Shown here piece by piece: positions 1 to 64,000 of a stretch of 64,000 bases of DNA (the stretch's first letter is position 1; every line of letters starts with the position of its first letter). The stretch comes from Nocardioidaceae bacterium. GTDB lineage: Bacteria; Actinomycetota; Actinomycetes; Propionibacteriales; Nocardioidaceae. Location: positions 1-64,000 of the forward strand of contig JAURVT010000002.1 in the NCBI GenBank assembly GCA_030655315.1, written 5' to 3'. Under the pieces are notes generated by a model that saw only the letters and a list, made by a program, of their open reading frames with translations, was not told the origin of the DNA and did not search any database. The position numbers were made by a program, and so were the translations under genes.

Positions 1-149
1 GCCGACTGCGCACCATCATCAGAAGCCTGCCCGTGCCCGGCCCTCGCAGCATTCGTGATCCCGCCGAGCTCCAGGTTTCCCCAGTCCTGTGACGCCATGG
101 GTCCTCATCCTCTCCGCGAGGGCCGATCCCTCACTGATGAAACCCACGC

Positions 150-167
150 TAGGACCCCAGAGGGTCA
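150..167 (+). promoter_or_regulatory. Candidate operator motif TAGGACC-N5-GGGTCA, isolated copy
   Basis: This 18-base site matches 15 of 18 positions of the motif that forms the two arms of the large inverted repeat at 621-680. It lies downstream of the small gene at 212-574, so it may serve a promoter for a gene off the left edge. No regulator is known; the operator role is inference. Confidence 0.3.
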
Positions 168-191
168 CCACCCCCACACCCCGCGGACGAC

Positions 192-212
192 ACCGGACCG
201 GAGCGGTCCGGT
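192..212 (-). terminator. Hairpin at the end of the small helical protein gene
   Basis: ACCGGACCG and CGGTCCGGT form a perfect 9-bp stem around the loop GAG and touch the stop codon of the leftward gene at 212-574. There is no T-run, which is usual for actinobacterial terminators. Confidence 0.5.
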
Positions 213-574
213 CAGACGGCGATGGGGCGGCTGTTGGTGGCGTTGACCGACCTGCTGAGGGTGCCGGCGGTGTTCTGCGCGGAGGTCGTCTCGTTGCTCG
301 TCGCCTCGGTGGTGACGCCGACCGCCGACGTCGCCGTGCCGAGGTTCTGCAGCTCCCGGGCGACCGCCCGGGCGTGACCGAACAGCTCGGCGCCGAGGTC
401 GTGCGCCGCGGTGGTCACGGCCGCGCACCCGTTCCTGCGGCCGGCCTCGACCGCCGTCGCGTCCGACTTGATGCCGTCGGCGTAGTGCTCCGCGTCGGCG
501 GACAGCGCACCCGTGTGCTGACCGTCCGCGTAGGTGGCGTCGGTGTCGGTGACCGCGTAGTAGCCCTGACCCAT
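212..574 (-). CDS. Small helical WXG100/EspC-like protein, putative type VII secretion substrate
   Basis: The predicted product has 120 residues, no signal peptide and no membrane segment. It is mostly Ala/Thr/Glu-rich helix, with one Cys near residue 50 and a Ser/Thr/Asn-rich tail. Size and composition recall WXG100/EspC-type helical-hairpin proteins of actinobacterial ESX systems, but no W-x-G motif is present, so the family call is inference. ATG at 574 is chosen because AGGAGG stands six bases before it; in-frame codons further upstream lie in the inverted repeat. It is divergent from the 938-residue gene at 730, whose first 110 residues are also helical. The two may be co-regulated partners. 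No ESX ATPase (EccC) is in the window. Confidence 0.6.
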   Translation of the reverse strand: MGQGYYAVTDTDATYADGQHTGALSADAEHYADGIKSDATAVEAGRRNGCAAVTTAAHDLGAELFGHARAVARELQNLGTATSAVGVTTEATSNETTSAQNTAGTLSRSVNATNSRPIAV

Positions 575-620
575 CGTGGTCCTCCTCGTCCGGCACGTCG
601 CCGTGCGCGACGGACCGCCG

Positions 621-680
621 CCACCGTAGGACCGCGGGGGGTCATCCCCCGGGTCGTGACCCCCCGCGGTCCTACCGTGG
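621..680. repeat. 24-bp near-perfect inverted repeat in a divergent promoter region
   Basis: Left arm 621-644 and right arm 657-680 are complementary at 23 of 24 positions, with a 12-base spacer. Each arm contains the motif TAGGACC-N5-GGGTCA. The element sits between two divergent starts (574 and 730), so a double operator for both genes is more likely than a terminator. The binding factor is unknown. Confidence 0.6.
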
Positions 681-729
681 GCGACCCGACGCCGGGAGCG
701 CGCCGGCACGATCGACGAGAGGCAAACTC

Positions 730-3546
730 ATGGCGGAGCTCAAGGTCGCCCCCTTCCCCCGGCACGACACCGACGGATCCACGGTGACGTCCCAGGGACA
801 GCGGCTCGTGACACGGGCCGGCGACGTGGAGAACGTGAACGCCGACCTCACGAGTGCTCACAACACCGCGACCGAGGGCGTCGCCGGAGACCTCACCGCC
901 CTGCTCCATGGTCGCGACGAGCCCGCCAAGCAGGAGGCCCTGCGGCTCATCCAGAAGCTGACCTCGGCCGGCGGCGCGCTGAGCGTCCTGGGCGGGCAGA
1001 TCACCGAGCACGACGAGACCCTCACCGGGCTGGAGAACCAGATCCGCCAGCACGAGGAGCGCGAGGAGCAGCAGGAGACCCGCAGCACCCTCGCGCCCCG
1101 GGCTGACGAGGCCGACGCGACGCTGCGCGGGCACGCCGGCCAGGCGCAGACCGCCCTCGAGGACCCGCTCGCCCCAGCCGTCGTGCAACGTCTCACCTCG
1201 CTCGGGGCGATGCCGGCGACGGTGATGGCGCTCTACCCCCAGGCGGGCGTCACGCCCGCGCAGCAGGCCGAGGGCCTGGACGCGAAGATCGCCGCGGGCG
1301 AGGTGCCCGACTTCGCCACCATGCCCGACGACGAGGTCGACGCCTACCTGGCGGACCACCCCGAGCTCGCGGCCGCCGTCGCGGCGATGCTGACGCTCCC
1401 GACCCCGTCGCCGGCGGTGCTGGCGCTCGTCAAGGCGCAGGCGCGGGCCGCCGCCGCTCGCACCCAGGACGGGCTCGACGACGAGCCCGGACAGGACGCG
1501 CTCGACAAGATCGACGCCGGCAACACGCTGCTCGACGCCATCAACCAGCGCCTCGACGCCGGGGAGAAGCTGACGCCGGCCGAGGCGGCGTACATCCACC
1601 AGTGGACGAACGCGCTCGGCGCCGCCGGTCTCGCGGCGCTGCCGAAGGCCGTCTCGGACTCGGTCTACGCGACCCACCACGGCCCGTCGGTGCAGCAGGC
1701 GGACTTCGATCGCTACCTCCGTCCGGTCAGCGACGCGATCCTGAACTACTCCAACGTCGACCGCCACCTGCCCGGTGCCGTCGACACCGACGGCAACGGC
1801 ATCGTCTCGAAGGCCCAGATGCCCTTGGCGGTCCGCGAGCTCGTCGAGATGCGGATCGGAGGACACCACGAGCGGACCGACGACGAGGGGTTCGCCGACC
1901 AGGGTTACCGCTACGGCAACGGCGAGTCGGGGTCGTTCTCCGACATCACCAACCTCGACCGCTTCAACGGGTGGTCGCAGCTGATGCGCAGCAGCACGGT
2001 CGATCCGGGCGACGCGTTCGCGGGCGACCTCGCCCACCAGGCGATCCAGGCCAAGCAGGACATGAACGCCATCCTGGGGAGCGCGAGCGGCCTGCGCCAC
2101 TACTGGGAGGGCGCACCGGTCCAGGACGACATCGACTCCGAGGACGACCTCCGCGACCTCGCCTCACGGCTCCACGACCGTGGTGCGAGCGACCTGTTGT
2201 CCGTCGTCAGCCGCAACGAGGACGCGTCCTCGAACCTGCTCATGGACGACACCGACCGCCGCGCCCTGCTCGGTCTCAACTGGGGCGACGGCACCGGTGC
2301 GGGCGACGTCATCACGCACGGCACCGACCGAGACCCCGCCGAGGGCGGGGGGACCCCTGCCCAGGCCCGCGCGGCGCTCGCCGTCATGGAGGAGATCGCC
2401 TCGGATCCCCGGGCCTACGAGGACCGCACCAACGAGCAGGTGTCCGACGCCGTCGTCGACCTCGGCGTGCGATGGGTCGACACGTTCGGCGAGCAGCCCG
2501 GGCAGACCAACGGCGTCCGGCAGGACGTCGAGGACGTCCTCGGCAACCGCATGAAGCTCAACGTCTCGCTCGACGACGACACGCAGGCGCGGTTCCTGCG
2601 GTTCGTGGCCGGCTCCGGTGACGGCAGCGACGACTCCGACCCCATCCGCTTCCAGGCCGCGTCGGTCAACTACGGCAACCAGCTCGTCAGCGGCGCGATC
2701 GAGAGCGGCGACGCCACCGACCTGCGCGAGGCGCTCCGGTGGTCGGGCAACGCCGCCGACCGCATGCACTCGGCCAACGTCGACTTCGCGGTCGACCACT
2801 ACGAGGACGAGAACGACCGCGAGGCGCAGCGGGTGGTGGCCGACAACCGCGAGGCGGCGGCCAACGCGGCCGCGGCCAAGTTCTTCACCGCCACCGGCGC
2901 GACCATCACGGGCGCGGTGTTCCCACCCGCGTCCCCCTTCCTCGCGGTGGGGACGGCCGGGGCCAACACCTTCGCCTGGGACGAGGTCTTCCCCCAGGAG
3001 ACCGTGCCCGACTTCGACGCGATGAACGACGAGGAGCGCGCCCGGACCGTCCGCGACTCCTACGCGCAGAACGACCTGGCGATGGACTACCGGATGGCGA
3101 CGCTCGCCGCGGGCGACCACCGGGACGACCCGGCGTTCGACCGCCTCTACGGCCCCGACGGGCAGCTCAAGCCGTTCGACGAGGTGCTCGAGCAGAACCG
3201 TCAGGACCCCGAGTACTTCCGTCAGACCACCGCGCTCGCCGAGGCGCTCGTGGACGACTTCCAGCGCGCCCACCCCGACGAGCCCGACGTCGACCTCGAC
3301 GTGCTGCGCCGGGACCGTGACGTCACGGGAGGCAGCGCCTTCGTCGACAACGACGACCCCCGGGCGTCGTCGTCGTCGGACGGCTGGAGCAACGACGACG
3401 CCATCCGTCGCCTCCTGTACGGCGACAACCGCGCCCAGCTCGACGAGGCCTGGGAGGGGCAGTACGGCTACCCCACGCGGTTCTACCCCGAGGAGGGCAG
3501 CAACCGTGACCCCTACCCGACGAATCCGGACGAGATCGGCGACTGA
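730..3546 (+). CDS. Large uncharacterised protein with WXG-like helical N-terminus and EF-hand-like loop
   Basis: The product has 938 residues and is strongly acidic. Residues 1-110 form an apparent helical hairpin ending in a Glu/Gln-rich coiled coil (about 95-120). An EF-hand-like loop, DTDGNGIVSKAQ, is at 352-363; it has Gln where the twelfth position is normally Glu, so calcium binding is uncertain. A short Ala/Gly-rich segment near 715-755 could touch a membrane but is weak. The C-terminus is Asp/Ser-rich. There is no Sec signal. It resembles large actinobacterial proteins found beside ESX/WXG genes and variously annotated as TPR-region or DUF proteins; I cannot assign one family. GAGAGG precedes the ATG. 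No toxin domain is recognisable at the C-terminus. Confidence 0.65.
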   Translation: MAELKVAPFPRHDTDGSTVTSQGQRLVTRAGDVENVNADLTSAHNTATEGVAGDLTALLHGRDEPAKQEALRLIQKLTSAGGALSVLGGQITEHDETLTGLENQIRQHEEREEQQETRSTLAPRADEADATLRGHAGQAQTALEDPLAPAVVQRLTSLGAMPATVMALYPQAGVTPAQQAEGLDAKIAAGEVPDFATMPDDEVDAYLADHPELAAAVAAMLTLPTPSPAVLALVKAQARAAAARTQDGLDDEPGQDALDKIDAGNTLLDAINQRLDAGEKLTPAEAAYIHQWTNALGAAGLAALPKAVSDSVYATHHGPSVQQADFDRYLRPVSDAILNYSNVDRHLPGAVDTDGNGIVSKAQMPLAVRELVEMRIGGHHERTDDEGFADQGYRYGNGESGSFSDITNLDRFNGWSQLMRSSTVDPGDAFAGDLAHQAIQAKQDMNAILGSASGLRHYWEGAPVQDDIDSEDDLRDLASRLHDRGASDLLSVVSRNEDASSNLLMDDTDRRALLGLNWGDGTGAGDVITHGTDRDPAEGGGTPAQARAALAVMEEIASDPRAYEDRTNEQVSDAVVDLGVRWVDTFGEQPGQTNGVRQDVEDVLGNRMKLNVSLDDDTQARFLRFVAGSGDGSDDSDPIRFQAASVNYGNQLVSGAIESGDATDLREALRWSGNAADRMHSANVDFAVDHYEDENDREAQRVVADNREAAANAAAAKFFTATGATITGAVFPPASPFLAVGTAGANTFAWDEVFPQETVPDFDAMNDEERARTVRDSYAQNDLAMDYRMATLAAGDHRDDPAFDRLYGPDGQLKPFDEVLEQNRQDPEYFRQTTALAEALVDDFQRAHPDEPDVDLDVLRRDRDVTGGSAFVDNDDPRASSSSDGWSNDDAIRRLLYGDNRAQLDEAWEGQYGYPTRFYPEEGSNRDPYPTNPDEIGD

Positions 3547-3607
3547 CGCCGACCGGCTACGCTCCTCGAACACCCGCGAGCCGCACCCGGGGCAGGAGGA
3601 GGTCGAC

Positions 3608-4333
3608 ATGGGACGAGGCACCGACCACCGTCCGCGTCGGTGGTCTCGGCCCGTCGCGGGCACGGCGACCGCGCTCCTCCTCGCCCTGGCCGGGTGCACT
3701 GGAGGCGACGGCCCCGCACCGGACGGCACGGCGGCTCCACCCGTGTCGGAGACCACCGGCTCGTTCGCCCCGGCGACCCCGCCGTCGGTGGACCCCGCCA
3801 CCGTGCGGGACCAGGTTCCGCTCGACGGGACCGCGGAGGCGCGCGTGGACTGGCGGTTGCCCGCCGTGACCGGCGACGAGGCGCAGGTCGTCGAGGTCGT
3901 GCGCTACAACGTCGCCCTCGAGGCCCTGGCCCGCAGCGAGGAGGACCCCCGTCGCGTGGCCACCTGGTGGGGCGCCTTCACCACCGACGGAGAGCTGGAC
4001 GCCCAGTACTCCTACGCGGCCGACCGGACGCCCGATCGACAGACCGGCCCCCGCCGGGCCTGGGTCGCGCCCCCGCAGCAGACGGGGCCGGGTACCTACG
4101 ACGTCGGCGTGTGCCTGGACGTCTCGCGGGTCGAGGTCGCCGGTACCGACGGATCCTCGACGGCCAGGGACCGGGCGCGCGCCGTCACCTACACGGTCGT
4201 CGACACGGACCGGGCCGACGAGTCGGCCGCATGGCGGGTCTCCCGCGCCGCCGGGGTGAGCGCCGCGCCGCCGTTCGACGACGGGGCGGACGAGCGCGAG
4301 GCGTGCTGGGACTGGGCGACGTCCGGATCCTGA
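3608..4333 (+). CDS. Hypothetical lipoprotein
   Basis: The product has 241 residues and a clear lipoprotein signal: Arg-rich n-region, hydrophobic core at about 16-28 and lipobox LALAGC with Cys30. A Pro/Thr/Ala linker follows, then a mixed soluble domain (about 65-241) with two cysteines that could pair. The fold is not recognised. ATG at 3608 follows GGAGGAGG with proper spacing. It starts 61 bases after the 938-residue gene on the same strand and probably shares its transcript, so an envelope role with the T7-like pair is plausible. It converges on acVLRF1 with a 9-base gap. Confidence 0.8.
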   Translation: MGRGTDHRPRRWSRPVAGTATALLLALAGCTGGDGPAPDGTAAPPVSETTGSFAPATPPSVDPATVRDQVPLDGTAEARVDWRLPAVTGDEAQVVEVVRYNVALEALARSEEDPRRVATWWGAFTTDGELDAQYSYAADRTPDRQTGPRRAWVAPPQQTGPGTYDVGVCLDVSRVEVAGTDGSSTARDRARAVTYTVVDTDRADESAAWRVSRAAGVSAAPPFDDGADEREACWDWATSGS

Positions 4334-4342
4334 GGGACCGGC

Positions 4343-4909
4343 TCACGCCAGGTCGTTGAGGACGACCTCGATCGACCGCGCCTGCACCACGGCGTCGACG
4401 AGCACCCGGTGGCGGGGGTCGGGCACGTCCAGGTGACGCGGCTGCAGCTCGACGGCCGTCCGCATCTGCTCGACCACCTGGGCGACGAGCGCCCGGTCTC
4501 CCCCGCCGACGACGGGGAGCCCGCGGTCGAGCAACCGGTCGGCGTGGCCGGCTGCGGCCTCGACGAGCTCGTCGGCCTGGTTGGCGCGGCGGCGGGCGTA
4601 GCGCTGCTGGCTCCAGCCGCCGGCCTTCGTCTGGCCCTGGACGTAGCGGGTCCCGGACTTGTGGACCACCAGCTCCGCGCCCTCGACCAGACCGACGGAG
4701 TACCCGCCGCGGCGCACCAGCAGCAGCCCGATCCGTTCCGGTGCGGGCGTCGTGGGGAACGAGGCCTCGGCCCCGTCGGGCGCCGTCAGCACGGCGGTCC
4801 CGTCGTGCTCGACGCGCGTGACCTCCCCGTGGCGGGCGGCGAACCGCTCGATCCAGCCGGCGAGACGAACGACGGGCACCAGCACGGTGCGCGTGCCGGT
4901 GCCCGTCAT
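4343..4909 (-). CDS. acVLRF1-family peptidyl-tRNA hydrolase (ribosome rescue release factor)
   Basis: The product has 188 residues and matches actinobacterial Vms1/Ankzf1-like release factors, which cleave peptidyl-tRNA on split large ribosomal subunits. The segment TKAGGWSQQRYARRRANQ at 94-111 carries the catalytic G-x-x-Q (Gly98-Gln101) and the basic stretch typical of VLRF1/eRF1 folds. The length fits the single-domain bacterial form. It ends nine bases from the convergent lipoprotein gene and lies 22 bases upstream of the last suf gene in the same direction, so it is not part of the suf transcript unless it is read from further right. No good Shine-Dalgarno or TANNNT-N6 pattern precedes the ATG, so the start is moderately certain. 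Confidence 0.85.
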   Translation of the reverse strand: MTGTGTRTVLVPVVRLAGWIERFAARHGEVTRVEHDGTAVLTAPDGAEASFPTTPAPERIGLLLVRRGGYSVGLVEGAELVVHKSGTRYVQGQTKAGGWSQQRYARRRANQADELVEAAAGHADRLLDRGLPVVGGGDRALVAQVVEQMRTAVELQPRHLDVPDPRHRVLVDAVVQARSIEVVLNDLA

Positions 4910-4931
4910 GGGTGTGTCGGAGGCCAGAGCC

Positions 4932-5309
4932 TCAGACGTTGAAGCCGAGTGCGCGGAGCATCTCGCGTCCGTCGTCGGTGATCTTGTCCGGGCCCCACGG
5001 CGGCATCCAGACCCAGTTGATCCGGAAGTCGTTGACGACGCCCTCGAGGCTCTGGCGCGTCTGGTCCTCGATCACGTCGGTCAGCGGGCAGGCCGCGGAC
5101 GTCAGCGTCATGTCGATGACGGCGTTGCTCTCGGCGTCGACGTGGGCGCCGTAGACCAGGCCGAGGTCGACGACGTTGATGCCCAGCTCGGGGTCGACGA
5201 CGTCCTTCATCGCCTCGATCACGTCGTCCGTGCTCGCCGCACCCGGCTTGGGCGCGAGGTCGACGTCGGGCAGGTCGGTCGCGGTGGCGGTGGTCGTGTC
5301 GTCGGTCAT
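4932..5309 (-). CDS. sufT: SufT/MIP18 (DUF59) Fe-S cluster assembly factor
   Basis: The product has 125 residues, with a short acidic variable N-terminus followed by a DUF59 domain (about 27-125). The family hallmarks are DPELGINVVDLGLVY and the conserved Cys in TSAACPLTD; the tail WMPPWGPDKI is also typical. MIP18/SufT proteins help mature Fe-S proteins. It is the last gene of the suf operon and its ATG overlaps the end of sufU by four bases (ATGA), which indicates translational coupling. Confidence 0.92.
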   Translation of the reverse strand: MTDDTTTATATDLPDVDLAPKPGAASTDDVIEAMKDVVDPELGINVVDLGLVYGAHVDAESNAVIDMTLTSAACPLTDVIEDQTRQSLEGVVNDFRINWVWMPPWGPDKITDDGREMLRALGFNV

Positions 5310-5764
5310 GCGTTCTCCTTGGTCTCGGCGGCCTGAGCGGTCGCGTCCTTCCAGGCCATCCACGGCAGCAGCGCGCACTTCACGCGTGCCGGGAACTTGG
5401 CGACGCCCGCGAAGGCGATGCCGTCCTCGAGCGTCTCCTCGTCGGGCTCCACGGTGCCACGACCCTGCATCAGCCGCTGGAACTCCGCCTGCGTGGCGAG
5501 CGCCTGCTCGACGGGCTTGCCCAGGACGAGGTCGCTGAGCACCGAGGCGGACGCCTGGCTGATCGAGCAGCCGAGCGCGTCGTACGACACGTCGGCCACG
5601 GTGTCGCCGTCGAGGTGCACGCGGAGCGTGATCTCGTCGCCGCAGGTGGGGTTGACGTGGTGGACCTCGGCCTCGAAGGGCTCCCGCAGGCCTGCCCCGT
5701 GGGGGCTCTTGTAGTGGTCCAGGATGATCTCCTGGTACAGCGCTTCCAGATCCATGCTGCTCAC
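5306..5764 (-). CDS. sufU: SufU zinc-dependent sulfur relay protein
   Basis: The product has 152 residues and is a Fe-S assembly protein of the SufU type, which accepts persulfide from SufS. Cys41 (with Asp43 in NPTCGD), Cys66 in ALGCSIS and Cys130 in VKCALLPW match the zinc/sulfur ligands of the family. The longer loop between the second and third Cys separates SufU from IscU. The start at 5764 overlaps the sufS stop (ATGA); Met4 is an alternative start. Confidence 0.93.
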   Translation of the reverse strand: MSSMDLEALYQEIILDHYKSPHGAGLREPFEAEVHHVNPTCGDEITLRVHLDGDTVADVSYDALGCSISQASASVLSDLVLGKPVEQALATQAEFQRLMQGRGTVEPDEETLEDGIAFAGVAKFPARVKCALLPWMAWKDATAQAAETKENA

Positions 5765-7029
5765 ACCTTGAAGAAACGTCGGGTGCGCTCGATCCCATCC
5801 ACCAGGGCGTCGATCTCCGCCTCGGTGGTGTACAGGTAGAACGACGCGCGGGTGGTGGACTGCACGCCGAAGCGCAGGTGAGCGGGCTTGGCGCAGTGGT
5901 GACCGGCGCGCACGGCGATGCCGAGCGAGTCGAGCACCTGGCTGACGTCGTGGGGGTGCACGCCGTCGACGGTGAAGCTGATCGCTCCCCCGCGCTCGAC
6001 GGCCTCGGACGGGCCGACGACCCGCAGGCCCTCGACGGTCTGCAGGCCCTTCAGGGCGTAGGCGGTGATGGCCTGCTCGTGCGCCGCGACGTTCTCCATG
6101 CCGACGGCGGTGAGGTAGTCCGCGGCCGCACCCAGGCCGACGGCCTGCGCGATCGGCGGCGTGCCGGCCTCGAACCGCGACGGCGGCGCGGCGAACGTCG
6201 AGCGGTCCATCGTGACCGTCTCGATCATCTCACCGCCGCCGAGGAACGGCGGCAGCTGCGCGAGCAGGTCGTAGCGGCCCCAGAGGACGCCGATGCCCGT
6301 GGGACCGACCATCTTGTGGCCGGTGAAGGCCACGAAGTCGGCACCCAGGGTGGAGACGTCGACGGGGATCTGCGGCACGGCCTGCGACCCGTCGACGACG
6401 ACGAGCGCACCGACCGCGTGCGCGCGCTCGATGATCGGGGCGAGCGGGTTGATGGTGCCGAGCATGTTGGACACCCAGGTCACCGAGACGACCTTGGTGC
6501 GCTCGTTGACGAGCTCGTCGAGGTTGCTCAGGTCGAGCCGGCCCTCGTCGGTGACGCCGAACCAGCGCAGCGTCGCGCCGTTGCGGTCGCGCAGCTGCTG
6601 CCACGGGACGATGTTGGAGTGGTGCTCCATCTCGGTGATGACGATCTCGTCACCGGCGCCGACCGCGTGCTCACCGGTGGCGTCGCCGAGCACGCGGGCC
6701 ACCAGGTTGAGCGCCTCGGAGGCGTTCTTGGTGAAGACCACCTCGTCGCGCGAGGGGGCGCCGATGAACGCCGCCACCTTGTCGCGTCCGGTCTCGAACG
6801 CCTCGGACGCCTCGGCGCCCAGCTGGTGCATCGCCCGCGCCACGTTGGCGTTGTGCAGCAGGTAGTGGTCGGCGATCGCGTCGACGACCTGCTGCGGCTT
6901 GTGCGACGTGTTGGCGCTGTCGAGGTAGACCAGCGCCTTGTCGTCGGCCATGCGGCGGGCCAGGACCGGGAAGTCCTCCCGGATCCTGGCCACGTCGTAG
7001 CCGGTCTCCTGTCCCGCCACCAGCGTCAT
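5761..7029 (-). CDS. sufS: SufS cysteine desulfurase
   Basis: The product has 422 residues and is a class II PLP-dependent cysteine desulfurase that supplies sulfur for Fe-S cluster building. The PLP lysine is Lys239 in FTGHKMVGPTG and the catalytic Cys379 lies in RAGHHCAKP, as in SufS/CsdA proteins. EMEHHSNIVPW is the usual cofactor-pocket segment. Length is typical. Its ATG overlaps the sufC stop by one base. Confidence 0.96.
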   Translation of the reverse strand: MTLVAGQETGYDVARIREDFPVLARRMADDKALVYLDSANTSHKPQQVVDAIADHYLLHNANVARAMHQLGAEASEAFETGRDKVAAFIGAPSRDEVVFTKNASEALNLVARVLGDATGEHAVGAGDEIVITEMEHHSNIVPWQQLRDRNGATLRWFGVTDEGRLDLSNLDELVNERTKVVSVTWVSNMLGTINPLAPIIERAHAVGALVVVDGSQAVPQIPVDVSTLGADFVAFTGHKMVGPTGIGVLWGRYDLLAQLPPFLGGGEMIETVTMDRSTFAAPPSRFEAGTPPIAQAVGLGAAADYLTAVGMENVAAHEQAITAYALKGLQTVEGLRVVGPSEAVERGGAISFTVDGVHPHDVSQVLDSLGIAVRAGHHCAKPAHLRFGVQSTTRASFYLYTTEAEIDALVDGIERTRRFFKV

Positions 7030-7790
7030 CAGACAGCCGCCGCCTTGGTGTACTTGTCGTAGCCGTTGGCCTCGAGCTCCTCGGCCAGCTCGGCGCCGCC
7101 CTGGTCCGCGACGCGACCGGCGACGAAGACGTGGACGAAGTCGGGCTTGATGTAGCGCAGGATGCGCGTGTAGTGCGTGATCAGCAGCACGCCGCGGTCA
7201 CCCTGGGCCGAGAAGCGGTTGACGCCCTCGGAGACGATGCGCAGCGCGTCGATGTCGAGGCCGGAGTCGGTCTCGTCGAGCACGGCGAACTTGGGGTTGA
7301 GCAGCTCGAGCTGGACGATCTCGTGGCGCTTCTTCTCGCCGCCGGAGAAGCCGTCGTTGACGCTGCGCTGGGCGAACTCCTTGTTCAGGTCCAGGCCCTC
7401 GAGCGCGACGTTGACGTCCTTGACCCACGTACGGAGCTTGGGGGCCTCGCCGTCGACGGCCGTCTTGGCCGCGCGCAGGAAGTTGGCCACCGAGACACCG
7501 GGGATCTCGACCGGGTACTGCATGGCCAGGAACATGCCGGCGCGGGCGCGCTCGTCGACGCTCATGTCGAGCACGTCGACGCCGTCGAGGTGCACCGAGC
7601 CGCCGGTGACGTTGTACTTCGGGTGGCCGGCGATGGAGTAGGCCAGCGTGGACTTGCCCGAGCCGTTGGGGCCCATGATCGCGTGGGTCTCACCGGACTT
7701 CACGGTCAGGTCGACGCCCTTGAGGATCTCCTTGGGGCCGTCCTCGGTCCTGACCTCGACGTGCAGGTCCTTGATCTCCAGGGTGGACAT
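7029..7790 (-). CDS. sufC: SufC Fe-S assembly ATPase
   Basis: The product has 253 residues and is the ABC-type ATPase that drives the SufBCD scaffold. Walker A is GPNGSGKST (40-48), the SufC-specific signature FSGGEKKR is at 149-156, and Walker B VLDETDSGLD at 171-180. It is cytosolic and lacks a permease partner. It starts 27 bases after the Rieske ferredoxin gene in the suf operon, with AAGGAG upstream of the ATG. Confidence 0.96.
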   Translation of the reverse strand: MSTLEIKDLHVEVRTEDGPKEILKGVDLTVKSGETHAIMGPNGSGKSTLAYSIAGHPKYNVTGGSVHLDGVDVLDMSVDERARAGMFLAMQYPVEIPGVSVANFLRAAKTAVDGEAPKLRTWVKDVNVALEGLDLNKEFAQRSVNDGFSGGEKKRHEIVQLELLNPKFAVLDETDSGLDIDALRIVSEGVNRFSAQGDRGVLLITHYTRILRYIKPDFVHVFVAGRVADQGGAELAEELEANGYDKYTKAAAV

Positions 7791-7817
7791 GTAGCTCCTT
7801 CTTCTTCTGTTCGTGAG

Positions 7818-8138
7818 TCAGCGAGAGGCGCCGGCGGGGTCCACCAGGACCAGCTCGCCGTCGACCTTGCAGGGATAGGTGGCGACCGGGGCGGTCGCGG
7901 GGAGGTTGAGCGCCTCGCCGGTGCGGACGTCGAAGCGCGAGCCGTGCAGGTAGCACTCGATCTCGCACCCCTCGACGTCGCCGTCGGACAGCGGCACCTC
8001 CGCGTGGGAGCACTCGTCGGCGACGGCGTAGACGTCGTCACCGGAGCGCACCAGCGCGATGTCGATGCCGTCGACCTCGATGCCGAGGGCCTTGCCCTCG
8101 GTCACCTCGGCCAGCGTGGCGGCCTGGACGAACGCCAT
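7818..8138 (-). CDS. Rieske-type [2Fe-2S] ferredoxin of the suf operon
   Basis: The product has 106 residues and is a single Rieske domain of the non-heme oxygenase ferredoxin type. Ligands are Cys43-x-His45 and Cys62-x2-His65. Such ferredoxins sit between sufD and sufC in many actinobacteria and are thought to provide electrons during cluster assembly; that role is inference here. The ATG overlaps the sufD stop (ATGA). Confidence 0.92.
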   Translation of the reverse strand: MAFVQAATLAEVTEGKALGIEVDGIDIALVRSGDDVYAVADECSHAEVPLSDGDVEGCEIECYLHGSRFDVRTGEALNLPATAPVATYPCKVDGELVLVDPAGASR

Positions 8139-9349
8139 CAGGCGCCCGTCCCCGACCCGACCGGCACCAGGTTGATGTTCTTGGCCAGCTCGGCCTCGAC
8201 GGCCTGCAGCAGGCGCTCCTCGAGCTCGTGGACGCCGATCTTGCGGATCACGTCGTTGAAGAACCCGTTGACGACCAGGCGACGGGCCTCGTCCTCGGGG
8301 ATCCCGCGGCTCTGCAGGTAGAACAGGTGCTGGTCGTCGAAGCGACCCGTGGTGCTCGCGTGACCGGCACCGGCGATCTCGCCGGTCTCGATCTCGAGGT
8401 TCGGCACCGAGTCGGCGCGGGCGCCGTCGGTGAGCACGAGGTTGTCGTTGCTCTCGTACGTCTCGATGCCCTCGGCCGCCTTGCGGATGAGGACGTCGCC
8501 GATCCAGACCGTGCGGGCGCCCTGGCCCTGCAGCGCACCCTTGTACTCGACGTTGCTGATCGACTTCGGCCGGTTGTGGTCGACGAAGAGCCGGTGCTCG
8601 AGGTGCTGGCCGGCGTCGGCGAAGTACAGGCCGAGCATCTGGGCGTCACCGCCGCTGCTCGCGTACTCGACCGACACGTTGAGGCGCACCAGGTCGCCGC
8701 CGAAGGAGACGGCGCCGTGCTTGTAGGTGGCGTCGCGGCCCACCAGCGCGTGGTGGTGCGCGACGTGCACCGCGTCGTCGTCCCAGTCCTGGATCGACAG
8801 CAGCGTGAGCGTGGCACCGTCGCCGACCTTGACCTCGACGTTGGCGGCCAGCGTGGCGCTGCCGACGTGGTCGATCAGGATCGTGGCCTTGGCGAACGGC
8901 TTCACGTCGATGAACACGTGGGCAAAGCTCGCACCTTCCATGCCCTCGCCGCGGACGTTGACCACGACGGGCTCGGACACCTCGGCCTCGGTGGGCACCG
9001 TGATGACGGTGGCCTCGGTGAAGGAGGTCCAGGCCTGCGCGCTGATCCGGTCGCCCGGGGCGTAGATCGTGCCGAGACGGTCGTCGTCACGGCCGACCTG
9101 CTCGACGGTCACCGGGTCGGTGGCCTGCACGGTCGCGACGACCTTGCCCTCGCCGCCGAACGACCCGTCGTGCAGGCCGCGGAGGCGCTTGAGCGGCGTG
9201 AACCGCCAGACCTCCTCGAGCCCGTTGGGCACGTCGTGGTCGGCCAGGTCGAAGGACCCGGAGGGGTGGAGGTGGGACGAGATCTGCCCGTCCACCTCGA
9301 TCGCGGCCTGCACGTTGTCGACGTGCACGTCATCGGGGGTCGTCGTCAC
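8138..9349 (-). CDS. sufD: SufD Fe-S scaffold subunit
   Basis: The product has 403 residues and is a right-handed beta-helix SufB/SufD-family protein that forms the SufBC2D scaffold. The C-terminal region, with YVHYLQ-like [21 protein letters not shown], is the family's best conserved segment. The GTG at 9349 is chosen because it overlaps the sufB stop (GTGA) and gives the usual length. Confidence 0.94.
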
Positions 9350-10785
9350 CCGACGGCTCCTTCCATCTGCAGCTCGATCAGGCGGTTCAGCTCGAGGGCG
9401 TACTCCATCGGCAGCTCGCGCGCGATGGGCTCGACGAAGCCGCGGACGATCATGGCCATCGCCTCGTCCTCGTCCATGCCTCGGCTCATCAGGTAGAACA
9501 GCTGGTCGTCGCTGACCTTGGAGACCGTGGCCTCGTGGCCCAGCGACACGTCGTCCTCGCGGACGTCGACGTACGGGTAGGTGTCCGAGCGGCTGATCGT
9601 GTCGACCAGCAGTGCGTCGCACTTGACCGTCGAGGCCGAGTGCTCGGCGCCCTCGAGGACCTGCAGCAGGCCGCGGTAGGACGTGCGGCCGCCGCCACGG
9701 GCGACGGACTTGGAGATGATCGAGCTCGACGTGTTGGGCGCGCAGTGCACCATCTTGGCGCCGGAGTCCTGGTGCTGGCCCTCGCCGGCGAACGCCAGCG
9801 ACAGGGTCTCGCCGCGCGAGTGCTCGCCCATCAGGTAGATGGCCGGGTACTTCATCGTGACCTTGGAGCCGATGTTGCCGTCGACCCACTCCATCACGGC
9901 GCCCTCCTCGCAGGTGGCGCGCTTGGTGACGAGGTTGTAGACGTTGTTCGACCAGTTCTGGATGGTCGTGTAGCGGCAGCGACCACCCTTCTTGACGATG
10001 ATCTCGACGACCGCGGAGTGCAGCGAGTCGGTCTTGTAGATCGGCGCGGTGCAGCCCTCGACGTAGTGGACCGACGCGTCCTCGTCGACGATGATCAGCG
10101 TCCGCTCGAACTGGCCCATGTTCTCGGTGTTGATGCGGAAGTACGCCTGCAGCGGGATGTCGACGTGGACGCCCTTGGGCACGTAGATGAACGAGCCGCC
10201 GGACCAGACCGCCGTGTTGAGCGCGGAGAACTTGTTGTCGCCGATCGGGATGACCGTGGCGAAGTACTCGCGGAAGAGCTCGGGGTGCTCCTTCAGCGCG
10301 GTGTCGGTGTCCAGGAAGATGACGCCCTGCTCCTGGAGGTCCTCGCGGATCTGGTGGTAGACGACCTCGGACTCGTACTGGGCCGCGACGCCGGAGACGA
10401 GGCGCTGCTTCTCGGCCTCGGGGATGCCCAGGCGGTCGTAGGTGTTCTTGATCTCCTCGGGGAGCTCCTCCCACGAGGTGGCCTGCTTCTCGGTGGAGCG
10501 CACGAAGTACTTGATGTTGTCGAAGTCGATCGTGTCGAGCTCGGCACCCCAGGTGGGCATCGGCTTGCGGCCGAAGAGCTTGTGGCCCTTCATGCGCATG
10601 TCGAGCATCCACTGCGGCTCGCTCTTGCGGCCCGAGATGTCGGTGACGACCTCCTCGGAGAGGCCGCGCTTGGCGCTGGCGCCGGCGACGTCGGTGTCGG
10701 ACCAGCCGAAGTCGTAGCGGTCCAGGCCCTCCAGCTCGGGGTTGGCCTGCTCGATCGCGTTGGGCTCGTTCGAGGTGGTGGTCAT
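9346..10785 (-). CDS. sufB: SufB Fe-S scaffold subunit
   Basis: The product has 479 residues and is the central scaffold on which the nascent cluster forms. Conserved segments include [34 protein letters not shown] and the C-terminal [17 protein letters not shown]. No intein interrupts it, unlike the mycobacterial homologue. The ATG at 10785 overlaps the sufR stop (ATGA). Confidence 0.96.
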
Positions 10786-11507
10786 GAGGTCCTCTCCGGT
10801 GCAGTGGTGCTGCTGAGGGCGGTGCTGATGGGGGGCGTGCCGCTGGATCGTGTGGGCACGTTGGTGGTGCAGACCCCGTCGCCGTGGGCGAGCGTGGCAA
10901 GTCGTTGGACGTGGCTGCCCAGCAGGCTGGCGAAGACCTCGGTCTCGGCCTCGCAGAGCTGGGGGAACTCCGCGGCCACGTGGGCCACGGGGCAGTGGTG
11001 CTGGCACACCTGGTCACCGCTGGGGGCGGTGCGGGTGGACGCGGCGTAGCCGTCGGCGGTGAGCGCCTGGGCCAGGACGGCGGTGCGCTCGGCCTCCGGG
11101 ACGGACTCCACCAGTGGCCGGTAGCGCGTCTCGAGGTCGGCCACGCGACGTCGGGCGAACGCCATCACGGCGTCCTCGCCCGCGGTCTCGGACAGGAAGC
11201 GCAGGGCCTCGACGGCGAGGTCGTCGTAGGCCTGGTCGAACTGCTCACGGCCGGTGTCGGTGAGCAGGAAGACCTTGGCGGGGCGACCCCGACCGCGGGC
11301 ACCGCTGATGCGCTGGTCACGGCTGACCAGCACGCCCTCGTCGCTCATCTGGTCGAGGTGGCGACGGACGGCCGCGGCCGTCAGCGTCAGCCGGGCGGCG
11401 AGCTGCGCCGCGGTGGACGGGCCGTGCTCCAGGATGCTGGCCGCCACGCGCTCGCGCGTGGGTGCGTCGTCCAGGGACGACACCTCCGGCACGCGCATGT
11501 TTTTCAC
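10782..11507 (-). CDS. sufR: SufR Fe-S-sensing repressor of the suf operon
   Basis: The product has 241 residues, with an N-terminal winged helix-turn-helix (about 15-90; [20 protein letters not shown] is the recognition region) and a C-terminal cysteine cluster Cys168-x3-Cys172-x12-Cys185 fit for a [4Fe-4S] sensor. SufR proteins repress suf when loaded with a cluster and release it under iron or oxidative stress. GTG at 11507 is chosen because a -10-like CACACT lies six bases before it (leaderless pattern); ATG at 11498 is the alternative. It is the first gene of an eight-gene operon. Confidence 0.93.
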
Positions 11508-11542
11508 AACGTCAGTGTGCCGTTATTGATTCCGGGGGACAA
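11504..11542 (-). promoter_or_regulatory. sufR promoter with overlapping SufR-type operator
   Basis: Reading leftward, TTGTCC (11542-11537) is followed after 17 bases by CACACT (11519-11514), then six bases and the GTG at 11507. The palindrome ACACT-N5-TGTGA (11518-11504) covers the -10 and the start. As I recall, this is the operator form reported for mycobacterial SufR, which would make the operon autoregulated. Confidence 0.6.
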
Positions 11543-11543
11543 C

Positions 11544-11562
11544 GAAGGTGAGGCTAACGGAA
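11544..11562. promoter_or_regulatory. Candidate IdeR/DtxR iron box upstream of the suf operon
   Basis: On the plus strand the site reads GAAGGTGAGGCTAACGGAA and matches the IdeR consensus TTAGGTTAGGCTAACCTAA at 14 of 19 positions, including the whole AGGCTAAC core. It ends two bases upstream of the predicted -35 of sufR, a position suited to activation, or to repression by exclusion. Confidence 0.5.
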
Positions 11563-11566
11563 CCCG

Positions 11567-11866
11567 TCAGCGCGGGAGGTCGAGCTGCACCCGGGCGACC
11601 TCGGCGGACACGCCGACGAGCGCGGCACGGTGGCGGTCGTGCTCCTCGTCGAGGTCGTACCGGTGGTCGGCGTCGGCGTCCGACCAGTCGTTGACGATCG
11701 CGTAGGACCATCCGCCCGCGCGCAGGCCCTCGTCGCGACCGGCGTCGTCGGCGAGCTGGCCGGGGCGGTCGAGCGCCCGGATGCCCGCGAGAGCGGCGTC
11801 CACGACGGCGTCGTCGCCCGGCTCGGCCGGCTCGCGCAGGCGCCCCGTCACCACGTTCCTGATCAC
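11567..11866 (-). CDS. Dabb-family (stress-responsive alpha/beta barrel) protein
   Basis: The product has 99 residues and fits the small dimeric ferredoxin-like Dabb fold: IRNVVTGRL start strand, helix, YAIVNDWSDADADHRYDLDEEH middle and a short C-terminal strand. The enzymatic role of this member is unknown. GTG at 11866 is preceded by TACCGT with six bases between, the leaderless pattern of this region. It is upstream of sufR on the same strand, but sufR has its own promoter. Confidence 0.75.
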   Translation of the reverse strand: MIRNVVTGRLREPAEPGDDAVVDAALAGIRALDRPGQLADDAGRDEGLRAGGWSYAIVNDWSDADADHRYDLDEEHDRHRAALVGVSAEVARVQLDLPR

Positions 11867-11872
11867 CGGACC

Positions 11873-11878
11873 ACGGTA
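11873..11878 (-). promoter_or_regulatory. -10 hexamer TACCGT, leaderless start of the Dabb gene
   Basis: On the minus strand TACCGT is followed by six bases and the GTG at 11866. It is one of a series with identical spacing in this window. Confidence 0.55.
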
Positions 11879-11894
11879 GCGACCGCGACGAGGG

Positions 11895-12722
11895 TCAGCG
11901 GAAGAAGGCGGCGCCGCCGGGGGGCTCGGGCGAGCGGGAGGGGTCGGCGTCAGTGAGGGGGGTGCCGCCGCCGAGCGCGTCGGACACCTCGGTGCCCGCC
12001 AGCACCCGGTAGGGGAAGGCCGACGACGCCGCGACCCGTCGCAGCGCGGCCTCGGGGAGCGGCCGGTCGCTCGCCGCGACGAGCAGGTTGCCGAAGCGGC
12101 GGCCCTTCATCGTGGCGGGCTCGGCGCTCACCACGACGTGCGCCAGCTGCTCGGCCACCCCGGCCACCACACGTCGGGCGTAGGGGAACGGCAGCCTGTC
12201 GGTGACGTTGAGCATCAGCACGCCGCCGTCGGTCAGGACCACGGCGGCCTGGGCGAGGGACTCGCGGGTGGTGAGGTCGGCGGGCACGCGGGCGCCGTCG
12301 AACGCGTCGACCACCACCACGTCGGCGTGGTCGGCGCGCATCTGGGCCAGGCCGGTGCGTCCGTCCTGCGGGCGGACCTTGATCCCCGAGCGCGCCGGCA
12401 GCGGCAGGTGCTCGCGGACGTGGGCCGTCAACGCCTCGTACGGCTCGAGCACCACCTGCGGCGAGCGCGGGCGGGTGGCGGCGACGTAGCGCGCGAGCGT
12501 CATGCCCGCTCCCCCGACGTGCACCACGCGCAGCGTCTCGCCGGGCGGCGCGAGCGCGTCGAGCACGTCTCCCATCCGCCGGACGTAGTCGAACTCCAGC
12601 CGGGTGGGGTCGCCGAGGTCGACGTGCGACTGGTCGGCGCCGTCGACGAGGAGCGTCCACGCGTCGGCCCGTCCCGGCTCCGGCACGAGCCTGATCCTCG
12701 GGTCGCTCTCCTCCTCCGGCAC
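11895..12722 (-). CDS. Spermidine-synthase-like protein (SAM/dcSAM-binding fold)
   Basis: The product has 275 residues and looks like a polyamine-synthase-fold protein: LEFDYVRRMGDVLD, the glycine-rich VVHVGGAGMTLARY (nucleoside-binding loop), VVLEPYEALTAHVREH, and DVVVVDAFDGARVP at the position of the family acidic loop. Many actinobacterial members are not true spermidine synthases, so the substrate is open. The GTG start is preceded by TACCGT-N6. It is divergent from the LigD-type polymerase gene, 63 bases away. Confidence 0.75.
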   Translation of the reverse strand: MPEEESDPRIRLVPEPGRADAWTLLVDGADQSHVDLGDPTRLEFDYVRRMGDVLDALAPPGETLRVVHVGGAGMTLARYVAATRPRSPQVVLEPYEALTAHVREHLPLPARSGIKVRPQDGRTGLAQMRADHADVVVVDAFDGARVPADLTTRESLAQAAVVLTDGGVLMLNVTDRLPFPYARRVVAGVAEQLAHVVVSAEPATMKGRRFGNLLVAASDRPLPEAALRRVAASSAFPYRVLAGTEVSDALGGGTPLTDADPSRSPEPPGGAAFFR

Positions 12723-12728
12723 GGCCCG

Positions 12729-12734
12729 ACGGTA
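12729..12734 (-). promoter_or_regulatory. -10 hexamer TACCGT, leaderless start of the spermidine-synthase-like gene
   Basis: TACCGT on the minus strand is followed by exactly six bases and GTG at 12722; there is no Shine-Dalgarno sequence. Confidence 0.55.
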
Positions 12735-12773
12735 CCGCCGCGCTGCCTCCTGCCGGGCGGGGCCTCACGGGCC

Positions 12774-12779
12774 TAGGCT
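12774..12779 (+). promoter_or_regulatory. -10 hexamer TAGGCT, leaderless start of the polymerase gene
   Basis: TAGGCT, six bases (GCCGCC), then ATG at 12786. No ribosome binding site is present. Confidence 0.55.
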
Positions 12780-12785
12780 GCCGCC

Positions 12786-13862
12786 ATGGCATCCCCCGCG
12801 GTGGAGATCGAGGCAGGGCACCAGTCGCTGCGCGTGTCGAACCCGGACCGCGTGATCTTCCCGGCCACCGAGACGGTCGCCGAGGTCACCAAGCTGATGG
12901 TGGTCGAGTACTACCTCGCCGTGGGTGACGGCATCATGCGCGCGCTGCGCGAGCGTCCCACCACGCTCGAGCGCTGGCCCAAGGGCGTGCTGCCCGGCAT
13001 CGAGATGTCCACCCGGATGGACCACAGCGGCGACGCGTTCTACCAGAAGCGGATCCCGCGCGGCGCTCCTCCGTACGTCGAGACCGCCCGCATCGCGTTC
13101 CCCTCCGGTCGGCACGCCGACGAGGTGTGCCCCACCGAGGTGGCGGTGCCGGCGTGGGCCGCGCAGATGGGCACGGTGACGTTCCACCCGTGGCCGGTGC
13201 GACGCGCCGACGTCGACCACCCCGACGAGCTGCGCATCGACCTCGACCCCCAGCCGGGCACCGACTTCTCCGACGCCGTCCGCGTCGCGGGGGTCGCGCG
13301 CGAGCTGCTGTCCGACCTCGGGATGGTCGGGTTCCCCAAGACCAGCGGCAACCGCGGCGTCCACATGTACGTCCGGATCGAGCCGCGCTGGACGTTCACC
13401 GACGTGCGTCACGCGGCCATCGCGTTCGGCCGCGAGCTGGAGCGCCGCACGCACGGCGTGACCACCAAGTGGTGGAAGGAGGAGCGCGGCGAGACGATCT
13501 TCGTCGACTACAACCAGAACGCCCGCGACCGCACCATCGCGTCGGCCTACAGCCTGCGCGCCAAGCCCGGCGCGCCCGTCTCGACGCCCGTCACCTGGGA
13601 CGAGCTGGAGACCATCACCGACCCGCGCGTGCTCAACCTGCACACCGTCCCGGCCCGCTTCGCCGAGCTGGGCGACCTGCACGCCGCCATCGACGACGAG
13701 CACTACTCCCTCGAGCCGCTGCTGGAGATGTACGAGCGCGACGAGGCCGCCGGCGAGTCCGACATGCCCTACCCCCCGGACTACCCCAAGATGCCCGGCG
13801 AGCCGATGCGCGTCCAGCCGTCCAAGGCCCGCGCCAACAAGCCCGCGCCCGACGCCGACTGA
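12786..13862 (+). CDS. Stand-alone LigD-type polymerase/primase (Prim-Pol, PolD/PrimPolC family)
   Basis: The product has 358 residues and forms one archaeo-eukaryotic-primase-like polymerase domain. The catalytic Asp pair is in RIDLDPQPG (Asp152, Asp154), the nucleotide-binding SGNRGVHMY is at 187-195, and the third metal ligand is probably Asp241 in FVDYNQNARDR. It lacks ligase and nuclease domains of full LigD. Family members fill gaps in NHEJ or, with LigC, in excision repair. It converges on the LigC-like ligase gene with a hairpin between them; no ku gene is in the window, so a LigC/PrimPolC-type repair pair is the better reading. Confidence 0.88.
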   Translation: MASPAVEIEAGHQSLRVSNPDRVIFPATETVAEVTKLMVVEYYLAVGDGIMRALRERPTTLERWPKGVLPGIEMSTRMDHSGDAFYQKRIPRGAPPYVETARIAFPSGRHADEVCPTEVAVPAWAAQMGTVTFHPWPVRRADVDHPDELRIDLDPQPGTDFSDAVRVAGVARELLSDLGMVGFPKTSGNRGVHMYVRIEPRWTFTDVRHAAIAFGRELERRTHGVTTKWWKEERGETIFVDYNQNARDRTIASAYSLRAKPGAPVSTPVTWDELETITDPRVLNLHTVPARFAELGDLHAAIDDEHYSLEPLLEMYERDEAAGESDMPYPPDYPKMPGEPMRVQPSKARANKPAPDAD

Positions 13863-13868
13863 TCCCCC

Positions 13869-13920
13869 GGAGCTGTCGGTGGCTGGTGATGCCGGGGCAT
13901 CACCACGCACCGACAGCTCC
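13869..13920. terminator. Long two-part hairpin between the polymerase and ligase genes
   Basis: GGAGCTGTCGGTG pairs with CACCGACAGCTCC, and inside it GGTGATGCC pairs with GGCATCACC around GG. The element fills the convergent gap and can terminate both transcripts. No T-run follows. Confidence 0.75.
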
Positions 13921-13924
13921 ACGG

Positions 13925-15010
13925 TCAGGCGCCGAGCACCTCGTCGAGGTCGTACCCGACGACCTCCTCGAGCTGGGTGTAGTCGCACGACTCGGGGTCG
14001 CGGTCGGGGCGCCAGCCCTTGAACTGCGCGGTGTGGCGGAACCGGGTGCCCTCCATGTGTTCGTAGCCCACCTCGGCGACGCGGACGGGGGCGAGCGGCG
14101 TGAAGGAGAGGTCCTTGCCGGCGCTCCAGCGGCTCTGCGCACCGGGCATCCGGTTGCCGCCGGTGTCCTCCTGCGCCCACTGCGCCCACGGGTGCTCCGC
14201 GACCGGCACCTCCAGCGGGCTCAGCTCGTCGAGCAGCTCGGCGCGGCGGACGGCCGTGAACGACGCCGCCACCCCCACGTGCTGCAGCTGCCCGGACGCG
14301 TCGTGCAGGCCGAGCAGCATCGAGCCCAGCAGCGGACGCTCGGGGGTCGACGTCTTGTGCAACCGGTAGCCCGCGACCACGACGTCGGCCGTGCGGGCGT
14401 GCTTGACCTTGCTCATGGTGCGGGCGTTGGGCGCGTACGGGCCGGCCAGCGGCTTGGCCACCACGCCGTCGAGCCCGGCACCCTCGAACTGCTCGAACCA
14501 GCGACGGGCGACGTCGGCGTCTCGGCTCAGTGGTGTGAGGTGCACGGGCGGCTGCGCGTCGACGAGGGCCTGCTCCAGCCGCGCCCGCCGCTCGGCGAAC
14601 GGGGCGTCGAGCAGCGACACGTCGCCCTCGGCGAGCAGGTCGAACGCGACGAACGACGCCGGCGTCTGCTCGCTCAGCATCGTCACGCGCAAGACCGCGG
14701 GGTGGATCCGCTCCTGGAGACGCTCGAACTCCAGCCGTCCGCCCATCGCCACCACGATCTCGCCGTCCAGGACGCACCGCTCGGGCGTGTTGGCCAGGAT
14801 CGCCTCGACCACCTCGGGGAAGTACCGGGTGAGGGGACGGGTGTTGCGGCTGGCGAGCTCGACCTCGTCGCCGTCACGGAAGACCAGGCAGCGGAAGCCG
14901 TCCCACTTGGGCTCGTAGGCCAGGCCCCCGTCCACGGAGTCGGCCGCGGGCACCCCCTTGACCGAGCGCGCGAGCATGGGCTGGACGGGCGGCATCACCG
15001 GCAGCTGCAT
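13925..15010 (-). CDS. ATP-dependent DNA ligase, LigC type
   Basis: The product has 361 residues: nucleotidyltransferase domain (about 1-210) with motif I EPKWDGFRC (Lys35 is adenylated), motif III-like FVAFDLLAEG and motif V KHARTADVVVAGYR, then an OB-fold domain ending in FKGWRPDRDPESCDYTQLE. The size fits stand-alone actinobacterial LigC enzymes that act in repair rather than replication. The ATG at 15010 follows TACCGT-N6. It is convergent with the Prim-Pol gene and divergent from the ABC exporter. Confidence 0.9.
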   Translation of the reverse strand: MQLPVMPPVQPMLARSVKGVPAADSVDGGLAYEPKWDGFRCLVFRDGDEVELASRNTRPLTRYFPEVVEAILANTPERCVLDGEIVVAMGGRLEFERLQERIHPAVLRVTMLSEQTPASFVAFDLLAEGDVSLLDAPFAERRARLEQALVDAQPPVHLTPLSRDADVARRWFEQFEGAGLDGVVAKPLAGPYAPNARTMSKVKHARTADVVVAGYRLHKTSTPERPLLGSMLLGLHDASGQLQHVGVAASFTAVRRAELLDELSPLEVPVAEHPWAQWAQEDTGGNRMPGAQSRWSAGKDLSFTPLAPVRVAEVGYEHMEGTRFRHTAQFKGWRPDRDPESCDYTQLEEVVGYDLDEVLGA

Positions 15011-15016
15011 GCGCCG

Positions 15017-15022
15017 ACGGTA
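15017..15022 (-). promoter_or_regulatory. -10 hexamer TACCGT, leaderless start of the ligase gene
   Basis: TACCGT on the minus strand is followed by six bases and ATG at 15010. Confidence 0.55.
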
Positions 15023-15040
15023 CCTTCGCCCCACCCCAAC

Positions 15041-15046
15041 TACGAT
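15041..15046 (+). promoter_or_regulatory. -10 hexamer TACGAT, leaderless start of the ABC exporter operon
   Basis: TACGAT is followed by six bases and GTG at 15053. It is back to back with the ligase promoter. Confidence 0.6.
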
Positions 15047-15052
15047 GGTTCG

Positions 15053-15972
<920 letters not shown>

Positions 15973-15976
<4 letters not shown>

Positions 15977-16755
15977 CCGTCCCGCTCGACCTGCGGCCCG
16001 CGCCCGGCGCGGCCCCGCTCGGCACCATGATCCTGCGCCAGGCGGTGATGGAGACCCGGCTGCTCGTCCGCAACGGCGAGCAGGTCCTGCTGGCGCTCGT
16101 CATCCCGCTGCTGGTGCTCGTGGCCGGCACCGAGTCCGACCGCGTGGTCGACCTCGGGAGCGGACGCCCGATCGACACCATCACGCCGGGCGTCCTCGCG
16201 CTCGCGGTGATGTCGACGTCGTTCACGTCGCTGGCGATCGCGACGGGCTTCGAGCGTCGCTACAACGTCCTCAAGCGCCTGGGCGCGTCGCCGCTGCCCC
16301 GGCTCGGCCTGCTCGCGGGCAAGACGCTCGCCGTCGTCGTCGTCCAGGTCGTGCAGCTGACCGTCCTGTGCATCGCGGCGCTGCTCCTCGGCTGGGAGCC
16401 CCAGGGCGGCGCGGGCGCGTTCGGTGGGGCGCTGGTGCTGGTGGTGCTCGGCACCGCCGCGTTCGGCGCCCTCGGGCTGCTGATGGCCGGCACCCTGCGC
16501 GCCGAGGCCACCCTGGCGCTGGCGAACCTCGTCTACGTCCTGCTCCTCGTCGGCGGCGCGGTGCTCGTCCCCGTCGACCGCTACCCCGCCGTCCTCCAGC
16601 CCTTCACCACCCTGCTGCCCTCGGGCGCGCTGGGCGAGGGGCTGCGCGACGGCTTCGCCGGACGCGGCCTCGGTGCCGCGGCCGTCGTCGTCCTCCTGGT
16701 CTGGGCCGGCGTCGCCGGCGCAGCCGTCACCCGCACCTTCCGCTGGGAGTCCTGA
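15973..16755 (+). CDS. ABC-2 type exporter, permease subunit
   Basis: The product has 260 residues and about six hydrophobic segments (roughly 40-58, 78-96, 115-140, 145-170, 175-195 and 232-252), the ABC-2 layout. The motif RRYNVLKRLGASPLPR lies in the cytosolic loop typical of the family. It starts with an ATGA overlap on the ATPase gene and ends with a one-base overlap on ctaA, so all three genes are one transcript. Confidence 0.88.
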
Positions 16756-17690
16756 TGTCCGCGCTCGCCGACGCCGTGGCGTCGCCCACCCGCCGCACCG
16801 TCGTGCGGTGGGCCTGGGCGTCGGTCGTCGCCAACTCCGTCATCATCCTGACGGGCGGCGCCGTCCGGCTCACCGCGTCGGGCCTCGGCTGCCCCACGTG
16901 GCCGCGGTGCACCGACGAGTCGTTCACGCCCCACTCGGCCCTCGGCGCGCACGGCGTCATCGAGTTCGGCAACCGGATGCTCACCTACGTCCTGGTCGCG
17001 ATCGCGATCGGCACCTGGGTCGCCGTGCTCCGCAGCACGAGCAAGGGCGACCGCTCGCGCCTCGTCGCCACCCTGCTGCTGCTCGGCATCCCCGCCCAGG
17101 GGCTGCTCGGCGGCGTCACGGTGCTCACCGACCTGAACCCGTGGATCGTCGCCCTCCACCTGATGCTGTCGATGGCGCTCGTCGCCGGCTCCACCCTGCT
17201 GCTCTCGCGCGTCGCCGGCTGGCGTGCCGACGCCGTGCCGGTGGGTGCGCGCCGCCTGGTCGCCGCCACCTGGACCGTGCTGTGGGTGGTGCTCTACCTG
17301 GGCACCGTCGTCACCGGCAGCGGCCCGCACGCGGGCGACGTCGACGCGCCCCGCAACGGCCTCGATCCCGCCACCTGGAGCCACGTGCACGCCTTCAGCG
17401 TCTACGTCCTGGTGGGGCTGACGGTGCTGTCGGCGTGGTCGCTGCGCCGCGCCGGCGCGGCGGTCGCCTCCCGCGCCGCCCTCGTCCTGCTGGGCGTCGA
17501 GCTGGCCCAGGGCCTGGTCGGGTTCGTCCAGTACTTCACCGACCTGCCCATCGTGCTGGTCTGGCTCCACCTGCTCGGCGCGTCGCTGCTCGCGGCCTTC
17601 GCCACCCGTCTCCTCCTCCTCACCGGCACCCCCCACCCCGCCGCACCCGCCGCCCCGCGGCCGGACGCGGCCACCACCGCCTCCCGCTGA
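16755..17690 (+). CDS. ctaA: Heme A synthase (CtaA/COX15 family)
   Basis: The product has 311 residues with eight predicted membrane segments. It oxidises heme O to heme A for aa3-type cytochrome oxidase. Conserved features are TGGAVRLTASGLGCPTWPRC with its Cys pair, the His-containing helices HGVIEFGNRMLT and ALHLMLSMALV, and the second-half SHVHAFSVYVLVG and WLHLLGASLL. Its start overlaps the permease stop (TGATG). The partner heme O synthase gene is convergent across the repeat array. Confidence 0.93.
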   Translation: MSALADAVASPTRRTVVRWAWASVVANSVIILTGGAVRLTASGLGCPTWPRCTDESFTPHSALGAHGVIEFGNRMLTYVLVAIAIGTWVAVLRSTSKGDRSRLVATLLLLGIPAQGLLGGVTVLTDLNPWIVALHLMLSMALVAGSTLLLSRVAGWRADAVPVGARRLVAATWTVLWVVLYLGTVVTGSGPHAGDVDAPRNGLDPATWSHVHAFSVYVLVGLTVLSAWSLRRAGAAVASRAALVLLGVELAQGLVGFVQYFTDLPIVLVWLHLLGASLLAAFATRLLLLTGTPHPAAPAAPRPDAATTASR

Positions 17691-18039
17691 CGCTCCCACG
17701 CCCTCCCCGCCGTCCTTCTCGCCGAGCGGCGCAAACTCGTCGGTCTACGCGTCGGTAACCGACGAAGATGCGCCGCTCGGCGGCACGTTTGCGCCGCTCG
17801 GCAGGCCCGCCGATGCGCCCTCCCCCGCCTGCCGCGTGCCGAGCGGCGCAACATCGGGGTCGACACGCGGTCCTGGCCCCGATATTGCGCCGGTCGAGCA
17901 CGGACTTGCGCCACTCGGCGACCGGCCCGTGGGCGACTGCCGCGACCGGCGCAAAGCGTCCGCCGAGAGGCGCAACCTCGTCGGTCACCGACGCGGAGAG
18001 CGACGCACGTGCGCCGCTCGGCGGAGGGAGGGGCCGCGG
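17691..18039. other. Only gene-free gap over 300 bases; filled by an inverted-repeat array
   Basis: This convergent gap between ctaA and ctaB holds nine copies of a 14-base element described separately. Open frames cross it but they simply read the repeats and have no recognisable product. Confidence 0.8.
17721..18022. repeat. Array of nine GCCGAGCGGCGCAA elements in both orientations
   Basis: Forward copies start at 17721, 17838, 17941 (degenerate) and 17962; reverse copies (TTGCGCCGCTCGGC) start at 17768, 17789, 17885 (degenerate), 17906 and 18009. Several are paired with extra complementary flanks, such as ACTCGTCGGT with ACCGACGA and ATCGGGGTC with GGCCCCGAT, so the array can fold as successive hairpins. 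Copy length, mixed orientation and irregular spacing exclude CRISPR. It may be a REP-like intergenic family and a transcription barrier between ctaA and ctaB. Confidence 0.8.
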
Positions 18040-18990
18040 TCAGCGCAGGAGGGCGTCGACGGCGGCGGCGACGAAGAGCAGCGAGAGGTACGCGTTGGAC
18101 CAGTGGAACAGGCGCATCGGCTTGAGCACCGAGAGCTCGCTGCTGACGGCGGCGCGACGCTTGAGCAGGTAGGCCTCGACGAGGAAGACCGCGCCCAGCG
18201 CGACGGCGGCGACCGGGTAGACGTAGCCGGTGGGGGCCAGCGGCCACAGCAGCAACGACGTCGCGACCATCACCCAGGAGTAGGCGATGATCTTGCTCGC
18301 GACGACGGTGGCGGGCGCGATCGACGGCAGCATCGGCACGTCGGCGGCGGCGTAGTCCTCGCGGTAGCGGATCGCCAGCGACCAGAAGTGCGGCGGCGTC
18401 CAGAAGAACACCACCATGAACAGGACGACGGGCGCCCAGGCGAGCGAGTCGGTGACGGCGGTCCAGCCGATCAACGCCGGGAAGCAGCCCGCGGCGCCGC
18501 CCCAGACGATGTTCTGCGACGTGCGGCGCTTGAGCAGCATCGTGTAGCCGACGACGTAGAAGACGTTGGCGGCGAGCGCGAGACCGGCCGAGAGCCAGTT
18601 GACGAGGAATCCGAGCCACAGCGTCGAGACCACGCCGAGCACCAGGCCGAAGACGAGCGCCGAGCGCCCGGTGACGGCGTGCCGCGGCAGCGGACGACGT
18701 CGGGTGCGGCGCATCTGCTGGTCGATGTCGGCGTCGAACACGCAGTTCAGCGCGTTGGCCGAGCCGGCCGACAGCGTCCCGCCGACGATCGTCGCGACGA
18801 CGAGCCACAGCGACGGCACGCCCTGCGCGGCGATGAACATCACCGGGACGGTGGTCAGCAGCAGCAGCTCGATGATGCGCGGCTTGGTCAGCATCACGTA
18901 GGCCGACAGGACGTCGAGGAGCCGTGGACGGGACGGACCGCCGGTGGTCCCCCGACCGGAACGGGCGGTGCTGCGGTCCAACGAGGTCAC
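18040..18990 (-). CDS. ctaB: Heme O synthase (protoheme IX farnesyltransferase)
   Basis: The product has 316 residues and nine predicted membrane segments; it is a UbiA-family prenyltransferase adding farnesyl to heme b. The Asp-rich motif is [20 protein letters not shown] and the second motif is [17 protein letters not shown]. The GTG at 18990 follows TAGACT-N6 on the minus strand, a leaderless pattern. It is divergent from the transketolase gene and convergent with ctaA. Confidence 0.95.
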
Positions 18991-18996
18991 CCGTTG

Positions 18997-19002
18997 AGTC
19001 TA
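18997..19002 (-). promoter_or_regulatory. -10 hexamer TAGACT, leaderless start of ctaB
   Basis: TAGACT on the minus strand is followed by six bases and GTG at 18990; no Shine-Dalgarno sequence is present. Confidence 0.55.
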
Positions 19003-19118
19003 GGTGGTGTCCGACGGGTCCCGCACGCGGCCCTGAGGCCGCCGGGGCCGTTCCCGAGTAGGGTCGTCGTGCGTGGGTCGACTGGCGTCGGGACGTCGGC
19101 CGAGGCAGACTGGGACCG

Positions 19119-19150
19119 AGATATTGTCAATACGACCAATAGGAGACGCC
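19119..19150 (+). promoter_or_regulatory. AT-rich promoter/leader of the pentose-phosphate operon
   Basis: A locally AT-rich stretch contains the 11-base palindrome TATTGTCAATA (19122-19132), a TATTGT hexamer usable as a -10, and AGGAG just before the GTG at 19154. Exact elements are uncertain. Confidence 0.35.
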
Positions 19151-19153
19151 GAA

Positions 19154-21361
19154 GTGACCGTCGACGCGAACCAGGAGCGCCCCGCGCTCGAGTGGACCGA
19201 CCTGGACCGACGTGCGGTCGACACCGTGCGCACCCTGGCGATGGATGCCGTGGAGAAGGTCGGCAACGGCCACCCCGGCACCGCGGTGAGCCTCGCTCCC
19301 GTCGCGTACCTGATCTACAACAAGCTGATGAAGCACGACCCGGCCGACTCGCACTGGCTGGCGCGCGACCGCTTCGTCCTGTCGTGCGGGCACTCCAGCC
19401 TCACCCAGTACATCCAGCTCTACCTCACCGGCTACGGCCTCGAGCTCGACGACCTCAAGGCGCTGCGCACCTGGGGAAGCCTGACGCCCGGCCACCCGGA
19501 GTACGCCCACACCGACGGCGTCGAGGTCACCACCGGCCCGCTCGGCCAGGGCGTCGGCAACGCGGTCGGCATGGCCATGGCCGCCCGTCGCCTGCACGGC
19601 CTGCTCGACGCCGACGCCCCGCTCGGCGAGAGCATCTTCGACCACCACGTCTACGCGATCGCCTCCGACGGCGACCTCGAGGAGGGCGTCTCGGCCGAGG
19701 CGTCGTCGCTCGCGGGCACCCAGAAGCTCGGCAACCTCACGCTGCTCTACGACGACAACCAGATCTCGATCGAGGACGACACGTCGATCGCGTTCAACGA
19801 GGACGTCGCCGCGCGCTACGCCGCCTACGGCTGGCACGTGCAGACGATCGACTGGACCAACGGCGGCACCGGCTACGCCGAGGACGTCCAGGCGCTCTAC
19901 GACGCCTACGTCGAGGCCGAGAAGGTCACCGACAAGCCCAGCTTCATCCAGCTGCGCACGATCATCGCCTGGCCCACCCCCGACGCGCAGGGCACCGGCG
20001 GCTCGCACGGCTCCGCGCTCGGCGCCGACGAGATCGCCGCCACCAAGAAGCTGCTCGGCGTCGACCCCGAGAAGTCCTTCGACGTCGCCGACGACGTGAT
20101 CGCCCACACCCGCAAGGCGCTCGAGCGCGGCAGCGAGGCGCACAGCGCCTGGACCGCCGAGCGCGACGCGTGGGCGGCCTCCAACCCCGACGGCGCCGCG
20201 CTGATGGACCGTCTGCTCTCCCGCAAGCTGCCCGAGGGCTGGGCCGACGCGCTGCCGACGTTCGACGCCGACCCCAAGGGCGTCGCCACCCGCTCGGCGT
20301 CGGGCGAGGTGCTGAGCGCGATCGCGCCGCTGCTGCCCGAGCTGTGGGGCGGCTCGGCCGACCTCGCGGGCTCGAACAACACCACCCCCAAGGGCCAGCC
20401 GTCCTTCCTGCCGCCCGAGCACTCGTCCAAGAAGTTCGAGGGCGACTGGTTCGGCCGCGTGCTGCACTTCGGCATCCGCGAGCACGGCATGGGCGCGGTG
20501 ATGAACGGCATCGCGCTGCACAGCCCCACCCGCGTCTACGGCGGCACGTTCCTGGTGTTCTCCGACTACATGCGCCCCGCGGTCCGCCTCGCGGCGCTGA
20601 TGGAGATCCCGGTCACCTACGTCTGGACGCACGACTCCATCGGGCTCGGCGAGGACGGCCCCACGCACCAGCCGATCGAGCACGTCTCGGCGCTGCGCGC
20701 GATCCCCGGCCTCGACGTGGTCCGCCCCGCCGACGCCAACGAGACCGTCGCGGCCTGGAAGACCATCCTGGAGACGACGAACCGTCCGGCCGGCCTGGCG
20801 CTCAGCCGCCAGAACCTGCCGACCTTCCCGCGCGGCGAGCAGGGCTACGCCACCACCGAGGGCGTCGCCCGCGGCGGCTACACGCTGCTCGACACCGACG
20901 GCGAGCCCGACGTGGTCCTCGTCGGCACCGGCTCGGAGGTCCAGCTGGCCGTCCAGGCCCGCGAGACCCTCGCGGCCGAGGGCATCTCGGCCCGCGTCGT
21001 CTCGATGCCGTGCCGTGAGTGGTTCGACGGCCAGGACGCCGCCTACCGCGACTCGGTGGTCCCGCCGACCGTGCGCGCCCGCGTCTCGGTCGAGGCGGGC
21101 ATCGCGCAGGGCTGGCGCGAGGTGGTCGGCGACGCCGGCCGCATCGTCGCGATCGAGCACTTCGGTGCCTCGGCCGACTACGCCAAGCTCTACGACGCCT
21201 TCGGCATCACCGTCGACGCCGTCGCCCAGGCCGCCCGCGACTCCATCGCCGAGGCCGCGCGCATCGGCGGCACCGGCGTCTCGGTCCACGCCCGCCCGTC
21301 GGGACCCGTCGGCCCGGGTGACAACCCGGACGCCGCCGGCAGCGACGCCCCCGGACACTGA
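19154..21361 (+). CDS. tkt: Transketolase
   Basis: The product has 735 residues and is the thiamine-diphosphate enzyme moving two-carbon units in the pentose phosphate pathway. The N-terminal [13 protein letters not shown], the TPP motif beginning [12 protein letters not shown], and [18 protein letters not shown] in the middle domain are all present. It has a slightly long Gly/Pro/Asp-rich C-terminal tail of about 25 residues. GTG at 19154 is chosen over earlier in-frame starts because of AGGAG seven to eleven bases upstream and homology of the first helix. First gene of a six-gene operon. Confidence 0.95.
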
Positions 21362-21392
21362 CCCCCACTCCCCGTACCTCCCAGGAGGAACC

Positions 21393-22505
21393 ATGAACGA
21401 CCGTCTCCGCGCCCTCTCCGCCCAGGGCGTCTCCATCTGGCTCGACGACCTCTCGCGTGAGCGGATCGCCTCGGGCAACCTCGACGACCTCGTGCAGCGC
21501 CACGAGGTGGTCGGCGTCACCACCAACCCGACGATCTTCGCCTCGGCCCTGTCCAACGGCGAGCGCTACAACGAGCAGGTCGCCCAGCTCGCCGCCGCCG
21601 GCTCCGACGTCGACACCGCGATCTTCGAGATCACCACCACCGACGTCCGCGACGCCGCGCACGTCCTGCGTCCGGTCTACGACCGCACCGACGGCATCGA
21701 CGGCCGCGTCTCGATCGAGGTCGAGCCGGGCATGGCCCGCAAGACCGACGAGACGATCGCCGAGGCCTCGAAGCTCTGGGACAAGGTCGGCGAGCCCAAC
21801 GTGCTGATCAAGATCCCGGCCACCGAGGAGGGCCTGCCCGCCATCGCGGCCACCATCGCCGCCGGCATCAGCGTCAACGTCACGCTGATCTTCTCGCTCG
21901 ACCGCTACCAGGGCGTCATGGACGCCTACGTCTACGGCCTCGAGCAGGCCGACGCCGAGGGCCGCGACCTGTCCGCGATCCACTCCGTGGCGTCGTTCTT
22001 CGTCAGCCGCGTCGACGGCGAGGTCGACAAGCGTCTGGACGCCATCGGCACCGACGAGGCCAAGGCCCTGCGCGGCAAGGCCGCGATCGCCAACGCGCGC
22101 CTGGCCTACGAGCTCTACGAGAAGACGTTCTCCTCCGAGCGCTTCGCCGCGCTCGAGGCCAAGGGCGCCACCCGCCAGCGTCCGCTCTGGGCCTCGACGG
22201 GCGTCAAGAACCCCGACTACGAGGACACCATGTACGTGTCCGACCTGGTCGTGGCCGGCACCGTCAACACGATGCCCGAGAAGACGCTCGAGGCCGTCGC
22301 CGACCACGGCGACGTCACGGGCGACACCGTCACCGGCACCTACGACGAGGCCCGCGCCACGCTCGACGCGATCGAGCAGCTCGGCATCAAGTACGACGAC
22401 GTCGTCGCCGTGCTCGAGGACGAGGGCCTCGACAAGTTCGACGTCTCGTGGGCCGAGCTGCAGGAGACGGTGCGGACGGAGCTCGAGAAGGCGACGTCCA
22501 AGTGA
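21393..22505 (+). CDS. tal: Transaldolase
   Basis: The product has 370 residues, the size of the long actinobacterial transaldolase type. The Schiff-base lysine lies in [12 protein letters not shown], preceded by GVTTNPTIF and followed by [11 protein letters not shown] and [11 protein letters not shown]. It transfers dihydroxyacetone units between sugar phosphates. AGGAGG stands seven bases before the ATG; the gene starts 31 bases after tkt. Confidence 0.96.
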
Positions 22506-24142
22506 CCGACCTGAGCCGCACCTCCGGGGAGGGCTTCGGCCTCACCCTCGGCTACCGCGACGAGGACGCCTACGGCGCCGCCGTCGACGAGCTCGTCGCC
22601 GAGCGGTTCGCGAGCCGGCTGGTCGCGCGCGACGCCACCCTGTGGGGTCCCGACGCCGAGGACGAGGCGTCCAAGCGCCTGTCCTGGGTCGACCTCCACC
22701 AGGCGTCGCGTCCGCTCGTCGCCGAGATCGAGGACCTGCGCCGCGACCTCGTCGGCCGCGGTCTGGACCACGTCGTCCTCTGCGGCATGGGCGGCTCCTC
22801 GCTTGCGCCCGAGGTGATCTGCAAGGCCGCCGGCGTCGAGCTCACCGTGCTCGACTCGTCCGACCCCGACTACGTGCGCGCCGCGCTGGCCGACCGCCTC
22901 GAGCGCTCGGTCGTCGTGGTGTCGAGCAAGTCCGGCGGCACCGTCGAGACCGACAGCCAGCGCCGGGCCTACGAGCAGGCGTTCACCGACGCCGGCCTCG
23001 ACCCGGTCGACCACCTCGTGGTCGTCACCGACCCGGGCTCGCCCCTGGACGAGACGGCTCGCGAGGCCGGCTACCGGGTGTTCAACGCCGACGCCGGCGT
23101 CGGCGGCCGCTACTCGGCCCTGACCGCCTTCGGCCTGGTGCCGAGCGGCCTGGCCGGTGCCGACATCGGCGCGCTGCTCGACCAGGCCGCGGCGCTCGCG
23201 CCCGTCCTCGGCAGCGACGACGCCGACAACCCGGGCCTGCGGCTCGGCGCCCTGCTGGGCGTCGCCAACCGCGCCGGGGCCGACAAGCTGGTGCTGGCCG
23301 AGGTCGACTCGGGCCTGCCGGGCCTGGGCGACTGGATCGAGCAGCTGGTCGCGGAGTCGACGGGCAAGCAGGGGCGCGGGATCCTCCCCGTGGTCGTCGA
23401 GTCCACGTCCGCGTCCAACTTCTCGCCGAGCACCGACGACGAGGTGCTGGTGACCTTCGGGCCCGGGTCCGTCTTCGACCGGACGCCCCCCGCGTCCGGC
23501 TTCAGCGCCACCGTCGACGCCACGCTGGGCGGCGCGATGCTCCTGTGGGAGCACGCCACCGTCGCGGCCGGGCGCCTGATCGGCATCAACCCGTACGACC
23601 AGCCCGACGTCGAGAGCGCCAAGCAGGCCGCCCGCGACATGCTCGGCGGCGACGCGTCGTCCCCGACGCCGGCGTTCACCGACGCGGGCGTCACGGTCTA
23701 CGACACCGGTGAGTGGCTGCCCGAGGAGGTGTCCACCACCGCCGAGGCCATCGGCGCGCTGCTGGACCACCTCGACCCCGAGCACGGCTACGTCGCGGTG
23801 CAGGTCTACACCGACCGTGCGCGCGACGCGTCGTTCGCGGGCGTGCGCGAGGCCCTGGCGGCCAAGACCGGACGCCCGGTCACGTTCGGCTGGGGCCCGC
23901 GGTTCCTGCACTCGACCGGCCAGTACCACAAGGGCGGCCCGGCGACGGGCGTGTACCTGCAGGTCACGGCCGACCCGAGCCAGGACCTCGCCGTCCCCGG
24001 TCGCGAGTTCACGTTCGGCACCTTCATCGCCGCCCAGGCCGTCGGCGACGGCACCGTCCTGGCCGACAAGGGTCGTCCGGTGCTGCGCCTGCACCTGGCC
24101 GACGCGTCCGGCCTGACCGCCCTGGAGGACCTGCTCTCGTGA
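22502..24142 (+). CDS. pgi: Glucose-6-phosphate isomerase
   Basis: The product has 546 residues and interconverts glucose-6-P and fructose-6-P. SIS-domain hallmarks are [11 protein letters not shown] and [13 protein letters not shown], and the C-terminal [13 protein letters not shown] carries the active-site His/Lys. This is the divergent form found in actinobacterial pentose-phosphate operons. GTG at 22502 overlaps the tal stop (GTGA). Confidence 0.92.
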
Positions 24143-25668
24143 GCCTGCACGACAACCCGCTGCGCGATCCCCAGGACCGACGGCTCCCGCGCATCGCGGG
24201 GCCGTCGAGCCTGGTGCTGTTCGGCGTCACGGGCGACCTCGCCCGCAAGAAGCTGATCCCCGCGGTCTACGACCTCGCCAACCGCGGGCTGCTGCCGCCG
24301 GGCTTCTCGCTCGTCGGCTTCGCGCGCCGCGACTGGGAGGACCAGGACTTCGCGCAGATCGTCCACGACGCCGCCAAGCAGCACGCGCGGACACCGTTCC
24401 GCGAGGAGGTCTGGGACCAGCTCTCCGAGGGCATGCGGTTCGTGCCCGGCTCGTTCGACGACGACGACGCGTTCGAGCGCCTCGCCGAGACGATCAAGAC
24501 GCTCGACGCCGAGCGCGGCACCCGCGGCAACCACGCGTTCTACCTGTCGATCCCGCCGAGCGCGTTCCCCGTCGTGGTGGGCCAGCTCAAGGAGCACGGG
24601 CTCGCGCAGGCCGAGGGCGACTCGTGGCGCCGCGTGATCATCGAGAAGCCCTTCGGGCACGACCTGAAGAGCGCGCAGGAGCTCAACGCGGTGGTCTCGG
24701 AGGTCTTCGACCGGGAGTCGGTCTTCCGGATCGACCACTACCTGGGCAAGGAGACCGTCCAGAACATCCTCGCGTTCCGCTTCGCGAACGGGATGTTCGA
24801 GCCGGTCTGGAACAGCCACCACATCGACCACGTGCAGATCACCATGGCCGAGGACATCGGCATCGGCGGCCGCGCCGGCTACTACGACGGCATCGGCGCC
24901 GCGCGCGACGTCATCCAGAACCACCTGCTCCAGCTGATGGCGCTGGTGGCGATGGAGGAGCCCGTCTCGTTCAACGCCTACAGCCTGCGGATCGAGAAGC
25001 AGAAGGTCCTGGCCAAGACCCGGCCCGCCGAGGACCTCGATGCCCACACCGCCCGCGGCCAGTACGCCGAGGGCTGGGCCGGTGGCGAGAAGGTCATCGG
25101 CTACCACCAGGAGTCCGACATCCCGGCGACGTCGGCCACCGAGACCTTCGCGGCCGTCCGCCTCGACGTGCAGACGCGTCGCTGGGCCGGCGTGCCGTTC
25201 TACCTGCGCACCGGCAAGCGCCTCGGGCGACGCGTCACCGAGGTCGCCGTGGTGTTCAAGCGGGCCCCGCACCTGCCGTTCAGCAAGACGGCCACCGAGG
25301 AGCTCGGTGAGAACGCGCTGGTCATGCGCATCCAGCCCGACGAGGGCGTCACGCTGCGCTTCGGCGCCAAGGTGCCCGGCACCGCCATGGAGATCCGCGA
25401 CGTCAACATGGACTTCGCCTACGGCGGCGCGTTCGTCGAGTCGAGCCCCGAGGCGTACGAACGGCTGATCCTCGACGTCCTGCTGGGCGAGCCGCCGCTG
25501 TTCCCGCAGCACGAGGAGGTCGAGCTCGCGTGGGAGATCCTCGACCCGGTCATCGAGCACTGGGCCGCGTCCACCCACCCGCCCGACGCGTACCCGTCCG
25601 GCACCTGGGGCCCGAAGTCGGCCGACGACATGCTCGCCCGCGACGGCCGCGCCTGGCGACGCCCGTGA
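24139..25668 (+). CDS. zwf: Glucose-6-phosphate 1-dehydrogenase
   Basis: The product has 509 residues and makes 6-phosphogluconolactone and NADPH. The coenzyme loop is FGVTGDLARKKLIPA and the active site RIDHYLGKETVQN with EKPFGHD before it. GTG at 24139 overlaps the pgi stop (GTGA). Its activity in actinobacteria depends on OpcA, which is the next gene. Confidence 0.97.
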   Translation: MSLHDNPLRDPQDRRLPRIAGPSSLVLFGVTGDLARKKLIPAVYDLANRGLLPPGFSLVGFARRDWEDQDFAQIVHDAAKQHARTPFREEVWDQLSEGMRFVPGSFDDDDAFERLAETIKTLDAERGTRGNHAFYLSIPPSAFPVVVGQLKEHGLAQAEGDSWRRVIIEKPFGHDLKSAQELNAVVSEVFDRESVFRIDHYLGKETVQNILAFRFANGMFEPVWNSHHIDHVQITMAEDIGIGGRAGYYDGIGAARDVIQNHLLQLMALVAMEEPVSFNAYSLRIEKQKVLAKTRPAEDLDAHTARGQYAEGWAGGEKVIGYHQESDIPATSATETFAAVRLDVQTRRWAGVPFYLRTGKRLGRRVTEVAVVFKRAPHLPFSKTATEELGENALVMRIQPDEGVTLRFGAKVPGTAMEIRDVNMDFAYGGAFVESSPEAYERLILDVLLGEPPLFPQHEEVELAWEILDPVIEHWAASTHPPDAYPSGTWGPKSADDMLARDGRAWRRP

Positions 25669-25693
25669 CGACCCACCCGGCAGGAGCGACCCG

Positions 25694-26701
25694 ATGAAGA
25701 CCGACCTGACCGACACCAACGCCAGCGAGGTGGCCGCGGCGCTCGTCCGCGCCCGCCGCGCCGTCGGCAGCCCCGCGATGGGCATGGTGCTCACCCTCGT
25801 GGTGGTCACCGACGACGCCCACTCCTACGACGCCATGCGCGCCGCGGCCGCCATCTCGAGCGAGCACCCCGCCCGCGTGCTCGGCGTCATCCGTCGCTCC
25901 GGACGCGGCAGCGCCGGTCTCGACGCCCAGGTGCGCATCGGCAACGGCTCGGGCGAGGCGGTGCTCCTCCGCCTGCGCGGCGAGCTGACGCACCACGCCG
26001 AGTCGGTCGTGCTGCCCCTGCTGCTGCCCGACTCCCCCGTCGTCGTCTGGTGGCCCGGACAGGCACCCGACGACCCGGCTGCCGACCCGCTCGGCGCGAT
26101 CGCCCAGCGACGGCTCACCGACGCCGCCGCCGGACGGTCCAAGTCGCGCGCCCTGCTGGCCGCGGCCCGCAGCTACACCGCGGGCGACACCGACCTCGCC
26201 TGGACCCGTCTCACGCCGTGGCGCGCGCTGCTCGCGGCGGCCCTCGACCAGACCGACGCGCCCGTCACCGGCGGCTCGATCTCGGCCGAGCGCGGCAACC
26301 CCAGCGCCACGCTGATGCGCGCCTGGCTGGAGGACCGTCTCGGGGTCGACATCGCCCTCAAGACCTCCACCGGACCGGGCCTGACCGACGTCCGGCTCAC
26401 CACGCCGCGCGGCGACGTCGCGCTGGTCCGCCCCGACGGCACGAGCGCGACGTTCATCCTGCCCGGCGAGGCCGACCGTCCCGTCGCGCTGCACCGACGC
26501 TCGCTGCCCGAGCTGCTCGCCGAGGACCTCCGTCGCCTCGACGAGGACGACATCTACGCCGCGACCGTGCGGCACCTCGCGGCGGCCGAGAGCGCGAAGG
26601 CACGCCCGCGTCCGGCCACGAAGAAGGCCACCCCCAAGGCCGCCAGCCCCAAGCCCCAGGCGGCCAAGGAGCCGTCCACCAGCAAGGAGACCTCCGCGTG
26701 A
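25694..26701 (+). CDS. opcA: OpcA, glucose-6-phosphate dehydrogenase assembly/allosteric protein
   Basis: The product has 335 residues. The central LPLLLPDSPVVVWWPGQAPDDP and the DLAWTRLTPWRALLAAALD segment are the conserved OpcA blocks. The last 45 residues are a Lys/Pro/Ala-rich tail likely to be disordered. OpcA binds and activates Zwf. AGGAG precedes the ATG; the gene overlaps pgl by four bases. Confidence 0.95.
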   Translation: MKTDLTDTNASEVAAALVRARRAVGSPAMGMVLTLVVVTDDAHSYDAMRAAAAISSEHPARVLGVIRRSGRGSAGLDAQVRIGNGSGEAVLLRLRGELTHHAESVVLPLLLPDSPVVVWWPGQAPDDPAADPLGAIAQRRLTDAAAGRSKSRALLAAARSYTAGDTDLAWTRLTPWRALLAAALDQTDAPVTGGSISAERGNPSATLMRAWLEDRLGVDIALKTSTGPGLTDVRLTTPRGDVALVRPDGTSATFILPGEADRPVALHRRSLPELLAEDLRRLDEDDIYAATVRHLAAAESAKARPRPATKKATPKAASPKPQAAKEPSTSKETSA

Positions 26702-27432
26702 GCGAGCCCACCACCGTCGTGTCCGCCGACAAGGACGCACTGGCGGCCGACGTCTCGCGTCGCCTGGTCGACCTGGTCGAGGACGTGCAGGCAGCCGGCG
26801 GCATCCCGTCGGTCGTGCTCACGGGCGGCACCATCGCCGACGTCCTGCACCACCGCGTCGCGCAGGACTCCGCGTCCACCGGCGTGGCCTGGGCCGACGT
26901 CGACCTGTGGTGGGGCGACGAGCGCTGGCTGCACCGCGGCGACCCCGAGCGCAACGAGGGACAGGCCCGCGCGGCCTTCCTCGACGCGGTCGGCGCCGAC
27001 GGCCGGGTGCGCGCCGTCGCCTACGACGACGGCCTGATCACCGTCGAGCAGGCCGCCGAGGCCTACGCGTCCGAGCTCGCCGCCGCGTCCACCGACGGCG
27101 TCAGCCCCGAGTTCGACGTGCTGATGCTGGGGGTGGGCGACGACGGCCACGTCGCGTCGCTGTTCCCCGGGCACGCCGAGCTGGACGTGACGGGCGTGTC
27201 CGTCGTCCCGGTGCTCGACTCCCCCAAGCCGCCGTCCACCCGCGTCAGCATGACGTTCGAGACCCTCAACAAGGCCAAGCACGTGTGGTTCCTGGTCTCC
27301 GGCGAGGGCAAGGCCGAGGCCGTCGCCCGCGCCCTCGGCGACACCACCGTCAGCCAGACCCCCGCCGCCGGCGTCCGCGGCACCGTCTCGACCACGTGGT
27401 TCCTCGACGAGGCCGCCGCCAGCCGGCTCTGA
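26698..27432 (+). CDS. pgl: 6-phosphogluconolactonase
   Basis: The product has 244 residues of the SugarP-isomerase fold. Hallmarks are VLTGGTIADVLH, WWGDERWLHRGDPERNEGQ and MLGVGDDGHVASLFPG. It hydrolyses the lactone made by Zwf and closes the oxidative branch encoded by the operon. GTG at 26698 overlaps the opcA stop (GTGA). It ends in a large palindromic element. Confidence 0.95.
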   Translation: MSEPTTVVSADKDALAADVSRRLVDLVEDVQAAGGIPSVVLTGGTIADVLHHRVAQDSASTGVAWADVDLWWGDERWLHRGDPERNEGQARAAFLDAVGADGRVRAVAYDDGLITVEQAAEAYASELAAASTDGVSPEFDVLMLGVGDDGHVASLFPGHAELDVTGVSVVPVLDSPKPPSTRVSMTFETLNKAKHVWFLVSGEGKAEAVARALGDTTVSQTPAAGVRGTVSTTWFLDEAAASRL

Positions 27433-27434
27433 TC

Positions 27435-27522
27435 CCGGCGGTGGGTATGGCCCCACCTCACGCAGACGGCGGTGAGCATGGCCCCAGGATCGACGTGATC
27501 CTGGGGCCATACCCACCGCCGG
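27435..27522. terminator. Palindromic element with two competing hairpins between pgl and rbpA
   Basis: Arms at 27435-27454 and 27503-27522 are a perfect 20-bp inverted repeat. A third, direct copy at 27468-27491 also pairs with 27497-27520 (24 positions, two mismatches tolerated as G-U) around a 5-base loop. The right arm can therefore pair with either left arm. It fills the convergent gap and should terminate both genes. Confidence 0.75.
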
Positions 27523-27528
27523 TCGGCG

Positions 27529-27879
27529 TCAGAAGACGATCTCGCCGCTCTTGCGCTTGGAACGGAGCTGGGCGAGGGCCTCGGTGAGGATCTCGGCGGC
27601 CTCGGTGTCCGAGCGACGCTCCTTCACGTAGGCGAGGTGCGTCTTGTACGGCTCGACGCGACGCGCCTCGGGGAGGTTGGTGTGGTCGTTGCTGGCGGGC
27701 AGGCCGCAGCGGGGGCAGTCCCACGACTCGGGCGAGGTCGCCTCGAGGGCGAAGCTCAGCTCGGTCTCGTGGCCGTGGCCGCAGAAGTAGGTGACGACCT
27801 TGCGCGGGGCGGCCTCACCCCGCACCGCCTCACCCATCGGGCCGGAGCCGATACGGGCTCCACGGATGGCACTGGACAC
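27529..27879 (-). CDS. rbpA: RbpA, RNA polymerase-binding transcription activator
   Basis: The product has 116 residues and is the actinobacterial factor that binds the RNA polymerase beta-prime subunit and sigma to stabilise the open complex. The zinc-like segment CGHGHETELSFALEA to WDCPRCG and the C-terminal basic linker and sigma-interacting helix (EARRVEPYKTHLAYVKERRS) are intact. GTG at 27879 follows GAGGAG. Not in the glycolytic operon: a hairpin with a T-run separates them. Confidence 0.95.
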   Translation of the reverse strand: MSSAIRGARIGSGPMGEAVRGEAAPRKVVTYFCGHGHETELSFALEATSPESWDCPRCGLPASNDHTNLPEARRVEPYKTHLAYVKERRSDTEAAEILTEALAQLRSKRKSGEIVF

Positions 27880-27934
27880 GCGAGACTCCTCGAGACGACT
27901 GGACGGGGTCCGAGGAACCCGGGAACAGGCACAT

Positions 27935-27955
27935 CATAAACGGGCCGGAGCCCGT
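27935..27955 (-). terminator. Intrinsic terminator after secG
   Basis: On the minus strand ACGGGC-TCCG-GCCCGT is followed by TTTAT, a rare T-run in this GC-rich window. It marks the end of the gap-pgk-tpiA-secG transcript. Confidence 0.7.
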
Positions 27956-27997
27956 GGCGTCCAGGGCGCTCCGCCCGGTGGACAGCCGGTGGTCAGG

Positions 27998-28237
27998 TCA
28001 GCTGCTGACCTTGAGCAGCAGTGCGAGCGACACGATGCAGACGCCCCAGATCACGGCGGTGCCGACGGTGAGGCGGTCGAGGTTGCGCTCGGCCACCGAC
28101 GATCCCCCGAGGCCGCTCGACACGCCGCCGCCGAACATGTCGGAGAGTCCGCCACCACGGCCCTTGTGCATGAGCACGAGGGTGATGAGCAGGACGCTCG
28201 ACAGCACGAGCACAATCGAGAAGGCGGTGATGATCAC
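27998..28237 (-). CDS. secG: SecG preprotein translocase subunit
   Basis: The product has 79 residues with two membrane helices (about 3-23 and 57-77) and the SecG loop HKGRGGGLSDMFGG between them. It assists SecYE in export. It lies 33 bases after tpiA, the usual actinobacterial arrangement. Confidence 0.94.
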   Translation of the reverse strand: MIITAFSIVLVLSSVLLITLVLMHKGRGGGLSDMFGGGVSSGLGGSSVAERNLDRLTVGTAVIWGVCIVSLALLLKVSS

Positions 28238-28270
28238 GCGGGGTCAGCCTCGGGGTTCGTCGGGGTCCGG

Positions 28271-29080
28271 TCAGTTTCCGGACAGGTCGGGCATGTCGTA
28301 GAACCGGCAGATGCCTGCGAACTCCTCCGCCTGGAGGCTCGCACCGCCGACCAGGGCGCCGTCCACGTCGGGCTTCGCCATGATCGAGGCGATGTTGGCT
28401 GCCTTGACCGATCCTCCGTACAGGATACGCACAGCGTCAGCCGCCTCGGCGGACACGGTCTCGGCGATGCGGCCACGGATCGCGCCGCACACCTCCTGCG
28501 CGTCCTCGGGGGTGGCGACCTCGCCGGTGCCGATCGCCCAGACGGGCTCGTAGGCGATGACGAGGCCGGCGATCCTGTCGGCGTCGATGCCCGACAGGGC
28601 GCCGTCGACCTGGGCCAGCGTGTAGGCCACCTGGTCACCGGCCTGACGGATCTCCAGGCCCTCGCCGACGCAGACGATCGGGGTCATGCCGGCCTCGAGC
28701 GCCTTGGCGGTCTTGGTGTTGACGGTCGCGTCGTCCTCGGCGTGGTACTCACGGCGCTCGGAGTGCCCGACGAGCACGTAGGAGCAGCCGAGCTTGGCGA
28801 GCATCGAGGCGGCGATCTCACCGGTGTAGGCGCCGCCGTCGTGGGTGGAGACGTCCTGCGCGCCGTACTTCAGCTCGAGGCGGTCGCCGTCGACGAGCGT
28901 CTGGACGCTGCGCAGGTCGGTGAACGGCGGGACGACGACGACCTCGGCCTTGGCGTGGTCGTGCTTCTTGTCCGACAGGGTCCAGGCCAGCTTCTGCACC
29001 AGGACCACCGCCTCCTGGTGGTTGAGGTTGCTCTTCCAGTTGCCCGCCATGAGCGGGGTACGTGTCGTGGACACGGTCAT
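28271..29080 (-). CDS. tpiA: Triosephosphate isomerase
   Basis: The product has 269 residues, a TIM barrel. NWKSN carries the active-site Asn and Lys, VGHSERRE the catalytic His, and [11 protein letters not shown] the catalytic Glu; the phosphate loop YGGSVKAAN follows. ATG at 29080 overlaps the pgk stop (ATGA). Confidence 0.97.
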
Positions 29081-30267
29081 CCTTCCAGGATCGCGATGCC
29101 GGGCAGGGTCTTGCCCTCGAGGAGCTCCAGGCTGGCGCCGCCTCCGGTGGAGATGTGCCCGAACTGGTCGTCGGCGAAGCCGAGCGTCCGGACGGCGGCG
29201 GCGGAGTCGCCGCCTCCGACGACCGACAGGCCGTCGACCTGCGTCAGCGCCTCGGCGACGGCCTTGGTGCCGGCCGCGAACGCCTCCATCTCGAACACGC
29301 CCATCGGGCCGTTCCAGAACACCGTGCGGGCACCGCGGACGACCTCGGCGAACGCCGCGGCCGAGTCCGGGCCGATGTCCAGGCCCAGCTGGTCGGCCGG
29401 GATCGCGTCGGCGGCGACGGTGGTCGCGGGGGCGTCGGCCTTGAACTCCGGGGCGACGACGATGTCGGTGGGCAGGACGATGCGCACGCCCTTGGCCTCG
29501 GCCTCGGCCAGGTAGCCGCGGACGGTCTCGAGCTGGTCCTTCTCGAGCAGCGACTTGCCGACCTCGTGCCCCTGGGCGGCGAGGAAGGTGAAGACCATCC
29601 CGCCACCGATCAGGAGCGCGTCGGCCTTGCCGAGCAGGTTGTCGATGACGCCGAGCTTGTCGGACACCTTGGAGCCGCCGAGGACGACCACGTAGGGCCG
29701 CTCGGGGTCGTCGGTGAGGCGGCGGAGCACCTCGAGCTCGGTCTGGACGAGCCCGCCGACGGCCGCCGGCAGCAGGGTGGCGACGTCGTAGACGCTGGCC
29801 TGCTTGCGGTGGACGACGCCGAAGCCGTCGGACACGAACGCGTCGGCGAGCGCCGCCAGCTCGGCGGCGAACGCCTGGCGCTCGCCGTCGTCCTTGCTGG
29901 TCTCGCCCGCGTTGAAGCGGACGTTCTCGAGGACGGCGACCTGGCCGTCCACGAGGGCGTCGACGGTGGCGCGCGCGGAGTCACCGACGGTGTCGGTCGC
30001 GAACGCCACGTCGGCGTCGAGCAGCTCGCCCAGGCGCCGGGCGACCGGCGCGAGGGAGTACTGCGGGTCGGGCTTGCCCTTGGGGCGGCCCAGGTGCGCG
30101 GTCACGACGACCCGGGCACCCGCGTCGGCGAGCCGGCGGATGGTCGGGACGCTCGCGCGCACCCGGCCGTCGTCGGAGATGGCGCCGTCGGACAGCGGCA
30201 CGTTCAGGTCGCTGCGGACCAGGACGCGCTTGCCGCGCAGGTCACCCAGGTCGTCGATGGTCCTCAT
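29077..30267 (-). CDS. pgk: Phosphoglycerate kinase
   Basis: The product has 396 residues and catalyses the first ATP-forming step of glycolysis. The N-terminal [21 protein letters not shown] and the C-terminal nucleotide loop [15 protein letters not shown] with [13 protein letters not shown] are intact. It starts four bases after gap. Confidence 0.97.
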
Positions 30268-30271
30268 CGCG

Positions 30272-31371
<1,100 letters not shown>

Positions 31372-31393
31372 ACGATAAGTAACGCGCGGCGGT

Positions 31394-32380
31394 TCAGGGC
31401 TCCTGCGAGAGCAGCTCGGCGGTGAGGCTGGCCTCGGTGTCCGGGATGCCCTGGTCCTTGGCCTTCTTGTCGGCCATCGCGAGCAGGCGGCGGATGCGGC
31501 CGGCGATCGCGTCCTTGGTGAGCGGCGGGACGTGCAGCTGCCCGAGCTCCTCGAGGCTGGCCTGCTTGTGGTCGACGCGAAGCTGGCCGGCCATCTGCAG
31601 GTGGTCGGGGACGTCGGGGCCGAGGATCTCCAGGGCCCGGCCGACGCGGGCGCCGGCCGCGACGGCGGCACGGGCCGAGCGACGCAGGTTGGCGTCGTCG
31701 AAGTTGGCGAGGCGGTTGGCGGTGGCGCGGACCTCGCGACGCATGCGTCGCTCCTCCCAGGCCAGCAGCGACTCGTGGGCGCCCAGCCGGGTGAGCAGGG
31801 CGCCGATGGCCTCGCCGTCGCGGATGACGACGCGGTCGACGCCGCGGACCTCGCGGGCCTTGGCCGAGATGCCGAGACGGCGGGCGGCGCCCACCATCGC
31901 GAGCGCGGCCTCGGGGCCGGGGCAGGTCACCTCGAGGGCGGACGAGCGGCCGGGCTCGGTGAGCGAGCCGTGGGCGAGGAACGCCCCGCGCCAGGCGGCG
32001 ACGGCGTCGCAGGAGGCACCGGAGACGACCTGGGGCGGCAGGCCGCGGACGGGACGGCCGCGGCCGTCGATCAGCCCGGTCTGGCGCGCGAGGGCCTCGC
32101 CGTCCTTGACGACGCGGACCACGTAGCGGGTGCCCTTGCGGATGCCCTGGCCCTGGACGACGTGGACCTCGCTGTCGTGGCCGTAGACCTCGGCGATGTC
32201 CTTGCGCAGGCGGCGGGCGGCGGCGCCGGTGTCGAGGTCGGCCTCGACCACGATGCGTCCGGACACGATGTGCAGGCCCCCGGCGAACCGGAGCGCGGAC
32301 GACACCTCGGACTTGCGGCAGCACGCCTTGGTGATCTGGGTTCCGGCGAGCTCTGCCTTGACCTGGGCCGTCATTGCCAT
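31394..32380 (-). CDS. whiA: WhiA, sporulation/cell-division regulator
   Basis: The product has 328 residues: two LAGLIDADG-like N-terminal halves (about 1-205) that lack nuclease activity in the family, and a C-terminal helix-turn-helix ([22 protein letters not shown]). WhiA activates developmental and division genes in Streptomyces. ATG at 32380 is chosen ([11 protein letters not shown]); Met3 is equally possible. It follows yvcK by 63 bases, and a TAGAGT hexamer in the yvcK tail could give it its own promoter. Confidence 0.95.
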
Positions 32381-32443
32381 GCGTCCATCCGCTCCGTCGA
32401 CTCGCGGCGGCCGGATCCCCGCTCCCGGACGCCGTCGCACACT

Positions 32444-33418
32444 CTATGCCTGTTTGAAGATTTGTTCGAAGGCCGCTGCCAGTCGCAGGGGGTCGTGACG
32501 CGGGGTGCCGTCGCGCACCGCCAGGTTGGCCACCACCAGCTCGGCGCCGAGGGCCGCGGAGGCCGTGTCGAGGGACACACGGTCGTCGACGACGCGGTGG
32601 TCGGCGAGGACCACGTCGAGGCGCAGGTCGGGCGCGTGCTCGGCCAGCACCTCGAGGTGCCGGGCCGCGGTGAAGCCCGACGTCTCCCCCGGCTGCTCGG
32701 CCAGGTTGAGCACGACGACGCGTCGGGCCGGGGTGTCGTGCAGCGCCTCGAAGAGCTCGGGGACGAGCAGGTTGGGCAGCACGCTGGTGAACCACGAGCC
32801 GGGCCCGATGGTCACCCAGTCGGCCTCCCGCACCGCCTCGAGCGCCTCGGGGCAGCCCGGGGGGTCGTGCGGGTCGAGCGCGACGCCGAGGACGGTGCCG
32901 TCGGTGGAGGCGACCTCGGACTGGCCGCGGACGTGCACGGGCACGGCGTCGCCGGGCAGCAGCACCTCGGCGGTGATGTCGAGCGGCACCGAGCTCATCG
33001 GCAGCACCCGCCCGCGGGCGCCGAGCAGCTCGCCGACGAGGTCGAGGCCGTCGACGTGGTCGCCGAGGAGGTCCCAGATGGCGACCATCAGGAGGTTGCC
33101 GACGGCGTGGCCGTGCAGCTCGCCCCCGCCGGCGAACCGGTGCTGGAGCACCCGGGCCCAGGTGCTCCCCCAGTCGTCGTCGCCGCAGAGCGCGGCCAGC
33201 GCCTGGCGCAGGTCGCCCGGTGGCAGCACGCCCAGCTCGCGGCGCAGCCGTCCGGACGATCCGCCGTTGTCGGCGACGGTGACCACCGCGGTGATCTCGG
33301 TGCGCAGGTGGCGCAGCGCGGACAGCGTCGCGGACAGACCGTGGCCGCCGCCGAGCGCGACCACCTTGGACGCCGGGTGGCGCGACGGGAGACCGAGGTG
33401 GGGGGTGCGGCGCGGCAT
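32444..33418 (-). CDS. yvcK: YvcK-family (CofD-like) protein
   Basis: The product has 324 residues of the gluconeogenesis-factor / YvcK family, which in other bacteria binds UDP-sugars and links carbon state to cell-wall metabolism. Hallmarks are VVALGGGHGLSATLSALR, TVADNGGSSGRLRRELG and GPGSWFTSVLPNLLVP. ATG at 33418 overlaps the rapZ stop; GTG one codon earlier is also possible. The rapZ-yvcK-whiA order is conserved in Gram-positives. Confidence 0.94.
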   Translation of the reverse strand: MPRRTPHLGLPSRHPASKVVALGGGHGLSATLSALRHLRTEITAVVTVADNGGSSGRLRRELGVLPPGDLRQALAALCGDDDWGSTWARVLQHRFAGGGELHGHAVGNLLMVAIWDLLGDHVDGLDLVGELLGARGRVLPMSSVPLDITAEVLLPGDAVPVHVRGQSEVASTDGTVLGVALDPHDPPGCPEALEAVREADWVTIGPGSWFTSVLPNLLVPELFEALHDTPARRVVVLNLAEQPGETSGFTAARHLEVLAEHAPDLRLDVVLADHRVVDDRVSLDTASAALGAELVVANLAVRDGTPRHDPLRLAAAFEQIFKQA

Positions 33419-34281
33419 CACTCGCGCCCGAGGTCGCGGTGGACGACGAGGGTGCGCAGCCCCCGTGCGTCGAGCCGCTGGGCGAGGCCCTCGGACATGG
33501 CGACGCTGCGGTGCTTGCCTCCCGTGCAGCCGATCGCGACGGACAGGAACCGCTTGTTCTCCCGCAGGAACCCGGTGGTGACGGTGGCCAGCAGGTTCTC
33601 GTACTGCTCGAGGAACTGCTCGGCGCCGTCCTGGCCCCGGACGAACTCGCGCACCGGCTCGTCGCGACCGGTGAGCGGACGCAGCTCGGGCACCCAGAAC
33701 GGGTTGGGCAGGAACCGCACGTCGGCGACCATCTCGGCGTCGACGGGGATGCCGTACTTGAACCCGAACGAGACGACGTTGACGTGCAGGCGGCCGTCGT
33801 CGGCGCTCGCGAACGCCGACGTGACGCGGGCGTTGAGCTGGTTGACGTTGAGGTGGGTGGTGTCGAGGACGACGTCGGCGCGGGCCCGCAGGCTGCTGAG
33901 CAGCGCGCGCTCGTTGCCGAAGGCGTCGAGCAGGCGTCCGCCAGCGCGCAGCGGGTGCGGACGGCGGGCGGCCTCCTGGCGACGGACGAGCACCTCGTCG
34001 GCGGCCTCGAGGAACAGCACCTGCGGGCGGACCCAGTCGGTGCGCAGCGACTCCAGCGCGCCCGCCAGGGCGGCGAAGAGCTGGCGCGAGCGCGCGTCGA
34101 CGACCACGGCCACCCGGGAGGTGTCCTCGGCGCGGTCGAGGATGGTCAGCGTCTCGCCGAGCAGCTGCGGCGGGAGGTTGTCGACGACGAAGAACCCGAG
34201 GTCCTCCAGCGCCTTCGCCGCGGTGCTGCGGCCGGCGCCGGTCATGCCGGTGACGAGCACGAGCTCGGTGATGGTGGTCAT
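33418..34281 (-). CDS. rapZ: RapZ nucleotide-binding protein
   Basis: The product has 287 residues: an N-terminal P-loop [18 protein letters not shown] and a C-terminal domain with [19 protein letters not shown] and [15 protein letters not shown], all typical of RapZ/YvcJ. In enterobacteria it is an adaptor for small-RNA decay; its actinobacterial role is less clear. The start overlaps the uvrC stop (ATGA). Confidence 0.95.
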
Positions 34282-36296
34282 GCGTCGTCCTCCAGGAGCT
34301 CGCCGGTGGCGGTGTCGAACGCGGGCGTGGCCGCCTCCCCGGGTCCCTTGACGTTGCTGGCGCGCAGCGCGTCGACGACCGACTTCGCGGTGGCCGGGCC
34401 GAACCCGGGCACCTGGCTGATCTCGTCGATGCCCGCCTGGCGGAGCTTCTTCAGCGACCCGAACTCGCGCATCAGGGCCTTGCGCTTGACCTGCCCGAGG
34501 CCGGGCACGTCGTCGAGGATGCTGTCGACCATCGACTTGGAACGGCGCTTGCGGTGGTGGGTGATGGCGAAGCGGTGCGCCTCGTCGCGGACGCGCTGCA
34601 GGAGGTACAGGCCCTCGGAGGTGCGCGGCAGGATGACGGGGTCGTCCTCGCCGGGCACCCAGACCTCCTCCAGGCGCTTGGCCAGCCCGCAGAGCGCGAC
34701 GTCGTCGATGCCGAGCTCGTCCATCGCCGCCTTGGCGGCCGCGACCTGGGGCGGCCCGCCGTCGACGACAACGAGCGCGGGTGCGTAGGAGAACTTGCGG
34801 GGGCGCCCGGTCTCGGGGTCGATCAGCGCGGGGACGTCCTGCTCGTCGGACGCGGGCACCACGACGTCGGCGGTGACGGCGGGCTCGGGGGTGCCGTCGC
34901 GCTCGGCGAGCATCCGCCGGAACCGGCGCGTGATGGTCTCGTGCATCGACGCGACGTCGTCCTGGCCGTCGACGCCCTTGATGACGAAGCGGCGGTACTC
35001 GCTCTTGCGCGGCAGCCCGTCCTCGAACACCACCATCGAGGCGACCACCTCGGTGCCCATCAGGTTGGACACGTCGTAGCACTCGATGCGCAGCGGCGCC
35101 GTGGGCAGCTCGAGCGCGTCCTGGATCTCCTCCAGGGCCCGGCTCCGGGTGGTGAGGTCGCTGGCGCGCTTGGTCTTGTGGACGGCGAGGGCCTGCGAGG
35201 CGTTGCGCTCGACGGTCTCCATCAGGCTGCGCTTGTCGCCGCGCTGCGGGACGTGCAGCGTGACGCGTCCGCCGCGGCGGGCCTCCAGCCACTGCTCGAG
35301 GGCGCCGCGGTCGTCGGGGACGACCGGCACCCAGACCTCGCGGGGGACGGCGTCGCCCTCCTCGCCGTCGTAGAGCTTGATCACGGCGCGCTCGACGAGG
35401 TCGGCGGTGCCGGCGTCGTCGACCTTGTCGGCCACCCAGCCGCGCTGGCCGCGGATGCGTCCGCCGCGCACGGAGAAGATCTGCACCGCGACCTCGAGGG
35501 GGTCCTCGGTGAGCGCGATGACGTCGGCGTCGGTGCCGTCGCCGAGCACCACGGCGTTCTTCTCCAGCGCCCGGTTGAGGGCGCCGATGTCGTCGCGCAG
35601 CCGGGCGGCGCGCTCGTAGTCCTGGACGTCGGACGCGGCCCGCATCTCGCGCTCGACGCGCTTGACGTACTGGGTGGTGTTGCCGGCGACGAAGCCGCAG
35701 AAGTCGTCGACGATCTGGCGGTGCTCCTCGGCGCTGACCTTGCCCACGCAGGGCGCGGCGCACTTGCCGATGTAGCCCAGCAGGCAGGGCCGACCGATCT
35801 GCTCGGCGCGCTTGAACACGCCGTTGGAGCACGAGCGCATGGGGAACACGCGCAGCAGGAGGTCCATCGTCTCGCGGATGGCCCAGGCGTGGCCGTAGGG
35901 GCCGAAGTAGCGGGTGCCCTTGCGCTTGGCGCCGCGGATCACCATCACGCGGGGGTACTCCTCGCCCGTGGTGACGGCCATCCACGGGTAGGACTTGTCG
36001 TCGCGGTACTTGACGTTGAACCGCGGGTCGTACTGCTTGATCCAGGTGTACTCCAGCTGGAGCGCCTCGACCTCGGTGGAGACCACCGTCCAGTCGACGC
36101 GCGCTGCCGTCTTGACCATCGACTGCGTGCGCGGGTGCAGGTTGGCGATGTCCTGGAAGTACGAGGAGAGCCGCGGGCGCAGCGACTTGGCCTTGCCGAC
36201 GTAGACGACGTGACCGTGCGGGTCACTGAACCGGTAGACGCCGGGGCTCTCGGGGATGGTGCCCGGAGCGGGTCGGTAGGTCGCCGGATCTGCCAC
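34278..36296 (-). CDS. uvrC: Excinuclease ABC subunit C
   Basis: The product has 672 residues. The GIY-YIG nuclease ([19 protein letters not shown], about 19-37) makes the 3' incision, a UvrB-interaction region lies near 215-250, the RNase H-like nuclease in the middle makes the 5' cut ([19 protein letters not shown]), and a helix-hairpin-helix pair ends the protein. GTG at 36296 follows TAGGCT-N6. First gene of uvrC-rapZ-yvcK-whiA. Confidence 0.97.
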
Positions 36297-36302
36297 TCCC
36301 CC

Positions 36303-36308
36303 AGCCTA
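36303..36308 (-). promoter_or_regulatory. -10 hexamer TAGGCT, leaderless start of uvrC
   Basis: TAGGCT on the minus strand is followed by six bases (GGGGGA) and GTG at 36296. The purine run could alternatively act as a weak ribosome binding site. Confidence 0.5.
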
Positions 36309-36330
36309 CGAGGGACCACCGACAGCAGCA

Positions 36331-36362
36331 GGCCGGTGGCCCCCGTCGGGGAGCCACCGGCC
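36331..36362 (-). terminator. Terminator after the Rieske lipoprotein gene
   Basis: GGCCGGTGGC and GCCACCGGCC form a perfect 10-bp stem; the 12-base loop can itself pair (CCCCGTCGGGG). It insulates the uvrC promoter from the upstream gene. Confidence 0.7.
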
Positions 36363-36390
36363 CGTGGCTGCGGTGGTCGGCGCGTGCGCG

Positions 36391-36903
36391 TCAGGCCAGG
36401 GTGATGGTGCCGCCCTCGACGGTGACGTTCTCGGCGGCGAGCGGCTGGCTGGCCGGGCCGGTGATGACCGAGCCGTCCTCGATCGAGAACTCGCTGTTGT
36501 GGCACTTGCAGACGATGGCGTTCTCGACGATCTCGCTGACCAGGCAGCCCTGGTGGGTGCAGACCGCGCTGAAGGCCTTGAAGTCGCCCTCGGTGGGCTG
36601 GGTGACGACGACCTTGGCGTCGGCGTAGATCATCCCGCCGGCGACCTGGACGTCGGTGGCCGGGCCGAGCTCGGTGCCCGACGGTGCGGCGGACGACGCG
36701 TCGTCGCCGCCGGACTCGGTGGTGGCCCCGCTCGAGGCGCTGCCCGAGCCGGTGTCGTCGGAGCCGCCGCTGCAGGCGGCGAGGACGCCGACGCCGCCGG
36801 CGGTGGCGACGCCGCGGAAGATCGTGCGGCGGGGGTGCAGACGGGTGGCTCCGGTGGGAGTCGCCTCGTCGGTGTCGGTGGTCTCGGGCGCGGTGCGCTC
36901 CAT
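36391..36903 (-). CDS. Tat-exported Rieske [2Fe-2S] lipoprotein
   Basis: The product has 170 residues. A twin-arginine signal (Arg25-Arg26, RRTIFRG) leads to the lipobox LAAC with Cys44, then a Ser/Gly-rich linker (45-80) and a compact Rieske domain. Ligands are Cys115-His117 and Cys132-His135, with Cys120 and Cys134 placed for the usual disulfide. A cofactor-loaded protein exported by Tat and anchored by lipid fits an electron-transfer role outside the membrane; the partner is not in the window. Its downstream terminator is clear. Confidence 0.88.
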   Translation of the reverse strand: MERTAPETTDTDEATPTGATRLHPRRTIFRGVATAGGVGVLAACSGGSDDTGSGSASSGATTESGGDDASSAAPSGTELGPATDVQVAGGMIYADAKVVVTQPTEGDFKAFSAVCTHQGCLVSEIVENAIVCKCHNSEFSIEDGSVITGPASQPLAAENVTVEGGTITLA

Positions 36904-36989
36904 GGTCGTCTCCTCGCTCGCGGCGGATCGGGTGGGGTCGGCGACTGCTGCTTCAGGTGTGGACGAGTACGCGGTTCCAACGAACCGCT

Positions 36990-37012
36990 GGGGCCGGGGG
37001 TTCCCCGGCCCC
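36990..37012 (-). terminator. Terminator after uvrA
   Basis: GGGGCCGGGG and CCCCGGCCCC form a perfect 10-bp stem with a GTT loop, two bases beyond the uvrA stop. No T-run. Confidence 0.75.
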
Positions 37013-37014
37013 GG

Positions 37015-40002
<2,988 letters not shown>

Positions 40003-40132
40003 GTGCTGGATCTCCCATGCGGATCGGGGCGGTCTCACGCGCGCCGGAGCCCCTGCGGAGGCCCCCGGACGCCCGGGATGACGGACTCGGCAACTGTAAC
40101 GACGGGGTCGGACAAAAGCAGAACGGCACCGT

Positions 40133-40138
40133 TACGAT
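40133..40138 (+). promoter_or_regulatory. -10 hexamer TACGAT of the MBL-hydrolase gene
   Basis: TACGAT lies 18 bases after CGGACA (40109-40114), a possible -35. An ATG at 40147 is eight bases downstream, so transcription may start near that codon. Confidence 0.45.
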
Positions 40139-40215
40139 CGCCGGGCATGGAGAGCGGGTTCACACCCCGTCCCGCCGCCGTGCCGCCCACCCGTCACACG
40201 AGTCCCAGGAGCCCC

Positions 40216-40869
40216 GTGAACTACACCGGATCGGTCCAGGTCGGCGGCACGCCCGACGTCCTCGAGCTCGCGCACCTCATCATCACCAAGGTCGCGGTGG
40301 GCGAGATGAGCAACAACGCCTACCTGCTGCGCTGCCGCCACACCGACGAGCAGCTGCTCATCGACGCGGCCGCCGAGACCGACACCCTCCTGGGACTGGT
40401 CGGCGACACCCCCCTGGCGACGATCGTCACCACCCACCAGCACTGGGACCACGTCCAGTCCCTCGAGGCCGTCCTCGCCGCCACCGGTGCCACCACCGTC
40501 GCCGGCCGTGACGACGCCGACGCCCTCCCCGTCACCGTCGACGTCCGCGTGGACGACGGCGACACCGTCACCGTCGGCCAGTCGACGCTGCGCGTCGTCC
40601 ACCTCGTCGGCCACACCCCCGGCTCCGTCGCCCTCGTCTACGACGACCCCGACGGCTCCCCCCACGTCTTCACCGGCGACTCCCTCTTCCCCGGCGGCGT
40701 CGGCAAGACTGGCTCCCCCGAGGACTTCACCAGCCTCGTCGACGACGTCGAGACCAAGCTCTTCGGCACCCTCCCCGACGAGACCTGGGTCTACCCCGGC
40801 CACGGCGACGACACCACCCTCGGCGCCGAGCGCCCCCACCTCGCGGAGTGGCGCGAGCGCGGTTGGTGA
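40216..40869 (+). CDS. MBL-fold metallohydrolase (glyoxalase II-like)
   Basis: The product has 217 residues. The metal motif TTHQHWDHVQSL, then GHTPGSVAL, FTGDSLFPGG and YPGHGDDTTLG, give the beta-lactamase-fold hydrolase with two metal sites. The compact size fits hydroxyacylglutathione-hydrolase-like enzymes that act on small thioesters or lactones; the substrate is unknown. GTG at 40216 has AGGAG at proper spacing; ATG at 40147 would add 23 low-complexity residues. Divergent from uvrA and convergent with the haloperoxidase gene, with 193 bases of featureless sequence between. Confidence 0.88.
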   Translation: MNYTGSVQVGGTPDVLELAHLIITKVAVGEMSNNAYLLRCRHTDEQLLIDAAAETDTLLGLVGDTPLATIVTTHQHWDHVQSLEAVLAATGATTVAGRDDADALPVTVDVRVDDGDTVTVGQSTLRVVHLVGHTPGSVALVYDDPDGSPHVFTGDSLFPGGVGKTGSPEDFTSLVDDVETKLFGTLPDETWVYPGHGDDTTLGAERPHLAEWRERGW

Positions 40870-41062
40870 CCTGCTGGATGCCCGTGCGCATCGACACCGG
40901 TGCGCTGTCAGGCACGGACCCCCGACCCGGCGCGGGCCTCGGAGCGCGCGAGGGGCGCGAGGCGCACCGGCGAGATGCGTCCGGAGACGGATCCACCTCG
41001 ACCGAATCGCAACCCCCACCGCCGGCCGGTCCGGTGACGTGTGAGCGTGCCCGGTCGACTGC

Positions 41063-42277
41063 TCACAGTTGTTCCAGGTCGTACTCGGCCACGCGGCGCC
41101 CGAGCTCGGAGCCGATCTCGTCGCTGGTGCGGAAGTGGATGCCGGCCCAGACCCGGGCGTCTTCGTTCTCCTCGACGGCCTGCTGCCACGTCGTGTAGGT
41201 CCGGCGGGTGCCTTCCGACGTGGCGTCGTCGACGACCAGCGGACGTGCGGGCGCGGGTCCGAGGAAGTGCGCGAGGACCGCCGCGGCCGCGGCGGCGTAC
41301 ACGGTGTGGGCGCTGGGGTACTCCGGGTGCCCGGGTGTCGCGATCAGCGGATCCCAGTCGCGGATCCTGGGTGTGCTGGGATCGCCGTCACCGTCGACCT
41401 GCAGTGCCGTGACGGGGCGCCAGCTGAAGTAGGTGTACTTCGCGTCGAAGACCGCGATCTCGGCGTCGGCGGTGATCCGATGGAACGCCGACAGCAGCCG
41501 GGCACCGTCGGCGGTGGACAGCTGTGCTGCCTGCATGGCCTCTCGGACCAGACGCACCTGTACCGCGAGCTCTGAGCCACCCCAGAACAGCGCGACAGCG
41601 GTCTGCTCGGGAGTACGCGAAGAGTCTTCGTCACGGCCGAGCTCACGGACCTCTGCGAGATCGCGACGGTAGAGCGGAGAGCCAGGTCTGGGTGGTGGCC
41701 CGGGGCGAAGCTGGTCAGCGGACCGCAGGAGGAAGGGTGTTGCGTCGCGCAGGCCGACCTGCCGGGGTCCTCGGAGCTCTGGGGGCGTGGGTCGCCAGAC
41801 GCCCGGCGCTGACGCCGGCACGGTGACGAGCCCCTCGGCCGACCGACTGTCGAGCCCGTCGTTCGACCGCAGGGCCAGGACCTCGGCCGCCGCCTCCCTC
41901 CCGGCGCCCGCCCCTGCCTCGTCCGCGCCGTCTTCCAGGGCGTCGTCCAGTGCCTCCTGGCGTTCCGGCACGAGAGCCAGCAGCACGTCGTGCACGGCCC
42001 GCGCCACGGCCGCGTCGACGAAGGGGCCGTCCTCCTTGCCTGCGATGGCACGGTCGGCGGCCCACCAGGCCAGTGCCCAGGTGCGTGCCGCTACCGGGTC
42101 CGGCGGCGGTCCCAGGGCCGCGACCGCGTCGTCGGTCTGCTCGTACCACGTGGACAGCACGGTCTCGTCCCTGTCGCCTGAGCGGCCGGCGCACCCGGTC
42201 AGGGCGACCGCACCCACGACCGCCATGACCACGAGACAGGCCGGGAGTCGTCGCACGAGGCGAATCGTCCCACGCAC
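41063..42277 (-). CDS. Vanadium-haloperoxidase/PAP2-like lipoprotein
   Basis: The product has about 404 residues from the chosen GTG. A signal peptide ends in the lipobox ALTGC. The mature part matches the vanadium-dependent haloperoxidase fold: YTYFSWRPVTAL (first anion-binding Arg), HPEYPSAHTVYAAA (P-S-x-H) and WAGIHFRTSDEIG with the catalytic His/Arg. Similar proteins are acid phosphatases or haloperoxidases; activity cannot be told apart here. The start is uncertain: GTG at 42280, 42310 or 42430 are in frame, and no ribosome binding site or TANNNT-N6 pattern decides. It is five bases or more downstream of the response-regulator gene on the same strand. Confidence 0.8.
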   Translation of the reverse strand: MRGTIRLVRRLPACLVVMAVVGAVALTGCAGRSGDRDETVLSTWYEQTDDAVAALGPPPDPVAARTWALAWWAADRAIAGKEDGPFVDAAVARAVHDVLLALVPERQEALDDALEDGADEAGAGAGREAAAEVLALRSNDGLDSRSAEGLVTVPASAPGVWRPTPPELRGPRQVGLRDATPFLLRSADQLRPGPPPRPGSPLYRRDLAEVRELGRDEDSSRTPEQTAVALFWGGSELAVQVRLVREAMQAAQLSTADGARLLSAFHRITADAEIAVFDAKYTYFSWRPVTALQVDGDGDPSTPRIRDWDPLIATPGHPEYPSAHTVYAAAAAAVLAHFLGPAPARPLVVDDATSEGTRRTYTTWQQAVEENEDARVWAGIHFRTSDEIGSELGRRVAEYDLEQL

Positions 42278-42435
42278 CACACCGACACGGGCTCTTGCGA
42301 CCCGAGGCACTCGAGAGCGCGACGCCGCGTGACGAACCTCCTCGCTGCCGGGGGCTTCCCACGGGCTGCGGCGAACGGGGCCGGGCCGCTGGGGGCGAAG
42401 GCGCGGCGCTGGTGCCGTCCCGGTCGACACACGCG

Positions 42436-43098
42436 TCAGGGACCGCCCCGCCAGTGCTCGATCCGTCGGTGATCGGGCAGGAATCCGTTGCGCACTCCCC
42501 AGAGAACGGCCTGGGTCCGGCTGTCGACGTCGATCTTGCGGTAGAGCCCGCGGATGTACGACTTGACCGTGTTGGGGCTGAGGTAGGTCAGCGCTGCGAC
42601 CTCGGCGTTGTTCTTGCCCTGGGTGATGAGGGCGAGGATCTCGGACTCGCGGTCGGAGAGTCCCTCGCCGCGGCCGGGCCAGTCGCCGACGGTGTTGCGT
42701 GCTTGCGCCGCTGAAGAGCTGATGACGGTCTCGCCGGCGTGGATGGCCTCGAGTGCGGCCACCAGCTCACGGCCGCTCAGGGCCTTGGACAGGTATCCGT
42801 GCACCCCGAGGTCGCGGGCCATCGAGACGAGCTCGGGATGGAAGTTCCCGGTGTAGACCACGACCCTCCGGGCCAGGGGGTTGTCGATCAGCGTCCTGAT
42901 CTCGTCGTGGTCGGACTCGGGCTGCGCGAAGGAGTCGTACAGCGCGATGTCGACGTCGTCGACGAGGGGCTTGTTCGTGTCGAGCTCGGCGACGACGACC
43001 CGGTCGCGGTAGGGCTCCAGCATGTTGGCGACCCCGATGACGACGACGTCGTAGTCGTCGACGATGGCGACCTGGATGGGACCGCGGCGGGTGCTCAC
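42436..43098 (-). CDS. Orphan NarL/FixJ-family response regulator
   Basis: The product has 220 residues: receiver domain (about 8-125) with acidic pair Asp14-Asp15, likely phospho-acceptor Asp55 (ALYDSFAQ) and Lys in GYLSKALSG, then a LuxR-type helix-turn-helix (about 145-205; LSDRESEILALITQGKNNAEV, with TYLSPNTVKSYIRGLYRK). No histidine kinase is adjacent. GTG at 43098 follows TAGTCT-N6. It is divergent from the GlsB-like gene, with 104 bases between. Confidence 0.92.
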   Translation of the reverse strand: MSTRRGPIQVAIVDDYDVVVIGVANMLEPYRDRVVVAELDTNKPLVDDVDIALYDSFAQPESDHDEIRTLIDNPLARRVVVYTGNFHPELVSMARDLGVHGYLSKALSGRELVAALEAIHAGETVISSSAAQARNTVGDWPGRGEGLSDRESEILALITQGKNNAEVAALTYLSPNTVKSYIRGLYRKIDVDSRTQAVLWGVRNGFLPDHRRIEHWRGGP

Positions 43099-43104
43099 GG
43101 CACC

Positions 43105-43110
43105 AGACTA
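43105..43110 (-). promoter_or_regulatory. -10 hexamer TAGTCT, leaderless start of the response-regulator gene
   Basis: TAGTCT on the minus strand is followed by six bases and GTG at 43098. Confidence 0.55.
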
Positions 43111-43202
43111 ACCCACCTAGGGGTGTGCCACGACGTAAACGAAGGTGGTTGTGTACACCCCAAGGGCCGCAACGCGCAGCCTCTCGAGTGAAAGGCACTC
43201 AC

Positions 43203-43481
43203 ATGCTCGGACTCATCCTGACCATCCTGATCGTCGGCGCCATCGCCGGCTTCGTGGCCCGCCTGCTGGTCCCCGGCAAGCAGAACCTCTCGATCGTGGC
43301 CACGATCGTGCTGGGCATCGTCGGCTCCTTCGTCGGCGGCCTGCTGGGCTACCTGCTGTTCGGCAAGGACGCGGGCGACGGGCTCCTGCAGCCCGCAGGC
43401 ATCATCGGCTCGATCATCGGCGCGGTCATCGCGCTGCTGATCTGGACGGCGGCCCACCGCCGTAACAGCGCTCGGGTGTAG
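43203..43481 (+). CDS. GlsB/YeaQ/YmgE-family stress-associated membrane protein
   Basis: The product has 92 residues and three membrane helices (about 3-20, 30-52 and 65-85) with the family motifs GAIAGFVARLLVPGKQ and GIVGSFVGGLLGYLLFG. Function is unknown; family members are induced by stress. AAAGG lies about nine bases before the ATG. Divergent from the orphan regulator, a candidate controller. Confidence 0.9.
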   Translation: MLGLILTILIVGAIAGFVARLLVPGKQNLSIVATIVLGIVGSFVGGLLGYLLFGKDAGDGLLQPAGIIGSIIGAVIALLIWTAAHRRNSARV

Positions 43482-43502
43482 GACACGCTCCACGACCCGA
43501 CG

Positions 43503-43540
43503 CGACGGCAGCCACCGGTGGATTCCGCCGGTGGCTGTCG
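43503..43540 (+). terminator. Terminator after the GlsB-like gene
   Basis: CAGCCACCGG (43509-43518) pairs with CCGGTGGCTG (43528-43537) around nine bases, with partial pairing further out. The stem shares GCCACCGG with the terminator at 36331-36362. Confidence 0.65.
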
Positions 43541-43660
43541 TGTCGGTCGTTCCGGTCGCGGGTGCGTCGATCAACCGCGTCAGTGGGACGGGTGTCCTCC
43601 ACAGGTGTGCCCGGGATTTCCGTCTTCTCGGCGTCGCCAGCGCCGGCCGCCCCGTCCTGG

Positions 43661-43666
43661 GACGCT
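43661..43666 (+). promoter_or_regulatory. -10-like GACGCT before the SGNH hydrolase gene
   Basis: GACGCT, a variant lacking the first T, stands six bases before the GTG at 43673, the same spacing as the better leaderless promoters. GGAGG lies too close to the GTG to serve as a normal binding site. Confidence 0.35.
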
Positions 43667-43672
43667 GGAGGC

Positions 43673-44395
43673 GTGACCGACCGCCCCCTCAGCTACGCCA
43701 ACCGCACCGGGCGCCGTCCGGGCCGGACGGTGCGGGCGATGAGTGCGGTGCTGCCGGGGGTGGCGGGGGTGTGGAGCCAGGTCGAGCCGTACGCGGACGC
43801 CTGGCACGCGCACAACGTGGCGACGCTGGGCAGGCCCGGCCGACGCCTGGTCGTGCTCGGCGACTCGATGGCGCAGGGCGTGGGCGCGACGAGCCACGAC
43901 GCGGGGTGGGTCGGGCAGCTCGCGAAGCGGTTGACCGACGGCGGAGTCGAGCTCGAGGTGCTGAACCTGTCGGCGACCGGGGCGCGGGTGGACGACGTGC
44001 TCGCCCAACAGCTGCCCGCACTGGACGGGATCGGCTCACGTCCCGACGACGTCGTCGTCGTGATGGTGGGGTCGAACGACCTGTTCGGTGGGCGGGTGCA
44101 CCGGGAGCGGCTGCCGCAGGCGTACGCCGAGATCGTCGAGCGGGTGCCGGCGGGGACGCTGGTGTGCACGCTCCCCCAGCCCACCGCCGCGGCGGGACGG
44201 GCCAACGTCCACGTCGAGCGGGCCGCGGCGGACGGGCGGGTCGTCATGGTGGACCTGCGCGAGACGGGGCCGTCGTCATGGCGCGGGCGGCTGGCCGGTG
44301 ACTTCTTCCACCCCAACGACGCGGGGTACGCGGCCATCGCGGACGCGGTGGAGCCGGCCGTCCGCGCCGCGTTCGCGACCCCTCCGCGCCGATGA
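43673..44395 (+). CDS. SGNH/GDSL-family hydrolase
   Basis: The product has 240 residues. Block I VVLGDSMAQGVGA carries the nucleophile Ser, block III VMVGSNDLFGG the Gly/Asn oxyanion pair, and block V FFHPNDAGYAAIAD the Asp/His. These enzymes are lipases, esterases or deacetylases. No signal peptide is evident, so it is probably cytosolic. GTG at 43673 is the preferred start; ATG at 43739 is possible. It overlaps the IclR gene by four bases and may be co-transcribed with it. Confidence 0.87.
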   Translation: MTDRPLSYANRTGRRPGRTVRAMSAVLPGVAGVWSQVEPYADAWHAHNVATLGRPGRRLVVLGDSMAQGVGATSHDAGWVGQLAKRLTDGGVELEVLNLSATGARVDDVLAQQLPALDGIGSRPDDVVVVMVGSNDLFGGRVHRERLPQAYAEIVERVPAGTLVCTLPQPTAAAGRANVHVERAAADGRVVMVDLRETGPSSWRGRLAGDFFHPNDAGYAAIADAVEPAVRAAFATPPRR

Positions 44396-45210
44396 GGCAG
44401 GCGGACGAGGGGGCGAGGTCGGTCACCGACAAGGTGCTGGCGCTGCTGGCCGCGTTCGACGCCCAGTCCTCCGAGCTGACGCTGAGCGAGCTGGCCCGGC
44501 GGGCGGACGTGTCGCTGTCGACGGCACACCGGCGGGTGGCCGAGCTGGTGGAGTGGGGGGCGCTGGAGCGGACGCCGGCGGGGCGGTACCGGGTCGGGCT
44601 GCGGCTGTGGGAGGTCGCGTCGTTGGCGCCGCGCGGGCAGCGTCTGCGGGAGGTGGCACTGCCGTTCCTGGAGGACCTCTACGTCGTCACGCGGCAGAAC
44701 GTGCAGCTGGCGGTGCGCGAGGGCGACGAGCTGGTGTTCGTCGAGCGGCTGGCGGGGCGGGAGGCGGTGCCGGTGATGACGCGGGTCGGTGGGCGGTTCA
44801 GCCTGCACGCGACGGGCGTCGGGCTCGTGCTGCTCGCGTTCGCGCCGGCCGACGTGCAGGAGCGCGTGCTGTCCGGCGACCTCACCCGCTACACCGAGCA
44901 CACGCTCACCGACCCGCGCGAGCTGCGCCGCGTCCTCGCGCAGGTGCGGGCCGAGGGCTTTGCCGTCAGCGACCGGATGGTCACCGTCGACGCGCTGTCG
45001 GTCGCCGCCCCGGTCGTGGACGCCGCGGGCACCGTCGTCGCCGCGATCTCGCTCGTCGTCCTCGCCGACGATGCCGCGCCGATCCGCTCGCTGGTGACGA
45101 CCGTCCGCACCGCCGCACGGGGCGTCTCGCGCGCCCTGGGCATGCCCGTCGACCTCGGCTCCGCGCCGGGTGGTCCCCCCGAGCTCCTGGGACAGTCTTC
45201 CACTGAATGA
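44392..45210 (+). CDS. IclR-family transcriptional regulator
   Basis: The product has 272 residues: a winged helix-turn-helix (about 10-72; LTLSELARRADVSLSTAHRRV) and an IclR effector domain (about 85-255; RFSLHATGVGLVLLAFAP, EGFAVSDRMVTVDALSVAAPV). IclR proteins often control aromatic catabolism, and the vanA gene starts 66 bases downstream, so it likely controls the vanillate module. I did not find a convincing operator palindrome in that gap. Confidence 0.92.
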   Translation: MRQADEGARSVTDKVLALLAAFDAQSSELTLSELARRADVSLSTAHRRVAELVEWGALERTPAGRYRVGLRLWEVASLAPRGQRLREVALPFLEDLYVVTRQNVQLAVREGDELVFVERLAGREAVPVMTRVGGRFSLHATGVGLVLLAFAPADVQERVLSGDLTRYTEHTLTDPRELRRVLAQVRAEGFAVSDRMVTVDALSVAAPVVDAAGTVVAAISLVVLADDAAPIRSLVTTVRTAARGVSRALGMPVDLGSAPGGPPELLGQSSTE

Positions 45211-45276
45211 AAGCCTGGTGTCGCGCGTCACGTCGGCCACGTCACAGTCGGGGCACACCCGACCAGAGGAGCCGAC

Positions 45277-46434
45277 GTGTCCGTGCTCGACCGCCAGATG
45301 TCAGCGACCGCCAAGATCTTCCCCCACCCCCGCGACGCCTGGTACGTCGCCGCGTGGGACCACGAGGTCACCGCCAAGGCGCCGCTCGCGCGCACGATCG
45401 CCGACCGTCCGCTCGCGCTGTACCGCACCCAGGACGGACGGCCGGTCGCGCTGGCCGACGCCTGCTGGCACCGGCTCGCGCCGCTGTCGATGGGCACGCT
45501 CGTCGGCGACGACGAGGTGCAGTGCCCCTACCACGGGCTGCGCTACAACTCCTCGGGCCGCTGCACCGCGATGCCCGCGCAGGAGACGGTCAACCCGAGC
45601 GCGTCCGTGCCGTCGTTCCCCGTCGTCGAGAAGCACCGCTACGTCTGGGTCTGGGTCGGCGACCCCACCAAGGCCGACCCCGACCTGGTGCCCGACATGC
45701 ACCAGATGGACTCGCCCGACTGGGCGGGCGACGGCCTGACCATCCACGCCGACTGCAACTACCAGCTGGTGCTCGACAACCTGATGGACCTCACGCACGA
45801 GGAGTTCGTGCACAGCTCCAGCATCGGCCAGGCCGAGCTGAGCGAGGCCGAGTTCAGCACCACGCACGACGGCAGCACGGTCACCGTCAGCCGCTGGATG
45901 CGCGACATCGACGCTCCCCCGTTCTGGCTCAAGAACATGCGCGACAAGTTTCCCGGCTTCACCGGCAAGGTCGACCGCTGGCAGATCATCCACTTCGAGG
46001 CCCCCTCGACGATCTGCATCGACGTCGGCGTCGCCAAGGCCGGCACCGGCGCGCCCGAGGGCGACCGCTCGCAGGGCGTCAACGGCTACGTGATGAACAC
46101 GATCACCCCCGATCGCGACCGCAGCTGCCACTACTTCTGGGCGTTCATGCGCAACTACCGCCTCGACAGCCAGCTGATCACCACCCAGCTGCGCGACGGG
46201 GTGCACGGCGTCTTCGCCGAGGACGAGGTGATGCTCACCGCGCAGCAGAAGGCCATCGACGAGAACCCGGACTACGAGTTCTACAGCCTCAACGTCGACG
46301 CCGGCGGCATGTGGGTTCGCCGCATCCTCGACCGGATGCTGGTCGCCGAGGGCCGGCTCGACCCGGGCGACGTGTCGGTGACGAACCACGCCGCGGCCCC
46401 CGCGGACCGGCCCCGCGTCACCACCGGGGCCTGA
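45277..46434 (+). CDS. vanA: Vanillate O-demethylase oxygenase subunit (VanA-type Rieske oxygenase)
   Basis: The product has 385 residues. The Rieske cluster is Cys63-x-His65 and Cys83-x2-His86; the mononuclear iron is held by His174 and His179 in NLMDLTHEEFVH, with Asp167/Asp171 nearby. Together with VanB this demethylates vanillate to protocatechuate, releasing formaldehyde. GTG at 45277 follows AGAGGAG. The next gene is a VanB reductase, and a vanillin-type dehydrogenase lies downstream, which strengthens the substrate call; related methoxybenzoates are possible. Confidence 0.88.
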   Translation: MSVLDRQMSATAKIFPHPRDAWYVAAWDHEVTAKAPLARTIADRPLALYRTQDGRPVALADACWHRLAPLSMGTLVGDDEVQCPYHGLRYNSSGRCTAMPAQETVNPSASVPSFPVVEKHRYVWVWVGDPTKADPDLVPDMHQMDSPDWAGDGLTIHADCNYQLVLDNLMDLTHEEFVHSSSIGQAELSEAEFSTTHDGSTVTVSRWMRDIDAPPFWLKNMRDKFPGFTGKVDRWQIIHFEAPSTICIDVGVAKAGTGAPEGDRSQGVNGYVMNTITPDRDRSCHYFWAFMRNYRLDSQLITTQLRDGVHGVFAEDEVMLTAQQKAIDENPDYEFYSLNVDAGGMWVRRILDRMLVAEGRLDPGDVSVTNHAAAPADRPRVTTGA

Positions 46435-46435
46435 C

Positions 46436-47434
46436 GTGGTCGCCGACAACCGGCCCGTCTGGCAGCCGGCCGAGGTGGTCGAGTCGCGGATGGTCACCGA
46501 CCAGGTCCGACGGGTCACGCTGCGCCGCCCCGGCACCCGGCGAGCCCAGCCGGGCTCGCACGTCGACGTCCGCGTCGACCTCGGCGCACGCACCGACGTC
46601 CGCTCGTACTCGGTCGTCGAGGCGAGCGCGGACGGCTCGCAGGTCACCGTCAGCGTGATGCTCGCGCCTCGCTCGCGCGGCGGCTCACGGTTCATGCACG
46701 GGCTGCGCGAGGGCGACGTCGTCGAGTGCACCCAGCCGCTGCAGAACTTCGACCTGCGGCTCGGCGCACCCCGTCACCTGCTGGTCGCCGGCGGCATCGG
46801 CGTCACCGCGCTCGCCGCGATGGCCGAGACGCTGCGCACCACCGGACGCGACTACACGCTCGTCTACGTCGGACGCTCCCGCGCCGCGATGGCCTACCTC
46901 GACGAGCTCGAGCAGGCCCACGGCGACCGGCTCCGCGTCCACGTCGACGACCAGGGCCACCCGCTCGACGTCGCCGCGCTCGTCGACGAGGTCGCCGGAT
47001 CGTCGACGGCCCGCGCCACCGAGCTGTACGTCTGCGGGCCCATCCGGCTGATGGACGCGGTCCGTCGCGCGTGGGCCGGCGCCGGGCTGCCCGTGCACAA
47101 CCTGCGCTTCGAGACCTTCGGCAACAGCGGCTGGTTCGACGCCGAGGACTTCGTCGTCCGCGTGCCCCGCCTCGGGCTGGAGACGACGGTGGGCGCCGAC
47201 ACCACGATCCTCGAGGCGCTCACCGAGGCCGGCGCCGAGATGATGTTCGACTGCCGCAAGGGCGAGTGCGGCCTGTGCCAGGTCGACGTCCGCGACGTCG
47301 ACGGCAGCCTCGACCACCGCGACGTCTTCTTCAGCGCGCGCCAGCACGAGGCCGGCGACCAGCTCTGCACCTGCGTCTCGCGGGTCGCCTGCGGAGACGG
47401 CCGCACCGGCGTGCTGACGCTCGACCTGCCCTGA
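46436..47434 (+). CDS. vanB: Vanillate O-demethylase reductase subunit (VanB-type)
   Basis: The product has 332 residues: FMN domain (about 10-110; RSYSVVEAS is the flavin motif), NAD domain (about 112-225; LLVAGGIGVTALAAM, ELYVCGPIRLMD) and a C-terminal plant-type [2Fe-2S] domain with Cys273, Cys278, Cys281 and Cys311. It passes electrons from NADH to VanA. GTG at 46436 is one base after the vanA stop. Confidence 0.9.
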   Translation: MVADNRPVWQPAEVVESRMVTDQVRRVTLRRPGTRRAQPGSHVDVRVDLGARTDVRSYSVVEASADGSQVTVSVMLAPRSRGGSRFMHGLREGDVVECTQPLQNFDLRLGAPRHLLVAGGIGVTALAAMAETLRTTGRDYTLVYVGRSRAAMAYLDELEQAHGDRLRVHVDDQGHPLDVAALVDEVAGSSTARATELYVCGPIRLMDAVRRAWAGAGLPVHNLRFETFGNSGWFDAEDFVVRVPRLGLETTVGADTTILEALTEAGAEMMFDCRKGECGLCQVDVRDVDGSLDHRDVFFSARQHEAGDQLCTCVSRVACGDGRTGVLTLDLP

Positions 47435-47479
47435 CCTCTCCCCACACCCGCTGACGCCCTGACACCCCCGGAGCCCCCG

Positions 47480-48849
47480 ATGAACCTGCGCGACCACCTC
47501 GACCGATCGCCGATGACGCCGTACCAGTGGACCGTCGTCGGCCTGTGCATCGTCCTCAACGCCCTCGACGGCTACGACATCGCCGCGATGTCCTTCACCT
47601 CCACCCGGGTGCAGGACGAGTTCGCGCTCAGCGGGTCGCAGCTCGGCTGGCTGATCAGCGCCACGCTGATCGGCATGGCCGTCGGCGCGGCGTTGCTCGG
47701 CAACCTCGCCGACCGGTGGGGACGACGCCCGACGCTGCTCGCCGCCGTCAGCCTCGCGATGGCCGGCATGCTGCTCGCCGCGGCGGCGCCGTCCGCCCTG
47801 ACGCTCGGGGTGATCCGGTTCGTCACCGGCCTCGGCGTGGGCGGCATCCTCGCCTGCGTGACCGTGATCATCACCGAGTACTCCAACCGCCGACGCCGCG
47901 GGCTCGCGATGGGCCTCTACACCGCCGGCTACGGCATCGGCGCGACGCTCGGCGGGTTCGCCGCGGGTTCGCCGCGGTGGCGCTGCAGGGCGCCCACGGC
48001 TGGCGCTCGGTCTACCTGGTGGGCGGCCTGGTCAGCGTCGCCGTCCTCGTCGCGCTCGTCGTGGTCCTGCCCGAGTCGGTGCACCACCTGGCCAGCCACC
48101 GGCCGCGCGGCCACGAGGCGCGCCTGCGCCGGATCGCCGACCGCCTACGCGTCCCGGCCGACGTCGACCTGCTCCCCGAGGCCGAGCCCGTCGCGTCCGA
48201 CGTCACCCCGGCCAGCCCGTCCGCCCTGATCGGGCCGTCCGCCCGCCGGGCCACCCTGGCGATCTGGGTGGCGTTCTTCGCGACCATGTTCGGCTTCTAC
48301 TTCGTCAACTCGTTCACGCCGCGCATCCTCGTCGACGCCGGGATGACCGCCGACCAGGGCGTCCGCGTGGGCATGGCGCTGGCCATCGGCGGCGCGGTCG
48401 GCTCGGTCGCATACGGGCTCCTCGTCGCGCGGTACGACACCGCCCGGCTGCTCGTCCTGACGCTGATCGCGTCGGCCGCGGCCGTGTCGGTGTTCGTGGT
48501 CTCGACGGGCGCGCTGGCCGCCGCCGTCGTCATGGGCGTGGTGGTCGGGATGCTGGTCAACGCCTGCGTCGGCGGCCTCTACACCGTCACGCCGACCCTG
48601 TACCCGACGGCCGTGCGCGCGTCCGGGGTCGGCATCGCCCTCGGCGTCGGACGGCTGGGCGCGATCCTCGCCCCGGTCGCCGCCGGCAGCCTGCTCGACC
48701 TCGGGTGGACACCGGACCACCTCTACCTGATGGTGGCCCTGGTCCTCCTCGTCGGTGCGGCCGCCGCCTGGTTGCTGCCCCGTCCGGCCGTCGAGCCCCG
48801 TCCCGCGCAGACGGTCGCCGCACCCGTCCGGCAGACCACGTCCAGCTGA
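47480..48849 (+). pseudogene. AAHS-family MFS aromatic-acid transporter (VanK/PcaK-like), frameshifted
   Basis: From ATG 47480 one frame encodes the first half (LNALDGYDIAAMSF, LGNLADRWGRRPTLL, IITEYSNRRRRGLAMG); after about 47955 the rest of the transporter (LVGGLVSVAVLVALVVV to TPTLYPTAVRASGVGIALGVGR) continues in another frame. An exact 11-base tandem duplication lies at the break; removing one unit restores a 452-residue, 12-helix protein with no other damage. As it stands, translation ends at 48229 after 249 residues. It sits between vanB and the aldehyde dehydrogenase, so uptake of vanillate or a related acid is the likely original role. Confidence 0.88.
47952..47977 (+). repeat. 11-bp tandem duplication causing the transporter frameshift
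   Basis: GGGTTCGCCGC occurs twice back to back (47954-47964 and 47965-47975), and the period of 11 extends over 26 bases. An extra 11 bases shifts the frame. Slippage could remove or recreate it. Confidence 0.9.
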
Positions 48850-48884
48850 TCCCCACCCACCCACGCCGAACGACAGGAACGCCC

Positions 48885-50336
48885 GTGACCCACCAGGTAC
48901 GTCTGCACATCGCCGGTCAGGACCGTGACGCCACCGGCGGCGGCACCTTCGAGCGGCGCGACCCCGTCAGCGGGGACGTCGCGACGACGGCCGCCTCCGC
49001 CGGCGTCGAGGACGGCGTGGCCGCGGTCGACGCGGCCGCCGCAGCCTTCCCTGCCTGGTCCGCCACCGGACCGGGCGAGCGACGCGCGCTGCTGCTCGCG
49101 GCCGCCGACCGGCTCGAGGCGAAGGTCGACGACTTCGCCGCGGCCACCGTCGACGAGATCGGCGCACCGGCGCACTGGGCCCACTTCAACGTGGGCCTGG
49201 CGGCCTCGGTGCTGCGCGAGGCCGCGTCCCTCACCACCCAGGTGCTGGGCGAGACGATCCCGTCGAACGTCCCAGGCAGCCTGGCCATCTCGGTGCGCAA
49301 GCCCGCGGGCGTCGTGCTCGGCATGGCGCCCTGGAACGCGCCGGTCATCCTCGGCGTGCGGGCGCTCGCGACGCCGCTCGCCGTCGGCAACACGGTCGTG
49401 TTCAAGGCGAGCGAGAAGTGCCCGCGGATCCACCGGCTGATCGTCGACGCGCTGGTCGAGGCCGGGCTGCCCGACGGCGTCGTCAACTTCGTCTCGCACG
49501 CGCCGCGGGACGCCGCGGCCGTCGTGGAGGCGATGATCGCGCACCGCGCCGTCCGCCGCGTCAACTTCACCGGCTCGACCGCGGTCGGGCGGATCATCGG
49601 CCGGCTGTGCGGCGAGCACCTCACCCCGAGCGTGCTCGAGCTCGGCGGCAAGGCGCCGTTCGTCGTCCTCGACGACGCCGACCTCGACGCCGCCGTCGAC
49701 GCGGCCGCGTTCGGTGCCTTCGCCAACTCCGGGCAGATCTGCATGTCGACCGAGCGGTTCATCGTCGACGAGAGCGTCGCCGACGCGTTCGTGCAGAAGC
49801 TGGCGGCCAAGGCCGACTCGCTGCCCGTCGGCGCCCCCGACGGGCCCGTCGTGCTCGGCTCTGTGGTCGACGCCGACACCGTCGAGCGCTGCAACACGCT
49901 GCTCGACGACGCCGTCGGGTCCGGGGCCCGCGTGGTCGCCGGCGGCCGGGCGAGCGACACCCTGATGGCCGCGACGCTGGTGGACGGCGTCACGGACCGG
50001 ATGCGGCTGTGGACCGAGGAGTCGTTCGGCCCGGTGAAGTCGATCATGCGCGTCGACGGCGCCGAGGCCGCGATCGCCGCGGCCAACGACACCGAGTACG
50101 GGCTGTCGGCGGCGGTCTTCGGTCGTGATGCCGCCCGCGCCCTGTCCGTCGCCCAGCGGATCGAGTCGGGCATCTGCCACGTCAACGGGCCGACGGTGCA
50201 CGACGAGCCGCAGATGCCGTTCGGCGGCGTCAAGGCGTCCGGGTGGGGCCGGTTCGGCGGTGTGGCCGGGGTGCACGAGTTCACCGACCTGCAGTGGATC
50301 ACCGTGCAGACGGGGCCGCGGCACTACCCGTTCTGA
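48885..50336 (+). CDS. vdh: Vanillin/aromatic aldehyde dehydrogenase
   Basis: The product has 483 residues and is an NAD(P)-dependent aldehyde dehydrogenase. The catalytic Cys286 is in FANSGQICMSTER, the general-base Glu in LELGGKAPF, and the coenzyme segment VNFTGSTAVGR is intact. It groups by sequence features with vanillin/salicylaldehyde dehydrogenases, and its place in the vanAB cluster supports vanillin to vanillate. GTG at 48885 follows an AGGA. Last gene of the module, ending before a long hairpin. Confidence 0.87.
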   Translation: MTHQVRLHIAGQDRDATGGGTFERRDPVSGDVATTAASAGVEDGVAAVDAAAAAFPAWSATGPGERRALLLAAADRLEAKVDDFAAATVDEIGAPAHWAHFNVGLAASVLREAASLTTQVLGETIPSNVPGSLAISVRKPAGVVLGMAPWNAPVILGVRALATPLAVGNTVVFKASEKCPRIHRLIVDALVEAGLPDGVVNFVSHAPRDAAAVVEAMIAHRAVRRVNFTGSTAVGRIIGRLCGEHLTPSVLELGGKAPFVVLDDADLDAAVDAAAFGAFANSGQICMSTERFIVDESVADAFVQKLAAKADSLPVGAPDGPVVLGSVVDADTVERCNTLLDDAVGSGARVVAGGRASDTLMAATLVDGVTDRMRLWTEESFGPVKSIMRVDGAEAAIAAANDTEYGLSAAVFGRDAARALSVAQRIESGICHVNGPTVHDEPQMPFGGVKASGWGRFGGVAGVHEFTDLQWITVQTGPRHYPF

Positions 50337-50520
50337 CGGTCGGGGGCGGGCGGGCGTCCGTGGCATCACGGGTGCCAGCCGGCATCCCAGACGGGTCGAG
50401 CTGGTCGATGACGTCCAGGTGGTCTGGGTGCAGGACTTCACCCGCGTCAGCGGCACGGCGGGGAACGGCGTCTGGCGCGTCACCTTGGTCGTCCCCGTCG
50501 AAGCCCCACCAGCACCACCT

Positions 50521-50580
50521 GGCACGGAGAACCGACAGGACCATGGAGAGTTCGCCGTGGTCCTGTCGGAAAACCGTGCC
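50521..50580. terminator. 60-base near-palindrome between vdh and the amine-oxidase operon
   Basis: The two halves pair through GGCACGG/CCGTGCC, a four-base bulge, and CCGACAGGACCA/TGGTCCTGTCGG. A further CCGACAGG copy is at 50592-50599, so alternative pairing is possible. It lies in the convergent gap 50337-50608, otherwise without features. Confidence 0.65.
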
Positions 50581-50608
50581 TACCTGGGAATCCGACAGGC
50601 GGGCACCC

Positions 50609-51103
50609 TCACATCACGGCCATGGCGGACATGGCGGCGACCATGGTCCAGGCGGGGGCGGAGGTGGGCCAGCCACGGGGGTGGTCGGGGAGGCGGGTGC
50701 GCAGGGCGGCCCACGTCAGGACGACCAGGCCCGCCAGGGCGACGACCAGCCAGCGCTGGCCACTCGCCGCTCCCCCCGACACCGCCAGGTGGTGGGCGTG
50801 GTGGGCGCCGGCCCGGCCGAGGGTGGACAGGCCCATCAGGGCGACGAGCCCGGCGCAGGCCGCGAGATCCAGCGCGCAGGACGCGTCGCCCCGGCGACGC
50901 CCGACCAGCAGGACAGCCCCGGCAACGGCGAGCGCGACGGCCGAGGCCAGCGCGGCGACGACGCCGTGGGCCACGAGCAGCGCCGCCATCACGACCAGCA
51001 TCACGAGGTGCGCGAGCCGCACGCGACGCGTCCGCGACTGCACGAGCATGACGGCCGCGGCGGCGACGCAGACCAGCTGCGCCGCCACCATCGCGGCCGA
51101 CAT
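50609..51103 (-). CDS. Small His/Met-rich membrane protein (DUF5134-like)
   Basis: The product has 164 residues and about five membrane helices (roughly 3-20, 27-48, 50-75, 82-97 and 122-140). A His cluster HHAHH and many Met residues near both ends stand out. It resembles the actinobacterial DUF5134 family, with low certainty. Its ATG overlaps the stop of the copper amine oxidase gene by one base (TGATG), so it is translated with that enzyme; a role in copper supply to the oxidase is a reasonable but untested idea. Confidence 0.7.
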   Translation of the reverse strand: MSAAMVAAQLVCVAAAAVMLVQSRTRRVRLAHLVMLVVMAALLVAHGVVAALASAVALAVAGAVLLVGRRRGDASCALDLAACAGLVALMGLSTLGRAGAHHAHHLAVSGGAASGQRWLVVALAGLVVLTWAALRTRLPDHPRGWPTSAPAWTMVAAMSAMAVM

Positions 51104-53070
51104 CAGTGGCACGACGGCCCGTCCGGCTCGCTCGCGCAGTGGGCCGACCGCGTCTCGGGGGCGTCGAGGGCGGGGTTGCGGTCGAAGAAGCCGACCGGCT
51201 TGAGCACGAAACCGGTGTAGTCGACGGGCATGATCGGCCAGTCCTCGGGACGCGGGAAGTGCGTCAGGCCGAAGGTGTGCCACACGACGATGTCGGTGCC
51301 GTCGATGTCGCGGTCGGCCTGCACCCAGGTGTCGATGCCCGTGTGTCCCGCGTTCTGGTTGACGAACTGCCCCGACGGGTACCGCTCCCGGTCCGACTGC
51401 GCGGTCACCCACAGGTGGCGGGTGGTGAAGGCCGCCCGCTTCGCGATCGACGAGCTGTCGTCGGCCAGGAGCGTCGGCTGGCCCTCGGGGTGCAGCGCGT
51501 ACGCGACGGGCTGGCCCAGCGCGTTCAGCCGGTGCGGGTTGGTCAGGTGCCAGGTGCGGCCGACGGAGCCGTCGGCGAGCCGGGACCCCTCGGACTCGGT
51601 GGCCAACCGGGTCGCCCGGCGTGTGAACGCGTTGCCGTAAGGGTTGTCGTCGCCGACCGGCACCCGGACGGCGTCCACCTCGTCCACCGCGTTGCCGACG
51701 CCGTCGACCATCAGGTCGAGGCGCGCCGAGAACAGGTGCTGGTGGAACGGGGCGCCGACGCCCGGCGCGATCTCGCTCGCCCACGGGTAGTCGCTGCCGT
51801 CGGGTCGCGGGCCGGGGTAGGCCGACGCGAACACCACGCCGGTGGCCTTGCACTCCAGCTCGATGGTGCCGTCGAGGTAGAGGTACCAGTAGAAGCCGTA
51901 GTCGTAGTTGCCCACCGTGATGAAGAACGACACCACGAGGCGGCGCTGGCGGCGCACCGAGCTGGTGCCGTTGTAGGCGTCGGTGTGCTTCCAGAGGACG
52001 CCGTGGTCCTCCTCGTGCATGCAGATGGCGTTCGGCAGCTGACGCGGGTGGCCGTCGTCGTCGGCGATCGTCGCATCGAAGTAGTGGATCTCGCCCAGGC
52101 AGTCGCAGCCCAGCGTCAGCGCGTTGGCCTCCTTGCCGAGGGAGTACTCGCCGGCGTCGAAGTAGTTCTGCCAGAACCGCACCGGCGAGGGGTCGCCGTA
52201 GGGGACGACCATCTCGGCCACCGACGCGCGGTACACGATCGGGCGCAGCCGGCCCTGGTCGTGGAAGCCCAGCTGGTGCAGGGTCAGCCCCTCGACCTGG
52301 TCGAAGCCGATCCGGAACTGCCAGTTCTCCCACGTGACGACGTCGCCGTCGACGCTGAAGCTGCCGCCCTCGGGCTGGGTGATCTCGATCGGACGCTGGG
52401 TGGTCCGCTGCGGCAGCGAGCCGTCGTCGCGCTGGAAGTCGGCGCGGGCGGTCGGGATCGGGTGGACGCCGTCGTCGATCAGCTCGACCACCTCGGCGGT
52501 GATCAGGTCGACGTAGGCGACGACGCCGTCGATCGGGTGGGCCCAGACGTTGTCGTCGTCGTCGAGCTGCAGGAACGACAGGCAGCGGACCAGGCGGCGC
52601 CCCTCCTCGCCGGGGATGTCGAAGCAGCCGGCGCTGAGCGCGGAGATCCGCACGCGCTCGGGCTCGTGGAGCCCGCGTAGGGCCATCGCCGCGCCCCAGC
52701 CGGCGTCGGCCCACAGGATCTGCTCGACCAGGTCGAACTCCTCCCCCATGATCGGCGGCTGGCCCTCGGCCACGACGTCGACGGCGCGCGAGCTCACCAC
52801 CTCGCCGTCGGTGAGGGACACCACGACCTCGGTGACGTCGCCCGTCGCCCGGTCGAGCAGCAGCGAGCGGGTGCGCCGGTCGAGGGGACGGTCGGCGTCC
52901 CACGCCAGCACCGCCGCCTTGCCGGGCTCCTCGAGCAGCACCAGCGGGAACCGGGTGGTCGAGGTGACCAGGCCCGCCGCGTCGAGCACCTGGCGGCTGC
53001 GCTCGATCTCCTCGCCGGTGAGGCGGGCGAGCGGGTGGGCGGACGTGCGGGTCTCCAGCGAGGCGCTCAT
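51103..53070 (-). CDS. Copper-containing primary amine oxidase
   Basis: The product has 655 residues. The cofactor tyrosine is Tyr389 in VGNYDYG (self-processed to topaquinone), the catalytic base is Asp305 in YFDAGEYSLGK, and copper ligands are His443 and His445 (FHQHL) plus a His in FGLTHFPRPEDWP. It oxidises primary amines to aldehydes with release of ammonia and hydrogen peroxide. There is no signal peptide, so it is cytosolic like the Arthrobacter enzymes for phenylethylamine, tyramine or histamine. ATG at 53070 overlaps the permease stop (ATGA). Confidence 0.95.
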   Translation of the reverse strand: MSASLETRTSAHPLARLTGEEIERSRQVLDAAGLVTSTTRFPLVLLEEPGKAAVLAWDADRPLDRRTRSLLLDRATGDVTEVVVSLTDGEVVSSRAVDVVAEGQPPIMGEEFDLVEQILWADAGWGAAMALRGLHEPERVRISALSAGCFDIPGEEGRRLVRCLSFLQLDDDDNVWAHPIDGVVAYVDLITAEVVELIDDGVHPIPTARADFQRDDGSLPQRTTQRPIEITQPEGGSFSVDGDVVTWENWQFRIGFDQVEGLTLHQLGFHDQGRLRPIVYRASVAEMVVPYGDPSPVRFWQNYFDAGEYSLGKEANALTLGCDCLGEIHYFDATIADDDGHPRQLPNAICMHEEDHGVLWKHTDAYNGTSSVRRQRRLVVSFFITVGNYDYGFYWYLYLDGTIELECKATGVVFASAYPGPRPDGSDYPWASEIAPGVGAPFHQHLFSARLDLMVDGVGNAVDEVDAVRVPVGDDNPYGNAFTRRATRLATESEGSRLADGSVGRTWHLTNPHRLNALGQPVAYALHPEGQPTLLADDSSSIAKRAAFTTRHLWVTAQSDRERYPSGQFVNQNAGHTGIDTWVQADRDIDGTDIVVWHTFGLTHFPRPEDWPIMPVDYTGFVLKPVGFFDRNPALDAPETRSAHCASEPDGPSCH

Positions 53071-54581
53071 GCGTCGACCTTCGAGTCGGAGGGACGGGAG
53101 GAGGTGCCGACCGAGGTGGCCCGGCGGACGGGCGCACCGCGCAGGTAGCCCACGCCACCGAGCACCGCGAGCGCCACGAGGGTGCCGATCGTGAAGACCT
53201 CGAAGGTCATCCGGTCCACGCCCCAGATGTCGGTGAACGGGTACCCGACGCCGAACAGCGCCTCGAGGGTGCCGGGGAAGACCGCGACCCAGGAGCCCAG
53301 CGCGATCCAGGCGAAGCAGAGCACGCCCATCGCGGTGAACGCGCCGTCGGAGACGGGCAGGCGGAAGGGCCGCTCGACCTCGGGGAACGAGTGCCGCAGC
53401 TTGATCGCGGCCGGGATGATCAGCAGGTAGCTGAGCAGGAACGTGGTGATGGAGATGGTGAGCACCACGCCGAAGATGCTGCCGGTGCTGCCGCTCACCG
53501 CCATGGCCACGAGCATGAAGGTGGTGCTGACGACGCCCGAGAGGAAGTTGACGCGCACCGGGGTGCTGAGGCGCTTGTTGAAGACGCCGAAGAACCCGCC
53601 GTAGAAGGCACCGTCCGCGGCCGCGATCGCCTGCATCCGGTCGCTGATGATCATCCAGGCGGCGCCCTGCGTCATCAGCACGAAGACCAGGCAGGCCGAC
53701 AGCACCTTGAGCATGGTGTCGGCGGCGGACCCGTAGATGCTGAACACGGTGGACGTGGCGTCGAAGAACCCGCCGATGCCGGTGATCTCGTCGCCGGGCA
53801 CGACGAGCAGGATCGCGAAGATGGGCAGCAGGTAGCACAGGGCGGCGATCCCGCTGGAGCGCATGATGCTCACCGGGACGTCGCGGGCCGGGTTCTTCAT
53901 CTCGCCGGCGGCGCTGTTGCCGGACTCGAAGCCGAGGTAGGCGAACAGCAGGATCGGCGTGGCTCCGAACAGGCCGGCGAGGGTGGGCGAGAAGTCGCCG
54001 GCGGAGAGCCCGACGACGCCGTTCTGCACCGCGTACGCGACCGCCGAGCCCACGAACACCACGAGCAGCGCCACCTTGAGGATCGCGCCCACCGTCGGGA
54101 GCCACTTGCCGTAGCGCAGGCTGACGATCGCCGCCAGCACCGTCAGCCAGATGAAGACCAGCTTGAAGGCGTAGTCGGCCAGCGAGCCCGCCGAGATCTC
54201 GCTGAGGTTGACGTTCCACGCCTCGGTGGCGAGGAACGACATCGAGCCGCCCACCCACACCGGCTGGGTGACCCAGGTGAGCAGGGCCGCCGCGGCCCCG
54301 GCCCCGCGGCCGAAGGCGTTGCGGACCCACGTGTACGCCCCGCCCTCCTCGGTGAACGCGGCGCCGGTCTCGGCGAAGATCAGGCCGTAGGGCAGCAGGA
54401 ACGTGATGGCGAGGACGAGGGTCCAGGTGAACGCCTCGGCCCCGAACGTCGACACCTGGCCCAGCGTCTCGAGGCCGACCACCGCCGCGATGAGCAGGAA
54501 GACGATGTCGAAGCGCCCCAGCGACTGGTGCAGCCGGGAGTTCTGCTCCTCGGCGAGCGCGGTGGGGGTGGTGGCGTCCAT
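53067..54581 (-). CDS. APC-family amino acid/amine permease
   Basis: The product has 504 residues and 12 predicted membrane helices. The first helix VFLLIAAVVGLETLGQ, FAETGAAFTEEGGAYTWVRNAFG and AYLGFESGNSAAGEMKNPARDVP are typical of the superfamily. Direct coupling to the copper amine oxidase gene suggests uptake of an amine. GGAG lies eight bases before the ATG at 54581. Confidence 0.9.
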   Translation of the reverse strand: MDATTPTALAEEQNSRLHQSLGRFDIVFLLIAAVVGLETLGQVSTFGAEAFTWTLVLAITFLLPYGLIFAETGAAFTEEGGAYTWVRNAFGRGAGAAAALLTWVTQPVWVGGSMSFLATEAWNVNLSEISAGSLADYAFKLVFIWLTVLAAIVSLRYGKWLPTVGAILKVALLVVFVGSAVAYAVQNGVVGLSAGDFSPTLAGLFGATPILLFAYLGFESGNSAAGEMKNPARDVPVSIMRSSGIAALCYLLPIFAILLVVPGDEITGIGGFFDATSTVFSIYGSAADTMLKVLSACLVFVLMTQGAAWMIISDRMQAIAAADGAFYGGFFGVFNKRLSTPVRVNFLSGVVSTTFMLVAMAVSGSTGSIFGVVLTISITTFLLSYLLIIPAAIKLRHSFPEVERPFRLPVSDGAFTAMGVLCFAWIALGSWVAVFPGTLEALFGVGYPFTDIWGVDRMTFEVFTIGTLVALAVLGGVGYLRGAPVRRATSVGTSSRPSDSKVDA

Positions 54582-54621
54582 GGGGTCTCCTGGGATGGGG
54601 GGCGGTGGGGAGAAGGTGGGG

Positions 54622-56283
54622 TCAGGCCTCGTGCACGGGGCGGCCGGCGACGTAGGTGGCGCGCACCGCGACCGCGGACAGCTCGGCGGGCGGGACGGCC
54701 AGCGGGTCACGGTCGAGCAGCACCAGGTCGGCGGCCATGCCGGGATGCAGCGTGCCGGACGCGTCCATCCGCGACGCGTGCGCCGCGCCGGCCGTCGCCG
54801 CCGAGAACGCGGCGGCCACGTCCAGGCCCTCGTGCGCCAGGAGCGGGACGGTCCGCGCGTGGTCGTCCTGGGCGTGCGGGTCGTCCGCGGGAGCCGTGCG
54901 GTTCACCGCGACGTGGAGCGCCCAGAGCGGGTCCGGGCTCGACACGGGCCAGTCCGAGCCGAACGCGAGCCGCGCCCCCGCGGCGTGCAGGCTGCCGAAC
55001 GCGAAGTGGTGGCGCCGCTGCGCCTCGGTGAGGTGGGGCAGCTTGGTCTCGACGAGCACGCGGTCCTCGCGGGCCCACAGCGGCTGCACGTTCGCGATCA
55101 CCCCGAGTCGCCCGAACCGCGGCAGGTCGTCGGGCTGCACGAGGTCGATGTGCGCGACCTGGTGGCGCGGCGACCAGCCCCGCTCGCTCGCCTCCACCGC
55201 GTCGAGGCACTCGCGCACCGCACGGTCGCCGACGGCGTGCAGGTGGACGTCGAACCGCTCGGCCGCGAGCGTCGTGACGACGTCCCGCAGTCGGTCGGGC
55301 TCGAGGAACGACAGGCCGTGGTCGTGCGGGACGTCGCGGTAGGCCTCGACCACCGCCGCCGTCAGGTTCTCGCAGACGCCGTCCTGCATGATCTTGACCG
55401 CGGTCGCGGTGAAGCGGTGGCCGGTGGCGGCCTCGGCGCGACGCTCGACCAGGCCGGCGACCTGCGACTCGTCCCGGTCCAGGTCCCACCACAGCGCGCC
55501 CGTCACCCGCGCCGTCAGCAGGCCGGCGGAGTCGGCGGCCCGGTACACCGGGTACAGGTCGGGCATGCCGAGCATCTCGCCGACGGCGGCGTCCTGCCAG
55601 CCCGCGATGCCCATCGCGTGCAGGTGGGCCTGCGCCTGCAGCAGCGCGTCGACCAGCTCGCCCTCGGACGGGGCGGGGAGCAGGTCGGTGACCAGGGCGG
55701 CGGCGGACTCCATCAGGACGCCGGTCGGGCGGCCGTCCGCTCCGCGCTCGATCCGGCCGCCGGCGGGGTCGGGGGTGCCGGCGTCGATCCCGGCGCGCCG
55801 CAGCGCCTCCGAGCTCGCCCAGACGCTGTGGACGTCGTGGCTGGTGAGCACCGCGGCGCGGCCGCCGACGACCGCGTCGAGCTCGGCCGCCGTGGGCAGG
55901 CCCCCGTGAAAGACGTCGCCGTACCACCCGGAGCCGACCAGCCAGTCGCCCGCGCCGGTGGACGGCCTCGACGCGTGCTCGGCGATCCGGGCCCGGTAGT
56001 CGTCGAGGTCGTGCAGGTCGTCGAGGTCGCACCGCACCCGGTTCAGCCCGCCCATGACGGGGTGGGCGTGCGCGTCGACGAAGGCCGGCGCGACCACGCC
56101 GTCGACGTCCACGACCTCGGTGCCCGGACCGGTCAGGGCCTCGCAGTGCTCGCTCCCGAGGGCGACCACCCGACCGGCACGCAGCGCGATCGCGTCGGTC
56201 GGCCGGCTGGTGGCGTCCACCCGCACCACGCCGCGCAGCACCGTGTCGGCACGGTCGCCGGGTGCGGTGGGGGTGACTGCCAT
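54622..56283 (-). CDS. YtcJ/AepA-family amidohydrolase
   Basis: The product has 553 residues of the metal-dependent amidohydrolase superfamily (amidohydrolase_3). VDAHAHPVMGG holds two metal ligands, VDVHLHAVGDRAV and HQVAHIDLVQPDD two more His, and FGSDWPVSSPDPLW the catalytic Asp. The substrate is unknown; family members cleave formamides, ureas or cyclic amides. It is 41 bases upstream of the permease gene on the same strand and may feed the same pathway. Divergent from the TetR gene. Confidence 0.87.
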   Translation of the reverse strand: MAVTPTAPGDRADTVLRGVVRVDATSRPTDAIALRAGRVVALGSEHCEALTGPGTEVVDVDGVVAPAFVDAHAHPVMGGLNRVRCDLDDLHDLDDYRARIAEHASRPSTGAGDWLVGSGWYGDVFHGGLPTAAELDAVVGGRAAVLTSHDVHSVWASSEALRRAGIDAGTPDPAGGRIERGADGRPTGVLMESAAALVTDLLPAPSEGELVDALLQAQAHLHAMGIAGWQDAAVGEMLGMPDLYPVYRAADSAGLLTARVTGALWWDLDRDESQVAGLVERRAEAATGHRFTATAVKIMQDGVCENLTAAVVEAYRDVPHDHGLSFLEPDRLRDVVTTLAAERFDVHLHAVGDRAVRECLDAVEASERGWSPRHQVAHIDLVQPDDLPRFGRLGVIANVQPLWAREDRVLVETKLPHLTEAQRRHHFAFGSLHAAGARLAFGSDWPVSSPDPLWALHVAVNRTAPADDPHAQDDHARTVPLLAHEGLDVAAAFSAATAGAAHASRMDASGTLHPGMAADLVLLDRDPLAVPPAELSAVAVRATYVAGRPVHEA

Positions 56284-56312
56284 GGTCGTCTCCGGGTTCG
56301 GGTCGGGTCGAG

Positions 56313-56336
56313 TTCTTTATGATGCTCCACAAAGAA
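56313..56336. promoter_or_regulatory. Candidate operator TTCTTT-N12-AAAGAA
   Basis: A palindrome in a notably AT-rich stretch between the divergent amidohydrolase and TetR genes. The left half continues as ATGATGCT. It is a likely site for the TetR protein. Confidence 0.45.
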
Positions 56337-56398
56337 TGTGACGCACCGCATGGTCTGGCAAGAGTCGACGGTGTTGAGATCGTGTTTCGGGGTGCTCG

Positions 56399-56412
56399 AT
56401 TCTTTGATGCTG
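56399..56412. promoter_or_regulatory. Second TTCTTT-GATGCT repeat
   Basis: ATTCTTTGATGCTG repeats the left half of the palindrome at 56313 about 86 bases later and covers an ATG at 56407. This argues that the TetR gene starts further down. Confidence 0.4.
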
Positions 56413-56430
56413 GTCATAGATCATGTCGAT

Positions 56431-57042
56431 GTGGCCCGACCGAGGAACCAAGCCGGACGCCGTCGCGACCTCGTCGCCGCGGCCGGCCGCGTCATCGTCG
56501 CGCGGGGCGTCACCGGCCTGCGGGTCCGCGACGTGGCCGAGCAGGCGCAGGTCTCCCCCGGCCTGGTGACCTACTACTACAAGGACCTCGACGAGCTCGT
56601 GGTCGACGTCCACGCCGACGCCACGCGTCGCTTCTACACCGCCCGGCGCGACGCCGTCGACTCCCTCGACGACCCCGCCGACCAGCTCGCCGAGCTCGGC
56701 CGGCTCGGGGTGCCGGACGGACCCGACGACCTGCTGTGCCGGGTGCTCTACGAGCTGCACGTGCACGGCGGACGCAGCCCGGCGCACGCGGAGATGATGT
56801 CGTCGCTGTGGGAGCGCGAGGTCTCGCTGTACGAGCTGGTGCTCGCGCGCGGCGTCGAGCGCGGCACCTTCACGCTGCGGGCGCCGGTCCGGCAGGTCGC
56901 CGAGACGGTGGTGGCGCTCGAGGACGCGGTCGGCCTGCACGTCGTGACCGGCAACCGCGGCCTCACCGTCGACGCGGCGCGCGAGCTCGTGCTGGGCTTG
57001 CTCCGGCGCGAGACCGGTCAGGCGTCCGCGGCCACCAGCTGA
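56431..57042 (+). CDS. TetR-family transcriptional regulator
   Basis: The product has 203 residues. The N-terminal helix-turn-helix is RDLVAAAGRVIVARG to VRDVAEQAQVSPGLVTYYYK; the rest is the all-helical ligand domain. GTG at 56431 gives the usual TetR length and has GATCAT six bases before it; ATG at 56407 is the alternative. Position between the amidohydrolase and the GMC/ALDH/permease operon suggests it controls one or both. Its 3' end overlaps the convergent GMC gene by 25 bases. Confidence 0.88.
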   Translation: MARPRNQAGRRRDLVAAAGRVIVARGVTGLRVRDVAEQAQVSPGLVTYYYKDLDELVVDVHADATRRFYTARRDAVDSLDDPADQLAELGRLGVPDGPDDLLCRVLYELHVHGGRSPAHAEMMSSLWEREVSLYELVLARGVERGTFTLRAPVRQVAETVVALEDAVGLHVVTGNRGLTVDAARELVLGLLRRETGQASAATS

Positions 57043-58616
57043 GCCGCGCGCTCGGCCACGAGCATCACCGTGACCACCGGGTTGACCGCGGTCAGGGTCG
57101 GGAACACGGACGCGTCGGCGACCCGCAGGCCCGCGACCCCGTGCACCCGCAGGTCGGGCCCGACCACGGCCGCGGGATCTCCGGCCGCGCCGATGCGGCA
57201 GGTGCCGGCCGGGTGGTAGACGGTCTGGTGGGTCGCGCGGGCGACGGCGGACAGCTCGTCGTCGCCGGTCACCTCGGGCCCGGGGAAGACCTCGCGGACC
57301 AGCCAGGACCGCATCGGCTCGACGTCGGCGATCCGACGGGCGAGGCGGACGCCCGCGACCAGCACGGCCTCGTCGTGACCCTCGGGGTCGCTGAACGAGC
57401 GCAGGTCGATCGCGGGAGCCTGGTCGGGGTCGCTCGACCGCACCCAGGTCCGGCCGCGGCTGCGGGGACGCGACACGTTGGGGGCGATGGCGACCGTGGT
57501 GTCGGGCAGTGGGACTCCCCCGGTCTCCTCCAGGTGGCGCGCGGCGTGGACCGCCCACGGCTCCACCGGGAAGTGCATCAGCACGTCGGGCCGCCCACCG
57601 GACGCGACGGGCTCGCCGTCGTCGTCCAGGCACACCATGGCGCCGGCGTCCCAGCCGCTGGCGCACGTGTCGGGCGGACGCGCGGTCGCCTCCCACACCA
57701 CCAGTCCCTCGGCGTGGTCCTGCAGGTTCTCGCCCACGCCGGGCAGGTCGACGACGACGGGCACGTCGGCCGCGGCCAGCACGTCCCGCGGCCCGATGCC
57801 GGACAGCTGGAGCAGCCGGGGCGAGTCGATCGCGCCGGCGCAGAGCAGCACCTCGCGCGAGGCGTGCAGCGTTCGCTCACCGCCGGAGCCGTCCCGCACG
57901 AGCACGCCGCTCGCTCGGGGACCTTCGGCGTCGTCGGCCAGCAGCACCCGGACCGCGCGGAGCCCGGTCAGCACGGTCGGACCCTCGCCGCGGGCGCGGG
58001 CCGGGTGCAGGTAGTGCACGGACGTGGACGAGCGCAGGTTGCTCTCCGGCGTGTAGCCGACCTCGAAGAAGCCGGTGCCGCGGGGCGACCCGTCGAGCCG
58101 GCCGTCGTTCCACCGGTCCTGGACCGGCAGGTCGAGCGCGGTCGACGCGCTGGCGACCACGTCGGCGACGAAGGGGTTCTGGTCCTGCTGGGCGACCGGG
58201 TGGATCGGGGTGAGGAGGCGGTCGTAGAGCGGCAGGACCGTGTCGGGGTCCCAGCCCTCCGCACCCAGTGCCACCCACTCCTCGAGGTCGGCGCGCAGCG
58301 GCTTCCAGGCGATCATCGTGTTCGCGGTCGAGCACCCGCCGAGGATGCGCAGGCGGGCCAGCCTGATGTGCGAGTTGCCGCGGTCGTTGGGCTCGATCCG
58401 GTAGTCGAGGTCGTACTCGCCCTCGAGCATCTCGTCCCACCGGCGCAGGTCGCGCGCCCGCGGCTCGTGCTCGTCGTCGGGACCCCACTCCACCAGCGCG
58501 ACGTCGAGCCCCTGCTCGGCGAGCCGGGTCGCGAGCAGCGCCCCGGCGGTGCCGCCTCCGACCACGAGGTGGTCGTAGGTGTCGCGCTCCTCCGACGAGC
58601 CGGTGACCTCAGCCAT
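57018..58616 (-). CDS. GMC-family FAD-dependent alcohol oxidoreductase
   Basis: The product has 532 residues. The FAD fold begins VVGGGTAGALLATRLAEQG; GCSTANTMIAWKP is the second flavin region; catalytic His is in HQTVYHPAGTCRIG and the Asn in AVNPVVTVMLVAE. Choline dehydrogenases and other alcohol oxidases share this fold. ATG at 58616 overlaps the end of the aldehyde dehydrogenase gene by eight bases, so the alcohol product is probably passed on as an aldehyde. Confidence 0.92.
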   Translation of the reverse strand: MAEVTGSSEERDTYDHLVVGGGTAGALLATRLAEQGLDVALVEWGPDDEHEPRARDLRRWDEMLEGEYDLDYRIEPNDRGNSHIRLARLRILGGCSTANTMIAWKPLRADLEEWVALGAEGWDPDTVLPLYDRLLTPIHPVAQQDQNPFVADVVASASTALDLPVQDRWNDGRLDGSPRGTGFFEVGYTPESNLRSSTSVHYLHPARARGEGPTVLTGLRAVRVLLADDAEGPRASGVLVRDGSGGERTLHASREVLLCAGAIDSPRLLQLSGIGPRDVLAAADVPVVVDLPGVGENLQDHAEGLVVWEATARPPDTCASGWDAGAMVCLDDDGEPVASGGRPDVLMHFPVEPWAVHAARHLEETGGVPLPDTTVAIAPNVSRPRSRGRTWVRSSDPDQAPAIDLRSFSDPEGHDEAVLVAGVRLARRIADVEPMRSWLVREVFPGPEVTGDDELSAVARATHQTVYHPAGTCRIGAAGDPAAVVGPDLRVHGVAGLRVADASVFPTLTAVNPVVTVMLVAERAAQLVAADA

Positions 58617-60099
58617 GCCGGATCCAGGTGGTCTTGAGGCCGGTGAACTTGTCGAGCGCGTGCAGCGAGAGGTCACGGCCGTACCCGGACTGGCCGAAGC
58701 CGCCGAACGGCGTCGACACGTCGAGCGCGTCCACGCAGTTCACCGAGACGGTCCCGGCGCGGAGCCGCCGGGCCACGCCGTGCGCGCGGCGGAGGCCGTC
58801 GGTCCAGAGCCCGGCCGCCAGCGCGTAGGGGGTCGCGTTCGCGACGGAGACGGCCTCGTCGACGGTGTCGACGACGTGCACCGACAGCACCGGACCGAAC
58901 ACCTCGGTCTGCGCGATCGTCGCGGCGGCGTCGACCCCCACGAGCACCTGCGGCCGGACGAAGGTGCCCGCCGGCATGCCGTCGACGACCCCGCCGCCGT
59001 GGACCGTGCCGGCCTCGGCCGCGCCGGTGCGCATCAGCTCGAGCACGCGCGCCGCCTGGCGCTCGCTCACCACCGGTCCCATCTCCGTGGCCGGGTCGAG
59101 CGGGTCGCCCACCCGGACGGCCAGCGCCCGGCTGACGACGCGCTGGACGAGCTCGTCGGCCACGCCGCGCTGCACGACGAGCCGTGACGTCGCCGAGCAG
59201 ACCTGCCCGGCGTTGGTGAAGATGCCCGCGGCCACGCCGTCGGCCACGGCGTCGAGGTCCTCGACGTCGTCGAGCACGACCACGCCGCTCTTGCCGCCCG
59301 CCTCGAGCCAGACCTGCTTGAGGTTGGACTGGCCCGCGTACTGCTGGAACAGCTGACCGGTGCTGGTGGAGCCGGTGAAGGTGACGACGTCGACGCCCCG
59401 GTGCCGCCCGAGGGCCTGGCCCACCACGGGTCCGGCGCCCGGCACGACCGAGAAGACGCCCTCGGGCATCCCGGCCTCGGCGACCAGCTCGGCCAGGCGC
59501 AGGACGGAGAGCGGCGAGTCCTCGGCCGGCTTGAGGATGACGCTGTTGCCCGCGGCCAGCGCCGGGGCGATCTTCCACATGGCGAGCTCGAGCGGGTAGT
59601 TCCACGGCACGATCGCGGCGACGACGCCGAGCGGCTCGCGCGTCACCACCGCGAGGTCGTCGGCCCCGGTCGGGGCCACCTCGCCGTAGACCTTGTCGAG
59701 CGACTCGGCGTACCAGCGCAGGATCGCGGCGGTGCCGGGGGCGTCGATCGCCGTCGTGTCGACGATCCGCTTGCCCGCGTCGAGGGTGTCGAGCAGCGCC
59801 AGCTCCTCGACGTGGTCCTCGATCAGCCGGGCGACGCGGTGCAGCACGGTCGCCCGCTCGCGCGGTGAGGCCGTGGACCAGTGGCCGCGGTCGAAGGCCC
59901 GGCGGGCGGCCGCCACGGCGAGGTCGACGTCGTGCTCGTCGCACTCGGTGACCTCGGCGAGGACGGCGCCGGTGGCCGGGTTGACCGCCGCCCGCGTCCG
60001 TCCGGAGCGCGAGGTGACGGGCCCGTCGATCCAGGCCGTCGTCACCGGGACGATCGCGTCGGCCCGCTTCTGCCACTGCTGGTGGCTCAGGGCGCTCAC
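58609..60099 (-). CDS. Aldehyde dehydrogenase (betaine-aldehyde-dehydrogenase-like)
   Basis: The product has 496 residues. The catalytic Cys is in FTNAGQVCSATSRL, the Glu in WLEAGGKSG, and the coenzyme loop in VTFTGSTSTGQ. IVPWNYPLELAMWKIAPALAAGNS is the usual family block. It oxidises the aldehyde from the GMC enzyme. GTG at 60099 overlaps the permease stop (GTGA). Confidence 0.92.
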   Translation of the reverse strand: MSALSHQQWQKRADAIVPVTTAWIDGPVTSRSGRTRAAVNPATGAVLAEVTECDEHDVDLAVAAARRAFDRGHWSTASPRERATVLHRVARLIEDHVEELALLDTLDAGKRIVDTTAIDAPGTAAILRWYAESLDKVYGEVAPTGADDLAVVTREPLGVVAAIVPWNYPLELAMWKIAPALAAGNSVILKPAEDSPLSVLRLAELVAEAGMPEGVFSVVPGAGPVVGQALGRHRGVDVVTFTGSTSTGQLFQQYAGQSNLKQVWLEAGGKSGVVVLDDVEDLDAVADGVAAGIFTNAGQVCSATSRLVVQRGVADELVQRVVSRALAVRVGDPLDPATEMGPVVSERQAARVLELMRTGAAEAGTVHGGGVVDGMPAGTFVRPQVLVGVDAAATIAQTEVFGPVLSVHVVDTVDEAVSVANATPYALAAGLWTDGLRRAHGVARRLRAGTVSVNCVDALDVSTPFGGFGQSGYGRDLSLHALDKFTGLKTTWIRHG

Positions 60100-61514
60100 G
60101 CGCTCGTCGTCCCGACGCTCGGGCGGACCGACGAGCCGGTGGTGCCGGCACCACGCGTCGAGCGGGCCCACACGTAGTACAGCGGGCCGATGACGGCCAG
60201 GCCCACGATCCAGGAGATGTCGACGCCGTGGAGGGCGTCCGCACCCGGCCCGACGTAGAGCGCGTTGGACAGGAACGGGACCTGCACGGCGATGCCGAGG
60301 ACGTAGCAGCTGATCGCCGCGGTGTTGTAGGTGCCGTAGACGCCGCCGTCGGCGCGGAAGAGCGCCGAGATGTCGTACTCGCCGTGGCGCACGAGGTAGT
60401 AGTCGACCAGGTTGACGGCCGTCCACGGCACCAGCGCGCACAGGAGCAGCAGCATGAAGTTGTAGAAGTTGTTCAGGAAGTCGCCCTTGCCGAGGATCGC
60501 GAGCGCGAGGCCGAAGCCGAAGATGACGACCGCCACCACGGCGCGGGCGCCCGCGCGGGGCTCCCACCGGGGCCGCAGCGTCTGCCCGATGGTGAGCACC
60601 GACAGGGTGCCGCAGTACAGGTTCATCGAGTTGGTGGCCGCGATGCCGAAGGCGAAGACGAACAGCACGACGGTGCCCGCCACCCCCGCACCCTCGCGCA
60701 CGGCGCCCACGGTGTCGAGCGTCGGGAACGCGGCACCGAGCACGGCACCGAGGACCATCGGAAGGAGCGACCCGAGCACGCAGCCGACGTAGGTGGCCCA
60801 GAAGGCGGCGCGCACGCCGGTGTCACGCGGCATGTAGCGGGTGTAGTCCGAGACGTAGGGCGCGTAGGCGATCTGCCAGAGGGCGGCGATCGACAGCGTG
60901 CTCATGAAGCCCGCCCAGCTGAAGCCGCCCGCGGAGAAGGTGGCCGACGGGAGGTCGACGACGACGAAGGCCATGACGAACGCGAGGAGCAGGGCCGCAC
61001 CGGCCAGCACCGACAGCACGCCGGCCATGGCGTGGATGACCTTGTACCCGTAGACGGCGCCCAGCACCGAGACCGCGCCCATCAGGACGATCGACAGCGT
61101 CTCGTCCAGCCCGGTGAGGCTCGCGACCCCCTGCCCGCCGAGGACCAGGTTGGAGGCGAAGAACGCCGTGTACATGACGACCACGATGACCACGACCAGG
61201 AGCGAGCCCTGCGAGCCGAACTGGGCCCGGGTCTGCAGCATCTGCGGGACGCCCATCTGCGGCCCCTGCGCGGCGTGCAGGGCCATCACGACGCCGCCGA
61301 CCAGGTTGCCGAGGACGAGCGCGACGATTGCCCAGGTGACCGTCAGCCCGAAGACCGCCGTGCCCAGCAGGCCGGTCGCGATCGTCAGCAGCATGATGTT
61401 CGACCCGAACCAGATGGTGAACAGCTGCGACGCCCGGCCGTGGCGCTCGGTGGTGGGGATGTGCTCGATGGTGCGGATCTCGAGGGTCTCGTTGCCGCCC
61501 GCGGGAGTGCTCAT
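60096..61514 (-). CDS. NCS1/cytosine-permease-family transporter
   Basis: The product has 472 residues and 12 predicted membrane helices. FTIWFGSNIMLLTIATG in helix 1 and YAPYVSDYTRYMPRDTG after helix 6 are hallmarks of the NCS1 (codB/pur-cyt permease) family, which imports nucleobases and related compounds. First gene of the permease-ALDH-GMC operon. ATG at 61514 follows GAGGAG. Confidence 0.9.
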   Translation of the reverse strand: MSTPAGGNETLEIRTIEHIPTTERHGRASQLFTIWFGSNIMLLTIATGLLGTAVFGLTVTWAIVALVLGNLVGGVVMALHAAQGPQMGVPQMLQTRAQFGSQGSLLVVVIVVVMYTAFFASNLVLGGQGVASLTGLDETLSIVLMGAVSVLGAVYGYKVIHAMAGVLSVLAGAALLLAFVMAFVVVDLPSATFSAGGFSWAGFMSTLSIAALWQIAYAPYVSDYTRYMPRDTGVRAAFWATYVGCVLGSLLPMVLGAVLGAAFPTLDTVGAVREGAGVAGTVVLFVFAFGIAATNSMNLYCGTLSVLTIGQTLRPRWEPRAGARAVVAVVIFGFGLALAILGKGDFLNNFYNFMLLLLCALVPWTAVNLVDYYLVRHGEYDISALFRADGGVYGTYNTAAISCYVLGIAVQVPFLSNALYVGPGADALHGVDISWIVGLAVIGPLYYVWARSTRGAGTTGSSVRPSVGTTSA

Positions 61515-61573
61515 GGTTCTCCTCGTGCTCAGAGTGTTGCCGTAACCCTCCGCCAGCCCCGACCATCTGTCTA

Positions 61574-61590
61574 ACGCCATAAACTGGCGT
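61574..61590. promoter_or_regulatory. Candidate operator ACGCCA-N5-TGGCGT upstream of the NCS1 operon
   Basis: A perfect 6-bp inverted repeat with an AT-rich centre. On the minus strand TTGACG, a possible -35, overlaps it. It lies 60 bases before the permease ATG in a gap (61515-61740) without genes. Confidence 0.45.
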
Positions 61591-61740
61591 CAAAGATCGG
61601 TTTCGTCGATGCAGGATCGGGTGCCGATGCGTGGCCGGCCACCCGACACGCCGCCGACACGCAAGCTCTGCTCGCACACCGTCGCGTGACGTCCCGGTGA
61701 ACGACGGTGGCACCCCGACCGGGACCCCGTCACGCGAAGT

Positions 61741-63156
61741 TCACACGTCGAGGGCGGGCCCGGACCTCAGGCCGGCGAGACGCTCGGGGTCGAGCAGCCG
61801 GTCCAGCTCGGCCGCGCCGACGACGCCCGTGCGCAGCGCGAGCGACCGCACGTCGCCCTCGCCGGCGAGCGCGGCCCGGGCGATCGTGCTGGCCGCCGCG
61901 TAGCCGAGTGAGGGGATCAGGGCGGTGACGACCCCGACGCTGCGTGCGCTCACCTCGAGCAGGTGCGCCTCGTCGACCTCGATGCCGCGCACGCAGAGCC
62001 GGTCGAGGGTCTCGAAGGCGCGCGTCATCCAGTCCATGCCCTGCAGCAGGCCGTGGCACATGATCGGCTCGAAGGCGTTGAGCTGCAGCTGCCCGGCCTC
62101 GGCGGCCATCGTGATCGTCACGTCGTTGCCGATCACCCAGAACGCCACCTGGTTCACCATCTCGGGCACGACCGGGTTGACCTTGCCCGGCATGATGCTC
62201 GACCCCGCCTGACGGGGCGGGAGCCTCAGCTCGTTGAACCCCGCCTGCGGCCCCGACGAGAGCAGCCGCAGGTCGTTGCAGATCTTCGACACCTTGACCG
62301 CGGTGCGCTTGAGCACGCCGGACAGCTGGACGAACACCCCGGTGTCGGCGGTGGCCTCGAGCAGGTCGCCCGCCGTCTGCAGCGGCACGCCCGTGATCGC
62401 ACGCAGGTGCCGCAGCACGGTCGCCGCGTACCGGGGGTCGGCGGTGATGCCGGTGCCGATCGCGGTGGCGCCGAGGTTGATCTCGGCGAGCAGGCTCCGC
62501 GAGTCCAGCAGCCGTGCCTGCTCCTCGGCCAGCGTCGCCGCCCACGCGGCGAGCTCCTGGCCGACGGTCATCGGCACGGCGTCCTGCAGCTGGGTGCGGC
62601 CCACCTTGGGCACGGCCCGGAACTGCTCGGCCTTGGCCGCGAACGACGCCGACAGGTCCCGCACCGCGAGGGCCAGGCGGTCGAGCTCGACGACCAGGGC
62701 GAGCTTGACGGCCGTCGGGTACACGTCGTTGGTGCTCTGGCTCGCGTTGACGTGGTCGTTCGGGTGGAGCCGGTCGTAGGCGCCCACCGGGAGCCCGAGC
62801 ACCTGCAGGGCCCGGTTCGCGATCACCTCGTTGGCGTTCATGTGCGTCGACGTGCCCGCACCGCCCTGCACCACGTCCACGACGAACTGGTCGTCGAGCG
62901 CGCCGTCGACGACGTCCAGGCAGGCCACCTCGATCGCCGCGGCGCGGCGCTCGTCCAGGACGCCCAGCTCGGCGTTGGCGCGCGCCGCCGCGAGCTTGAC
63001 CTGCCCGAGGGCCGCCACCAGCGGCCGGTGCCGCCCGACGGGCGTGCCGCTGATCGGGAAGTTCTCGAGCGCGCGCGAGGTGTGGATCCCCCACAGCGCC
63101 TCCGCGGGCACCGCCCGCTCGCCGAGGAGGTCGTGCTCCACCCGCGTCGCGGTCAC
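61741..63156 (-). CDS. aspA: Aspartate ammonia-lyase
   Basis: The product has 471 residues of the fumarase/aspartase superfamily. The signature loop GSSIMPGKVNP, GAGTSTHMNANEVIANRA and NDHVNASQSTNDVYPTAVK match aspartases. It deaminates aspartate to fumarate. GTG at 63156 overlaps the stop of the M20 gene (GTGA); an earlier in-frame start would add 13 residues. Confidence 0.92.
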   Translation of the reverse strand: MTATRVEHDLLGERAVPAEALWGIHTSRALENFPISGTPVGRHRPLVAALGQVKLAAARANAELGVLDERRAAAIEVACLDVVDGALDDQFVVDVVQGGAGTSTHMNANEVIANRALQVLGLPVGAYDRLHPNDHVNASQSTNDVYPTAVKLALVVELDRLALAVRDLSASFAAKAEQFRAVPKVGRTQLQDAVPMTVGQELAAWAATLAEEQARLLDSRSLLAEINLGATAIGTGITADPRYAATVLRHLRAITGVPLQTAGDLLEATADTGVFVQLSGVLKRTAVKVSKICNDLRLLSSGPQAGFNELRLPPRQAGSSIMPGKVNPVVPEMVNQVAFWVIGNDVTITMAAEAGQLQLNAFEPIMCHGLLQGMDWMTRAFETLDRLCVRGIEVDEAHLLEVSARSVGVVTALIPSLGYAAASTIARAALAGEGDVRSLALRTGVVGAAELDRLLDPERLAGLRSGPALDV

Positions 63157-64000
63157 CGCCCGCCCCGGTCGGCCGCGACGTCGAGCGTCGTCCACGCCAG
63201 GGCGGTCGCCGCGTCGAGCAGCGCCCTCTCGGCGTCGCCGCCGACGCAGTGCGCGGCGAACTCGGGCTGGTGGTTCAGGGCGGGCAGCGAGCCGATGCCG
63301 ACGTAGGGGTGGATCGCGGGCACCACCTGCGAGACGTTGCCCATGTCGGTCGACGCGCGGTTCATCCGCCGCGCCGGCGACCCGGTGTCGAACACGCGGC
63401 CCAGCCGCTCGGCGTTCGCCACGTAGGCGTCGAGCGCCGTCCGGTCGGTGCGGAACTCGGCGTAGGGCTTGCTCTCAGGCTCGATCGTGAGCTCGCAGCC
63501 CGTCGCGAGGGCACCGGCCTCGAAGCAGCGCCACACCCGGGCCTCGGTCTCGGCGAGCTGGTCGAGGGACTTCGCCCGCACGTACCAGCGGCCGTCGGTG
63601 CGGGCGGGGATGGCGTTGGGCGCCTCTCCCCCGTTGGTCATCACGCCGTGCACGCGGACGGTCTGCGGCAGCTGCTGACGCAGCAGGCCGACCGCCACCT
63701 GCGCGACGGTGAACGCGTCCGCGGCGTTGACCCCCTGCTCGGGGTAGGCGGCGGCGTGGGACGCCTTGCCGCGGTAGGTGACGTGGGAGTGCGACACCGC
63801 GAACGGCTCCGCCTCGGCGACGTCGACCGGCGCGGGGTGCGCCATCATCGCGAGGTCGAGCCCGGTGAAGGCCCCACGCTCGAGCAGCTCGATCTTGCCG
63901 CCACCGCCCTCCTCGGCCGGGGTGCCGTAGACCTCGATGGTCAGGCCCGCGGCGTCGGCCAGCGGCGCCAGCGCCCGCGCGGCCCCGACGGTGATCGCGG
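63153..64000 (-). CDS. M20-family amidohydrolase/peptidase, partial
   Basis: The C-terminal 282 codons are present; the start lies beyond the right edge. YGTPAEEGGGGKIELLE contains the metal-binding Glu pair, HSHVTYRGKASHAAAYPEQGVNAADA is the lid-domain dimerisation segment, and ASTDMGNVSQVVPAIHPY holds the C-terminal metal/substrate residues. This is the M20D type (aminobenzoyl-glutamate or IAA-amino acid hydrolase-like), which cleaves N-acyl or N-aryl amino acids. Coupling to aspA suggests an aspartate conjugate as substrate; that is inference. Confidence 0.88.
   Translation of the reverse strand, partial: AITVGAARALAPLADAAGLTIEVYGTPAEEGGGGKIELLERGAFTGLDLAMMAHPAPVDVAEAEPFAVSHSHVTYRGKASHAAAYPEQGVNAADAFTVAQVAVGLLRQQLPQTVRVHGVMTNGGEAPNAIPARTDGRWYVRAKSLDQLAETEARVWRCFEAGALATGCELTIEPESKPYAEFRTDRTALDAYVANAERLGRVFDTGSPARRMNRASTDMGNVSQVVPAIHPYVGIGSLPALNHQPEFAAHCVGGDAERALLDAATALAWTTLDVAADRGGR

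Follow-up and report, generated by a model that had tools for sequence, protein, structure and literature searches.

We analysed a 64,000-nucleotide stretch of DNA from a Nocardioidaceae bacterium (hereafter the window), in which a transporter gene at 47480..48849 on the forward strand lies among other genes of an operon in the same orientation. Upstream of the operon is a gene for an IclR-family regulator (44392..45210, + strand), with matches to Pfam IclR_C (1.5e-35) and HTH_IclR and a match to the PcaR/PcaU/PobR subfamily model (2.6e-37) that falls below the cut-off. The first operon gene, vanA (45277..46434, +), encodes the oxygenase subunit of vanillate O-demethylase (Pfam Rieske and VanA_C, 1.6e-48), and the second, vanB (46436..47434, +), encodes the reductase subunit, with Fer2 and NAD/FAD-binding domains. 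The vanB product is mostly 53–59% identical to the VanB proteins at the homologue loci described below, with one partial match of 69% at a contig end. Downstream of the transporter gene is an aldehyde dehydrogenase gene (48885..50336, +; Pfam Aldedh, 1.2e-140) for which no NCBIfam equivalog scored above its cut-off; because of its position in the operon, its product is probably a vanillin dehydrogenase. As had been predicted for the rest of the pathway, vanA, vanB and the dehydrogenase gene are all open. No known RNA elements were found in the window.

When the transporter gene is read through the disruption described below, its product matches TIGR00895 (aromatic acid/H+ symport MFS) from residue 4 to residue 402, covering positions 3–398 of the 398-position profile (325.5 bits, E 4.3e-97). 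The score falls short of the curated cut-off (418.55), as does every one of the 14 control genomes, C. glutamicum among them. The 5′ frame encodes LDGYD in TM1 and LADRWGRR in loop 2–3, in agreement with DGxD and DRxGRR, which we take to be the motifs that define the AAHS family. The gene directly follows vanA and vanB. A scan of public genomes for homologues of the transporter retained 80 loci, with VanA homologues (74–84% identity) at 50 of these and VanB homologues at 51, mostly directly upstream and on the same strand. Because about 50 of the 80 loci carry both vanA and vanB, the gene is probably vanK, with vanillate as the likely substrate on the strength of this synteny. A strong match to it was found in only three of 150 sampled genomes of the family, the present genome included, and a vanK-like gene is therefore an accessory trait in the family.

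Within the gene there is a perfect tandem repeat of period 11 (47952..47977, +), which is 26 bp long, comprises 2.36 copies and has the sequence GCGGGTTCGCCGCGGGTTCGCCGCGG. It is laid out as GCGGGTTCGCC GCGGGTTCGCC GCGG, with both 11-bp units exact. No match to the repeat was obtained in 100 dinucleotide shuffles of the window, and 20 Markov-5 simulations produced no perfect tandem with a period of at least 11 and a length of at least 26. As 11 mod 3 is 2, the repeat breaks the reading frame. From the start at 47480, frame 0 is open only as far as a premature stop codon at 48227..48229 (+); the frame is lost after residue 162 and the shifted product has 249 amino acids. The 3′ remainder of the gene runs on in frame 2 to 48849, with its end at 48847–48849 as first placed. 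If one unit is skipped, the gene reads through as 452 residues uninterrupted by a stop. The original prediction, that an exact 11-bp tandem duplication splits the transporter and that deleting one unit restores a full-length AAHS-type protein, was thus borne out. With a frameshift at 47952–47977 and a stop at 48227, the gene lacks the intact ORF of a VanK and is best classed as a disrupted allele of vanK rather than as a functional VanK.

None of the 79 homologues that span the repeat site has an insertion there in the alignment, and 22 of the 79 have a one-residue deletion in the loop that follows it. A genome of the same family (G004) has an unbroken homologue with 54% identity and with vanA and vanB adjoining. 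The homologues point to the single-unit form as the ancestral state. The genus is represented by one genome only in the set compared, the present 57-contig draft assembly.

Frame 2 is open across the whole transporter gene, a point that had been missed originally, so a programmed +1 frameshift, either at the repeat or a short way beyond it, would suffice to give a full-length protein, lengthened by four residues. We regard such recoding as extremely improbable. The four residues would be added within a conserved segment, we noticed none of the known +1 slippery elements at the site, and the homologues need no shift. Moreover, open second frames are common in genes this rich in G+C, and the open frame 2 is not evidence of recoding.

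The reading that we prefer, with a probability of roughly 0.72, is that vanK has undergone a genuine and isolated loss-of-function mutation, which arose by slippage and is potentially revertible. With a single unit, the site would read GCGG-GTTCGCC-GCGG and so contain two GCGG microrepeats. During replication, the nascent strand could slip between the two GCGG sequences that flank GTTCGCC, so that 11 bp would be copied twice. Since the starts of the two microrepeats are 11 bp apart, slippage between them would yield exactly the product observed, which makes slippage the probable mechanism. A DNA hairpin as the driver of the duplication was considered and rejected, the hairpin potential being unremarkable (z −0.85).

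Ribosomes translating this allele would leave the frame after residue 162, within the conserved GYGxGATxGG segment that precedes a strongly hydrophobic stretch at residues 174–192, and would stop at codon 250. About two thirds of the transporter, at its C-terminal end, would be missing from the truncated product. We predict that this protein is inactive and that vanillate uptake is reduced; the premature stop may also have a polar effect on the downstream dehydrogenase gene. The exactness of the repeat suggests that precise reversion could occur, at a rate above that of point mutation.

To place the repeat in its genomic context, we examined perfect tandems in 541,503 bases of the genome, comprising the window plus samples of the same genome. 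Where the unit was at least 9 bp, 57 of the 60 perfect tandems had units that were multiples of three, as selection to preserve reading frames would lead one to expect. The repeat at 47952–47977 is the longest of the three frame-breaking exceptions, and no other was seen to split a gene. The other two exceptions have units of 11 bp (L130:1965-1986) and 10 bp (L106:9488-9507), and neither was flagged as gene-breaking by G+C phase. Frame-breaking short tandems in sequence of clear periodicity numbered 39, and in seven of them, one being the repeat in the transporter gene, the G+C phase changed across the repeat. The others of these seven, judged by ORF position and G+C phase rather than by homology, were rejected as gene-breaking: their positions are intergenic or at the beginning or end of a gene, or the shift is one that a repeat of that length could not produce. 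One candidate broken gene (L116:16411) proved on close inspection to be a gene that is complete, with a second, separate gene after it. The duplication event looks isolated in this assembly.

As gene-breaking tandems are not general in the assembly, two other readings of the locus are both weakened. The main rival to a real mutation is a sequencing or assembly artefact, whereby the strain would have one unit and an intact vanK. Such an error would fit a G+C-rich repeat site in a draft assembly of 57 contigs, where every other gene of the operon is open and the read-through frame is free of decay. Errors of the common sequencing platforms are, however, dominated by homopolymer indels, and an exact 11-bp insertion would be atypical of them. 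The 26 bp of the repeat are also far shorter than a read, and no further gene-breaking tandem was seen in the 541 kb sampled from this assembly. That the event is isolated and 26 bp in size speaks mildly in favour of a real mutation, and we consider an artefact unlikely.

The second reading is that of a phase-variable contingency locus, in which toggling between one and two units within the population turns vanillate uptake on and off. The repeat is exact and one unit could in principle be lost precisely, and both copy-number switching of tandem repeats (PMC12817950) and reversible silencing by frameshift (PMC6819657) have been described in other bacteria. A contingency locus would be expected to have a multi-copy tract that is conserved or varies between strains; here the copy number is just 2.36, well short of the known switching tracts, neither an insertion nor a repeat is present at this site in the homologues, and the 541-kb sample contained no other frame-breaking repeat inside a gene. 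Phase variation is therefore very unlikely, and it is more improbable still that the species uses the reversible 11-bp duplication to switch vanillate uptake crudely on and off, its population maintaining both alleles.

The absence of other lesions had originally been taken to mean that the event was very recent, reversible or an artefact. No second lesion was indeed seen, but this does not prove that the event is very recent. Only about 1.8% of the possible substitutions in this G+C-rich gene would create a stop. If indels are assumed to make up 5–12% of mutations, a second lesion becomes expected, with 95% probability, only after about 30–58 mutations, equivalent to 2.2–4.3% divergence. The absence of a second lesion therefore limits neutral drift only to about 2–4% divergence, with which the sequence is compatible. 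A recent event is likely.

Other measures of decay gave ordinary values. GC3 is 0.969 downstream of the repeat versus 0.975 upstream, and the downstream part is free of stops. The difference in identity between the N- and C-terminal parts is 0.128, as against 0.116 ± 0.032 in comparable pairs, showing no excess divergence of the 3′ part. Relaxed constraint was suggested by a first count, which ranked the transporter worst of 81 sequences at conserved columns, and was rejected when close relatives and redundant sequences had been removed; the corrected rank is 34–46 of 81 at 90% conservation and 23 of 81 at 95%. An N/C asymmetry (1/52 versus 8/63, Fisher p 0.04) was likewise rejected as a sign of decay, the comparison being post hoc and the overall 3′ divergence not in excess. 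Five private residues, F175Y, W275F, L279I, F324T and G358A, fall at columns that are invariant in all 80 homologues, and all five lie 3′ of the duplication. The corresponding asymmetry (0/32 in the 5′ part versus 5/48 in the 3′ part, p 0.08) is the largest among the 81 sequences; it is statistically weak and proves nothing.

It had also been proposed that the cell may lack this importer. The gene is split and no second orthologue of the transporter was found in the genome; a functional lack is nevertheless unproven. The only other clearly AAHS-like gene in the genome encodes a distant MFS transporter (30–34% identity; TIGR00895, 281 bits) in an intact open frame of 424 amino acids, at L104:7205-8479 (G000 contig 9, 108.2–109.5 kb), outside any aromatic cluster. 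This protein is a possible alternative importer of aromatic acids. A protocatechuate cluster on contig 43 (L108:5539-10221) comprises pobA, an IclR regulator with 50% identity to that in the window, pcaH and pcaG (356.9 and 166.3 bits, both above the cut-off) and apparent pcaIJ, the latter being two open frames recognised by eye rather than by family search. No pcaK-type transporter was seen in this cluster. The specificities of VanK and PcaK reportedly overlap in other species, going by the title of a 1999 study by D'Argenio cited in PMC12577307. Overlap between VanK and PcaK substrates in other bacteria is also described in PMC12455638. The loss of VanK might be partly covered by the contig 9 transporter or by diffusion of the acid.

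Overall, the locus holds an ordinary frameshift allele that is most likely real, and the duplication raises no new mechanistic question. It illustrates cleanly how a slippage-type duplication inactivates a single gene in a catabolic pathway that is complete in every other respect. Annotations and metabolic models of the strain should not credit it with a functional VanK, and re-reading of this allele is advisable before the strain serves in work on lignin aromatics.

In C. glutamicum, vanK, part of a vanABK operon, is described as encoding a vanillic acid importer (PMC11064420). The order vanA-vanB-vanK is present here too, and the transporter resembles the VanK/AAHS family in its below-cut-off TIGR00895 match, in DGYD in TM1 and DRWGRR in loop 2–3, and in its GYGxGATxGG segment. 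Unlike the C. glutamicum operon, the locus has a frameshifted transporter gene, an IclR-type regulator upstream and an aldehyde dehydrogenase gene downstream. Resistance genes of Staphylococcus aureus are silenced by reversible frameshift (PMC6819657) and Mycobacterium tuberculosis undergoes phase variation through tandem repeats (PMC12817950). The present allele shares with these systems a small indel or change in repeat copy number, revertible in principle, in an otherwise intact gene or promoter. Those cases mostly involve homopolymer tracts or promoter repeats for which reversion or population variation was measured, whereas the present case consists of a single duplication in a single assembly.
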